A stretch of 43,264 nucleotides of DNA from Caldilineaceae bacterium (GTDB lineage: Bacteria > Chloroflexota > Anaerolineae > Caldilineales > Caldilineaceae). This document shows, piece by piece, positions 1 to 43,264 of the stretch; within the stretch, counting starts at the first letter, position 1, and each line of letters opens with the position of its first letter. The stretch is from assembly GCA_019637645.1 (NCBI GenBank), contig JAHBVH010000071.1, positions 1-43,264 on the forward strand, in the 5' to 3' direction. A program made the position numbers and the translations under genes. Below the pieces are notes generated by a model, which worked only from the letters and a program-made list of their open reading frames with translations, ran no database searches and had not been told where the DNA came from.

Positions 1-2070
1 AGAGTTATTCATCTCCTGATGAAACTGGAGCAACGCCGCCACTTGCTGTTGGGCCAATAGCGGCTCGCCTTGTCCCTGTTGGCTCCAAGCCAAACCCAAC
101 CACCCATTATGAACCGCCAACGTATGCATCGTATAGCGTTGTTCAACTAGGACCGTAAAGTGCTGAATCGCCTGAGCGATATCGTTCCACTCATAGTAGA
201 CAATGCCGAGCAGATAGTGTGCCCATCCCTGGGTAAGGACAAGCTTCGCCTCTGTAGAAACCCGCAGAAAAACGTGTGCGGTTTGCGCCATCAAGGTCAG
301 CTTGCCGCTGAGATAGTAGAGCAGCGTCAGCGCAAAGAGAATGCGGGCGACAAAGGTGCTAGGATAAGCGCGCTGGGCTTCTAGCGTTATCTGCAAGCTA
401 TGGATCGCCTCTGCTGACCGACCGACGGCATGGGCGGCAAGGCCCCAATAGAGCAAAGCGGCACTGCGTGCATACAGACAAGTGGCGGGGAGTGCCGCCA
501 ATGCCCGCTGCGTCGCGGCCAAACAACGTTGACTATCGTGCTGCCAATACCAATGCTGCGCCCATAGACAATCCAGCTCCCCTTGGAGGCATTGTGCTTC
601 TTCGTCGCTGATGAGCGGATCGTCCAGGCGCGCGGCGGCGGCCTGCAACAAGGGGGGAATGGCCCCCAATTTGAACTGTACATTCAATATCCAGGCCTGT
701 GTGACCAAAAGCGCAGCCTGTTGTGCGATCAATGCATCTGGCAGCAGCGCTAATCGGCGCGCTAAGGTATGCCATTCTTCCTGGTTGAGCAATGCATGGC
801 GCGGCTGGGCCACGAACGCACTGGCGCGCGCATCATCGCCGCTGGCTAGCGCATGTTGCACCGCTTCTTCAATCCACCCGTTAGCCGCCAGCCAAACACT
901 AGCACGCCGGTGCAACGTCGCCACACCGGCGGCATTACAATGACGGTGGAGTTGATGGCGCAAGAGAGCACGAAACAAGTAGTGATAACGATACCACGCG
1001 TGTCGATCATCCAGTGCAACAATAAAAAGATTGGCCTGAACAAGGTAGGCCAAAATCGCTTGACTTTCCACAGGGGTAGATGCCGGCGCGGCGATATCGC
1101 TGGGAAGCGCCGCCAGATCAGCACCTTCTTCGGCCACCGCAAGGGCTTCGTCTAAAGGGGCACAGAAACGATCAAAGAGCGCAGTACGCAGCAGAAATTG
1201 CTGAACCGCCGGTGGCTGGCGCGTCAGCACCTCTTCCATGAGATAGTCCATGGTATGCCAGTTGGTAGTGGCTATGGTCTGGACAAAGGTTCGCTCATCG
1301 GCTTGCCCGCGCAATGCCAATGCCGCCAATTGGAGACCGGCAATCCACCCTTCGGTTTGCGTATGCAAAGTGGCGACTGTTGTAGCGGCTGGCGGCTTGC
1401 CCAGTGCTTGCGTCAGAAAGGCTTGAACTTCGCGGCTCGAAAAGCATAAATCGGCGGTCCGTAGCTCTGTCATCTGCTGCTGGACACGCAACCGTGCCAA
1501 GGGTAGCGGTGGCGTTGTCCGGCTCAGTAACACTAGATGGATATGGCGTGGCAACCGGTCCAGCAATTGAAGCAATACTTGGTGAATGGTGCTTTCTGTA
1601 ATGACATGATAGTCTTCCAATACCAGAACACACGGTTCTTCCAACGCGGCTAGATCTTGCAAGAGAGTGGTCGTTAGGTGCGGGACGGGTGCCAGACGAA
1701 GCGCCTGGAGTAAGTGCAAAGTGTTGGCACAGGCCGCAGGGAATTGGGTGCGGATGGCACCAACGACATAGTGCAAAAAGAGCATCAGCTCATTGTCATG
1801 GCTGTCGAGCGATAGGCAGCAGAATTTGGGCAAAGGGAAGTCAGCCTGTAGGCCATCCCCGCTCTCCAAGGCGGCGATCCATTGACCGATGAGGCTCGTC
1901 TTGCCAAAGCCGGCTGGTGCCACCAGCAACGTCAAGCTGTGTCGCCAATAGAGGCTCTGGTTGAGCTGCTGTAGCAAGTGCGGTCGTGGCACTAGGTGGG
2001 GCAGGGTGGGCAAGCAATATAACTTTGTTGGCAGGAGCTGCGGCTGTAACGGGTTTGAATGTTGAGCCAT
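1..2070 (-). CDS. LAL/MalT-type ATPase transcriptional regulator, 3' end cut off by the window
   Basis: The frame is open for 690 codons from an ATG at 2070 to the left edge, so the C-terminus is missing. Residues 51-58 read APAGFGKT, a Walker A loop. A Walker B-like strand VLVLEDYH at about 148-155 is followed by HLVLLSR, as in the STAND ATPase core of MalT and other LAL regulators. The rest is Leu/Ala/Gln-rich helical sequence that fits the TPR-like sensor region. Family members are usually near 900 residues and end in a LuxR-type helix-turn-helix, which would lie outside the window. The family role is ATP-dependent, ligand-responsive transcription activation; the target is unknown. The start follows a 260-base spacer, and no strong ribosome binding site is obvious. 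Family assignment is confident from the P-loop and following strand; DNA binding is inferred. Confidence 0.85.
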   Translation of the reverse strand, partial: MAQHSNPLQPQLLPTKLYCLPTLPHLVPRPHLLQQLNQSLYWRHSLTLLVAPAGFGKTSLIGQWIAALESGDGLQADFPLPKFCCLSLDSHDNELMLFLHYVVGAIRTQFPAACANTLHLLQALRLAPVPHLTTTLLQDLAALEEPCVLVLEDYHVITESTIHQVLLQLLDRLPRHIHLVLLSRTTPPLPLARLRVQQQMTELRTADLCFSSREVQAFLTQALGKPPAATTVATLHTQTEGWIAGLQLAALALRGQADERTFVQTIATTNWHTMDYLMEEVLTRQPPAVQQFLLRTALFDRFCAPLDEALAVAEEGADLAALPSDIAAPASTPVESQAILAYLVQANLFIVALDDRHAWYRYHYLFRALLRHQLHRHCNAAGVATLHRRASVWLAANGWIEEAVQHALASGDDARASAFVAQPRHALLNQEEWHTLARRLALLPDALIAQQAALLVTQAWILNVQFKLGAIPPLLQAAAARLDDPLISDEEAQCLQGELDCLWAQHWYWQHDSQRCLAATQRALAALPATCLYARSAALLYWGLAAHAVGRSAEAIHSLQITLEAQRAYPSTFVARILFALTLLYYLSGKLTLMAQTAHVFLRVSTEAKLVLTQGWAHYLLGIVYYEWNDIAQAIQHFTVLVEQRYTMHTLAVHNGWLGLAWSQQGQGEPLLAQQQVAALLQFHQEMNNS

Positions 2071-2331
2071 AATCCATGTGGTATGCTTGGGTAGATTGCG
2101 GTTGAGGGCCCCACGAGAGCAAGCTCGCCACAAGGCAGCCTACCTTTGCGCGGCGTAGGCCAACTACGCAAGCCCGTCGTCCCCCGTGCGGTAGCGCTTA
2201 TTGATAATCTTAGGTGCTTTCAGAAGAAAGATCAAACGCCAAGCCCCTTCGCAGCGCGCTAGACGCGGTGCGTTCTCGCCCATGAGTAACCGGCGTTCGG
2301 ATCATCGTGTTCACGCGGGAGTGGTGGTTGC

Positions 2332-4119
2332 TTAAAAAGCGCCTGGCTTCAGATTCGCCGCGATGATCTTGCCACGCGCGTTGACAGTCAGCTTGACCAG
2401 TACGCGGCCCTTGCTACCGACGAAGAGAAATTCAGCCCAGGTTGCGCCATCGCCACCCGACACTTCGTCCAGCGTACAGGGTCCACAGAGGATATTGGCA
2501 AGCCGCACTTGATCCCACAACGTGCGCTGGTCGGCAGCTAGGCTACAGAGTTGACGCAGCCCACGACGAGTGGGGCGGGCGGTCAAGTGGGCCAAGCCTT
2601 GGGCCGCGGCTTGGAGCGCTGCTGTTGGCGGCAGGGTAGATTCGATCTCCAACTCCTGAATCTGGGGTGGAACGGTGGGCGACAGGGTGAGTGAAACTTG
2701 GCACCAACCGCGCGCCCCCTTCATGCGCCACATGCCACGCAGCCAGTTTTCTACGGTGAAAGGACCGTCCGGGGTGAGCATCCCATGTTGGGCGCGCAGG
2801 TGAGCTAGTTGCTGCTGCCAGTGAGTTTGGTCACTGTCCAAGAAGAAATTCTCGGCAAAGAGCAAAGCGGCCAATTCGTCATCCCACGCTTGTAACAAGC
2901 GCAAGACGCCTTCGCGGGCCGCGGCCAGGGCTGGCGCAACCGGCACATGGTAAGTCCGCACCTGACTCTGCTCGATCAATTGATCAAGCGCTTTGACACA
3001 AGTCGCACTGACATTGGCATAGGTGACATTCGCCAAAGCCACAATGCCGACGCCATGGGCCGGGGACCAACGCATGTGCGAACCAAAGCCGGGTAGGCCG
3101 CCACCATGCCCCACACTCTCCCACTGACCATTGTGCCGCAGGGAGAGGCCAAAGCCATAGCCACCTCCTACAACTGCTGGTGCAGCCCCTAGCGCGGAAA
3201 CTGTCACGGTAGGGGTGTAGGTGCGCCACGTTTGCTGCATTTCCCGCAACGACGCCCGACAGAGTGGCCCCTGCTCGGCCTCATCGCGTGCGGGCCAGGC
3301 CGCTAGAAAAAGCGCAACCCAGCGGGCTAGATCGGGCACGGAGGTAAAGATCCCGGCAAACGCCGTGACATCACCACCGGCGGGCAGGAGTGGCTCGGCT
3401 TTCCATTGCTCATCTTCCCAGCGATAGCCCAACGCCAGCCGCTCCGGTGGTACTGACGCGGCATCCCAGACGGTGGCGGCCATGCCCAGAGGTTGAAGAA
3501 TTTGGGTGTTAATGTAGGTCAGGAACGGGCGGCCAGCGACGTTGGTGATAATCCGGCCTAGCAACATATAGCCATAGTTGGAATACTCAAAGGTCATGCC
3601 TGGTGGGTTGGACCACGCCACGCCCGCCCGATAGAACTCACGCATGGCGGCGTCGGTGCGATAGAGTTGGCGGTCGCCCCAGGGATCATCCTGCGGCCAA
3701 CCAGCGGCCATGGTAAGCAAATGGCGCACCGTCACCCGCGGGGAATCCGCGGTGGGATAGGGCCAGCCCGCCAGCTCAGGCACGTAGGTAGCCGCGGGTT
3801 CATCCAGGTGGAGCTGTCCAGCATCACGCAGTTGGAGAATCGCCAACGCCGTGAAACTTTTGGTCATCGAAGCAATCCGAAAGACGCTATCGGTCGTGAC
3901 CGGTGCTTGGGAGGCCACATCGCGCACCCCAAAGCTGTGGCGAAAGATCAACTCGCCATCGACGATCACGCCGTAGGCTACACCTGGCAGGTGGCGCGCT
4001 TCCGCTTGCTGCCGAAAGAGTGGCTCTAGCTGCGGACATTGGTCAAGCAGCCGCGCCCGGCGATCGGGGTCGGGCAAGTAGGGCACTGGGAGGTCGGAGA
4101 GGGTCGCAGGCTGGCTCAT
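2332..4119 (-). CDS. Serine hydrolase, class C beta-lactamase/penicillin-binding-protein fold, with long C-terminal extension
   Basis: From the ATG at 4119 this is 595 residues. An in-frame GTG at 4158 would add 13 residues but has no ribosome binding site. The three motifs of the serine beta-lactamase fold are visible: SMTK at residues 84-87 (nucleophile Ser84), YSN at 178-180, and HGGG starting at 337. The catalytic domain ends near residue 370. A further 220 or so residues form a separate C-terminal region with several short beta-type stretches and no motif I recognise. No signal peptide is evident, so it is probably cytoplasmic. Relatives are peptidases, esterases or D-amino-acid hydrolases more often than true beta-lactamases, so the substrate cannot be named. 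A second, shorter paralogue lies just upstream on the same strand. Confidence 0.88.
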   Translation of the reverse strand: MSQPATLSDLPVPYLPDPDRRARLLDQCPQLEPLFRQQAEARHLPGVAYGVIVDGELIFRHSFGVRDVASQAPVTTDSVFRIASMTKSFTALAILQLRDAGQLHLDEPAATYVPELAGWPYPTADSPRVTVRHLLTMAAGWPQDDPWGDRQLYRTDAAMREFYRAGVAWSNPPGMTFEYSNYGYMLLGRIITNVAGRPFLTYINTQILQPLGMAATVWDAASVPPERLALGYRWEDEQWKAEPLLPAGGDVTAFAGIFTSVPDLARWVALFLAAWPARDEAEQGPLCRASLREMQQTWRTYTPTVTVSALGAAPAVVGGGYGFGLSLRHNGQWESVGHGGGLPGFGSHMRWSPAHGVGIVALANVTYANVSATCVKALDQLIEQSQVRTYHVPVAPALAAAREGVLRLLQAWDDELAALLFAENFFLDSDQTHWQQQLAHLRAQHGMLTPDGPFTVENWLRGMWRMKGARGWCQVSLTLSPTVPPQIQELEIESTLPPTAALQAAAQGLAHLTARPTRRGLRQLCSLAADQRTLWDQVRLANILCGPCTLDEVSGGDGATWAEFLFVGSKGRVLVKLTVNARGKIIAANLKPGAF

Positions 4120-4198
4120 AAGCGGTTTCTTTCTAGCGAACAAAGGAAGTTCAACCACAACAGCATACGCTATAGTAGACTGTAGCGTATTTTAATGA

Positions 4199-4259
4199 AT
4201 CCACGAAGAGAGACCAAGAGCCACGAAAAAGTCTCCTTACTTTGCGGCTCTTCATGGAT
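4199..4259. repeat. Imperfect inverted repeat between the two serine hydrolase genes
   Basis: The outer arms ATCCACGAAGAG (4199-4210) and CTCTTCATGGAT (4248-4259) pair over 12 positions with one G-T wobble. Inside, AAGAGCC and GGCTCTT can form a competing stem. It lies downstream of the stop of the 359-residue hydrolase and upstream of the start of the larger one. It could be a weak terminator or a repeated extragenic palindrome; no T run follows on the minus strand. Confidence 0.5.
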
Positions 4260-4280
4260 GGCAGAAGGCATAGTCATCTG

Positions 4281-4319
4281 ATTTCTAGGCTAGATTTCTA
4301 GGCTAGATTTCTAGGCTAG
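4281..4319. repeat. Tandem repeat, three exact 13-base units, running into a stop codon
   Basis: ATTTCTAGGCTAG occurs three times in a row with no mismatch at 4281-4293, 4294-4306 and 4307-4319. The last unit contains the stop codon (4311-4313) and the last codons of the minus-strand serine hydrolase. Every unit carries CTAG twice, so each supplies TAG triplets on either strand. It looks like a short slippage-prone minisatellite. Confidence 0.9.
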
Positions 4320-5390
4320 GCAGGCAAATGCGCTGTTCAGAATCGATTGGAGGCGCGTATACCACAGTTCGCGGCCCGTACGGGCATGGGTGTTGGTCAT
4401 CAAGGCAATCACCGCATCGGCGGCAGGATCGATGACCAGTTGGCAGCCACTAGCGCCGCCATGCCCATAGGCACGCTGAGAAGCCAAATCAGCAAAGTTG
4501 CTGGGGGTCCAGCTATTTTTCAGGGCAAACCCAATGCCCCAAGGTACGTACATCCCCGCCGGCAGGCCCATCTGCGCGTCATGGGCAGCCGCAAAGCCAC
4601 CCGTTTGGTCAGTCGTCATGGTGCGCACAGCCGCGGCGCTATGCAAGCGGGGGCCTGTTGGGGCAAAATGAAGGGCAAAGTGCAGCAGATCGCGCGCCGT
4701 GGCGACCGTGCCAAAGGCTGGATGGGCAAGCGAGAGGGCATAGGAGGAATTGTACATGGCCCCGGCGGTCTCTTCTGCCATAACGCCCCGCACTTTGGCT
4801 AACCGATTATAGACGGGGGTGGGTGGTCGCAGATAGGTATCGTGCAAGCCCATGGGCTGGAGCACGAGCGTATCGACCAGTTCGGCAAAGTCTATCCCTG
4901 TCGCGGCCGCGGCCATACAACCAGCAAGCAGATAATGATAATCGGCATAGGCAAAGGCAGTGCCCGGCTTAAAGAGCAACGGGGCCGCCAACATCTCTTC
5001 GATCAGGGCGGTGGCGGGTGTCTGCGCGGCGAGCCGTTCCGCCATCTCGGGCGATTCGTAGATCATCCCCGCCGTATGAGTGAGCAGGTGGCGGAGGCGA
5101 ATGGTCTCGCGACCTTCACCCGTAAATTGGGGCAACAACTGATGGGCCAGCCGATTGAGGGTCAAGGTCCCGGCTTCGACCAGCCGCATGATCATGGCGG
5201 CGGTATACACTTTGGAGATCGAGGCAAGCGGCCAGAGTACAGTTGGCGACGCTGGCACCCCAGGTGCCGCCATACCGGCATAATGTTCAATCACAATGCG
5301 ACCATGTTGCGCCGCAATCAAGGCCGCACCAGCAAAGCCACCTTCGTCAAGGTAGCGGTCGATCAATGAAACAAAGGCAGGCGGATTCAT
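4311..5390 (-). CDS. Serine hydrolase, class C beta-lactamase-like
   Basis: This 359-residue protein has the compact catalytic domain only. SISK at residues 57-60 gives the nucleophile Ser57 and Lys60. HGG at 310-312 is the third motif. The second motif, normally Y-S/A-N, reads YAD at 148-150, so the usual Asn is replaced by Asp in the setting AFAYADYHYLLAG. No signal peptide is seen. The ATG at 5390 is preceded by AGGG only four bases away, an adequate but close ribosome binding site. The end of the gene overlaps a 13-base tandem repeat. It is probably a paralogue of the downstream larger hydrolase; about 190 bases separate them. Function is likely ester or peptide hydrolysis, substrate unknown. 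Confidence 0.88.
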   Translation of the reverse strand: MNPPAFVSLIDRYLDEGGFAGAALIAAQHGRIVIEHYAGMAAPGVPASPTVLWPLASISKVYTAAMIMRLVEAGTLTLNRLAHQLLPQFTGEGRETIRLRHLLTHTAGMIYESPEMAERLAAQTPATALIEEMLAAPLLFKPGTAFAYADYHYLLAGCMAAAATGIDFAELVDTLVLQPMGLHDTYLRPPTPVYNRLAKVRGVMAEETAGAMYNSSYALSLAHPAFGTVATARDLLHFALHFAPTGPRLHSAAAVRTMTTDQTGGFAAAHDAQMGLPAGMYVPWGIGFALKNSWTPSNFADLASQRAYGHGGASGCQLVIDPAADAVIALMTNTHARTGRELWYTRLQSILNSAFACLA

Positions 5391-5483
5391 TTCCCTATCC
5401 TTACAGCGTGCGCGGGACTATCCGGCGCGGTGATGGTATCTTCTCACAACTATAGCACACCTAGAGGGGATCTGCATAGATGG

Positions 5484-7736
5484 CTAGGGTTGGACGATGA
5501 CAGGCAGATAGAGCCGCGGATCTTGGGTTACCACGAACCCTTGCTGATTCAGGATCACACCCCCGCGATTCTGCACCTGCACGCTCACCGTAATCGGCGC
5601 GGTCGTCCACCAGCGGTAGACCACCGTATCGCTCCGGCCAGCCTGGCGGATGATCGGGGCTTGGCCGGTCGCTTGCCACGTATAGGTGATGGGCAAGGAC
5701 GCCCCCGGCCAGACGTGGGCTGTCACGGTGGTGGAAACGCCCACCACCGGGTTGATCGGCCCAGCCAGGGTAACGGTGATAGGTGCGACTACGGCAATGG
5801 TCACGGCGCGGGTGACGCTAACGGCCCCGCGCGCGTTCGCTGCGGTAACGGTCAGTTGTTGTGTTCCTGGCTCCGGCCACGCCAAGACAACGGCAGCGGT
5901 GATGGTGCGAAGCTGAGTGATCGGCGGCTGGGTTGACGGCTGCCAATGATAGGTGAGGGGTACAGTTACCGTGAGCGGAGTTACGGCGGCCACCCAAGTA
6001 CCGGTCATCCCCGTGGCAAGGGTGAGGGGGCCAGTGACCGTTAGTTCCTGCGGTGCCACCGCGGCAATGGTCAAGGCATGGGTTACGGTGACCGCCATAC
6101 TCGCGTTAGCGACGGTTACGGTAATCATTTTCGGCCCTGGGGATGACCATTGCCATGTTTGTGTCTGCTGTTCAGCGCCCACTTGGGTCACAGCTGGCCG
6201 ATCAGTGGCCTGCCAATGGTAGGTGAGCGGTGTGGTCACTGTGATCGGCGTGACTAGCGCCGTAAAGGTATATGCCACCGCGATTTTCCCAGTGGTAGGA
6301 CCGGCTAGTGTCACGGCGGTAGGACCAACGGGTGCCAGGGCCTTAATCGCATTGAGCGCGTTGACTTGGGGAAAGGCAAGACCATTCCGGCTATCGGTCA
6401 ACGGGGGGCCGCTGGCTTTGAGCAAGCTCTCGATTTGGGTGGGTGTTCGATCCGGTTTTTGTTCGAGCAAAAGGGCCGCGATCCCGGCGGCGGTGGGCGA
6501 TGCCTGTGAAGTCCCCCAAAAGATGGCGGCCCCACCCCCAACATAGGCGGAGCGGATCGGCGCACCAGGTGCCAGTAGATCCAGTTGGGCATTGCTGTTG
6601 GTAAAGCAGGTAATCTTTTGCAAAGTGGTGGTGGTATCGGCGCAGTTGGGCCAGCTACCACCAAAATTCGCTTGGTAGGTGCCAGCCGTGGGTTGGCGAC
6701 CCACGTTGCCATCATAGGTTGCCCCCACGGCAATCACGCCGCTGTTACACGCTGGCGATGAAATCTGCGTAGACGAACCTTGATTGCCGGTGGACGCAAA
6801 GAGGGTTACCCCTTGGTCGTATAACTGGCGCACAGCAGCGGCCATGAGCGGCTCTTGCGCATCACAGTTGCCACTATAGAGGGCATAGGTCCCCAAGCTC
6901 AGGTTGACAATGCGAACTGGTGTGGTGGGCAGTTGGCTGTAGATCCAATCCAGCCCGGCGATCCAATCCGAGACAAAGCCACCGCCACCGCCATCGAGCC
7001 CGCGCACGGCCATGATGGTGGCCGCGGGCGCAAAGCCAGGGCCACTGACCACGCCATTGGCAGTGATCACCCCAGCGACATGGGTGCCATGACCATTTTC
7101 GTCTTCGGCACTGGTGCTCTCGAAGGCCCCGTTGGGCGGACAATTCCCATTGGTAAAACAGTGTTGTGCGACCACCGCGTCGGCCAAATCGGGATGATCC
7201 GTGTCGATCCCAGAATCAAGCACAGCCACCGTGATCCCTTGGCCGGTGATACCATAGGTGCTATGCACCAGATTCCCGCCCAGCGCTGGCAGGCTCTGTT
7301 GCAAATGAGCCCCACCGGCATGATCCAGCTGCACTTGGCGTACCAGTGGATGGGCCTGCAACGTTGCCAACCCTGCGGCGGTCGTTGTCCCAGCGAACCC
7401 TGGTAGCGTTTGGTATTGACGATAGCGCTGAAAGTCGGTTGCGGTGAGGGCGCTCAATACCTGGGCTTGGCGCTGGGCAATAGCCGCTTGGCGGGCGCTG
7501 GCAGCGGTGATTTCGGTCAACCCCTGATCATCCAAAAGAACCAGTACCCGAGCAACACCAGTGGTGGCGAGTGCGTTCTGCACTTCAGCAGTCACCTGTG
7601 CTCCCCTCACCTGTGCCCACCGAGACCCTGCTTGCAATGGGTGAGAGGCCGTCGTTACTAGCACCGCGCCGAGCCACAGCAGCCCGATCCACCGTAGCCG
7701 CGCCACCCACCGCCGAAAAACAGCCATTGGTTCCAT
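5484..7736 (-). CDS. Secreted subtilisin-like S8 peptidase with three Ig/PKD-like repeats
   Basis: The 750-residue precursor begins with basic residues and a hydrophobic stretch (about 13-30) that forms a signal peptide. A propeptide-like region follows (about 45-160). The subtilase catalytic triad is clear: Asp174 in AVLDSGIDTDHPDL, His216 in NGHGTHVAGV and Ser410 in GTSQASP. The oxyanion Asn is Asn318. The usual Met of GTSMASP is Gln here. From residue 473 onward there are three repeats of about 85 residues, each starting near V-T-x-x-G-P and containing PLTYHWQ or ITYTWQ, consistent with Ig-like or PKD-like extracellular modules. The protein ends with RLYLPVIVQP, a short hydrophobic tail of a kind I associate with secreted Chloroflexota proteins. 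The ATG has AGAGG six bases upstream. It is likely an extracellular degradative protease. Confidence 0.93.
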   Translation of the reverse strand: MEPMAVFRRWVARLRWIGLLWLGAVLVTTASHPLQAGSRWAQVRGAQVTAEVQNALATTGVARVLVLLDDQGLTEITAASARQAAIAQRQAQVLSALTATDFQRYRQYQTLPGFAGTTTAAGLATLQAHPLVRQVQLDHAGGAHLQQSLPALGGNLVHSTYGITGQGITVAVLDSGIDTDHPDLADAVVAQHCFTNGNCPPNGAFESTSAEDENGHGTHVAGVITANGVVSGPGFAPAATIMAVRGLDGGGGGFVSDWIAGLDWIYSQLPTTPVRIVNLSLGTYALYSGNCDAQEPLMAAAVRQLYDQGVTLFASTGNQGSSTQISSPACNSGVIAVGATYDGNVGRQPTAGTYQANFGGSWPNCADTTTTLQKITCFTNSNAQLDLLAPGAPIRSAYVGGGAAIFWGTSQASPTAAGIAALLLEQKPDRTPTQIESLLKASGPPLTDSRNGLAFPQVNALNAIKALAPVGPTAVTLAGPTTGKIAVAYTFTALVTPITVTTPLTYHWQATDRPAVTQVGAEQQTQTWQWSSPGPKMITVTVANASMAVTVTHALTIAAVAPQELTVTGPLTLATGMTGTWVAAVTPLTVTVPLTYHWQPSTQPPITQLRTITAAVVLAWPEPGTQQLTVTAANARGAVSVTRAVTIAVVAPITVTLAGPINPVVGVSTTVTAHVWPGASLPITYTWQATGQAPIIRQAGRSDTVVYRWWTTAPITVSVQVQNRGGVILNQQGFVVTQDPRLYLPVIVQP

Positions 7737-7762
7737 AGTCCCTCTGTCTCACGCACATTGCC

Positions 7763-7795
7763 AGCGCTGGCGGGTTTTTGAAATCCGCCAGCGCT
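7763..7795. repeat. Hairpin between the amidohydrolase and peptidase genes
   Basis: AGCGCTGGCGG (7763-7773) and CCGCCAGCGCT (7785-7795) form an 11-base-pair stem that can be extended through the T/A-rich loop. TTTT follows on the plus strand. On the minus strand, the direction of the neighbouring genes, there is no T run after it, so a role as an intrinsic terminator there is doubtful. It may separate expression of the peptidase from the upstream pair. Confidence 0.6.
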
Positions 7796-7800
7796 TTTGG

Positions 7801-8649
7801 CTAGGAACGCGCTTGCGCAAGAAGACGCGCCAAGGTCTTGCCGAGAATCCACCCTTTATCGGGCTCGGTGACAAAGGTGCAATGGGTGCGGAAGGCTTCT
7901 AGGGAATGTTGATGAGTCATGAAGAAGCGGACAACCGGATAGTCTGAGCCCCAGCACATGCGGTAGGGGCCAAAGCGTTCGTAGAGCGAACGAATGACCC
8001 AGTGGGTATCCGAATAGGGGAAATTCCACTTCACGGGTGAGCAGTAGGCAAAGCCCGAAAGTTTGATGTAGATGTTCGGGAGCGCTGCCGACGCCAGGAT
8101 CTCTTGTAAGCCAGCGTGGGGCGGCGCTTCGTCAGCCTTGGCCCCTGCCAGGTGATGACAGAGAATGGGCAGCGCGGGGAAGTGTTCGGCCACTTTCCGA
8201 ATGGCGGGTTGGTGCTCCGGACGACCAGCAATGCTGGCGATTAGGTTATAGTCTGCGGCTACCTGGAAAAAGGCCCGTCCTTCTTCTCCGTAGAGCCACG
8301 CCCCATCATCGTCGTGACGCAGGTAGTGGGTAAAGCCCTTGATCGGCCAACGGTCGGCAATGGCGCGTAGGCGCGCCGCGGCCCCTGGCGTATGATAGGT
8401 GGTAGACCAGGAGCAATCTACGTCGGGAAATTGATAGAGCCGATCTTGATGTTGGGCGACGACCTCGGCAACATATTCGTTGTTGGCCGGGTTGTGATCA
8501 ATCTGGGCACAGATCAACACAGCCTTATCCACCCCGTTGCGGTCCATCTCATCGAGGAGCTGTTCGACCCGCCCGCGCGATTCTGGATCAGGCACCGGTG
8601 GTTTGTAGGGCCAGTAGGTCCAAGCATGACAATGGCTGTCGATAATCAT
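7801..8649 (-). CDS. Amidohydrolase family 2 metal-dependent TIM-barrel hydrolase
   Basis: This 282-residue protein opens with MIIDSHCHAW, the D-x-H-x-H metal motif of strand 1 of the amidohydrolase_2 family. Further ligands are likely His in ILCHHLAG near residue 165 and Asp in CWGSDYPV near 235. This pattern fits enzymes that hydrolyse lactones or decarboxylate aromatic acids, often acting on sugar lactones. It lies 32 bases downstream of an enolase-superfamily dehydratase on the same strand, so the two are probably co-transcribed, which suggests a lactonase or related step in sugar-acid breakdown. GAGGT sits about seven bases before the ATG. No signal peptide is present. The exact substrate cannot be read from sequence. 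Confidence 0.85.
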   Translation of the reverse strand: MIIDSHCHAWTYWPYKPPVPDPESRGRVEQLLDEMDRNGVDKAVLICAQIDHNPANNEYVAEVVAQHQDRLYQFPDVDCSWSTTYHTPGAAARLRAIADRWPIKGFTHYLRHDDDGAWLYGEEGRAFFQVAADYNLIASIAGRPEHQPAIRKVAEHFPALPILCHHLAGAKADEAPPHAGLQEILASAALPNIYIKLSGFAYCSPVKWNFPYSDTHWVIRSLYERFGPYRMCWGSDYPVVRFFMTHQHSLEAFRTHCTFVTEPDKGWILGKTLARLLAQARS

Positions 8650-8681
8650 CCGTTACCTCGTTTCCCTTTGGACAAACATGG

Positions 8682-9866
8682 TTACCAGTTGGTATACGAA
8701 CCATCGCGCCGCCGGAGATGGGGCGCTTCCCAGAATTTAAACTCCTGCTTCAGGATTAATTCTTCATTGACCTCGACCCCCAACCCAGGCGTGTCCAAGA
8801 TGGGGAAATGTGCACCGGTGAGGGTGGGCTGTACGGGAAAGATATCGGGATCGCTAAAGCGACCAGGTTCGGTCGGCGAGACACGCACTTCCAACCAGGC
8901 AAAGTTCGGTACGGCCGCGGCCAAGTGGATCGTCGCGGCCGTGCAGATGGGGCCTAGCGGGTTGTGGGGCATGAGGTCGATGTAGTGCGCTTCGGCCATC
9001 GCGGCCACTTTCATCGATTCGGTCAGCCCGCCCACGTTACACACATCTAGGCGCACGTAGTTGGTAATGCCCCGTTCAATATAGGGCAGGAAGTGCCACT
9101 TACTGGAAATTTCCTCGCCAATGGCAAAGGGGACCGAGGTCAATTTACGCAGCGCTTCATAGGCTTCGGGCGACTCGTCGCGAATGGGCTCTTCGAGAAA
9201 ATCCAAGGTGCCTGCGGGCATACGTTGACAGAAAGAAGCCGCTTCAGCCACGGAGAGGCGATGATGATAGTCAATGCCCAGAACGGCGTCGCTGCCAATA
9301 GCTTCGCGCAGCTTAGTGAGGTTGCGCGCCGTTACCCCAATCGAGGCCCACGGCTCCCAGATGTTCTTGGCCTCTTCGCTGCCGCCCGCGCCATAATCCG
9401 CCGAAGAGGTGTAGTTGGGCACAGTGCGGATCACATTCCAGCCTTCGCGCAAGAGCAATTGGGCCCCTTCGATCAAGCCTTCTAAGTTCGGGGCAAACAT
9501 GGTGGCAAAGCAGGGGACAAAATCCCGGTGCTTGCCGCCCAACAGTTGATAGACAGGCACGCCCAACGCCTTGCCCGCGATGTCATAGAGCGCCAGATCA
9601 ATGGCCGAGATCGCGGCAGTGAGCACCCGCCCACCTTCAAAGTATTGGCTGCGGTACATCTCTTGCCAGAGCGCGCCGATCTGCATGGGATCGCGGCCAA
9701 TGAGAAATTCGCGATAGTGTTTCACCGCACCGGCGACAGCCAGCTCGCGGCCCGATAAACCCGATTCACCCCAGCCGTAAAGACCTTCGTCGGTTTCAAT
9801 TTTGACCAGACATTGGTTACGGTGGCCTACCCAAACCGGGTAGCATTTTACTTCGGTAATTTTCAT
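8682..9866 (-). CDS. Mandelate racemase/muconate lactonizing enzyme family protein, galactonate dehydratase-like
   Basis: The 394 residues contain the N-terminal capping domain (about 1-115) and the barrel of the enolase superfamily. Candidate Mg2+ ligands are Asp199 in GIDYHHR, a Glu in FLEEP (225-226) and a Glu in AIGEE (251-252). His301 in MPHNPLGPI matches the catalytic His position in the galactonate dehydratase-type subgroup. Such enzymes remove water from aldonic acids to give 2-keto-3-deoxy acids. AAGGA stands seven bases before the ATG. It is followed closely by an amidohydrolase, so it probably heads a small operon. A second enolase-superfamily protein occurs on the plus strand at 12890. 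The family is certain; the substrate (galactonate, another aldonate or something else) is inferred only. Confidence 0.88.
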   Translation of the reverse strand: MKITEVKCYPVWVGHRNQCLVKIETDEGLYGWGESGLSGRELAVAGAVKHYREFLIGRDPMQIGALWQEMYRSQYFEGGRVLTAAISAIDLALYDIAGKALGVPVYQLLGGKHRDFVPCFATMFAPNLEGLIEGAQLLLREGWNVIRTVPNYTSSADYGAGGSEEAKNIWEPWASIGVTARNLTKLREAIGSDAVLGIDYHHRLSVAEAASFCQRMPAGTLDFLEEPIRDESPEAYEALRKLTSVPFAIGEEISSKWHFLPYIERGITNYVRLDVCNVGGLTESMKVAAMAEAHYIDLMPHNPLGPICTAATIHLAAAVPNFAWLEVRVSPTEPGRFSDPDIFPVQPTLTGAHFPILDTPGLGVEVNEELILKQEFKFWEAPHLRRRDGSYTNW

Positions 9867-10015
9867 GGAACGTTCCTTCAGTGGTTAGGAGATGGGGCCA
9901 TAGACCTGACAGCGTCTAGCGTTGGCGGTTGTGGGAACCATAGAGCCAACCGGATGACAAAGTTTTCCAGACCTGTCAAGCCTAGCGTTACGTAAGCCCT
10001 CTAGTAAATAGTAAA

Positions 10016-10528
10016 CTACCAATCACCCGCATAGGCAAGGGAGAGCGGTGCGACTTGCGCTTGGTGCCAGCTATAGTGTAGGCCAACCAGTTGCCGTAGA
10101 TGCAGCAGATCATGGGCAGCCCAAGCCACCAACAACTCGCCCGCGCTTAGGCTGAAGCCTGCGGGATGCGGATAGGCATTGCCCCAGGCGGGCGCGCTCA
10201 AACCATGGAGCCAAGCCACCGACTGGGCGCGCTCGTCGAGAAAATTTTGCAGAGATTGGACGAGGTTGCGCTGGTTATAGGCCCGCGCAGTCACCCAGCC
10301 AACGGGATCAATGGGTGGCGGCTCTTCGCCAGGGCGATGGAGCAGATAGTCGATCCGTTGCCGAAAATCTTCGCGCTCTTCATCGTAGAGATGGTTGATC
10401 ACCTCTAGAATCGACCAATCCGCGGGCGTCGGCTGCCAACGCGCCTGGGCTTCGGTAAGCCCTGTCGCCAACGAACGAATCGTTTGAGCTTGCTGGGTAA
10501 GCTGCCGAGCAATCGCAAGAAGGTGCAT
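10016..10528 (-). CDS. DinB-family four-helix-bundle protein
   Basis: The 170 residues show the DinB/YfiT-like pattern: an N-terminal helix, PADWSILEVINHLYDEE with His46, and AAHDLLHLRQL with His139 and His143. These three His residues form the usual metal site of the family. Members include metal-dependent thiol transferases and many proteins of unknown function. AAAGG lies about eight bases before the ATG, supporting the start. The gene is divergent from the membrane protein gene at 10595, with 66 bases between the two starts. No partner is apparent, so no specific role is proposed. Confidence 0.85.
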   Translation of the reverse strand: MHLLAIARQLTQQAQTIRSLATGLTEAQARWQPTPADWSILEVINHLYDEEREDFRQRIDYLLHRPGEEPPPIDPVGWVTARAYNQRNLVQSLQNFLDERAQSVAWLHGLSAPAWGNAYPHPAGFSLSAGELLVAWAAHDLLHLRQLVGLHYSWHQAQVAPLSLAYAGDW

Positions 10529-10594
10529 AGATTCTGCCTTTCGTTGTTGGAACAGGAGCCGATGGTGTGTTATTGTACCATAAGGGAGAAATAA

Positions 10595-11311
10595 ATGCTT
10601 GGTTTTGAGGAAAATTTCAGGGACAATCCGCTTATGATTCAGCTCTACGCCACCATCCTCCTGTCACTGGGCGCATTGGTCACGGCATTTTTTCACTTGC
10701 GGGAGCTTGCGACACCGAGTGCCCACCCGGCCCGCCGCTATTGGCAGCCCCTCACGTTGATGCTGATCTTGCTGCTGGCAATGTTGGCACCAACCCCAAT
10801 CGCCAGCGCGTACAAAGGGGCAGTGATCCTGGCCCAGATCTTGGTGTTGGTGGGCAGTGGGCTGATGTTACTGCCACAGATGCCCGTGGCGGTGCACAAA
10901 GGGCATTGGCTCTTGGCGTTCCTGCTCTATGCTGCTGCCTTTACGGCGCTCCATACCCTCAAATGGCCCACGCTCTGGATCTTGCTCTTGCTGGTAGGCG
11001 CCGGACTCATTGCTTGGCGCTTGGCACCCCGCTTGGCCGAGCTACGCAGCACGCTAGCGGTCTATGGCGTTATCCTCTTTTGGATGCTTTGGCAAGCGGT
11101 GGAAGCGGTGGTGGTGATTGGCGAGCCATGGACATGGCTGTTGTTGGGCGGGGCATTCTGCTTAGTCGCCGCGGAGATTATTGAAGGGTTTGATCGCTTC
11201 TACCAACGGCTCCCCCATGCCAAACTTCTGGACGCAGGGCTGTTGCTCCTTGGTCAGCTCCTGTTGGCGCTTTCCCTGTGGGGTACCACCTTGGGTAATC
11301 GCCTAACCTAG
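10595..11311 (+). CDS. YhhN-like (lysoplasmalogenase/TMEM86-type) integral membrane protein
   Basis: The 238 residues form about eight hydrophobic segments. The stretch AVYGVILFWMLWQAV, then LLLGGAFCLVAAEIIEGFDRF, then LLGQLLLALSL resembles the conserved end of the YhhN family, in which a Tyr-containing helix is followed by a G-A-x-x-F...D...F segment and a final Q-containing helix. Lysoplasmalogenases in this family hydrolyse vinyl-ether lysophospholipids; whether this one does is unproven. The usual Ser-Asp in the G-A-x-x-F-x-x-S-D motif is replaced (AAEI). AGGGAG about eight bases upstream fixes the ATG at 10595 rather than the internal ATG 13 codons later. It is convergent with the VOC gene, with a long hairpin between. 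Confidence 0.6.
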   Translation: MLGFEENFRDNPLMIQLYATILLSLGALVTAFFHLRELATPSAHPARRYWQPLTLMLILLLAMLAPTPIASAYKGAVILAQILVLVGSGLMLLPQMPVAVHKGHWLLAFLLYAAAFTALHTLKWPTLWILLLLVGAGLIAWRLAPRLAELRSTLAVYGVILFWMLWQAVEAVVVIGEPWTWLLLGGAFCLVAAEIIEGFDRFYQRLPHAKLLDAGLLLLGQLLLALSLWGTTLGNRLT

Positions 11312-11324
11312 CCAAAGCAATGGG

Positions 11325-11389
11325 ACGCGGATAAACGCGGCGGGACGCGGATTTAAAGCAAATCCGCGTCCCGCCGCGTTTATCCGCGT
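11325..11389. terminator. Perfect 30-base-pair hairpin between convergent genes, likely bidirectional terminator or repeat element
   Basis: The left arm 11325-11354 and right arm 11360-11389 are perfect reverse complements over 30 bases, with a 5-base loop AAAGC. The arm is built of repeated ACGCGGAT/ACGCGG blocks. It lies between two converging genes and is followed by TTCTTTT on the plus strand. A related but different hairpin lies at 35701-35759. The long arm exceeds a typical intrinsic terminator, so it is probably a repeat element that may also stop transcription. Confidence 0.75.
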
Positions 11390-11397
11390 TCTTTTAC

Positions 11398-11796
11398 CTA
11401 CCCGGCTTCTTGGCGTACCTCGCTCATGAGGGCCACCAAATTTCCTTCGGAATCGCGCAAAAAGAACATCCACAATTCATGATCCGGCAGCTTTGCCACC
11501 AAATGCGGAGCGTCGATCAGATCCACCTGGCGGACGCGGAGGGTAGCATAGGCTTGGTCTAGATCAGCGACCTGATAGTAGAGCGGCGCGCTCTGGCTGG
11601 CGGGCTGATTTTCCTCCGGCAGCGTTAGCATCAGACGCACCCCACCACATTGAAAAAACGCCAGTCCTGGCGGTGCTTGGAAAAGGAAAGGCAGTTCCAA
11701 GGTATCGCGATAAAAGCGCACAGCCCGCGCTAGATCCTGAACGGGAATGGCAATTTGGCCGATCTTGGAAAGGCCAAGGGGAAGAGTCGTTGACAT
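11398..11796 (-). CDS. VOC-superfamily (glyoxalase/bleomycin-resistance fold) protein
   Basis: The 132 residues form two beta-alpha-beta-beta-beta modules: IGQIAIPVQDLARAVRFYRDTL in the first half and PLYYQVADLDQAYATL with FFLRDSEGNLVALMSE in the second. The final Glu is a likely metal ligand. At the first-strand metal position the usual His is Gln (GQIAIPV). Family activities range from lactoylglutathione lyase and ring-cleaving dioxygenases to antibiotic binding, and none can be chosen here. TAGGAG sits about eight bases before the ATG. The gene starts 17 bases after the stop of a Yip1-family membrane protein, so the two are probably in one transcript. Confidence 0.88.
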   Translation of the reverse strand: MSTTLPLGLSKIGQIAIPVQDLARAVRFYRDTLELPFLFQAPPGLAFFQCGGVRLMLTLPEENQPASQSAPLYYQVADLDQAYATLRVRQVDLIDAPHLVAKLPDHELWMFFLRDSEGNLVALMSEVRQEAG

Positions 11797-11813
11797 GGGT
11801 TGGCTCCTATTGA

Positions 11814-12473
11814 TTATTGATTAGGCAACGTCAGCAGCAAGCCGGCCATACTGCCAATCAAACAGACGGTCAACACAAGGAAAAGTGCAATCGGAATGAT
11901 GATGACCGCAATGGCTCTGCCACTTGAAAGATTGAGGCCCACCTTGGTGGCAAAGTAGGTGAGTACAATGCTATAGAGCGAGAGTAGCAGCGCCACACAG
12001 GCACCCAACATAGGCACCAACCCCAGCAACGCACTAATGATGCCAATGGGCGCTTGGAAGGTCGCCAGCAAATAGGCAAAACGCCCCAGATCGCCATTGC
12101 CGCCCAACAAGCGACCGATCAGGTATAAGAGGCCAGCACCGATGACAAAGAAGAGCGGTGTCGTCAAAATCGCCGAGATGCTTGCTGTGCCGGAAAGAGC
12201 ACCCATCATCCCGGTCGAAAGCATTTGGCGCATTTGCTCGGCGGCTTCGGGCGGCAGATCCATTTGTTCGATGAGCGCCAACATGCCACCGGTCCCAAAG
12301 AGAAAGGTGAGCGAGATCCAGCCCACGATCCCACTGACAACACCCGCGATCACCATCCAAATAATGGCCGTTGTAAAATTCGCTTGTGGCCGACTCTGCT
12401 CCTCCACAAAAGTTTGCTCATTGGGGTGTGTCAGTACATTGAGCCAAGTCTGAAACGTTGCATTCAGATCCAT
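11814..12473 (-). CDS. Yip1-domain-like integral membrane protein
   Basis: The 219-residue protein starts with a short soluble segment (MDLNATFQTWLNVLTHPNE) followed by about five transmembrane helices. The layout, with TWLNVLTHP near the start, then FTTAIIWMVIAGVVSGIVGW, then a loop and LGRFAYLLATFQAPIGIISALLGLVP, matches bacterial proteins of the Yip1 (PF04893) family. The function is unknown in bacteria. AAAGGAG about nine bases upstream supports the ATG. It is followed by the VOC gene, 17 bases away. The spacer upstream (12474-12889) carries a 12-base tandem repeat. Confidence 0.75.
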   Translation of the reverse strand: MDLNATFQTWLNVLTHPNEQTFVEEQSRPQANFTTAIIWMVIAGVVSGIVGWISLTFLFGTGGMLALIEQMDLPPEAAEQMRQMLSTGMMGALSGTASISAILTTPLFFVIGAGLLYLIGRLLGGNGDLGRFAYLLATFQAPIGIISALLGLVPMLGACVALLLSLYSIVLTYFATKVGLNLSSGRAIAVIIIPIALFLVLTVCLIGSMAGLLLTLPNQ

Positions 12474-12592
12474 AAAATGCTACTCCTTTCATGCCATCGT
12501 CATTTTCGCATACCAAGCCGCCAGTTGTGGTGGACCGGGCGGCAAGGATGCTATCACTGAGTATAAACTGGGGAAAAGGATGTGGACGTTAC

Positions 12593-12672
12593 CGTCCGTT
12601 ACGCTATCCGACGCTATCCGTTACGCTATCCGTTACGCTATCCGTTACGCTATCCGTTACGCTATCCGTTAC
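12593..12672. repeat. 12-base tandem repeat array (unit ACGCTATCCGTT)
   Basis: Five exact copies of ACGCTATCCGTT run from 12611 to 12670. A truncated 10-base copy lacking the final TT lies at 12601-12610, and partial unit sequence flanks the array. There are no spacers, so this is not a CRISPR array. The repeat creates spurious open frames coding for R-Y-P-L or T-L-S-V repeats. Confidence 0.95.
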
Positions 12673-12877
12673 AAGGGAGCCAATGCGTCCTCGGTTATTC
12701 TACCACAACCTACCTCAGCAGCGACAGGCTAACGGATAACTTTACAAGGTATGCAAGGTGCTATTATCGCCAATGGTTACTGATCCACGCGCCGACCTTG
12801 ATGCCTCATCACAAAATTTTACCTTTCATCCTATTGGGGGTATGATTTCCTTATCTTCATAAACATAAGCAATGAAT

Positions 12878-12883
12878 GAGGAG
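12878..12883 (+). promoter_or_regulatory. Ribosome binding site that decides the start at 12890
   Basis: GAGGAG lies six bases before the ATG at 12890. An in-frame ATG at 12872 would overlap this site and has no ribosome binding site of its own, so the shorter 423-residue protein is preferred. Confidence 0.85.
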
Positions 12884-12889
12884 TTACCA

Positions 12890-14161
12890 ATGACTACCAG
12901 TCTCGAACAGAATGTTAACACCTATTCGCGCCCATCAGATCTCAAGATCACCGATGTACGCATTGCCAATTTGGCCGGTATCCCCATGCGCGTGAGCATT
13001 ATCCGCGTGGAAACCAACCAAGGGCTCGTCGGCTACGGCGAAGTACGCGATGGCGCAAGCAAGACCTACGCGCTGCTGCTCAAGCGTCAACTGATTGGAG
13101 AAAATCCCTGTAATATCGATAAAGTCTTCCGCAAGATCAAACAGTTTGGCTTTCATGGCCGCCAGGCCGGTGGTGTTTGTGGCGTGGAAATGGCGCTCTT
13201 TGACCTAGCCGGGAAAGCCTATGGCGTCCCCGCCTATCAATTAGCTGGCGGCAAGTTCCGTGACAAGGTGCTGTGCTATTCGGACACCCCCAGCACACCC
13301 GATGGCACTGAAATGGGTCATCGGCTCAAAGCGCGCATGGAGCAGGGCTTCAAATTCTTAAAGATGGATGTGGGGATCAACCTGCTCAAGGGGATTCCTG
13401 GCGCGCTCATTGCCCCGCCCGATATGTTGGAAAGCCGTACCGTCATGCACCAATTCACCGGCATCCAGATCACCGATGTAGGCATTGGCATTCTGTGCGA
13501 TTATGTGGCTGCCGTGCGCGATGTGATTGGCTACGAAGTGCCGCTGGCCGTGGATCACTTTGGGCATATCGGCCTCAAGTCCTGCATCCGCCTGGGCAAA
13601 GCGCTCGATAAATTCACCTTAGCCTGGTACGAAGATATGATCCCCTGGCAATTTGCCGACCAATGGGCTGAACTGACCAAAGCCGTCGATACCCCAACCT
13701 GTACGGGCGAAGACATCTATTTGAAAGAAGGCTTCCTCCCGCTGCTCCAGAAGAATGCCGTCAACATCATTCATCCCGACTTGGCTTCCTCGGGCGGGAT
13801 CATGGAAACCAAGAAGATTGGTGATCTGGCCCAAGAGTATGGGATCGCCATGGCAATGCACATGGCTGGCTCGCCCATTAGCGCGTTGGCTAATGCCCAT
13901 TGCGCCGCCGCTACCGAGAACTTCCTCGTGCTAGAAAATCACTCGGTCGATCACCCCGAGTGGAACCAATTGGTTACTGGCCTGCCGGACCCCTTGATCC
14001 AAGATGGCTTTATGAACATTCCCGATAAACCAGGCTTGGGCTTTGACGATATCAACGAGGATCTCTTCCGCGCCAATCTCGACCCCCGCGATCCGATCTA
14101 CTTTGATACACCAACCGACTTGTGGGACAAAGAATGGTCATGGGATCGGCTGTGGAGCTAA
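12890..14161 (+). CDS. Enolase-superfamily (mandelate racemase/MLE) enzyme, probable sugar-acid dehydratase
   Basis: Starting at the ATG with the GAGGAG site, the protein has 423 residues. The barrel residues are visible: KMD (158-160) at the end of the second strand, Asp222 in AVDHFGHIG, Glu248 in WYEDMIPW, Glu274 in TGEDIY and His324 in MAMHMAGSPIS. These fit the three metal ligands plus general acid/base residues of the mandelate racemase group. Such enzymes act on alpha-hydroxy acids, most often as dehydratases. An insert of about 30 residues (GIPGALIAPPDMLESRT and following) separates the second and third strands. It is in a single-gene layout, with a perfect 34-base palindrome following its stop. 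The substrate is not known. Confidence 0.88.
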   Translation: MTTSLEQNVNTYSRPSDLKITDVRIANLAGIPMRVSIIRVETNQGLVGYGEVRDGASKTYALLLKRQLIGENPCNIDKVFRKIKQFGFHGRQAGGVCGVEMALFDLAGKAYGVPAYQLAGGKFRDKVLCYSDTPSTPDGTEMGHRLKARMEQGFKFLKMDVGINLLKGIPGALIAPPDMLESRTVMHQFTGIQITDVGIGILCDYVAAVRDVIGYEVPLAVDHFGHIGLKSCIRLGKALDKFTLAWYEDMIPWQFADQWAELTKAVDTPTCTGEDIYLKEGFLPLLQKNAVNIIHPDLASSGGIMETKKIGDLAQEYGIAMAMHMAGSPISALANAHCAAATENFLVLENHSVDHPEWNQLVTGLPDPLIQDGFMNIPDKPGLGFDDINEDLFRANLDPRDPIYFDTPTDLWDKEWSWDRLWS

Positions 14162-14190
14162 GTTTGTTTTGAACTTGCCTGCCTAGGCTC

Positions 14191-14224
14191 AACCCTGTCC
14201 GGTTTTGCAAAACCGGACAGGGTT
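14191..14224. repeat. Perfect 34-base palindrome with GGTTTTGCAAAACC core
   Basis: Bases 14191-14224 read the same on both strands with no loop bases left over. The core is GGTTTTGCAAAACC and the outer arms begin AACCCTGTCC. It sits 29 bases after the stop of the enolase-superfamily gene and 60 bases before the next gene. It shares its core with elements at 40901-40934 and, imperfectly, 15463-15487. Confidence 0.95.
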
Positions 14225-14284
14225 CGCTTAGACACATCGCGATCCCGCCCACCTAGCCCCCCCATCCGTATACGCGACAAGCCC

Positions 14285-15133
14285 ATGAACGAACCCCACT
14301 TTCTCTTTGTCTATGGCACGCTCCGTCCACCCCAAGCGGATACAGCAGCAGAAGATTCCCGCTATTTTGCGGCGATTGCGGAACATGTTCGCCACCATAC
14401 CCCTGCCACCCTATCCGGAGCAGCGCTCTACAACCTCGGGGCCTATCCGGCGGCCATTCCAGGTGAGGGACTTCTTTATGGCGACTTGTTACAAGTGGAT
14501 GCCGCGGCGCTGCCGATTGCCGACCACATTGAAGGCCATCCAACCTTTTATCGCCGCCAGCAGGTGCTTGTCACCACGGCGACGGGCGTAGCGACGGCAT
14601 GGGTCTATTGGGCACCCCAGGAACTGACCAGCGGTCGCCCCCGCATCACCCAAGGCGATTGGCTACGACGGCCAGCCACGGTGACAGCGCCGCCACCGCC
14701 CGACCAAGAACGTGTAGACCCCACCTTGCGCACCTTGGTGCAACGCTTGGCCGACGAGCCCTGTGCTTGGCTGAGCAGCGTCCGCCCCGATGGTCGCGCC
14801 CACAGCGCGCCGATTTGGCATGTCTGGTATCAGGGGCGCGCCTATGTGGTGACGCCATCTCACACCGTGAAGGCCATAAACATTGGCGAAAATCCCAGTG
14901 TGGTGCTCACCCATCCGGATCCGGTTAATGCGTTGATTCTCGAAGGCTGGGCCACCCAAGCCAACGCGCTGCGCGCTGCCCTGCAACCGCGCTTTCTACA
15001 GAAATATCAGTGGGATCTCCAAAGCGCCCCTGATTATGATCTAGTGATCGCGATCACACCGACCAAGCTCCGGGCTTGGGGCTCCTACGGCGAAGGCCGT
15101 TGGCAAGGCGAAGCCGTGTTGCAAGTCTGGTAA
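14285..15133 (+). CDS. Fusion of gamma-glutamylcyclotransferase-like domain and PPOX/FMN-binding split-barrel domain
   Basis: The 282-residue frame is continuous. Residues 5-110 form a GGCT/AIG2-like domain: FVYGTLRP (8-15), the IPGEGLLYGDLL segment (58-69) and DHIEGHPTFYRR (80-91), which matches the family's D-x-x-E-x-x-P-x-Y-R pattern. A linker rich in Pro (about 133-145) leads to residues 147-280, a pyridoxamine 5'-phosphate-oxidase-like split barrel: AWLSSVRPDGRAHSAPIWHVW (161-181), KAINIGENPSVVLTH (196-210) and ALILEGWATQ (216-225). The first domain normally makes 5-oxoproline from gamma-glutamyl compounds or acts on related amines; the second binds FMN, F420 or haem. No ribosome binding site is obvious before the ATG, so the exact start is uncertain. 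The joint function is unknown. Confidence 0.8.
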   Translation: MNEPHFLFVYGTLRPPQADTAAEDSRYFAAIAEHVRHHTPATLSGAALYNLGAYPAAIPGEGLLYGDLLQVDAAALPIADHIEGHPTFYRRQQVLVTTATGVATAWVYWAPQELTSGRPRITQGDWLRRPATVTAPPPPDQERVDPTLRTLVQRLADEPCAWLSSVRPDGRAHSAPIWHVWYQGRAYVVTPSHTVKAINIGENPSVVLTHPDPVNALILEGWATQANALRAALQPRFLQKYQWDLQSAPDYDLVIAITPTKLRAWGSYGEGRWQGEAVLQVW

Positions 15134-15145
15134 ATTCCACCACAC

Positions 15146-15255
15146 CAGTGCCGGGGACGGGCCAACCATCATCCCCAAATTAGCAACCTCCTCTGGCCCG
15201 TCCCCGGCACTGCCACGGCGCGATAGCAACAGGCTCGGGCCCGTCCCCGGCACTG
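15146..15255. repeat. Triple copy of a 19-base G/C-rich element, two of them inverted
   Basis: CAGTGCCGGGGACGGGCCA at 15146-15164 is the exact reverse complement of 15194-15212, with a 29-base loop. Positions 15238-15255 repeat GGCCCGTCCCCGGCACTG in the same orientation as the right arm. The first two can form a 19-base-pair stem just after the GGCT-PPOX gene and could act as its terminator. Confidence 0.9.
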
Positions 15256-15462
15256 TGCGAACGATTTTGTGCCTCGTAGCGCCAGGAGAATCACCGATCC
15301 CCTGTTATAGCCACTTGGACAAATCCTCTTAATAGCGCGAAAATAGAACATAGACCAATTTTACTCGGCACGCAGGCATCACAGGCGAGGCGTGATACGT
15401 CTTAGCCAGTGAGGATGTTTATTGCCTTCGGCGTTACGCAATGGATCGTTGTCGCCAGAGCG

Positions 15463-15487
15463 TTGACCGGTTTGCAAAACCGGCCAA
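15463..15487. repeat. Imperfect palindrome with GGTTTGCAAAACC core
   Basis: The sequence TTGACCGG-TTTGCAAAA-CCGGCCAA is a near palindrome. It has the same T3-4 GC A4 centre as the perfect elements at 14191 and 40901, but with one T missing and a mismatch in the outer arm. It is a likely decayed member of the same repeat family. Confidence 0.75.
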
Positions 15488-15550
15488 TGCTTGTCCAGGT
15501 GCGTAAAGCCATGCCTTTTGCCGGATGAAAGTGTACGAATAATCGATTAG

Positions 15551-15560
15551 AAAGGAGGAG
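15551..15560 (+). promoter_or_regulatory. Very strong ribosome binding site of the 37-codon leader ORF
   Basis: AAAGGAGGAG, almost the full complement of the 16S rRNA tail, lies with AGGAGG eight bases before the ATG at 15567. This is the strongest such site in the window. Confidence 0.8.
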
Positions 15561-15566
15561 CGTGCA

Positions 15567-15680
15567 ATGTCGGCAGGTGCTTTGCGACCAACCTTGGCGA
15601 CGACCTTGGAGAATCCCTGTGAACAGTTCACAGGGATTCTTGTCTTTTGGGCCAGGGCAGTACACCAGGAGGTGTGTTGA
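15567..15680 (+). CDS. Candidate 37-residue leader peptide upstream of a heterodimeric ABC exporter
   Basis: An ATG at 15567 opens a 37-codon frame ending in TGA at 15678-15680, 31 bases before the first exporter gene. It begins MSAGALRPTLATTLENP and ends VHQEVC. Its ribosome binding site is near perfect. Codons 16-24 overlap a 13-base-pair hairpin followed by a T-rich stretch, so translation of this frame must affect folding of the RNA. This arrangement resembles leader peptides that control some antibiotic exporters, such as bmrB ahead of bmrCD in Bacillus subtilis. There is no homologue I recognise, so whether the peptide is made or only its translation matters is unknown. It could also be a chance frame in a repeat-rich spacer. 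Confidence 0.5.
   Translation: MSAGALRPTLATTLENPCEQFTGILVFWARAVHQEVC
15612..15648 (+). terminator. Terminator-like hairpin inside the leader ORF (candidate attenuator)
   Basis: AATCCCTGTGAAC (15612-15624) and GTTCACAGGGATT (15626-15638) are exact reverse complements about a single base; in RNA a few central bases would form the loop. The T-rich sequence CTTGTCTTTT follows at 15639-15648. A second small stem, ACACC/GGTGT at 15662-15675, encloses an AGGAGG sequence. The position between leader start and exporter start suggests transcription attenuation. The T run is imperfect, so efficiency is uncertain. Confidence 0.55.
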
Positions 15681-15711
15681 CTTTTTGAATCACTAGAATA
15701 CGAAGGATATC

Positions 15712-17466
15712 ATGCAACGCCAAGGATTACATTTTCTCTTGCCCTACATGCGCCCCTATCGAAATGCGCTGATCATCGGTACCCTTTATGCCTTAATCGG
15801 CGCCGGGGCCAGCGCGTTTAGCCCAACCCTGTTGGGGTGGGGCATTGATGATCTGACAAAGGGGATTGACCCGTTGAAGTTGGCGCTCTATTCGGTCGGC
15901 ATCATTGTGCTTGCCATAGTCGTTGCGCTGTTTCGCTATTTGTTGCGCATGCTGACGGGTGACATTGCCGCCGGCGTCTCTTATCGCATGAGCCAGGATC
16001 TCTATCATCGGCTCTTGCTCTTTGATTATGAAACCCGGCAGAAATATGGGACGGGCGATCTCCTTTCGCGAGCAACCAACGACTTTATTTACATTTGGCG
16101 CTTTTACAGTGCAGGCTTCCAAATGGCTATGCACTCGCTCTTCCTCCTCTTGATCGGCGCCTCACTCATGGCCATCACCAGCCCCGCTATGGCGGCCTTG
16201 GTGGTGGTGATGCTCGCGATTAGTATCTTTGCCCAGATGCGCTTGGGTGGCATTATCGAACAGGCTTTTGCGCGCGTTCAGGCCGAAACAGCCAAGCTCT
16301 CTGCCTTTAGCCAAGAACATCTGAATGCGGTGCGCATGTTAACCGCTTATGCCCAGGAAAAAGCCGTTGGTGAACACTTCCGCGAGGCCAATAAAGCCTA
16401 TGTTCAACAGAGCATGAGCTTTATTATCCGCTCCGGTTTGGTCTCGCCGCTGCCCAGCCTGATGGTGCGGGTGGCCGCGACGATCATTGTGCTGGTCGGT
16501 GGTCTTTTTATCATTCAGGGGCAATTAACGGTTGGTCAATATGTGCAGTTTATTGTCTACCTCAACCTGCTCAACAGTGGGGCCCAACAAATTACCGATG
16601 CTTTTGAGCGGCTCCAACAAGGAAGCGCCGCGGCAGGCCGCATTGGGGAGGTTCTCCATTTATTGCCCAAGATCAATGATGCCAGCGATGCCCAGGCCCC
16701 GGCCCTCCACGGCGAGATTCGCTTTGACCATGTCAGCGTCTATGCCGAAGATCAAGAGCGGTGGATCTTGCGTGACATCAATTTGGTGATCAAGCCTGGC
16801 TCAACGGTGGGTATTGTCGGGCCGACGGGTGCGGGCAAGAGTATGCTCATTAGCTTGCTCGGGCGGATCTATGATCCCGATGAAGGTGCAGTGCTGCTGG
16901 ATGGCTACGATCTACGCCAGATCAAGTTAGCCACGCTCCGCCGTAATGTGGTCTATGTCTTGCAGGAGACACTGCTCTTTAGTATGCCACTGCGGGGGAA
17001 TATTGCCTTGGGCGTTGCCGAAGCCTCAGACCCCCAAATCTACCGCGCCATGGAAAAAGCCCGGCTCACCAATGACCTGCCTCAACTACCCAAAGGGTTG
17101 GATAGCATTGTTGGCGAGCGGGGCGCAACGCTCTCGGGCGGCCAGAAACAGCGGACCGCGCTGGCGCGAGCGCTGGTACGTAATCCCAAGGTCTTAATTT
17201 TGGACGACGCCTTGGCTAGCGTGGATATGCACACCTCGGCACAGATTATTGAAGAGCTGCGTGAATCGGCGGGCGGCCAGGAGCGCCGGACGAGTATCAT
17301 CGTCAGCCAACGGATGGCGGCAGTGCGCCACGCGGATAAGATCGTGGTGCTGAACGAAGGGCAGATTGTCGAGGAAGGCGATCACGATACGCTGCTCGCC
17401 CAAAATGGTCTATACGCGGAAATGTACTACCGTGAGATCCAGCAAGCGGAGGAGGCGCTCGCATAA
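15712..17466 (+). CDS. ABC exporter half-transporter, degenerate-site subunit of a heterodimer (BmrC/TM287-like)
   Basis: This 584-residue protein has six membrane helices (about 18-290) and a C-terminal ATPase domain. Walker A is GPTGAGKS (370-377), the signature is a normal LSGGQ (474-478) and Walker B is VLILDD (494-499). The catalytic Glu is replaced by Asp499, and the switch His is replaced by Gln533 (VSQRM). That is the pattern of the non-catalytic nucleotide site in asymmetric heterodimeric exporters. The last base of its stop codon is the first base of the partner's ATG. GAAGGA stands four bases before the start. It probably exports drugs, lipids or peptides from the inner leaflet together with the next gene; expression may be controlled by the leader at 15567. 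Confidence 0.93.
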   Translation: MQRQGLHFLLPYMRPYRNALIIGTLYALIGAGASAFSPTLLGWGIDDLTKGIDPLKLALYSVGIIVLAIVVALFRYLLRMLTGDIAAGVSYRMSQDLYHRLLLFDYETRQKYGTGDLLSRATNDFIYIWRFYSAGFQMAMHSLFLLLIGASLMAITSPAMAALVVVMLAISIFAQMRLGGIIEQAFARVQAETAKLSAFSQEHLNAVRMLTAYAQEKAVGEHFREANKAYVQQSMSFIIRSGLVSPLPSLMVRVAATIIVLVGGLFIIQGQLTVGQYVQFIVYLNLLNSGAQQITDAFERLQQGSAAAGRIGEVLHLLPKINDASDAQAPALHGEIRFDHVSVYAEDQERWILRDINLVIKPGSTVGIVGPTGAGKSMLISLLGRIYDPDEGAVLLDGYDLRQIKLATLRRNVVYVLQETLLFSMPLRGNIALGVAEASDPQIYRAMEKARLTNDLPQLPKGLDSIVGERGATLSGGQKQRTALARALVRNPKVLILDDALASVDMHTSAQIIEELRESAGGQERRTSIIVSQRMAAVRHADKIVVLNEGQIVEEGDHDTLLAQNGLYAEMYYREIQQAEEALA

Positions 17467-19349
17467 TGACAAAGACACAAGAAGTAGACCGTAAACTGGA
17501 TCAACAGCCTGCCCCCAACGATGCAAAGCAGAATGGCAAGGCAGCCGTAGAGGAAGAAGAAGATCAGGAGGCGGCAAGAGCAGAAAATCAAGTGCTGAAC
17601 CAAGATGCGGCGCTCATCAAGCTCCTCCTTGTCTCCATTCGCCCCTACTGGCGGATGATGATGTTGGCCGGTGTTTTGATGCTCGGGGTGGCTTCGTTGA
17701 ATGTCGTTCCCCCCTACCTCCTCCAACAAGCGATCGACGGCCCCATTGCGCGCGGGGACATTAACGCGCTCTGGAACATTACGTTATTTTATGGCGCGAC
17801 CGCACTGGCGCTCTTTGTCCTGACCTTTGCCTATACCTATTTCTTGCAATATGCGGCGCAACGGGCCTTGGCCGATCTCCGCACACGCTTGTTCGACCAT
17901 ATTCTGCGCCAGGATTATACCTTTCTCACCAACACCTCGACGGGTGATCTGGTGGCACGCCTGAGCAGTGACATTGATAATATCAACCAAGTGTTGTCGA
18001 GCAGCATTGTGGTGATCTTGGTGGAAGGGGTCACCTTTATTGTCATTATCACCGTGATGTTAGTCACCAACTGGCGGTTGGCGCTGTTAGCAATGGTGCT
18101 GATGCCGGTGTTGGCGATTGTGACACGCTATTTCCGCCAACGGATTCGCCTCTCATCCACGGGGGAACGCTCGGCCATGGCGCGCATTAGCTCCTTCCTC
18201 AATGAACACCTCCATGGGATGACGGTGGTACAGCTCTTTAACCACGAGGAAGAGAGCGAACAGGAGTTTGACGACTACAACAGCCGCTATCGCCGTGCCT
18301 TGATCAATCTGCGCTATCACAGCGCGGTCTTTCTGGCTGTGCAGGAAATTCTTGCGGCGGTGGGGACTGGCTTGTTACTCTATGGTGGCGGGCGTGGCGT
18401 GTTGGCAGGCTGGGCCACGCTCGGGATGTTGGTGGCCTTTTTCCAATATTCACAGCGGGCGTTCCAACCGATTCTCAACCTATCGCAACAATATAACTCG
18501 ATTCAGATTGCCTTGGGTGCGGCAGAACGGATCTATCGGATGCTGCAAACCGAACCCAAAATTCAGAGTCCGGCCAACCCCATTCCCCTCCCGCATGTGC
18601 GTGGCGACATTGAATTTCGCAATGTACACTTTGCCTATGTGCCTGATGAACCTGTGCTGCGCGGTGTCAACCTCCACATTGCCGCGGGCCAATCGGTGGC
18701 GATTGTGGGCGCAACAGGCGCTGGGAAGTCGAGCCTCGCCAGTTTGTTGGCCCGTTACTACGATCCTTCCAAGGGGCAAGTCTTGCTGGATGGCATCGAT
18801 CTGCGGGATCTAAGCTTGAACGATCTACGCCAATCGGTGGTAGTCGTGCCGCAAGATCCCGTTTGTATTGCTGGCACCATCCGGCAGAACATCTGCCTCT
18901 ATGATGAAGATATTGGCGATGAAATCTTGTTTCAGGCTGCCGAGTTTAGCAATGCAGCGCGCTTTATCGAAAAGCTACCCGAAGGCTACGACTTTCAGCT
19001 CCTCCCGGGCGGGGCTAATCTGTCCCAAGGGCAACGGCAGCTACTGGCCTTGGCGCGGGCGCTGGCGCATAGCCCCAATGCAGTGTTGGTGTTAGACGAA
19101 GCCACCAGTAGTATCGACACAGCAACCGAAGCGCTCATTCAAGACGCGCTCGAACGGATTCTACGCTCACGTACCAGTTTGGTTATTGCCCATCGGCTTA
19201 GCACTGTACGTGGGGCGGATCGCATTATTGTCATGGAACGGGGCCGGATTATTGAGGATGGCAACCACGAAGCGTTGCTCAAGCTTAATGGCTACTATGC
19301 CCGTCTCCATCACCATCAAGTGCTGCCCAAGACAGCGCGGCCAGTGTAA
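17466..19349 (+). CDS. ABC exporter half-transporter, catalytic-site subunit of the heterodimer (BmrD/TM288-like)
   Basis: The 627-residue partner starts inside the stop codon of the upstream gene (TAATG), so the pair is translationally coupled. An acidic, Gln-rich N-terminal extension of about 48 residues precedes six membrane helices. The ATPase domain has Walker A GATGAGKS (415-422), Walker B with a normal catalytic Glu (LVLDEA, Glu545) and the switch His576 (IAHRLS). Its signature is LSQGQ (519-523) rather than LSGGQ. Combined with the first subunit, this gives one degenerate site (first subunit's Walker motifs with this LSQGQ) and one consensus site. The function is export at the cytoplasmic membrane; the substrate is not known. 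A small hairpin follows the gene. Confidence 0.93.
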   Translation: MTKTQEVDRKLDQQPAPNDAKQNGKAAVEEEEDQEAARAENQVLNQDAALIKLLLVSIRPYWRMMMLAGVLMLGVASLNVVPPYLLQQAIDGPIARGDINALWNITLFYGATALALFVLTFAYTYFLQYAAQRALADLRTRLFDHILRQDYTFLTNTSTGDLVARLSSDIDNINQVLSSSIVVILVEGVTFIVIITVMLVTNWRLALLAMVLMPVLAIVTRYFRQRIRLSSTGERSAMARISSFLNEHLHGMTVVQLFNHEEESEQEFDDYNSRYRRALINLRYHSAVFLAVQEILAAVGTGLLLYGGGRGVLAGWATLGMLVAFFQYSQRAFQPILNLSQQYNSIQIALGAAERIYRMLQTEPKIQSPANPIPLPHVRGDIEFRNVHFAYVPDEPVLRGVNLHIAAGQSVAIVGATGAGKSSLASLLARYYDPSKGQVLLDGIDLRDLSLNDLRQSVVVVPQDPVCIAGTIRQNICLYDEDIGDEILFQAAEFSNAARFIEKLPEGYDFQLLPGGANLSQGQRQLLALARALAHSPNAVLVLDEATSSIDTATEALIQDALERILRSRTSLVIAHRLSTVRGADRIIVMERGRIIEDGNHEALLKLNGYYARLHHHQVLPKTARPV

Positions 19350-19354
19350 GACCA

Positions 19355-19392
19355 GGTTGCATAGATAGCTCCTGCGGGTTGTCTATGCAACC
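19355..19392. terminator. Hairpin between convergent genes
   Basis: GGTTGCATAGA (19355-19365) and TCTATGCAACC (19382-19392) form an 11-base-pair stem with a 16-base loop. It sits between the end of the exporter operon and the end of the converging hydrolase gene. No T run follows on either strand, so termination is only suggested by position. Confidence 0.55.
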
Positions 19393-19407
19393 TCTCGCCC
19401 CGTGCCG

Positions 19408-20931
19408 CTAGGGCAGTTGGGCCTGAATCCACGCGATCATATCTTGGATCGGCTCCTCGGCCATCTCGTAGAACGAATCTTCGGCCATGCGCTCCGTCGG
19501 GCTGAGCGCGTGGCCGAGGGTAGGATAGCGCAGCAAGGTCACTCGGTCTGGCGCAGCCCCCGCAATGGCGATGGCCGCCTCCACCGGAATCCAACCATCG
19601 CGATCCCCATGTAACACCAAAATCGGCATGGCGAGCGCTGGCACCAGTTCGGCAATCGTACGCGAGGGCGACATCCCAGCATAGATCCGTGCCACAAGGG
19701 GGATCAATCCTTCCACAAAGGGACGTAGTTCGGTCTGAATATCGACTAGCCCATCATTATCCAGATCTAAATTGGGTTGCAAGGGCAACAAAGCGGCCAA
19801 AAACGACGTACGCGTTGAAAAGAGCCCGAGGAACCAGACCGGCCCGGCGGGGATCGCGGCCACTTCCGCCGGGCTCAACTTGCCATCGCCATCTTGGTCG
19901 ATCACCTCTTCCAAATAGGGCAACCCAATGTTCAAATGTTGATAGACCAAGGCTTCTTCAAGGCGCAAGTTGAGTGGGGCTTGCAAGAGCAAGCCAGCGA
20001 CTTCCGGATGAGCATACGCCGTATAGGTCGCGACGATCCCACCTTCACTCCAGCCATAGAGAAAAATCTGGTTGTCATCCACTTCTGGCTGGGCTTTCGC
20101 CGTGGTCATCACCGCCTCGGCATCGATGATGCGCTGATTGACGAAGGTCTGTTGGAGTTGCTCATAGTCATACTCGCCATGGGCCAACACCCCGCGTTTA
20201 TTAAAGCGCAGAACGGCAATGCCCGCTTCGCCAAAAGCCTCGGCAATCTTCTGAAAATTGGTTGAGGAGGCTTGACCCACCCCAGCGCTATACGAAGCAT
20301 CCATATCGGCGGGACCGGTGCCACTGAACAAAATTACCGTAGGCCAAGGGCCAGCCCCGGTGGGGGGAAAGGTCAATTGGCCTTTGCTGCCAAAATGGTC
20401 GGTCAAGTGGATGATCAGATTACGGTAGCGCACCCCGTTCGCAAATTCGCCATCGACCCCAAAGGGCACGGTTGTGGATTCACCCCCGGCAAACTGCGGC
20501 CCCAATACACTGTTCAAATAGTCCAGAGTGACTAGATTATCACCCACATAGAGTACGATCAATTGTGCCTGTTGAAAAAAATGGGGCGTATCGACCCAAT
20601 CAACCGTCAGCGCTTCCGCCGCCCCAGCCTGAGGGGTAAAGCTAAAGCCATCAAGCGCAACCCCAGCAGCCTCGGCTTGGGCAGCAGCCGCATCAGGATA
20701 GGCGTAGATCTGGAGTTCGTCGCCGTTGACTTGGAGGAGTTGACGGGGCACAGTCAGAGGAAAGGCAGGCACTTCACTGACCTCGCTGCCTAGTTGGACA
20801 CTGGCACCCATAGCCCGTAGTGCGGTCATTAGATGATCAATCGACGGCTCACCGCTCAGGGGTGTACAGCCGACAAGCAAAATTCCCAACAACAGTACCC
20901 ATAACCCGCGTCGTTGTTGCATAGCCTTCAC
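19408..20931 (-). CDS. Alpha/beta-hydrolase lipoprotein with two EF-hand-like calcium loops
   Basis: The 507-residue precursor has a lipobox LLVGC with Cys22, so it is probably anchored outside the membrane. Residues 30-150 form a small domain with MGASVQLGSEVS and LQVNGDELQIYAYPDAAAAQAEA, a module also found alone in bacterial lipoproteins. The hydrolase domain (about 170-505) has the nucleophile in GWSEGG (Ser295), Asp443 in LHGDRDGW and His474 in LGHALS. Between Ser and Asp lies a cap with two 12-residue EF-hand loops: DQDGDGKLSPAE (345-356) and DLDNDGLVDIQT (389-400). The start codon is GTG; an ATG three codons later is also possible. It may be a secreted esterase or peptidase stabilised by Ca2+; the substrate is unknown. 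Confidence 0.87.
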   Translation of the reverse strand: MKAMQQRRGLWVLLLGILLVGCTPLSGEPSIDHLMTALRAMGASVQLGSEVSEVPAFPLTVPRQLLQVNGDELQIYAYPDAAAAQAEAAGVALDGFSFTPQAGAAEALTVDWVDTPHFFQQAQLIVLYVGDNLVTLDYLNSVLGPQFAGGESTTVPFGVDGEFANGVRYRNLIIHLTDHFGSKGQLTFPPTGAGPWPTVILFSGTGPADMDASYSAGVGQASSTNFQKIAEAFGEAGIAVLRFNKRGVLAHGEYDYEQLQQTFVNQRIIDAEAVMTTAKAQPEVDDNQIFLYGWSEGGIVATYTAYAHPEVAGLLLQAPLNLRLEEALVYQHLNIGLPYLEEVIDQDGDGKLSPAEVAAIPAGPVWFLGLFSTRTSFLAALLPLQPNLDLDNDGLVDIQTELRPFVEGLIPLVARIYAGMSPSRTIAELVPALAMPILVLHGDRDGWIPVEAAIAIAGAAPDRVTLLRYPTLGHALSPTERMAEDSFYEMAEEPIQDMIAWIQAQLP

Positions 20932-21075
20932 CTATTTCCTGTCTCACACGCTAGTTCGCAACTACCCAGTATCGCGCAACGGCATGGTGCAGACAGTAAG
21001 GTTTTGTGCCAACTTCCTTGCACGGCCCAAGAGGACAAGCGGACCAGCACCGAGACAAGGCAGACAGCGGGTGGC

Positions 21076-22095
21076 TCATTCCGCGGCCATGAGATCGCGT
21101 TGGGCATAGATCGCTTCTCCCCAGCGCAACTTTTTGGCCTGGGGATATTGGGGCTTCTGCCGTTTGAGTACCTTCACCTGAAGCCGCTGCGTCTGCGTCA
21201 GGACAGGCACTTCGAGATAGCCTTTTTGTAAGTGGACCGGGCCAATGACACGCGCCCACGGCATCTGTTCGGGCGGCCTACGGGCAATGGCAACATAGCT
21301 ATATTTGGCCTCTTCCCAATCCGAGGCCATCAAGGCGCTATCGCGCATCTCCTGGCGCAACCGGCGGGCAAAATCGGGCCGGGTAAAGCGTTGGGGGAAA
21401 TGCAACCACGCTTCTTCCACAACTTGGTTACCAAGATATGGGGCGACCACAATGCCACTGCCCGCCAATTGCTGGGCAACGCTCTGCACAATTCGGCTCC
21501 CCACAGGCGTTCCTGGTTCCACCACCAAGAGCAGATCACGGCTGCGCTGGAAGGCAGCGGATACCAGTTGTGTTCGCTGCTCACTATTTAGTTCATTCAA
21601 CACGTTCGCCAACAGGACCACGTCGGCTGGCGGCGTTTGGTCAAGCTGGTGCAGCAGATCGCCCCGCTGCCAAGTGGCGGCTAGGGGGTGAGCACCTTGT
21701 CCCCAAAGCTGCTGCCCCAACGTCAGGAAATGGGGATTTTGATCCAGGCAGGTGGCTTGGGCCAAGGTGGGTAAGCAGTCGGTCAAGGCCCAAAGACCAG
21801 AGCCGGGTCCGCTCCCCAGATCCAGCAAGGTTTGGGGTTGCCAACTAGGCATTAATTCAACGACCGCGTCCATGGCCCCCCAAATTTGGGCATAGGTGGC
21901 CGAGGCGCGCAAGCCCAGATAGGCCAAGGCATCGAGCGCATCGGTGACATGGCGCTGCTGGGTATCTTGAACCGGCTGGGTATAGCGCAGATGCAACGCT
22001 TGAGCGCGTTGCATCCACGCCCTGGCATCGGGTTCGGCTAAGCGCTGGGCAATGGCCTGACGAATGGCAGGCGGAAGCGTGATGATGGTTTGCAT
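21076..22095 (-). CDS. Rsm22-like (PF09243-type) ribosome-associated methyltransferase homologue without the cysteine cluster
   Basis: The 339 residues include a SAM-binding motif LLDLGSGPGSG (90-100), NVLNEL (164-169), VVEPGTPVG (191-199) and EEAKYSYVAIARR (261-273). These match the order of motifs in the Rsm22/METTL17 family, which assists assembly of the small ribosomal subunit. In that family, VEPGTP is normally followed by an A-P-C-P-H...C-P...W-C-H-F segment with cysteines that bind an iron-sulphur cluster. Here that segment reads APYLGNQVVEEAWLHF (218-233) and has no cysteine. Two cysteines elsewhere (107 and 116) do not fit the pattern. The ATG at 22095 lacks a clear ribosome binding site. 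Function is probably ribosome-related, but cluster binding seems lost. Confidence 0.78.
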   Translation of the reverse strand: MQTIITLPPAIRQAIAQRLAEPDARAWMQRAQALHLRYTQPVQDTQQRHVTDALDALAYLGLRASATYAQIWGAMDAVVELMPSWQPQTLLDLGSGPGSGLWALTDCLPTLAQATCLDQNPHFLTLGQQLWGQGAHPLAATWQRGDLLHQLDQTPPADVVLLANVLNELNSEQRTQLVSAAFQRSRDLLLVVEPGTPVGSRIVQSVAQQLAGSGIVVAPYLGNQVVEEAWLHFPQRFTRPDFARRLRQEMRDSALMASDWEEAKYSYVAIARRPPEQMPWARVIGPVHLQKGYLEVPVLTQTQRLQVKVLKRQKPQYPQAKKLRWGEAIYAQRDLMAAE

Positions 22096-22177
22096 GGTTC
22101 GATGAGTCTAGGTGGTTAGGGTTGCGTGTTGGTCATGGGTCATTGGAACAGGTAAGCCATTCGGTGTGGACAATTGA

Positions 22178-24676
22178 TTATGGCGGAGTCGGATCATGCC
22201 AATAACTGACGAGTTGCCCACTAGCATTATACAACGCCCCATCGTCTTTCTCTTCATTGTTCCAAACAGAGCCTGCACCCATGTGGGGAAAGCTCAGGGT
22301 ACTACCGGGAAGAATGATACCCAAAATTCCATCATGTTCCTGATTCCCTCTAATACTACAAAGATGCCATCCCCCCAAATTAATACTTTCATTACTTGTA
22401 TTCTGCAAATGTACAATTTCAGTATCTTTTTCGATCTGCAGAATCCGAATCGGAAGGTCTTGTGCTAAGGTTGGATCAGGATCTTCCTGACAACCATCAA
22501 AACTCGGTACCGGTAAGTCTGGAGCAGGTGTAGCCAAAGCAACAGTGGGCGAAACCGTTGGTGCAATTGTGGGTACAACAATCGTGGGGATTACAATGGT
22601 CGGAATTATCGTGGGCGTTCCCGGTGTCGGCCCTGGCGTTCCCCCCACACAGCTGAGAAGCTCGACATTGTCCAGATAGGCCCAGGTGGTGGCGCCATTG
22701 CCATTGTTGAAGACATTGAAATAGAGCGAGACGGTCTGCCCACGGTAGGCGGTCAGATCGGCGGTAGCCAGTTGCCAGTTGCCGTCATTACGGCGGACCC
22801 GTTGCAACACCGCCAATACCCGATCATCAGGGGCAAGGAGGAGCACCTCTTGGCGATCGCTCGAGGTGCCTGGATCCCCTGGAACGGCTTCGCTACTGCC
22901 ATAGAGATGCCTCCACTGGAGCGTCACACTCGTGGCATCGGCGGGGATGACAATGGGCTGGCGCACCGACGAATAGCTGGCGCGGTCGGCCCAGCCTGCC
23001 GCGGGAGGATTCCCCACTTGCATGGCCCGTGCGCCGCCATCGTGTTGGCTTGTTGTATATTGGGGGGGCAAGGCCGATTTGCCCAGAATCCAACTGCCCT
23101 CCCCTTCAAAATCGCCATTGGCTAACAGATTGGGGCAGCTACTTACACCGGTGGCAGTCGGGGTGGGTACCGGCGGGGTGGGGGTAGTGGGCGTTTGGGT
23201 CGGCACGACGGTGGCCGCGGGTGTTGTCGGCGCAATGGTTGGAATGACGGTAACCCCAGTAGGCACAGGTGTGGCAACCGTCGGCACAGGCGTGCTACCA
23301 GCACAGGTGTCGAGCTGCACCTCGTCAATGTAGGCCCAAGTGGCGGCACCATTGCCATCGTTAAAGACATTGAAATAGAGATAGACCGTCTGGCCGCGGT
23401 AGGGTGTCAGGTCGATGCTCTCTGCTTGCCAGCCGCTATCGTTACGCCGCACGCGCTGAAGCACGGTTAGCACCTTTTCATCCATGCGCAGCAGGAGTAC
23501 CTCTTGGCGGTCATGGTTGGTGCCGGGATCGCCAGTAATGCTCTCGGCGCTGCCATACCAATGCCGCCAGCGTAACGTTACCACATTGGCATTGGCGGGA
23601 ATCGTCACAGCTTGGCGGATCGAGGAGTAGCTGGGCTGCGCAAGAACGCCTGTATCGGGTGGGTGGCCCAGTTGCATGGCCCAATTCCCGCCATATTTTT
23701 GCACGTTAGTATACTGAGGCGGTTTCGCCGAAGCACCAATGAGCCAGCTGCCACTGCCTTCAAAGTCACCATTGCCCAGCAAATTGGCGCAGAGAGCTGG
23801 TGGCGTGGGCAAGGGTGTTGGCGGCCAGGACGTGGGTGGCAAAGGCGTCCAACCACTAGTCACGGTCGGCAGCACCACCGGTGCTGTCGGCCAAGGGGTT
23901 GGCCCAATGACAATCGGGGTCGGCGTGACATTGGGGGCCAAGGTTGGGATCAAGGTCATGGTCAAAGGCAAGGTTGGCAGCGCGGGCAGGTCACCGGGGT
24001 CTAGGGTAGCCGTCGGCCAAGGTGGATCCGTGGGCAACGGGGGCAAATTGGGGGGAGGCAAAACATCCGTCATGCTTCCCGTCGCCGTGGCAACCGCATA
24101 GGCGCTGGTATAGAGCGCCAAATTCATGTTCGCCACATCATTCGTTTCGCCAGCGGCAATATCGACATTGGTCACGACAAAGCCGCTGATCAGGGTCTCG
24201 CGGATCCGCGCTAAAAAGTTAACTAAGCGCGGAAACGAGCCAGTCACCCGTAGGCCAAAGGTGCGCTGCCGATAGAGATTGTTACTAGTGGGCTGCGGTG
24301 CGGCTTGCGCCTGTAGCTCGGCAATGGTCACGCCACTTTCTTGGGCATATTGATAGAGACGTTCCAAAGCCGCGGCGGCCTGCGTTTCGCTGAGAAAGGC
24401 GCTTGCCGCGCTGTCCACCCGAGCTTGTGCTGCCGTCACTTGGGCGCGTACGGTGGCTGGCACAGCCGCCTGGGCGGTGGCAGCTTCGGCAGCGTTTTGC
24501 TCCATCGTCGCCACCACCTCGATCAAGTCGCTACGGGTTTGCACGCTTGGGATGATGCGCAACAGGAGATACAAAAAAATACCAAGCGCAAGCAGCAAAA
24601 TGCCCCCGATTGCAAGGAGGAGCGAGAGCCGTTCCTTCGTAGGCAGATAGGCGCGCCAATTGCGTAGGATGTTCAC
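22178..24676 (-). CDS. PilO-like membrane protein fused to two beta-sandwich domains and a lamin-tail-like domain
   Basis: The 832 residues start with a membrane helix (about 18-40), then a coiled-coil and ferredoxin-like PilO region (about 45-195, including LRVTGSFPRLVNFLARIRE). A Pro/Thr linker leads to two copies of a 160-residue module (297-457 and 514-676) that share NLLxNGDFEG, WRHxYGS, TAYRGQTV-type and YFNVFN segments; they look like carbohydrate-binding or MAM-like beta-sandwiches. A second linker precedes a C-terminal lamin-tail-like domain (about 742-828) with IVHLQNTSNESINLGGWHL. The start is GTG and overlaps the PilN-like stop by four bases (GTGA), so the two are coupled. It is probably an extracytoplasmic, surface-exposed protein on a PilO scaffold. 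Normal PilO proteins are near 200 residues. Confidence 0.8.
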   Translation of the reverse strand: MNILRNWRAYLPTKERLSLLLAIGGILLLALGIFLYLLLRIIPSVQTRSDLIEVVATMEQNAAEAATAQAAVPATVRAQVTAAQARVDSAASAFLSETQAAAALERLYQYAQESGVTIAELQAQAAPQPTSNNLYRQRTFGLRVTGSFPRLVNFLARIRETLISGFVVTNVDIAAGETNDVANMNLALYTSAYAVATATGSMTDVLPPPNLPPLPTDPPWPTATLDPGDLPALPTLPLTMTLIPTLAPNVTPTPIVIGPTPWPTAPVVLPTVTSGWTPLPPTSWPPTPLPTPPALCANLLGNGDFEGSGSWLIGASAKPPQYTNVQKYGGNWAMQLGHPPDTGVLAQPSYSSIRQAVTIPANANVVTLRWRHWYGSAESITGDPGTNHDRQEVLLLRMDEKVLTVLQRVRRNDSGWQAESIDLTPYRGQTVYLYFNVFNDGNGAATWAYIDEVQLDTCAGSTPVPTVATPVPTGVTVIPTIAPTTPAATVVPTQTPTTPTPPVPTPTATGVSSCPNLLANGDFEGEGSWILGKSALPPQYTTSQHDGGARAMQVGNPPAAGWADRASYSSVRQPIVIPADATSVTLQWRHLYGSSEAVPGDPGTSSDRQEVLLLAPDDRVLAVLQRVRRNDGNWQLATADLTAYRGQTVSLYFNVFNNGNGATTWAYLDNVELLSCVGGTPGPTPGTPTIIPTIVIPTIVVPTIAPTVSPTVALATPAPDLPVPSFDGCQEDPDPTLAQDLPIRILQIEKDTEIVHLQNTSNESINLGGWHLCSIRGNQEHDGILGIILPGSTLSFPHMGAGSVWNNEEKDDGALYNASGQLVSYWHDPTPP

Positions 24677-25284
24677 GGTATTTGTCCGCTCAGTTCTAAC
24701 TGAATGACAAAGGTCACCGTACCCGGTGCAACGGTGGTTGCGGGTGGGGCTGTGGCCGCCGTCGTTGGCGCTAATAAGGTCAGCGATTGGAGAGTCACAT
24801 TGGCAAAGAGGGGCATCGTACCGAGGGTACGTTCATAATCTACCACCACAATGTCATTAGCGGCTTGGCCGGTGAGTGTAATGCGATTTTCGACCTGGGT
24901 CAGCTTCGTAAAGGTGATGGTTGTTGGCGCATAACTGTTCAACGCGGCCATCACCGCTGGCCAGGGGATACTAGCAGGCGGGCGCGCCGCCTCCAGCTGT
25001 TCGGCCAGGAGTAGCGTCGTACTCAAAGTCGTCATCAAGGCTTGGGTTTCGGGGGCGGGGGTACTCATGCGTAACAGGGTATCTTGCGCAGCACCGAGGT
25101 TCGCTTCGGCGCGAGCAATGTCACGCTGGACACTGGCGGAAATGAGATAGAAGGCCAGCAAAAGGAGAAGAAGGCTAAAGCTAATCAGCCCAAGGACGAT
25201 CCCCTGGCGCAACAAACGGAGCCGATGGAGGGCGGCTTGTGGATCATCGGGGGGTACCGATTGGGGTGGCATCTCGAACGACAT
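24673..25284 (-). CDS. PilN-like fimbrial assembly protein
   Basis: The 203 residues have a short cytoplasmic tail, one membrane helix (about 26-50), a coiled-coil (about 52-98) and a compact C-terminal alpha/beta domain with ITLTGQAANDIVVVDYERTLGTMPLFANVTL. This is the layout of PilN, which pairs with PilO in the inner-membrane platform of type IV pili or type II secretion. The last 35 residues are Ala/Thr/Pro-rich and then end ELSGQIP. AAAGGTG lies seven bases before the ATG. It overlaps the PilO fusion gene by four bases. No pilM, pilB, pilC or pilQ gene is present in the window, so whether it serves a pilus here is open. Confidence 0.75.
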   Translation of the reverse strand: MSFEMPPQSVPPDDPQAALHRLRLLRQGIVLGLISFSLLLLLLAFYLISASVQRDIARAEANLGAAQDTLLRMSTPAPETQALMTTLSTTLLLAEQLEAARPPASIPWPAVMAALNSYAPTTITFTKLTQVENRITLTGQAANDIVVVDYERTLGTMPLFANVTLQSLTLLAPTTAATAPPATTVAPGTVTFVIQLELSGQIP

Positions 25285-25376
25285 CGGTCACCTTTGGCTG
25301 CTGGCTAGTTTGACTGGTGTTGACAAGGGTAAGTGATTCGCGATTCATAAGCTACGGAGCACGAATCACGGTCCCG

Positions 25377-25814
25377 CTACAACGCACAAGCAGCCTGTGC
25401 TTCTAGCCGTTCTTGTTCGGTAAGCAAAACCCAGCTTTCTACTTCGAGTTGGCCGCCATTATACTGGTTAGCGCTGACAATATCGGCACAGCGAAACCAG
25501 CTGTTGGCTGTTGCCACCAATTTACCACGGCCATCAAAGGTGTGTACCACATAAGCAATCCCATTGGCGGGCACCCCTTGCAGCACCATGACGGCGGCTT
25601 GGCCGGTTACAATGGGCGCAGCATAGACCGAACGGCCATTCACCAGCGCCGATTGCTGCGGTTGAACGGCCAATGCGGCCACCGACAGCGTCTTTCCTTG
25701 AACGGGCGGGCCTAGCAGTAAATTGACGAGGATGAGCATGCCACTCGTAATGGCCGCGACCCCGGCGACCGCCCACCCGAGGGCTAGGTTTGCCGACTTC
25801 TGTTGCGTCATCAT
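25377..25814 (-). CDS. Small membrane-anchored protein of unknown function upstream of the PilN/PilO pair
   Basis: I do not recognise this 145-residue protein. It has a hydrophobic segment at about 13-34 that can act as an uncleaved signal anchor, so residues 35-145 would face outward. The outer part contains LQGVPANGIAYVVHTFDGRGKLVATANSWFRCADIV, which looks like an alpha/beta fold, and two Cys near the end (about 109 and 143). Two ATG codons follow each other at the start; GAAGG precedes them. It lies 92 bases upstream of the PilN-like gene on the same strand, so it may belong to the same unit. Confidence 0.6.
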   Translation of the reverse strand: MMTQQKSANLALGWAVAGVAAITSGMLILVNLLLGPPVQGKTLSVAALAVQPQQSALVNGRSVYAAPIVTGQAAVMVLQGVPANGIAYVVHTFDGRGKLVATANSWFRCADIVSANQYNGGQLEVESWVLLTEQERLEAQAACAL

Positions 25815-26023
25815 CCTTCACTTTCCGCCGCCTGGATCATTTGCCGGATCCAGCTAACGGCCGATCTATCCGGCGGCTACCTGCAATTGGCCGATCTATC
25901 CTACCAGTAAGCCGAACTTAATTTTGCCATAGTTCTTCTGGATGATCAAGCCTGCGTCCAATAATAGAGAGGGATCGAATAAAATAACGAGTGTGAGACG
26001 CACGCGGGTTCCGAATGGCAAAC

Positions 26024-26767
26024 TCAAGCGGTGACTACCTGGTCTTCAGGCAAGCCACTGGCCTGTGCGAGATCCAGTTCTAGCTCGTTCAAAAAATGAT
26101 AGGCAGGCCACGGCCCTGAGGTAAGCAGGGCTAATTCCGGATACTGCTGGCGCAGTGAGGCAACCTTGGCGTGAAAACCAGCTACCGCCGTGGTGGGCAC
26201 CAAATAGGCGGCACTGAGCAGTAAGTGCTGTGTTTGGAGAATACTGAGCCGAATATCGACAGCGAGCGGGCGCAACGCTTGGTGCAGCTTTTGCGCCAAG
26301 CCTTCGGCTTGCCTATAGAGAATCTGTTCCGGTTTGCGCTGTCGTCCTCTCCGGCGTTGATAGGGCAGGCTTGTCCTTGGCGTGAGCGGTGGCTCCCACA
26401 ACACACGTAGCCCCATTTCGACGCGCCCCGTTACATGGTCTAAATTGGCTAACAGCGGCTGTTGGCGCGTGGCAAGCAGATCGGAGACGCTGGACAGATC
26501 CGCCAAGACCATCCCAAAACGCATGGGTAGGATCGGCGCTTGGTTCATCACCGCTTCCACCACTTGCTCGTAATGATGAAGCGCTTTAGGATCGGTATCA
26601 TGGGCAGGGAGCATGAGGGCTGGCTCCCATTTACTGATTACCGCCGCTAGGCCACCGCAGGTTACCCATTGAAGGGGTTGGTTATCAATGCCACGGGTAG
26701 GTACGGCTGGCATCGGCTGCATACTGGCCGATGCGTGGGTAATCGCATAGAGGTAGTAAGCGCTCAC
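26024..26767 (-). CDS. GvpL/GvpF-family gas vesicle protein homologue, isolated
   Basis: The 247 residues match the GvpL/GvpF family: an opening YYLYAITHA, then VVEAVMNQAPILPMRFGMVL (about 70-89), a middle helical region, and a closing TSGPWPAYHFLNEL. In gas vesicle clusters these proteins are minor shell or assembly components. Between the halves is a basic stretch QRRRGRQRKPEQ. The start is GTG with AAGGA about eight bases before it. No gvpA, gvpN or other gas vesicle gene is in the window, and flanking genes are unrelated, so either the main cluster is elsewhere or the protein has another role. Confidence 0.82.
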   Translation of the reverse strand: MSAYYLYAITHASASMQPMPAVPTRGIDNQPLQWVTCGGLAAVISKWEPALMLPAHDTDPKALHHYEQVVEAVMNQAPILPMRFGMVLADLSSVSDLLATRQQPLLANLDHVTGRVEMGLRVLWEPPLTPRTSLPYQRRRGRQRKPEQILYRQAEGLAQKLHQALRPLAVDIRLSILQTQHLLLSAAYLVPTTAVAGFHAKVASLRQQYPELALLTSGPWPAYHFLNELELDLAQASGLPEDQVVTA

Positions 26768-27151
26768 AGTGACTTTCCTTCATTTTGGTAGCTCAACCTA
26801 AGCTGTGCCTCCTCTCGTGGTAGAAGGACCCATCTTCCCTATCACCCCAGTGCAGAGGTGGTAGGTCACAACGTGAACTAGCTTGGAAAATAGCGCTATC
26901 TTCGATTTGGTCGTCATAGCTGGCTAGCGTAGGTTTTGCATCGGTGCGATATGCTACAATAGACTGCTTGTTCTGAAATGCAGTAGTACAAACAAGTTTA
27001 TCGTACAGGAAACTTACTATTTTGTAATCTGCGCAATGATCGATTCTTACGTAAGCCGACGCCGACAAACTCGTAGGCGTTCACCTACAGCGCATTTTAC
27101 TGGCACTCAACCGCAACGCGACGCCGAAACCCAAAGAAAGAAGTGAATTCC
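26768..27151. other. Intergenic region between divergent genes
   Basis: These 384 bases hold the upstream regions of the GvpL/F gene (minus) and the nucleotidyltransferase gene (plus). A 91-codon minus-strand frame within it (26793-27068) has no visible family resemblance and probably is chance. A small GTAGG/CCTAC stem occurs at 27073-27088. TACAAT at 26954-26959 resembles a -10 box but lacks a good -35 partner. Confidence 0.55.
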
Positions 27152-28543
27152 ATGGCATCGACAAAAATCCAGCATGCAATTATCTTGGCGGCAGGCTTGG
27201 GCCGCCGCTTCTGGCCCTATAGCACCGTGCGCCAAAAAGCGGCTTTCCCCATTGCCAATATTCCGGCAGTACGGCGCTTGGTCGATACGCTAACCGAGCT
27301 AGGCATTCACCAGATCCAAGTGGTGGTTGGTCACGGCGAAGCGAGTGTGCGCGCGGCCCTTCATGGTTGTGCCGCGCCAGTCACTTTTGTTCGGCAACCT
27401 GGGCTGACCGGGACCGCGAGCGCCGTCCTCGCCGCCGCGACCACGCTCACCGATGATTTTCTGGTTGTGGCCGGTGATGTAGTGACCGATCCGCAGAATA
27501 TTGCAACGCTGTTGCAACAGTTTGCTAGCGAGCAGCCCTTGGCCGCGGCCTTGATCCAGCCGTTGGGCAACGAGTCCCCTCACGACTGGCTAGGGGCCTA
27601 TCCACACGAGGGGCAATTACAAGGGGTTGAGGGCCATACACGTCGTGGCTGTCGCCATCGGCTTTGTGGGATCTACGCCTTTCGCGCGGCCGCGCTCCCC
27701 TACCTGCGCGACAACCCCGGCATGATGAGCCAAGTACCCGTGGGCGGGATGCCACCGGTGGAGGCCGAGATTGCCCAATCGCTGCAAATGATGATTGATG
27801 AAAAACAGCCGGTGAACGCGGTAGAGACGGTAGGCTACCATATCGACTTGGATAAGCCCTGGCATATCGACCTCGCCAATGAGACGGTGATCAACGCCAT
27901 GCACAGCCAATTGACCGAATCTGTCATTCCGGCCAGTGCGCGCATCCACGATGGGGCCGAGCTTCATGGCCGCGTGGTGCTGGGCGAAGGGTGCGAAATC
28001 GGCAATCGGGTGGTGATCCGGGGCGATCTCTGGCTAGGCGACCAAAGCCGTGTCACCAATGGGGCCATTTTGGAAGGCCACACGGTCATTGGCAAGCAGA
28101 CCATTGTCCAGAACTACTGCCAGATCGGCAGCCATACGACCCTTGGCAATCGCAGCCACTATGGTCACGGGGCAGAGTTTAGCGGGGTGGCGCTGGACAC
28201 GGTATATTGTTATCACTATATGGAGATCTGGGGCGTGGTGGGCCAAGCAGTGGACTTTGGCGCGGCGACGGTCTGTGGCAATTTACGCTTTGATGATCGA
28301 GAGACCACTTGGCGGATCAATGGACGGCCCGAAACCCCCACCCAAGCCGCCAACGCCGCCTACTTTGGCGACTTCTGCCGCACTGGTGTCAACGCCATCA
28401 TTATGCCAGGGCGACGCATCGGGGTCTACAGCGTGGTTGGCCCCGGCGTCGTCCTCTATGATGACCTGCCCGATCGCACCATGGTGACCGTCAAGCAGGA
28501 GTTGGTCACACGCCCCTGGGGGCCAGAACGGTATGGGTGGTGA
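27152..28543 (+). CDS. Sugar-phosphate nucleotidyltransferase with left-handed beta-helix domain (GlmU-like)
   Basis: From the ATG at 27152 the protein has 463 residues; a GTG at 27143 would add three. The N-terminal nucleotidyltransferase domain has AIILAAGLGRRFWPYS and RQKAAFPIANIP, the sugar-nucleotide synthase signature with its Lys, and later FLVVAGDVVTD. From about residue 260 to 440 there are hexapeptide repeats (for example GAELHGRVVLGEGCEIGNRV), which fold as a left-handed beta-helix. The two-domain layout resembles GlmU and mannose/glucose-1-phosphate nucleotidyltransferases, so it probably makes a nucleotide sugar in the cytoplasm. Acetyltransferase function is uncertain. The end is convergent with the adaptor gene, with only 15 bases between stops. 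Confidence 0.87.
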   Translation: MASTKIQHAIILAAGLGRRFWPYSTVRQKAAFPIANIPAVRRLVDTLTELGIHQIQVVVGHGEASVRAALHGCAAPVTFVRQPGLTGTASAVLAAATTLTDDFLVVAGDVVTDPQNIATLLQQFASEQPLAAALIQPLGNESPHDWLGAYPHEGQLQGVEGHTRRGCRHRLCGIYAFRAAALPYLRDNPGMMSQVPVGGMPPVEAEIAQSLQMMIDEKQPVNAVETVGYHIDLDKPWHIDLANETVINAMHSQLTESVIPASARIHDGAELHGRVVLGEGCEIGNRVVIRGDLWLGDQSRVTNGAILEGHTVIGKQTIVQNYCQIGSHTTLGNRSHYGHGAEFSGVALDTVYCYHYMEIWGVVGQAVDFGAATVCGNLRFDDRETTWRINGRPETPTQAANAAYFGDFCRTGVNAIIMPGRRIGVYSVVGPGVVLYDDLPDRTMVTVKQELVTRPWGPERYGW

Positions 28544-28558
28544 GGCGCAGAGCGTTCC

Positions 28559-29878
28559 TTATTCCATTGCGTTGAGTGTGGCCACTGCCGTCATATTCCA
28601 GCGGAGGCGCGGGTCGGTGGTTTGGGGGGTGATGATGACCGTGTAGGTAATATCACCCTGTCTGTTTTCCCCGAGCGGCTTGATCCGCGTGACTACGCCC
28701 GCTAGCTCGACTTCGGGCAGGGCATCCAGTGTAATCGAAACCGCCTGCCCCGCGGTAACATTCACCACGCTCAGTTCGGTCAAGTCTTCGGTGTGAATTT
28801 CCCAAGCCGTCAGATCTGCCAGTTGCAACACGGGCGTCCCCGCGGTCACTTGTTCGCCGACCTTGAGATTGAGTGACGCGATCACGCCGGTAAAGGGGGC
28901 GCGCAATTCGGTCTCGGCCAAGGCCAGTTGCTCCTGCATCAGCGCGGTTTCGGCTTCCATCACCTGAGCCTGCGCCGCGGCGATAGCTTCTAAACGGGCT
29001 CCAGCTTGGAGTTGGGCAAGTTGGGCCTCGGCTCGGCGGACTTCGGCTTGTGCGCTACGAATGTCGCTGGCCGTCCCCGGTGATTGGAGGCGATCTAGCT
29101 CAGCACGGGCACGCTGCACGCGGGCGCGGGCATCGGCAATCTCATCCGCATCGGCACCCGCGGCCAACACGTCGTAGCGTGCTTGGGCGGCCTCGTAGCG
29201 GTTGGTCGCCCGCTGCATCGCTGCCGATTCGGGGAGCGCGCCGAGATCATTGCGCCATTTGACGGCATTATAGGCCGAGCGCGCCTGATTGAGTTCGGCC
29301 TGGGCATCGGCCAAATCGGCGCGGGCGTTGATCAATTCGCCGTCTTTGGGGCCATTGAGTAGCTCCTGGAGCGTGGTCTGCGCTGCGCTCAATTCGGCTT
29401 GGCCAGCGGCAACATCTGCTTGGCGGACATCTTGGGTGAGTTTTGCCAACTGGGCCTGGGCAATATCGACCGCGGCTTCGGCTGCCAACACTTCCGCGGG
29501 CAACGGCCCAGCTGTGAGTTGGGCCAGGGCCGCCTGGGCATTTGCTAACCGAGCCTGGGCTTGGGCAATTGCCACAACTTGACGCTTGTTTTCCAACTGT
29601 GCAATAACTGCACCGGCGGCCACTGTATCGCCCTCAGCCACCAGCACTGCGGCCACAATCCCACCCATCGCCAAACTCAAATTGGCCGACTGCTTGGGTA
29701 GTATGACCGCCTCCGCCACAATCTGGCTAGGGGCACGCACGGCGGGTAGGGTCGGTTCCGGCGTGGGTGTAGCCACCGCCGCCATCTCTGCTGGCAGCAG
29801 CCCTTGACTATTCATATAATAATATGCGCCGCTTCCCACTACCAGCAGCACAATCCCAATCAATAACCATCTTCGCAT
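28559..29878 (-). CDS. HlyD/MacA-type adaptor (membrane fusion protein) of an ABC exporter
   Basis: The ATG at 29878 gives 439 residues. An ATG seven codons earlier (29899) lacks a ribosome binding site, while AAGGA precedes the second. A signal anchor (residues 3-20) is followed by Pro-rich sequence, a lipoyl half-motif (GGIVAAVLVAEGDTVAAGAVIAQL), a long Ala/Gln/Glu-rich coiled coil (about 95-320), the second lipoyl half (LRAPFTGVIASLNLKVGEQVTAGTPVLQL) and a beta-barrel region. This is the standard order of membrane fusion proteins. It follows a duplicated FtsX permease on the same strand, separated by a 14-base tandem array. No TolC-like channel is visible; monoderm relatives often work without one. 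Confidence 0.9.
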   Translation of the reverse strand: MRRWLLIGIVLLVVGSGAYYYMNSQGLLPAEMAAVATPTPEPTLPAVRAPSQIVAEAVILPKQSANLSLAMGGIVAAVLVAEGDTVAAGAVIAQLENKRQVVAIAQAQARLANAQAALAQLTAGPLPAEVLAAEAAVDIAQAQLAKLTQDVRQADVAAGQAELSAAQTTLQELLNGPKDGELINARADLADAQAELNQARSAYNAVKWRNDLGALPESAAMQRATNRYEAAQARYDVLAAGADADEIADARARVQRARAELDRLQSPGTASDIRSAQAEVRRAEAQLAQLQAGARLEAIAAAQAQVMEAETALMQEQLALAETELRAPFTGVIASLNLKVGEQVTAGTPVLQLADLTAWEIHTEDLTELSVVNVTAGQAVSITLDALPEVELAGVVTRIKPLGENRQGDITYTVIITPQTTDPRLRWNMTAVATLNAME

Positions 29879-29904
29879 ACCTAGTGATTCCTTATCCATT
29901 AGGA

Positions 29905-29981
29905 CTTTGTCATTGGTCCTTTGTCATTGGTCCTTTGTCATTGGTCATTGGTCCTTTGTCATTGGTCCTTTGTCATTGGTT
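29905..29981. repeat. 14-base tandem repeat (unit CTTTGTCATTGGTC)
   Basis: Exact units lie at 29905-29918, 29919-29932, 29933-29946 and 29954-29967, with a half unit ATTGGTC between the third and fourth. A fifth with one change in its last base lies at 29968-29981. It fills the spacer between the permease stop and the adaptor start on the minus strand, so copy-number changes could alter spacing. Confidence 0.93.
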
Positions 29982-30054
29982 ATTAGCCATTGATTATTGA
30001 TTATTCATTAGATCCTTTATCATTGATCTCTCGGCTGCGCCCCGCTGTCTTCGG

Positions 30055-32442
30055 CTATTCATAGGCCAAGACTTCGCGCACGGTGATGCGGGAGGCGCTA
30101 CGGGCCGGCAGCAAACTAGCCACGGTCGCGATCAATAAGATAACGATAAGCCATAGCGCAGCGCCTCCCGTCGAAAACCGAAAACTAAGCGCGGCCTGGA
30201 TAAAGCCGATCCCGACGGCATCACTGAGGAGCTTGCTCAGCGGCAAGGCAAGGAGCACCCCCATACCCCAGCTCAGCGCACCGATTACGAGCCCTTCGAC
30301 GATCACAATCGCCAGGATCGAGCGGTTGCTTGCGCCAATGGCACGCATGACCCCGATCTCGCGTCGCCGTTCGAGGACATTGATACTCATGGTCCCCATG
30401 AGCCCCAGCCCGCCAACCACCGCCAACAGCAGCGCCATAAAACTGAGAATCACAATGATGACATTAAATTGGGTGACGACTTGTTGGCGAATAAACGCAA
30501 TTGTCTCGGTCCCATTGACGTTGATCCCACTCTGCTTAAAATGTTCCTCCAGCGACTTGGCGACTTGTTCCTGAAAGGCCGCATCATGTTGGGTGGTGAT
30601 CACCTGAAGCGAACTGGCGCGGCCCACCGTTCGTGTCACTTGAGCAAAGTAGGGGTAGTTGGCGTAGACGAAAGGCCCGGAAAGCACGCCCCGCACCACC
30701 CCAACAATGGTCCACGTCTCTTTACGCCCATCGATATTGAGGACGAGCGTCTCCCCGACCGCCAGGTCTGGTTCGTTTTTAATCACCTCGGTATTGATCA
30801 CGAGCGCGTTCTCGTCGGCGGGAAGAAGCCAACGGCCCGTCAATAAGGTGGGCCGAATCATCTGTGAATTGGGCTGCGGGGCTATGATCAAGATTTCGGA
30901 GCCATCGATCGCGCCGGGGCGAATCCGCCGCGAACCCCAAAATCCCCAACTTTCGGCGGCAGTCACGCCGGGGACGGCCAACGCTGTGCGCTCTAGATGA
31001 TCGGCGCGGTAGGGACGGCTGAGATTAACCCCAATATCATAATTCCAATAGCTCAGCGCGTCATCCAACGTGAGCAATAAAGAGGCACGCACACTAAAAA
31101 CACTAATGAAAATGGCACTGGCAAGCGTCAGGGTGGTCAGGGTAAGGATGAGCCGCCCTTTTTGGCGGAAGGTGTTGCGCAGCGAAATCAACAGTGGTCG
31201 CGAGAGCCCACGCACCTTTTCTAGCAAGCGATCCAGCCAACTCTGCCCAAAGTGGCCACGGCCCAAGCCATAGTCACTGATGGCTTCGCGCACCGTAATC
31301 CGTGTGCCACGCAGAATGGGATAGAGCGCCGCCAACAGAGGAACGAGCAACCCGACCGCGATCTCTAAGGCCAATACGGGCAACGGAATGCCGGTGGTCA
31401 AGATGTCGAAATTCATCAATCCGGCCATAAACCCAGTGTTGGCGCGCTGACCAAGCCAACCAATCGGCACCGCGACCACCAACGCCAGCAGACCAAAGAC
31501 CAGCGTTGTCACTAGATACATGCCCACAATTTGGCCCTGACGTGCGCCAATCGTCTTCATCACCCCGATCTGGCGCGTCTGTTGGGCGAGGATGGCAGAG
31601 ATAATATTCACCACCAGAAACGAGCTGAGCAGTAGCGACATCACACCAAGCACGCCAAAGATGAGCAGCATGGGGGTCAAAAATTGCTCGAACTCATGCT
31701 TGCCCGGTTCAGGAACATAGGACCAATAGACGGCGTAGCCCCCTTTTTCTAAGCGCTTCTGGACCGCGTCCACCACCTGTTGGATATGTTCCTTATTATC
31801 AGCCTGCTCAGTCACGGTAAGATAAAGATCCGTAAAGGTGCGCGGCCAGCCCAACCAAGTGAGGGTATCGAGGGTAATATAACCATTCACTGAACCGGTA
31901 AACTGGGAAGAGATTTGCGTCAGATCATGAACAAGCCCAGCAATCCGAAGTGGGCGCTCCCCTCCTTCTGGCAGCTTAACCGTAATGATATCACCCACTT
32001 GGGCATTGAGCAGCGCCAACGAAGAACGCTCGATCAACAGTTCCCGTTTGGGAGGCGGCCAAGCACCCGCCAGCGGCCAGACCTTGTTGATCTGCATGCC
32101 GTTGTAGTCATCAATGGCGCGTAGACTTAAGCTCTGCCATTGCTCTGGCCCCACTTGTACTTGGACACCCACTTGTCGGCGGCCCTCGGCTTCAGCCACT
32201 TCGGGCATGCGGCGCACACTCTGCACCAATTCGTCGTTGAAGTCGGACAAGGCCAGATAGCCATGCATGGGGTTGATCTGGGTATAGGCCGTGGGTAGAT
32301 CATGGGACATGACGATGTGCGAACCTGTGACCATACCAATAGCCGCCACACCAACCGCAATGGAGAGCACCACCAGGGTTGTTCGTGTCTTATTCCCAAT
32401 CACATCGCGCAGCACTTTCCGCCAGCGCGGACTAATTTGCAT
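30055..32442 (-). CDS. Duplicated FtsX/MacB-type ABC transporter permease
   Basis: The start is the ATG at 32442, which gives 795 residues, since AGGAG lies six bases upstream; a longer frame to 32556 would overlap the ATPase gene. The N-terminal helix (20-38) leads to a periplasmic-core-like domain (about 45-250). The first FtsX domain is at about 255-380 with QTRQIGVMKTIGARQGQI. A second MacB-like half starts near residue 425 (helix LILTLTTLTLASAIFISVF), with its FtsX domain in the last 130 residues (RRREIGVMRAIGASNRSI). Each half thus carries the E/Q-I-G-V-M-K/R-x-I-G-A motif that contacts the ATPase. With the upstream ATPase and the downstream adaptor, it forms a complete exporter whose substrate is unknown. 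Confidence 0.92.
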   Translation of the reverse strand: MQISPRWRKVLRDVIGNKTRTTLVVLSIAVGVAAIGMVTGSHIVMSHDLPTAYTQINPMHGYLALSDFNDELVQSVRRMPEVAEAEGRRQVGVQVQVGPEQWQSLSLRAIDDYNGMQINKVWPLAGAWPPPKRELLIERSSLALLNAQVGDIITVKLPEGGERPLRIAGLVHDLTQISSQFTGSVNGYITLDTLTWLGWPRTFTDLYLTVTEQADNKEHIQQVVDAVQKRLEKGGYAVYWSYVPEPGKHEFEQFLTPMLLIFGVLGVMSLLLSSFLVVNIISAILAQQTRQIGVMKTIGARQGQIVGMYLVTTLVFGLLALVVAVPIGWLGQRANTGFMAGLMNFDILTTGIPLPVLALEIAVGLLVPLLAALYPILRGTRITVREAISDYGLGRGHFGQSWLDRLLEKVRGLSRPLLISLRNTFRQKGRLILTLTTLTLASAIFISVFSVRASLLLTLDDALSYWNYDIGVNLSRPYRADHLERTALAVPGVTAAESWGFWGSRRIRPGAIDGSEILIIAPQPNSQMIRPTLLTGRWLLPADENALVINTEVIKNEPDLAVGETLVLNIDGRKETWTIVGVVRGVLSGPFVYANYPYFAQVTRTVGRASSLQVITTQHDAAFQEQVAKSLEEHFKQSGINVNGTETIAFIRQQVVTQFNVIIVILSFMALLLAVVGGLGLMGTMSINVLERRREIGVMRAIGASNRSILAIVIVEGLVIGALSWGMGVLLALPLSKLLSDAVGIGFIQAALSFRFSTGGAALWLIVILLIATVASLLPARSASRITVREVLAYE

Positions 32443-32445
32443 GGC

Positions 32446-32453
32446 TTTCTCCT
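32446..32453 (-). promoter_or_regulatory. Ribosome binding site that decides the permease start
   Basis: On the minus strand AGGAGAAAGCC precedes the ATG at 32442, placing AGGAG six bases away. This selects MQISPRW as the N-terminus and excludes the in-frame codons further upstream, which lie in the end of the ATPase gene. Confidence 0.8.
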
Positions 32454-32470
32454 GTGTGGATGAAGAAAAG

Positions 32471-32508
32471 CAGTGGGACAGTAAGTCAGTTATCTCACTG
32501 TCCCACTG
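32471..32508. repeat. Inverted repeat overlapping the ATPase stop codon
   Basis: CAGTGGGACAGT (32471-32482) and ACTGTCCCACTG (32497-32508) form a 12-base-pair stem with a 14-base loop. The right arm lies in the last codons of the ATPase gene and the left arm in the 52-base spacer before the permease. It may modulate the ratio of the two products or be a repeat copy. No T run follows on the minus strand. Confidence 0.75.
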
Positions 32509-33274
32509 TCTCACTGCTTTGGGTGCGCGTATCCTTGACAATCGCGCCATCGGCAATCGTCACGGTCCGAGTGACACGGTGCGCCAGATCATCGTCATGA
32601 GTGACCATGAGAATGGTCTTGCCGCCTTCGACTAGGGTCATAAATAGGTGGAAGACTGCGTCCGCCGTGCGCGAATCGAGGTTGCCGGTTGGTTCGTCGG
32701 CGACAATGATCGGTGGATCATTGGCTAGGGCGCGGGCAATGGCCACCCGCTGCTGCTGACCGCCCGAAATGGCCGACGGCAGTTTGTGGGCGTGCTCGGT
32801 CATCTCCACCTGAGCCAGCAGATGGATGGCGCGCGCATAGCGTTCCTGGCTTGGGTAGGTATCGCAAAAGTCCATGGGGAGCATCACATTTTCCACGACG
32901 GTGAGCGTGGGCAACAGTTGAAAAAATTGGAAGACAACCCCAATTTGGCGGCCACGCCATTGGGCAATCGCATTTTCGTTGAGCTGATGCACGGCAGTGT
33001 CGCCTACCAGGATCTCTCCTTCGGTGGGTTGATCGATCCCGGTGATCATGTTGATCAGGGTCGATTTACCGCTGCCCGACTTGCCGACCACAGCCACAAA
33101 TTCGTGGGGATCGATCTGTAAATCCACTTGGCGCAACGCCACAAACTCACCTGCGGCGGTTGCATAGCGTTTACCAATACCGCGCAATTCGATCAGGTGT
33201 TCGTTGCCGTGCTGATAGCGCCCATTTTTATCCAGTTGCTTGGGATTGCGCCGCCCCCAGAGTCGTTGGAACAT
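32495..33274 (-). CDS. ABC transporter ATP-binding protein, LolD/MacB type
   Basis: The 259 residues contain Walker [10 protein letters not shown] (64-72), the Q-loop region [18 protein letters not shown], the signature ISGGQQQ (169-175), Walker B IIVADEP (189-195) with its Glu, the D-loop TGNLD and switch His226. The pattern is that of the LolD/MacB/FtsE group, which powers FtsX-type permeases. An N-terminal extension of about 25 residues is basic and polar. AAGGAG eight bases before the ATG supports the start. The gene lies between a Nudix regulator and the permease and is probably co-transcribed with the permease and adaptor. Confidence 0.95.
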
Positions 33275-33352
33275 GGAATTCTCTCCTTCCCCAAACTATA
33301 CGGAGAAAAGTGGGAAAGGTTGCGCACGCCAGCGGGGTAGCTTGGGGAATAG

Positions 33353-34072
33353 TTAGGGAAAACGTCGGCGGGCTTGCTCTAGTTCAATGGCTTTGGCCGT
33401 GAAGCGATAGAGTTTGGCGGGGCGATGATCGCCTTCGCGAATGTTACCGGTCTCTTCCAAAACATCGGTGGCGAGGATCTTGCGCCGGAAGTTGCGTTTA
33501 TCCAGCGGCTCGTTGAGCACAGTTTCATAGACCTTCTGGAGTTCAGAGAGGGTAAATTCTTTGGGCAGCAGGAGAAAGCCAAGCGCGGTCCACTCTAATT
33601 TCCAGCGGAGACGTTGCAAGGCATAGTGGAGAATGCGATCATGGTCAAAGGCCAGGGGTGGCAGGGCATACATGCTCCACCAGCGGGCCTTAGCCGCATC
33701 CGAGGCACCTTGAATCTGCAACCGGGCGGCTTGATCGGCACTGAGGAGAGCGAAGTAGGCAACCGTGATCACGCGTGTGCGCGGATCACGGTTTGGCTCG
33801 CCAAAGGTATAGAGCTGTTCCAGATAGACCTCGGTCACATTGGTCTCTTCGGCCAGTTCGCGCAGGGCGGCATCCTCAAGATCCTCGTCAATTTCGACAA
33901 AGCCACCGGGCAGTGCCCACGTCGTAGCAAAGGGAGCATGCATCCGCTCGACCAATAACACTTTGAGGTCATTGTCGTAAAAGGTGAATAGGATAATGTC
34001 CACCGTCACCGAGGGACGGGGATATTCGTAACAGTAGGGGCCACTTGACGAGTTCGACGAGGTTGCGCTCAC
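33353..34072 (-). CDS. NrtR-like Nudix-domain transcriptional regulator or Nudix hydrolase
   Basis: The 239 residues comprise an N-terminal Nudix domain (about 20-150) and a C-terminal winged-helix-like region (about 160-235: PKEFTLSELQKVYETVL, RNFRRKIL, HRPAKLYRF). The Nudix box reads GFVEIDEDLEDAALRELAEETNV, which keeps G-x5-E-x7-REL-x-EE, but has Asn where the terminal Gly is expected. NrtR proteins use this layout to repress NAD-related or sugar-catabolic genes, with a Nudix domain that senses ADP-ribose-type ligands. The start is GTG with AAGGAAG six bases before it. It precedes the exporter operon by 78 bases, so it may regulate it, but that is inference. Confidence 0.87.
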   Translation of the reverse strand: MSATSSNSSSGPYCYEYPRPSVTVDIILFTFYDNDLKVLLVERMHAPFATTWALPGGFVEIDEDLEDAALRELAEETNVTEVYLEQLYTFGEPNRDPRTRVITVAYFALLSADQAARLQIQGASDAAKARWWSMYALPPLAFDHDRILHYALQRLRWKLEWTALGFLLLPKEFTLSELQKVYETVLNEPLDKRNFRRKILATDVLEETGNIREGDHRPAKLYRFTAKAIELEQARRRFP

Positions 34073-34203
34073 AGCTACTTCCTTATTAGGTTCTTTTGAC
34101 CTTTACAGTGTGGCCACAAGTGTTCGACCGCGTGGCCGTACTCAACTCCCCACCGATGGCTTGTGGAATGTCAAAGGCGCTTAGCAACGTGGGGCGTACT
34201 TCT

Positions 34204-35583
34204 TCACGCCCGATCTAATTTACGAGCAATCGTTTCTTGAACACTCTTGGCATCAGCAGGCAGGTAGACGGGTGGATTAGCAAAGCGGCTTTCCACCTCT
34301 TGCAAGGTATCTTCGTGGTAGCCAACCTTAAAGCTGGTGAATTTGAGTCCATGGGCGGTGCTAATGACGACAACCCGATCGGTAGACTTGACTGTGCCCC
34401 GCTCGACCAATTTAAAGAGGGCAGCCAGCGCCACGCCGGTGTGGGGGCAGGTGTACATGCCGGTAAGGTCGGCCATCGCGGCAGCATTGGCGAGTTCGTC
34501 TTCGGTGGCTTCTTCGACAATGCCGTTGGTCATTTGAATGGCTTGGACAGCCTTTTCATAGCTGACTGGATCGCCAATTTGAATGGCCGAAGCCAGCGTT
34601 GCCTGGGCTTGAAACGTTGCCTTTTCGGCAAAGCCATTGCGATAGCTCTGGTAGAACGGGTTGGCCTTTTGGGCCTGTGCGGCAACAAGGCGGGGTAATT
34701 TGTGGATAATGCCCAAATCCAGCAGCAGTTTGAGCCCTTTGTAGAGCGCACTAATATTGCCCAGATTGCCCACCGGAATAATGATCCAATCAGGAACTTC
34801 CCAATCAAACTGGCGCACAATCTCAATGGCGACCGTTTTCTGCCCTTCGACGCGAATGCTATTCATCGAGTTCGCCAGATAGATGCTTTGATCCTGGGTT
34901 ACCTCGCGCACAATGCGCATACAGCCGTCAAAGTCGGTGTCGAGCGCCAACACATGGGCGCCATTAGCCACCGGCTGGATCAACTGTGCCGTACTCACTT
35001 TGCCTTTGGGCAGGAAAATAATCGCCGGAATCCCCGCGGCGGCGGCATAGGAGGCCAGGGCGGCGCTGGTATCACCGGTGCTCGCACAGGCGACGGCGCG
35101 AACCGCCCCCTGCCGACCGCCGCCGTCGGCTATCATCTGTTTGACCACGCTCACCAACACGGTCATCCCCAGATCCTTAAAGCTGCCCGTGTGGCTATTG
35201 CCACAGAGCTTGATCCAGAGATCGGCGACGCCAATCTGTTTGCCGAGCCGCTCTGCCCAGAAGAGATTCGTATTCCCTTCATACATGCTGACAACATTTT
35301 CATCCCGCAAGTCCGGCATCACCCATTCGCGCATCCCCCAGACACCGCTGCCATAGGGCCAGCGCGTCGCGCCGGCGCGGCGGTCTATGCGCGTTTTCCA
35401 CGCTTCCGCGCTTTGCTGTTGAAGCGGTGCGAGCTCGTGGTGGACTTCGAGCAAGCCGCCACAGGTTGGGCAGGTATACATGACATTATAGACAGCATAT
35501 TCACCAGGACAACCCCGAAAGCAGCGGAAATAGGCGCGGTAAGGGGAAACGGTGGATGACAGATGGGTTGATTCCAGTTGCAT
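34204..35583 (-). CDS. thrC: Threonine synthase
   Basis: With the ATG at 35583 the protein has 459 residues; a TTG at 35616 is a less likely start. It is a PLP enzyme that converts O-phosphohomoserine to threonine. The N-terminus has a zinc-ribbon-like CFRGC...CPTC set (Cys21, 25, 38 and 41), found in one threonine synthase subgroup. The PLP Lys is Lys136 in [12 protein letters not shown]. Later segments [21 protein letters not shown] and [16 protein letters not shown] bind the cofactor phosphate and substrate. No other threonine-pathway gene is adjacent. The gene is separated from the upstream deacetylase gene by a palindromic hairpin, and is probably transcribed on its own. Confidence 0.92.
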
Positions 35584-35700
35584 AAATTCAGTTCCATTTG
35601 GCAAAGATTTGGGCAATCTACGCGCCGCGAGCGACTGCGATTGGGCGCGTTGTTATTCTGACACTATTATACCTCATGGCGAAATGAATCGATAAGAAAT

Positions 35701-35759
35701 GAGGACGCGGATTGACGCGGAGCCACGCGGATAAAATATCCGCGTGGCTCCGCGTCCTC
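35701..35759. terminator. Long hairpin of the CGCGGAT repeat type between two minus-strand genes
   Basis: ACGCGGAGCCACGCGGATA (35715-35733) pairs perfectly with 35737-35755 over 19 bases around an AAA loop. The bases 35701-35710 can pair further if a 10-base block (ATTGACGCGG) is looped out, since that block is a near copy of its neighbour. It lies after the stop of the deacetylase gene (minus strand). It uses the same ACGCGGAT/ACGCGG vocabulary as the hairpin at 11325. Confidence 0.8.
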
Positions 35760-35787
35760 ACTTTTCCCGCTTTGTCGCCAACTCGGT

Positions 35788-36543
35788 CTATGCGACCTGT
35801 TCTTGATAGTGCTGCACACGCTGGGCAATGGTGGCAACCGGCGCGGTCCACAGCCGTTCGCGGTTATGGGCGAGATAGCTACAAAGCTCTTCGAGATCAC
35901 CCGCGGCCACAGAAAGATGCCCTTCGTTAATCCCATGGAAGGTGAGGATCGTCCAGCGCCCTTGGGTAGCAGCTTGTTCGGCCAACCCAACTAACTCGGC
36001 CCCGGTCATCCGTTCACAGGGCGTGGACCAAAGATACCAAAGGTCGCAGTAACGCGGGTCATTAGGCCGCTCACCCCGGCCACGGCCCGCGACACAATGT
36101 TTGGCGACCACGGGTACATAGCTTTGCCGATTGGCCCCTCGCCCAACAAAGGGTTGGTAGCAAGTGTAGCCATAGGAAACCGCGGTTTGCGCGGGGATCA
36201 CCGCACTGATCCGGCGACCAGCCTCCACAATCTCCTGTTCCATATCAGCCAGGCTCATCTCTTCTAACCCACGGCGGCCATTGTCACTAATAAAGGCAAA
36301 GTTTTTTGAGCAAGGATGGCTAATGGTATGGTTGCCAACCTCATGACCCGTCGCGGCCGCGGCGCGCCAGGGAATCAACTGCTCCTGGTAGTTATCACGC
36401 GGGTTGACATAAAAGGTCGCTTGCAGGTTGTACTTGTCTAACATTGGAATCGCAAGATTTAATTGCGAAGCCAGACCGTCGTCGAAGGTCAAGGAGACGG
36501 CACCCTGACAGGCAGACGGCCAAGGCGAAAGCGATGTGCTCAT
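35788..36543 (-). CDS. Polysaccharide deacetylase (NodB-fold) family protein
   Basis: The 251 residues show NodB motif 1 as TFDDG (19-23, Asp21 and Asp22) and motif 2 as HTISHP (His72 and His76), the metal ligands of the carbohydrate esterase 4 family. A late His occurs in LTFHGINEG (about 204). The protein starts directly with the catalytic domain and lacks a signal peptide, unlike secreted chitin or peptidoglycan deacetylases. It may act on an intracellular or released N-acetylated sugar; the substrate is not clear. GAGG lies about eight bases before the ATG. A terminator-type hairpin follows the gene. Confidence 0.88.
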   Translation of the reverse strand: MSTSLSPWPSACQGAVSLTFDDGLASQLNLAIPMLDKYNLQATFYVNPRDNYQEQLIPWRAAAATGHEVGNHTISHPCSKNFAFISDNGRRGLEEMSLADMEQEIVEAGRRISAVIPAQTAVSYGYTCYQPFVGRGANRQSYVPVVAKHCVAGRGRGERPNDPRYCDLWYLWSTPCERMTGAELVGLAEQAATQGRWTILTFHGINEGHLSVAAGDLEELCSYLAHNRERLWTAPVATIAQRVQHYQEQVA

Positions 36544-36684
36544 AGCAATTTCCTCATATCAAGCATGAAATGAACGCAAGGGGCAGCCACCAGTATACGA
36601 GGAACCGCCGCTTTGTCAACCAGCCCAAAACCCACACTTCAGGGCAAGTGCAAGCTTCATGATAGCCAAGGATCAATCCGGTAG

Positions 36685-36714
36685 CGAACAGCGAAAAGCG
36701 CCCGCAGGCGCTTC
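36685..36714 (-). terminator. Probable intrinsic terminator after comEA, also a repeated element
   Basis: On the minus strand AAGCGCC-TGCG-GGCGCTT is followed by TTCG, a 7-base-pair G/C-rich stem with a short T-containing tail. The comEA gene ends at 36791, about 80 bases before it. The 30-base sequence occurs identically at 40738-40767, again downstream of a minus-strand gene. A second stem (AGTC...GACT around CAGGG/CCCTG) lies at about 36722-36750. Confidence 0.65.
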
Positions 36715-36790
36715 TCACTGTTAGTCAGGGGTTTTAACCCTGCGGACTGACGTGATTCGTATCATGGCCGGTGAATCACATTAGCACGTT

Positions 36791-37507
36791 TCACTGCACT
36801 GTCACCAAGGGACGAAGCTGTTCCAGGGTCCGGACGCCAATGCCTGGGACACGATCTAGCTCATCGATGGCGTTATAGGGGCGGTTGGCAATAATGGCGG
36901 CGGCTTTGCTCGGGCCAATGCCAGGGAGGGTTTCGAGTTCGGTGGCCGTGGCTGTATTGATGTTGATCAGGCCACCACTACCACTGGTTGCGGCTGCTGG
37001 GTCAGAATTAGCCAGATTGCCCGAGACGCCACTAGGTGGTTCGGGGGCGAGTGTGGTTGTAGCGGCCAGGCTAGGCACATGCACCTGCACGCCATCCCAC
37101 AACCGCTCTGCCTGATTGACAATCGCGGCATTGGCTTCGGCGGCCAAGCCCCCTGCCGCCGCGACAGCATCGGCGACGCGGGCATCGGCTGCCAAGCCAT
37201 AGAGACCCGGGCGCAAAACTGCCCCACTGACAAAGACCATGATCGGCGCGGGGGTGGCGGTGGGCAGTGGTGTGGGCGAAGGGGCCAAGGTTGGCGGCGG
37301 CTGTAGCACGATCGGGGCCGGATCGGCGCGGTAGAGCAGCAATGTGCTGCCGCCGACCAATACCAGGGCTGTGAGTAGACCTAGAACATAGGAAAAGAGG
37401 TGAAAGGCCACCACCGGTTGCGCAACCGGTGATGGCGGTGAGGCTGTGGCTGGCACTTCAATGATGGCATACGGGTCAGCCACAATAGGGGCTCTTGCAT
37501 GTTTCAT
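36791..37507 (-). CDS. comEA: ComEA-type DNA-uptake protein
   Basis: The 238 residues have a membrane helix (about 37-59), a Pro/Thr/Ala-rich stalk (60-88), an SLBB domain (about 89-146, VFVSGAVLRPGLYGLAADARVADAVAAAGG) and a C-terminal helix-hairpin-helix pair (about 180-236) with ININTATATELETLPGIGPSKAAAII and ELDRVPGIGVRTLEQL. This layout is that of ComEA, the extracellular double-stranded-DNA receptor for transformation. The long N-terminal cytoplasmic portion (1-36) is unusual but plausible. No comEC gene is next to it. The ATG at 37507 lacks a strong ribosome binding site. Confidence 0.9.
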   Translation of the reverse strand: MKHARAPIVADPYAIIEVPATASPPSPVAQPVVAFHLFSYVLGLLTALVLVGGSTLLLYRADPAPIVLQPPPTLAPSPTPLPTATPAPIMVFVSGAVLRPGLYGLAADARVADAVAAAGGLAAEANAAIVNQAERLWDGVQVHVPSLAATTTLAPEPPSGVSGNLANSDPAAATSGSGGLININTATATELETLPGIGPSKAAAIIANRPYNAIDELDRVPGIGVRTLEQLRPLVTVQ

Positions 37508-37701
37508 CTGGGGGAATCCTTACCCAATCACGCGCTTGGGACGCGGGGGTGCGTGCCACTAGCAGGATCGTACGTAGGAATCTACCCACAGACAAGCTAC
37601 AATTGACTGAACACACCAGCCAAAAATGTCTATACGGCATGGAGCGTAATTCATGGCACGTAATTACACAGCACAAATCACCCATCGCATAGCAGCTGCT
37701 A

Positions 37702-38913
37702 TCACGGCGGATTTTGCAATGACGTGGCGGTGCTTGTCTGGCGGATGGCGAGTTGACCAAAGAGGACCAGGGCTTGATCATCGTTCATGGGGTGGCTGAG
37801 ACCACCGCGCACGTCGCGATAGTACCGTTCTAGCGGTAGATGTCTGGTCATGCTGGAGCCACCCACCACGCGCATGCAATGATCAACCGCGTCGATGGCG
37901 TTGTTGGTGGCCGTGAATTTGGCAGCAATCACGGTGGGGCTCAGTTCGACCCGCAGGGTGGGATGACGATCCCACTGTTCAGCCGCGGTGTAGAGATGGG
38001 TATTGGCCTGGTGAATCAACAACTGTGCTTGACCAAGCCGCCGTTGAATGCTCTCTAGTTCCGCAATAGGTTTGCCTAGCGCCGTCGGGACACGCGCTTG
38101 CGCATAACGAGTGGCGGTTTGGAGCGCGGCCATGGCGACGCCAACGTAGACAGCGCTGACCCCTAGGGCAAACCAAGCATTGGCTTTCCCCTTCTGGTTG
38201 GGCTTATCGGTGGAGCCACGCGCAATGATAAATTCATGGGGAACCTGTACATCGTGCAAAATGATATCGTGGCTGCCAGTGGTGCGCATCCCCATGGCGT
38301 CCCAGGTTTCGACAATCTCAATCGCGCTACTACTGGGCACAAGAAAGCGCGCGACCTCTTCGCTGCCATCATCCAACACAGCGGGAATAATCATATAATC
38401 TAGGGCTGGGCTCATGCTGGCAAAGTTCTTGCGCCCGTTGATCTGCCAAGCCACGGGCTGCTCTCCCACACCATAGATAGGTTTGGCACGCGTCTTGGGC
38501 TTACCACCACGGCTGGGGCTCCCTAGCTCCGGCTCGGTCGCAATCGAGTTGATCAGCTTGCCCTGTTCCACTGCCTCGCGACAAACTTTTTCTAACAAAG
38601 CCGGCGGCCAGCCACCCGCCTCTAAGGCCCCGCCCAACGTCTGCATGTGCATGGTGACATTGAGCGCCGTACTGCCGTCACCGATCGCCAATGCCTGCAT
38701 GGTCATAATGGTTTCGAGCAGATCGGCACCCCAGCCACCATACACCGCAGGGACAATCAAGGCCGGCAGCCCAGCCGCACGCACATCAGCATAGTTTTCA
38801 AAAGGAAAGGAGCCGTCGCGATCATGTTCGGCGGCGCGTTGGGCAAAGGTGTTCGCCAGTTCTTGGGCAATGGCAATAAAACGCGCTTGGCGTTCTGTGT
38901 ACGGGTAGAACAT
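37702..38913 (-). CDS. Acyl-CoA dehydrogenase-family flavoprotein
   Basis: From the ATG at 38913 (GGAG seven to eight bases before it) the protein has 403 residues; the 25 residues upstream in the open frame are not needed for the fold. It has the N-terminal helical domain, the beta-barrel region (WQINGRKNFASMSPALDYMIIPA) and the C-terminal helices (ALQTATRYAQARVPTALGKPIAELESIQ and VDHCMRVVGGSSMTRHLPLERYYRDVRGGLSHPMNDDQA). The end resembles the Acyl-CoA_dh_2 type, which includes flavin monooxygenases as well as true dehydrogenases. The catalytic Glu position cannot be fixed by eye. It uses FAD or FMN in the cytoplasm. It is preceded by an intrinsic terminator of the upstream kinase gene. Confidence 0.85.
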   Translation of the reverse strand: MFYPYTERQARFIAIAQELANTFAQRAAEHDRDGSFPFENYADVRAAGLPALIVPAVYGGWGADLLETIMTMQALAIGDGSTALNVTMHMQTLGGALEAGGWPPALLEKVCREAVEQGKLINSIATEPELGSPSRGGKPKTRAKPIYGVGEQPVAWQINGRKNFASMSPALDYMIIPAVLDDGSEEVARFLVPSSSAIEIVETWDAMGMRTTGSHDIILHDVQVPHEFIIARGSTDKPNQKGKANAWFALGVSAVYVGVAMAALQTATRYAQARVPTALGKPIAELESIQRRLGQAQLLIHQANTHLYTAAEQWDRHPTLRVELSPTVIAAKFTATNNAIDAVDHCMRVVGGSSMTRHLPLERYYRDVRGGLSHPMNDDQALVLFGQLAIRQTSTATSLQNPP

Positions 38914-38966
38914 AAAACAACTCCAATCACAGCCTGGGGTAGGGCAACAGCCAGCTACTACGCAAT

Positions 38967-38990
38967 AAAAGCCCGCCTGAGCGGGCATTG
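38967..38990 (-). terminator. Intrinsic terminator of the FGGY kinase gene
   Basis: On the minus strand GCCCGC-TCAG-GCGGGC is followed by TTTTATT. This is a classical short G/C-rich stem with a T tail, located about 120 bases after the stop of the kinase gene at 39111 and before the acyl-CoA dehydrogenase-like gene. Confidence 0.85.
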
Positions 38991-39110
38991 TACCCTAGCA
39001 CCGTTCATTCAGGGCGGTGCGTAGACCATTGTAGCATGATTTTGCCGAATTGTGGTAAGCGTTCCCCGACCAAGCCAACCAGCACACCTGCTGTTGACAG
39101 GCCCACCTTA

Positions 39111-40499
39111 TTACTCAACTTGAAGTTCGGCAACATGGTCGGCCAGATAATGAATGGCCTGTGAAACCGCGGGCTGGCGGCCAGTGGCGACATAGCCCAA
39201 GGCCAGCAACCCTACCAGCGTATCTTCCGCTGTGGGACAAAGGCGCGTTGGGCGGTCAAATTCCTGTTGGATCAACGATTGGAGCACTTCGATCTTCTGG
39301 GCGAGTCCCCCCGAGAAGACGAGCCGCTGCCAGGGTTGGCGGGCGTCCAGGCGCACGGCGCTGCGGTAGTAATTCCCCGCCATGCTGGCAAAGGCCGCGT
39401 GAAAGAGATGACCAACCGTCAAATTATCTTCCCGAATGTTGGTGATCGCGCCACTGTTGCCGCCGACACTATCAAAGAAGGACAAGTTGACGGCCAACCC
39501 CGCGGGTTTGACCTGTGCCGCGGCTTGAGCAATCAACGGCCAGGGATCGGTGAGGGGCGTACCTTGGAGGCTGGCTAGTTCGGTCAGCAGATTGACCAAA
39601 TGGTTGAGCGCGCGCCCAGCAGGAATCCCCGTAACGGTGTTGAGAAAATGACCATCGAAAAAGGGCCGGGTCTGATAGTCGCCCAGGGCCAATGTGGTGG
39701 TAATCAGGCTGACTTGCGAACCGGTGGAGATGTTGAGCGAAAGTTCATTAGGGGCCAACAACGCACCGACCAACGCACATTGATGGTCGCCAATGGGTGC
39801 GTAACAGGGCAAGCGGCGTCCGGCAATGGTCACTTCGGCAACCGGCTCGCCAAAGGGGCGAATGGTCGGCCACTGGAGCTGCTGGAGGCCAAGCTGCGTG
39901 AGCAGCGACTCATTCCACTGCATGGTCGTTAAATTCACCGCGCCATGGGCGCCCGCGTTGGTCGGCTCGATCACCGGCGTGCTGCCCGCTAAGTTGGCAA
40001 TGACAAAGTCGGCCAGGGCAGCTGGGATGACGGGCTCGGCAGGTAGTTGCTCATTGACCGCCATCCAATAGAGATAGGTGAGGGGACGGCTGGGCTGCAC
40101 CTCATGGCCGGTCTGTTGGCGTTGTTCAGGCGTGAGGGCCGCGATCAGATGGGCCAAATGGGTGCCTTGGCCGTCGGGGTGAGGCGTCAAGCTGCGCTGG
40201 TCCTGCCAAGTGATGGCATTGGAGCGAGCCTCGCCGTTGGCCGTACAGAGCACCATGCCATGCATCTGGGTGCACATCAGAATGCCTTCACAATCTGGCG
40301 CGAAGGCCAGCAATTCGGTCAACAGGGTCCGCACGGTTTCGACTAAGGTGTGGGGATCGACTTCATAGAAGAGGGGAGGCAAGTTTGGCAGCGGTTTGGG
40401 GAAAGGCTGTCGGCGAATATGGCGCAACTGGAGGCGATCCAAATCCAGCACTGCGCCTTTAACAAAAGTCGTACCAAGATCAAGGGCAAGTAACGTCAT
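39111..40499 (-). CDS. FGGY-family carbohydrate kinase, sedoheptulokinase/xylulokinase-like
   Basis: Starting at the ATG at 40499 gives 462 residues. The opening LALDLGTTFVKG (4-15) is the first phosphate motif of the ASKHA fold. CTQMHG (76-81), AITWQDQR (95-102) and PIGDHQCA (235-242, with the likely catalytic Asp238) follow, then NISTGSQ (256-262) and FSGGLAQKI near residue 390-400. The pattern GDHQCALVG is closest to sedoheptulokinases, but xylulose, gluconate or another sugar is possible. It phosphorylates a sugar with ATP in the cytoplasm. The start has only a weak GGAA site. A terminator follows. Two Gfo/Idh/MocA dehydrogenase genes lie upstream on the same strand across a 520-base gap. 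Confidence 0.85.
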   Translation of the reverse strand: MTLLALDLGTTFVKGAVLDLDRLQLRHIRRQPFPKPLPNLPPLFYEVDPHTLVETVRTLLTELLAFAPDCEGILMCTQMHGMVLCTANGEARSNAITWQDQRSLTPHPDGQGTHLAHLIAALTPEQRQQTGHEVQPSRPLTYLYWMAVNEQLPAEPVIPAALADFVIANLAGSTPVIEPTNAGAHGAVNLTTMQWNESLLTQLGLQQLQWPTIRPFGEPVAEVTIAGRRLPCYAPIGDHQCALVGALLAPNELSLNISTGSQVSLITTTLALGDYQTRPFFDGHFLNTVTGIPAGRALNHLVNLLTELASLQGTPLTDPWPLIAQAAAQVKPAGLAVNLSFFDSVGGNSGAITNIREDNLTVGHLFHAAFASMAGNYYRSAVRLDARQPWQRLVFSGGLAQKIEVLQSLIQQEFDRPTRLCPTAEDTLVGLLALGYVATGRQPAVSQAIHYLADHVAELQVE

Positions 40500-40737
40500 A
40501 AAAGGTTCCGTTAGAAAGGGAGGATGGGATAATTGAGCAGCCCAAATTGTACCGGCTTGCCCAGTGGATGTCAATCATTGCCCAGAAGAAGCACCCGCAA
40601 AAGCAGGGTTAATGAAGGTCAAGAAATTAAATCGGTAGACTTCACTAGTGCGCTTTAGCGCAGCTTGACCGATCAGGCGCTGATTTCAATCAGTGCTGGT
40701 TTACCGAATTTAATAGTTAACCTTCATAAACCCGCTA

Positions 40738-40767
40738 CGAACAGCGAAAAGCGCCCGCAGGCGCTTC
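40738..40767 (-). terminator. Second copy of the 30-base terminator-like element
   Basis: It is identical over 30 bases to 36685-36714 and in the same orientation. On the minus strand the AAGCGCC/GGCGCTT stem is followed by TTCG. The gene ending at 41021 lies upstream on this strand. Confidence 0.6.
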
Positions 40768-40900
40768 GGCGGAGCGCTTGCCCAGCAAGAAGACCCAAGG
40801 CCAGTGTGGATGGTGTGCTAACCGCCGCTCAATCCCCCACAGTAAGGCTTACGGGTACGACCCTGTTCATTCAGTTTGGGGATGCCCCCATCGCGCGTGA

Positions 40901-40934
40901 AGACCTGACAGGTTTTGCAAAACCTGTCAGGTCT
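40901..40934. repeat. Perfect 34-base palindrome with GGTTTTGCAAAACC core
   Basis: Bases 40901-40934 are a perfect palindrome beginning AGACCTGACA. It has the same length and the same 14-base core as the element at 14191-14224, but different outer arms (AGACCTGACA against AACCCTGTCC). Since both arms of each differ together, base pairing is retained. Confidence 0.95.
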
Positions 40935-41020
40935 AAGGACGACACGTCTGTTCACGCCAGGGAGATACCAAAGAACGGTGCGCCCCCGCCTTGGTAAAAA
41001 GCGGTGAAAAACGGTGAGAA

Positions 41021-42112
41021 CTAGGCGGCAGCTACGGGCGCAATCTCAACCCGACGACCGCTCTGGCTGGATTCGTAGGCGGCATCCACAATGCGCGCCA
41101 CCTGAAGAGCGTCTTGCCCGGTGGTTGGTGGCGCACCTTCACCGCGGGCGGCGAGGATGAAGGCGCGGATAAAGCCTTCGCCGGAAGCGCCACCATAGCC
41201 GGGTGCTTCGCCGGGCGTATAGGTGAAATTACGCCACGGCGCGTTGGCCCACGCCGGATGGGTGCTCTCGACGACCAAGTGGGTTGGTGAGCTGGCCGTG
41301 GCCCAGGTGATGCGTCCCAGTTGGCCGTTAAAACCAGCATAGGTATCATAACCCGCTTTGTTATGATAACCACCACCACTCAAGGCCATCATATAACCCG
41401 TGTGTAAGGAGCCCACTGCGCCCGAAGCAAAACGCAGCGAGAGCACCGCTACATCTTCGACATCGATTGCCTCGCCGCTACGCGTGGCGACTTCGGCCAT
41501 TACCGACACGACTTCATCGCCCGTAATGTAGCGCATCAGGTCGATGTAGTGACAGCCGAGCCAAGAGAGAATCCCCCCCCCAGACTGCGCATGGCGAAAG
41601 AGCCAGTTTTGGGGATTGCGCATCTTCACTTGCGTAGTGATCATGCGCATCTCGGTGGAGATCAAGGGGCCAATCAGCCCTTGGGCAACCAACGTACGCG
41701 CCTGCGCCACCGCGGGCAACCAACGGTTTTGGTAGCAGACGCTCAGTTGACAGCCCGCCTGTTGGGCCGCCGCGATCACGCGTGCGGTATCCGCGGCGGT
41801 GCGCCCAATGGGCTTTTCGGCCATCAGGTGCTTACCCGCGGCCAGGGTACGCAGAAAGACGTCAGGACCGCGATCATTGCGTACCGCGGCCAAGGCAAAT
41901 AAGAGATCGCGATGGTCTAAAATCTGATCCAGATTAGTCGAAGTCGCCACGACCTTGGCCGGTTGTGTCTGCGCCACTTGAGCCAAGGTTGCGGCATCCT
42001 CATCCCACAATAAAATCTCACCCACTTCTGGCAAGGCTTGCAGCGCGCGCAGGTGTGACAAAGAGTGGGGATGGCTGAGGCCCAACAAGGCCGCTTTGAC
42101 AGGTGTATTCAT
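41021..42112 (-). CDS. Gfo/Idh/MocA-family NAD(P)-dependent oxidoreductase
   Basis: The 363 residues contain the dinucleotide fold with GLSHPHSLSH at the first loop (an unusual Gly-rich loop), the family motif AEKP (98-101), and the C-terminal substrate domain with SGGGILSWLGCHYIDLMRYITG (176-197), where His187 and Asp190 fit the catalytic positions. The closing part VARIVDAAYESSQSGRRVEI is typical. It probably oxidises a sugar, inositol or related polyol with NAD(P). AAGGG about nine bases before the ATG supports the start. It begins 38 bases after the stop of a close paralogue on the same strand, so they form an operon. Confidence 0.9.
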   Translation of the reverse strand: MNTPVKAALLGLSHPHSLSHLRALQALPEVGEILLWDEDAATLAQVAQTQPAKVVATSTNLDQILDHRDLLFALAAVRNDRGPDVFLRTLAAGKHLMAEKPIGRTAADTARVIAAAQQAGCQLSVCYQNRWLPAVAQARTLVAQGLIGPLISTEMRMITTQVKMRNPQNWLFRHAQSGGGILSWLGCHYIDLMRYITGDEVVSVMAEVATRSGEAIDVEDVAVLSLRFASGAVGSLHTGYMMALSGGGYHNKAGYDTYAGFNGQLGRITWATASSPTHLVVESTHPAWANAPWRNFTYTPGEAPGYGGASGEGFIRAFILAARGEGAPPTTGQDALQVARIVDAAYESSQSGRRVEIAPVAAA

Positions 42113-42150
42113 GAATCAGCCCTTTTCCAATAAATGCCGACAGGGGGCAT

Positions 42151-43185
42151 CTATAATTGTTGGGTTTGGCCGGTGCGCGACGCTTCATGGGCCGCTTCGA
42201 TGATCTGGAGCGACTTGATCGCATCCTCCACCACATAGCCGCTGCTCCCTTCGCCCCGAATGGCGGCAGCAAAGGCTTTGACCAAAGCGCGACCTTCGGC
42301 GCCATAGCCGGGGACATTGGCTGTGGTAAATTCAAATTTCCGTTGGGGTGCGCTAGCCCAAGCGGGATTGTTGCTCTTAATGATCACACTGTTGGTGTCC
42401 ACCTCCCACTTGGCCCAACCATCCGACCCACGGATGCCAATCGAGACTTCGCCATCGCCCGCGGTGAAGTAGCCCGCGTGGAGACTGCCGATCATACCAT
42501 TGGTAAATTGGAGCGACACCGCGGCCGCGTCTTCAATATCGACCGGCTGGCCGCTGACATTGGCTTCAATCGCGCTCACTTTGCTCACTTCGCTGCTGGT
42601 CATATAGCGCATGAGATCGAACCAGTGACAGCCAAGCCAGTTGAGAATCCCGCCACCCGCTTGGGCGCGCTGCATATACCACGTTTCGGGCTTGCGCCGG
42701 GCCACGCTAGAGGTGATAAAGCGGGTTTCAATCGAATAGGGCTTGCCCAACAAGCCCGCGTCGTAGGTCTCTTTGATCAATTGGCTGATGGGGTGGAAGC
42801 GCCAAGAGTAGCCACAGGAGAAATGTAACCCTTTGTCGGCCATGGTGGTGGCGAGCGGAGCTAATTGGCTGGAATGGAGCGCGAAGGGCTTTTCGCCCCA
42901 CACATGCACGCCCGCTTCGGCCACCTGCAACATCCAGTCGGGCATATCTTTCAGATAGGTCGAAACCATCACGGCATCGGGCTTGGCTTGCTCCAAGAGA
43001 TCAGCCAAGGAGGCATAAAAGGGCACATCTTGCACATCCGGTTTCAGATTTTTACGCACGCTATCCGGATCGGGGTCATAAAAGCCGACCAACTCGATCT
43101 CCTCGGGCAGCAACATGAGGGTATCACGGTACATATTGGCATGGATAGCCGATACACCGGCTTGGGCAATACGCACTTTTCGCAC
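42151..43185 (-). CDS. Gfo/Idh/MocA-family NAD(P)-dependent oxidoreductase, paralogue of the next gene
   Basis: The 344 residues have the N-terminal Rossmann fold with IAQAGVSAIHANMYRD at the first loop, WGEKP (96-100) and the C-terminal block AQAGGGILNWLGCHWFDLMRYMTSSEV (174-200), with His187 and Asp190. The end IKSLQIIEAAHEASRTGQTQ is characteristic. It aligns along its full length with the protein encoded downstream, including the shared GGGIL-W-LGCH-DLMRY block, so the pair arose by duplication. The start is GTG with AAGGAG about nine bases before it. It is the first gene of the pair. Paired dehydrogenases of this family often act in one sugar-oxidation route; the substrate is unknown. 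Confidence 0.9.
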   Translation of the reverse strand: MRKVRIAQAGVSAIHANMYRDTLMLLPEEIELVGFYDPDPDSVRKNLKPDVQDVPFYASLADLLEQAKPDAVMVSTYLKDMPDWMLQVAEAGVHVWGEKPFALHSSQLAPLATTMADKGLHFSCGYSWRFHPISQLIKETYDAGLLGKPYSIETRFITSSVARRKPETWYMQRAQAGGGILNWLGCHWFDLMRYMTSSEVSKVSAIEANVSGQPVDIEDAAAVSLQFTNGMIGSLHAGYFTAGDGEVSIGIRGSDGWAKWEVDTNSVIIKSNNPAWASAPQRKFEFTTANVPGYGAEGRALVKAFAAAIRGEGSSGYVVEDAIKSLQIIEAAHEASRTGQTQQL

Positions 43186-43264
43186 AGAGTTTCTCCTTCA
43201 CAGTGGCGGGGTACGCTTGGATTCAAAATGTAAGGCCACAGGCTAATGAAGATTAACCATGAAC

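Follow-up and report, generated by a model that had tools for sequence, protein, structure and literature searches.

A predicted terminator hairpin and a short open reading frame in the leader of a two-subunit ABC exporter from a Caldilineaceae bacterium

We analysed a 43,264-nt stretch of DNA from a Caldilineaceae bacterium (contig JAHBVH010000071.1; hereafter the window), which encodes two half-size ABC transporters in succession on the forward strand. The gene of subunit A (584 aa; 15712–17466, +) and the gene of subunit B (627 aa; 17466–19349, +) overlap by 1 nt, and both proteins contain the ABC_membrane and ABC_tran domains. Subunit A is TmrB/BmrC-like and reads LILDDALASVD at the Walker B site; subunit B is TmrA/TM288/BmrD-like and reads LVLDEATSSID. 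A difference of LDD and LDE between subunits is the usual mark of an asymmetric ABC pair, the D of subunit A presumably denoting the degenerate site. Among half-size proteins of solved structure, 5mkk_B is nearest to subunit A (316 bits), followed by Bacillus subtilis YheI (292 bits), and 5mkk_A is nearest to subunit B, followed by TM_0288 and YheH; we take 5mkk_B to be TmrB of Thermus and TmrAB to be the name of the 5mkk chains. Two adjacent half-transporters, one of them with a non-glutamate residue at the catalytic position, correspond to heterodimeric exporters of the TmrAB/BmrCD kind. Subunits A and B would pair with each other, and their kinship suggests the label of a drug-type exporter. 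No NCBIfam model reached its cut-off among the best 25 models listed for subunit A or for subunit B.

Upstream of the pair lies a candidate leader ORF of 37 codons (15567–15680, +; 114 nt) with the predicted peptide MSAGALRPTLATTLENPCEQFTGILVFWARAVHQEVC. Its stop codon (TGA, 15678–15680) is separated from the exporter ATG (15712) by 31 nt, and both the frame and this gap are as the initial annotation had placed them. A Shine–Dalgarno sequence AAGGAGG can be read at 15552–15558 (+), with AGGAGG (15553–15558) 8 nt ahead of the ATG of the frame, and AAGGA stands before the exporter ATG. A 44-codon frame in another phase begins with GTG at 15562, 3 nt behind the same Shine–Dalgarno sequence. The length of the 37-codon frame is no evidence in itself, because 22% of ATGs would open a frame of at least 37 codons by chance alone. 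The ribosome binding site is somewhat more notable: a scan of both strands of the window for AAGGAGG at a spacing of 3–11 before frames of at least 15 codons returned two sites only, that of the leader frame and one at 22850, which is antisense within a gene. Shine–Dalgarno sequence, ATG and 37 codons together make up a short ORF of predicted translatability that overlaps a terminator-like hairpin.

This hairpin 1 (15610–15640, +) comprises 14 perfect Watson–Crick pairs and a loop of 3 (CAG), with dG −20.9, or 15 pairs if G15609–T15641 is counted. It is followed by the tail TTGTCTTTTGGG (15640–15651, +), in which 15640–15648 is the T-rich part where premature 3′ ends are predicted; the tail is interrupted by G and C, and the opposite strand of the hairpin carries no T tail. 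A hairpin with a T-rich tail had been annotated here as 13 bp long and at codons 16–27; hairpin and tail stand, while the size and the position are corrected to 14 bp and codons 15–25 of the 37-codon frame. The annotated second stem enclosing AGGAGG is found as hairpin 2 (15658–15679, +), with 9 pairs, the loop AGGA, then ACTTTTTG, and dG −9.3. AGGAGG is contained in its loop and right arm, and the right arm also holds the beginning of the TGA of the 37-codon frame. Hairpin 2 scores as terminator-like as well, more weakly than hairpin 1.

The hairpin-plus-T score of the leader (−145 to −31) was equalled in none of 150 dinucleotide shuffles (p = 0.007), and the fold of 15500–15760 was only mildly unusual (z −2.0, with 11 of 200 shuffles equally good). 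A simple consensus scan of 14000–20000 counted 7 terminator-like sites versus 6.1 in shuffles; the number of sites around the leader is therefore not unusual, and it is the strength of hairpin 1 that is. Hairpin 1 is present as a single copy within the window. Strong palindromes in themselves are no rarity there, since the window holds four further perfect palindromes with arms of at least 14. Rfam gave no match to the window at gathering score; three weak matches that merely resemble hairpins had E values of 0.24 at best. The stem of hairpin 1 was found in none of the 46 family genomes described below, a result that is uninformative on the window's own genome because the core of a palindrome present twice in the window (at 14191 and 40901) was likewise found in none of the 46.

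Several other repeats were recorded. Perfect palindromes with arms of 15–30 bp, apparently intergenic, are located at 11325–11389, 14191–14224, 35714–35756 and 40901–40934; those at 14191 and 40901 are both centred on GGTTTTGCAAAACC, and about 15466–15484 there is a related near-palindrome. Three copies of GTGCCGGGGACGGGCC or a close variant, in both orientations, occur at 15145–15255, in the interval that separates the exporter leader from the gene upstream. Short tandem repeats occur at 12611–12672 (12-nt units, ACGCTATCCGTT) and at 29883–30008 (14-nt units, CCTTTGTCATTGGT).

A promoter scan, with weights set by hand with the exporter leaders of the window and its relatives in view, gave no convincing promoter in the window. 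TTGACC-17-AATGCT (15463–15491, +), the best promoter-like site ahead of the leader, is weak, with a score of 9.1 versus 11.1–15.0 in six terminator-bearing relatives. An alternative site, TTTGCC-15-AATAAT (15517–15543, +; score 5.5), also weak, is situated directly before the ribosome binding site and appears to resemble, by position, the TTTTGC-TATACT boxes of relatives.

Starting from the MAG RI_153 (L001), we reached a family of 46 genomes; subunit A is encoded at 67–72% identity in 14 of them, L001 being one of these. The subunit B gene follows in all 14 relatives at 66–72% identity, that of L028 ending at the contig edge; L002 matches subunit A with 68% identity across the first 150 residues. 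Samples of the class (249 and 396 genomes) and of the phylum (400 genomes), which cover these groups in part, contained no nearer relatives than the 14. The window and the 14 relatives form one supported clade of the subunit A tree, the inner order near the window not being fixed by it. We read the final 400–420 nt upstream of the exporter in all 14 relatives.

At a terminator score of at least 29.5, we counted 6 of 15 exporter leaders (window, L026, L027, L028, L029 and L030) versus 5 of 78 other gene starts (Fisher p = 0.0019), the controls being starts in the same sequences with upstream space of at least 150 nt, set as the longest ORF by codon usage, and the exporter starts being set by alignment, so that treatment was not identical. 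Placing the exporter starts by the control procedure changed the scores of L027 (0), L033 (26.1) and L034 (25.4). Merging the near-copies L028 and L030 left 5 of 14 leaders at this level (p = 0.0065), and one of the five controls is the exporter leader of L033 on the other strand, without which p = 0.0038. At a score of at least 25, the counts were 8 of 15 and 11 of 78 (p = 0.0020). The 15 rows leave out L002, L024 and L039–L044: L002 (G002, partial exporter) has no terminator and a score of 0, which would make the count 6 of 16; L024 (G633) is a partial exporter match; and the distant loci L039–L044 gave 0 of 6 at 29.5 or above, with L043 at 30.7 from the control-procedure start. Single-row p values of the relatives were 0.007–0.046, uncorrected for the 22 rows tested. 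The excess of leader terminators at orthologous exporters over other gene starts makes the terminator look like a recurrent attenuator, and the annotated leader terminator ahead of a two-subunit asymmetric ABC exporter is borne out as a predicted hairpin with T tail that recurs at part of the orthologous exporters.

A clear promoter, then a terminator-like hairpin and then the exporter are arranged in this order in 6 of the 14 relatives (L025–L030). The −10 box is TATACT, except for TATGAT in L026, with a −35 box 17 or 18 nt upstream, and its end is 18 (L025), 41 (L026), 82 (L027), 89 (L028), 159 (L029) and 89 nt (L030) away from the hairpin. All six hairpins fall within the interval from 128 to 54 nt ahead of the exporter ATG. 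Because they lie between the −10 box and the exporter ATG, they are inside the exporter's own predicted leader. L025 (score 26.1), whose stem is short and whose tail is T6, counts as another terminator case by eye; its hairpin is not the terminator of the upstream gene, since the next gene upstream is divergent. The leaders of L025, L027–L030 and L032–L037 have a recurring TTGCNN-N17-TATACT/TACAAT promoter, and several of these promoters, read by eye, have GATCTTTTGC or ACCGGTTTAG at the promoter itself or ahead of it, possibly a regulator site.

In 8 of the 14 relatives, a terminator between promoter and exporter is missing. The clade L032/L034–L037 (five genomes) and L038 have none in this interval, the hairpins of L031 (25.4) and L034 (24.5) are upstream of the promoter, and the hairpin of L033 has a poor exporter-ward T tail (1.44) and a better tail on the other strand (2.17). 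As rows were called by the exporter-ward tail, the strand bias of T tails is partly due to selection. The hairpins of L033 and L026 have the same CGCCCAGTT stem, and the pattern CGCCCAGTT..AAYTGGGCG occurs in one place each in G172 and G278, both in the exporter leader; among the remaining 44 genomes it was found at 5 places, spread over 5 genomes. Terminator-bearing rows are distributed over several branches of the exporter tree, the window's own among them. The presence of the terminator requires 4 changes on the tree, and well-supported branches force at least 3 of these. That the leader terminators go back to one origin is neither shown nor needed.

We propose that the exporter mRNA has its 5′ leader at 15.55–15.71 kb, in which hairpin 1, perhaps assisted by hairpin 2, would act as an intrinsic terminator and stop many transcripts ahead of the exporter genes. 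The exporter would be expressed once something prevents hairpin 1 from folding, and in this species the likeliest candidate would be a ribosome on the 37-codon frame, which crosses hairpin 1 into hairpin 2. With an assumed ribosome footprint of −15 to +17, a P site at codons 14–20 would place the footprint over the whole left arm, a P site at codon 12 over 8 of its 14 nt, and a P site at codons 1–8 over none of it. The geometry of the annotated ribosome near codons 11–16 that masks the left arm is thus retained, its range being shifted slightly later. Predicted folds follow the same pattern: blocking 15594–15624 abolished hairpin 1, blocking only 15585–15615 left an inner 8-bp hairpin, and blocking 15551–15594 left hairpin 1 intact.

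Minimum-free-energy folds revealed no competing antiterminator, that is, no stable helix that would claim either arm before hairpin 1 has formed, and a ribosome held at about codons 14–20 should therefore lead to read-through; direct occlusion by the ribosome needs no antiterminator. A ribosome held before codon 10, or failed initiation, would result in termination. A closely coupled ribosome that moves at its normal pace would cover the arms as well, and one halted on the start codon would leave them free to pair. With no antiterminator in the folds, the sequence does not tell whether a given drug would raise or lower read-through. We infer that the hairpins would terminate, that the ribosome would relieve them, and that the leader may sense translation-blocking drugs or the general translation state. 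A trp-like switch was considered and rejected: minimum-free-energy folds of nascent stretches and of footprint-blocked RNA contained no stable alternative helix that captures one arm of hairpin 1 before the other arm has been made, and the helix CCTTGGC (about 15592)/GCCAGGG (about 15651) forms only once the T tract has been passed.

An attenuator that is relieved by a ribosome on the 37-codon frame is, tentatively, the best explanation for this arrangement. The same hairpin could attenuate in a leader where the frame is accidental, read-through being a constant low level or being set by RNA polymerase pausing, a protein or an unrecognised RNA switch; this is possible, and we would not put it first. 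The leader frames of the relatives bear on this point. The initial annotation had named absence of the frame from relatives as grounds for rejecting its proposal, and, taken literally, this is what was seen, so that the leader-peptide part is not supported so far: nothing like the 37-codon frame could be recognised in 21 loci of relatives, where tblastn gave no match better than E 0.95. A fast-evolving leader could escape view, because the exporter of even the nearest relative is only 72% identical. L025 cannot fit a leader ORF into the 18 nt from −10 box to hairpin and nonetheless has a hairpin and T6 tail; its listed Shine–Dalgarno-led frames begin upstream of the −10 box. The frames through the hairpin in L028 and L030 lack a Shine–Dalgarno match, and L026 has only a 10-codon TTG frame that starts within the hairpin, so that none of L025, L026, L028 and L030 has a Shine–Dalgarno-led frame starting inside the predicted transcript and reaching or crossing the hairpin. 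The 44-aa frame of L030 had no homologue candidate in a large protein collection, and L027 has a 9-codon frame with GGAG. The chance expectation for frame length likewise favours this second reading, as does the rise in patAB expression caused by terminator mutations, described in the available part of the source (PMC4319486). Against it stand the rarity in the window of AAGGAGG at good spacing before a start, and L029, where a 37-codon frame with AAGGA begins just after the promoter and ends 18 nt before the hairpin. L029 is the only one among the other terminator leaders with a comparable Shine–Dalgarno-led frame; we take its equal length of 37 codons to be a coincidence, and matches to this frame elsewhere, from E = 0.014, fall outside exporter leaders. 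In L032 (at 9908) and L035 (at 5784), which have no leader terminator, an AGGAG-led ATG lies in frame with the exporter 93 nt upstream (MTADGEPQP...), and the exporter protein of these two may therefore be longer, with an N-terminal extension. Taken together, the two attenuator readings make it likely that the leader terminator attenuates the exporter; control by translation of the 37-codon frame, considered separately, falls somewhat short of an even chance.

It is unlikely that the hairpin is instead the 3′ terminator of the upstream gene (14285–15133, GGACT/PNPOx protein) or of an independent small RNA, its adjacency to the exporter being positional only. In favour of this, the upstream gene points the same way as the exporter, intergenic palindromes are common in the window, and control starts with scores of at least 22 are found both behind codirectional (9 of 40) and behind divergent (7 of 38) genes. 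However, the hairpin begins 476 nt past the upstream gene, beyond other inverted-repeat sequences (15145–15255), the same arrangement is seen in L025 with its divergent upstream gene, and the hairpin is behind its own promoter in six relatives. It is improbable that the palindrome is a product of chance or a repeat and regulates nothing, or that it is a stem which stabilises the exporter mRNA at its 5′ end: four more perfect palindromes in 43 kb, the imperfect T tail and the 8 of 14 relatives that do without a terminator would fit it, but hairpin 1 is single-copy in the window, its T tail is on the exporter-ward strand, and terminators are enriched at orthologous exporter leaders.

An attenuator with the ribosome as relief has its closest parallel in bmrB–bmrCD of Bacillus subtilis, the precedent given in the initial annotation. 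Both loci have a terminator-like hairpin within a small ORF directly ahead of a two-gene ABC exporter, as far as bmrB is described in the available part of the source (PMC4191407), and subunits A and B of the window resemble YheI (BmrC) and YheH (BmrD), although the closest half-size solved protein to subunit A is 5mkk_B, ahead of YheI of the bmrCD system. According to the same excerpt, bmrB measures 162 nt, versus 114 nt for the window frame, and has a predicted antiterminator and anti-antiterminator (PMC4191407), whereas no antiterminator was found in the window. The bmrB terminator was tested with lincomycin, as stated in this excerpt (PMC4191407), whereas that of the window is predicted from sequence. 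By analogy, a bmrB-like control by the ribosome is possible in the window.

In the patAB system of Streptococcus pneumoniae, too, the leader of an ABC exporter operon contains an intrinsic terminator, and mutations map 33–47 nt before the start codon (excerpt of PMC4319486). It differs in that reporters showed terminator function, that an antiterminator and an anti-antiterminator were predicted, and that a leader ORF is not mentioned in the available part of that paper (PMC4319486). In a survey of attenuated genes, ABC transporters had the highest absolute number (205) of predicted cases by family; its ABC-leaders are premature terminators seen repeatedly, by synteny, ahead of ABC transporter genes; their leader sequences differ, and sensing parts are exchanged in some families, as presented in the available part of the source (PMC2965389). 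The main text of this survey contains no word starting with "chloroflex" (PMC2965389), and a search of titles and abstract starts for attenuators in Chloroflexota gave no title among the matches listed, which is weak evidence of absence. The window leader would be a further case of a known kind, a leader terminator before an ABC exporter.

It is doubtful at present whether, in this probably Chloroflexota family, the exporter's terminator has held its position, by retention or renewed gain, as its stem sequence and its sensing part turned over. Such turnover would account for the differences between leaders: in the window a frame, supposedly read by ribosomes, crosses the hairpin, L029 has its frame ahead of the hairpin, L025 has hardly any leader, and other clades lack the terminator. 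If the proposed attenuation is correct, it would extend the attenuation of drug-type two-subunit exporters beyond the cited cases from Firmicutes to a little-studied, mostly uncultured group, in which the same exporter family would supply natural variants with and without the terminator.
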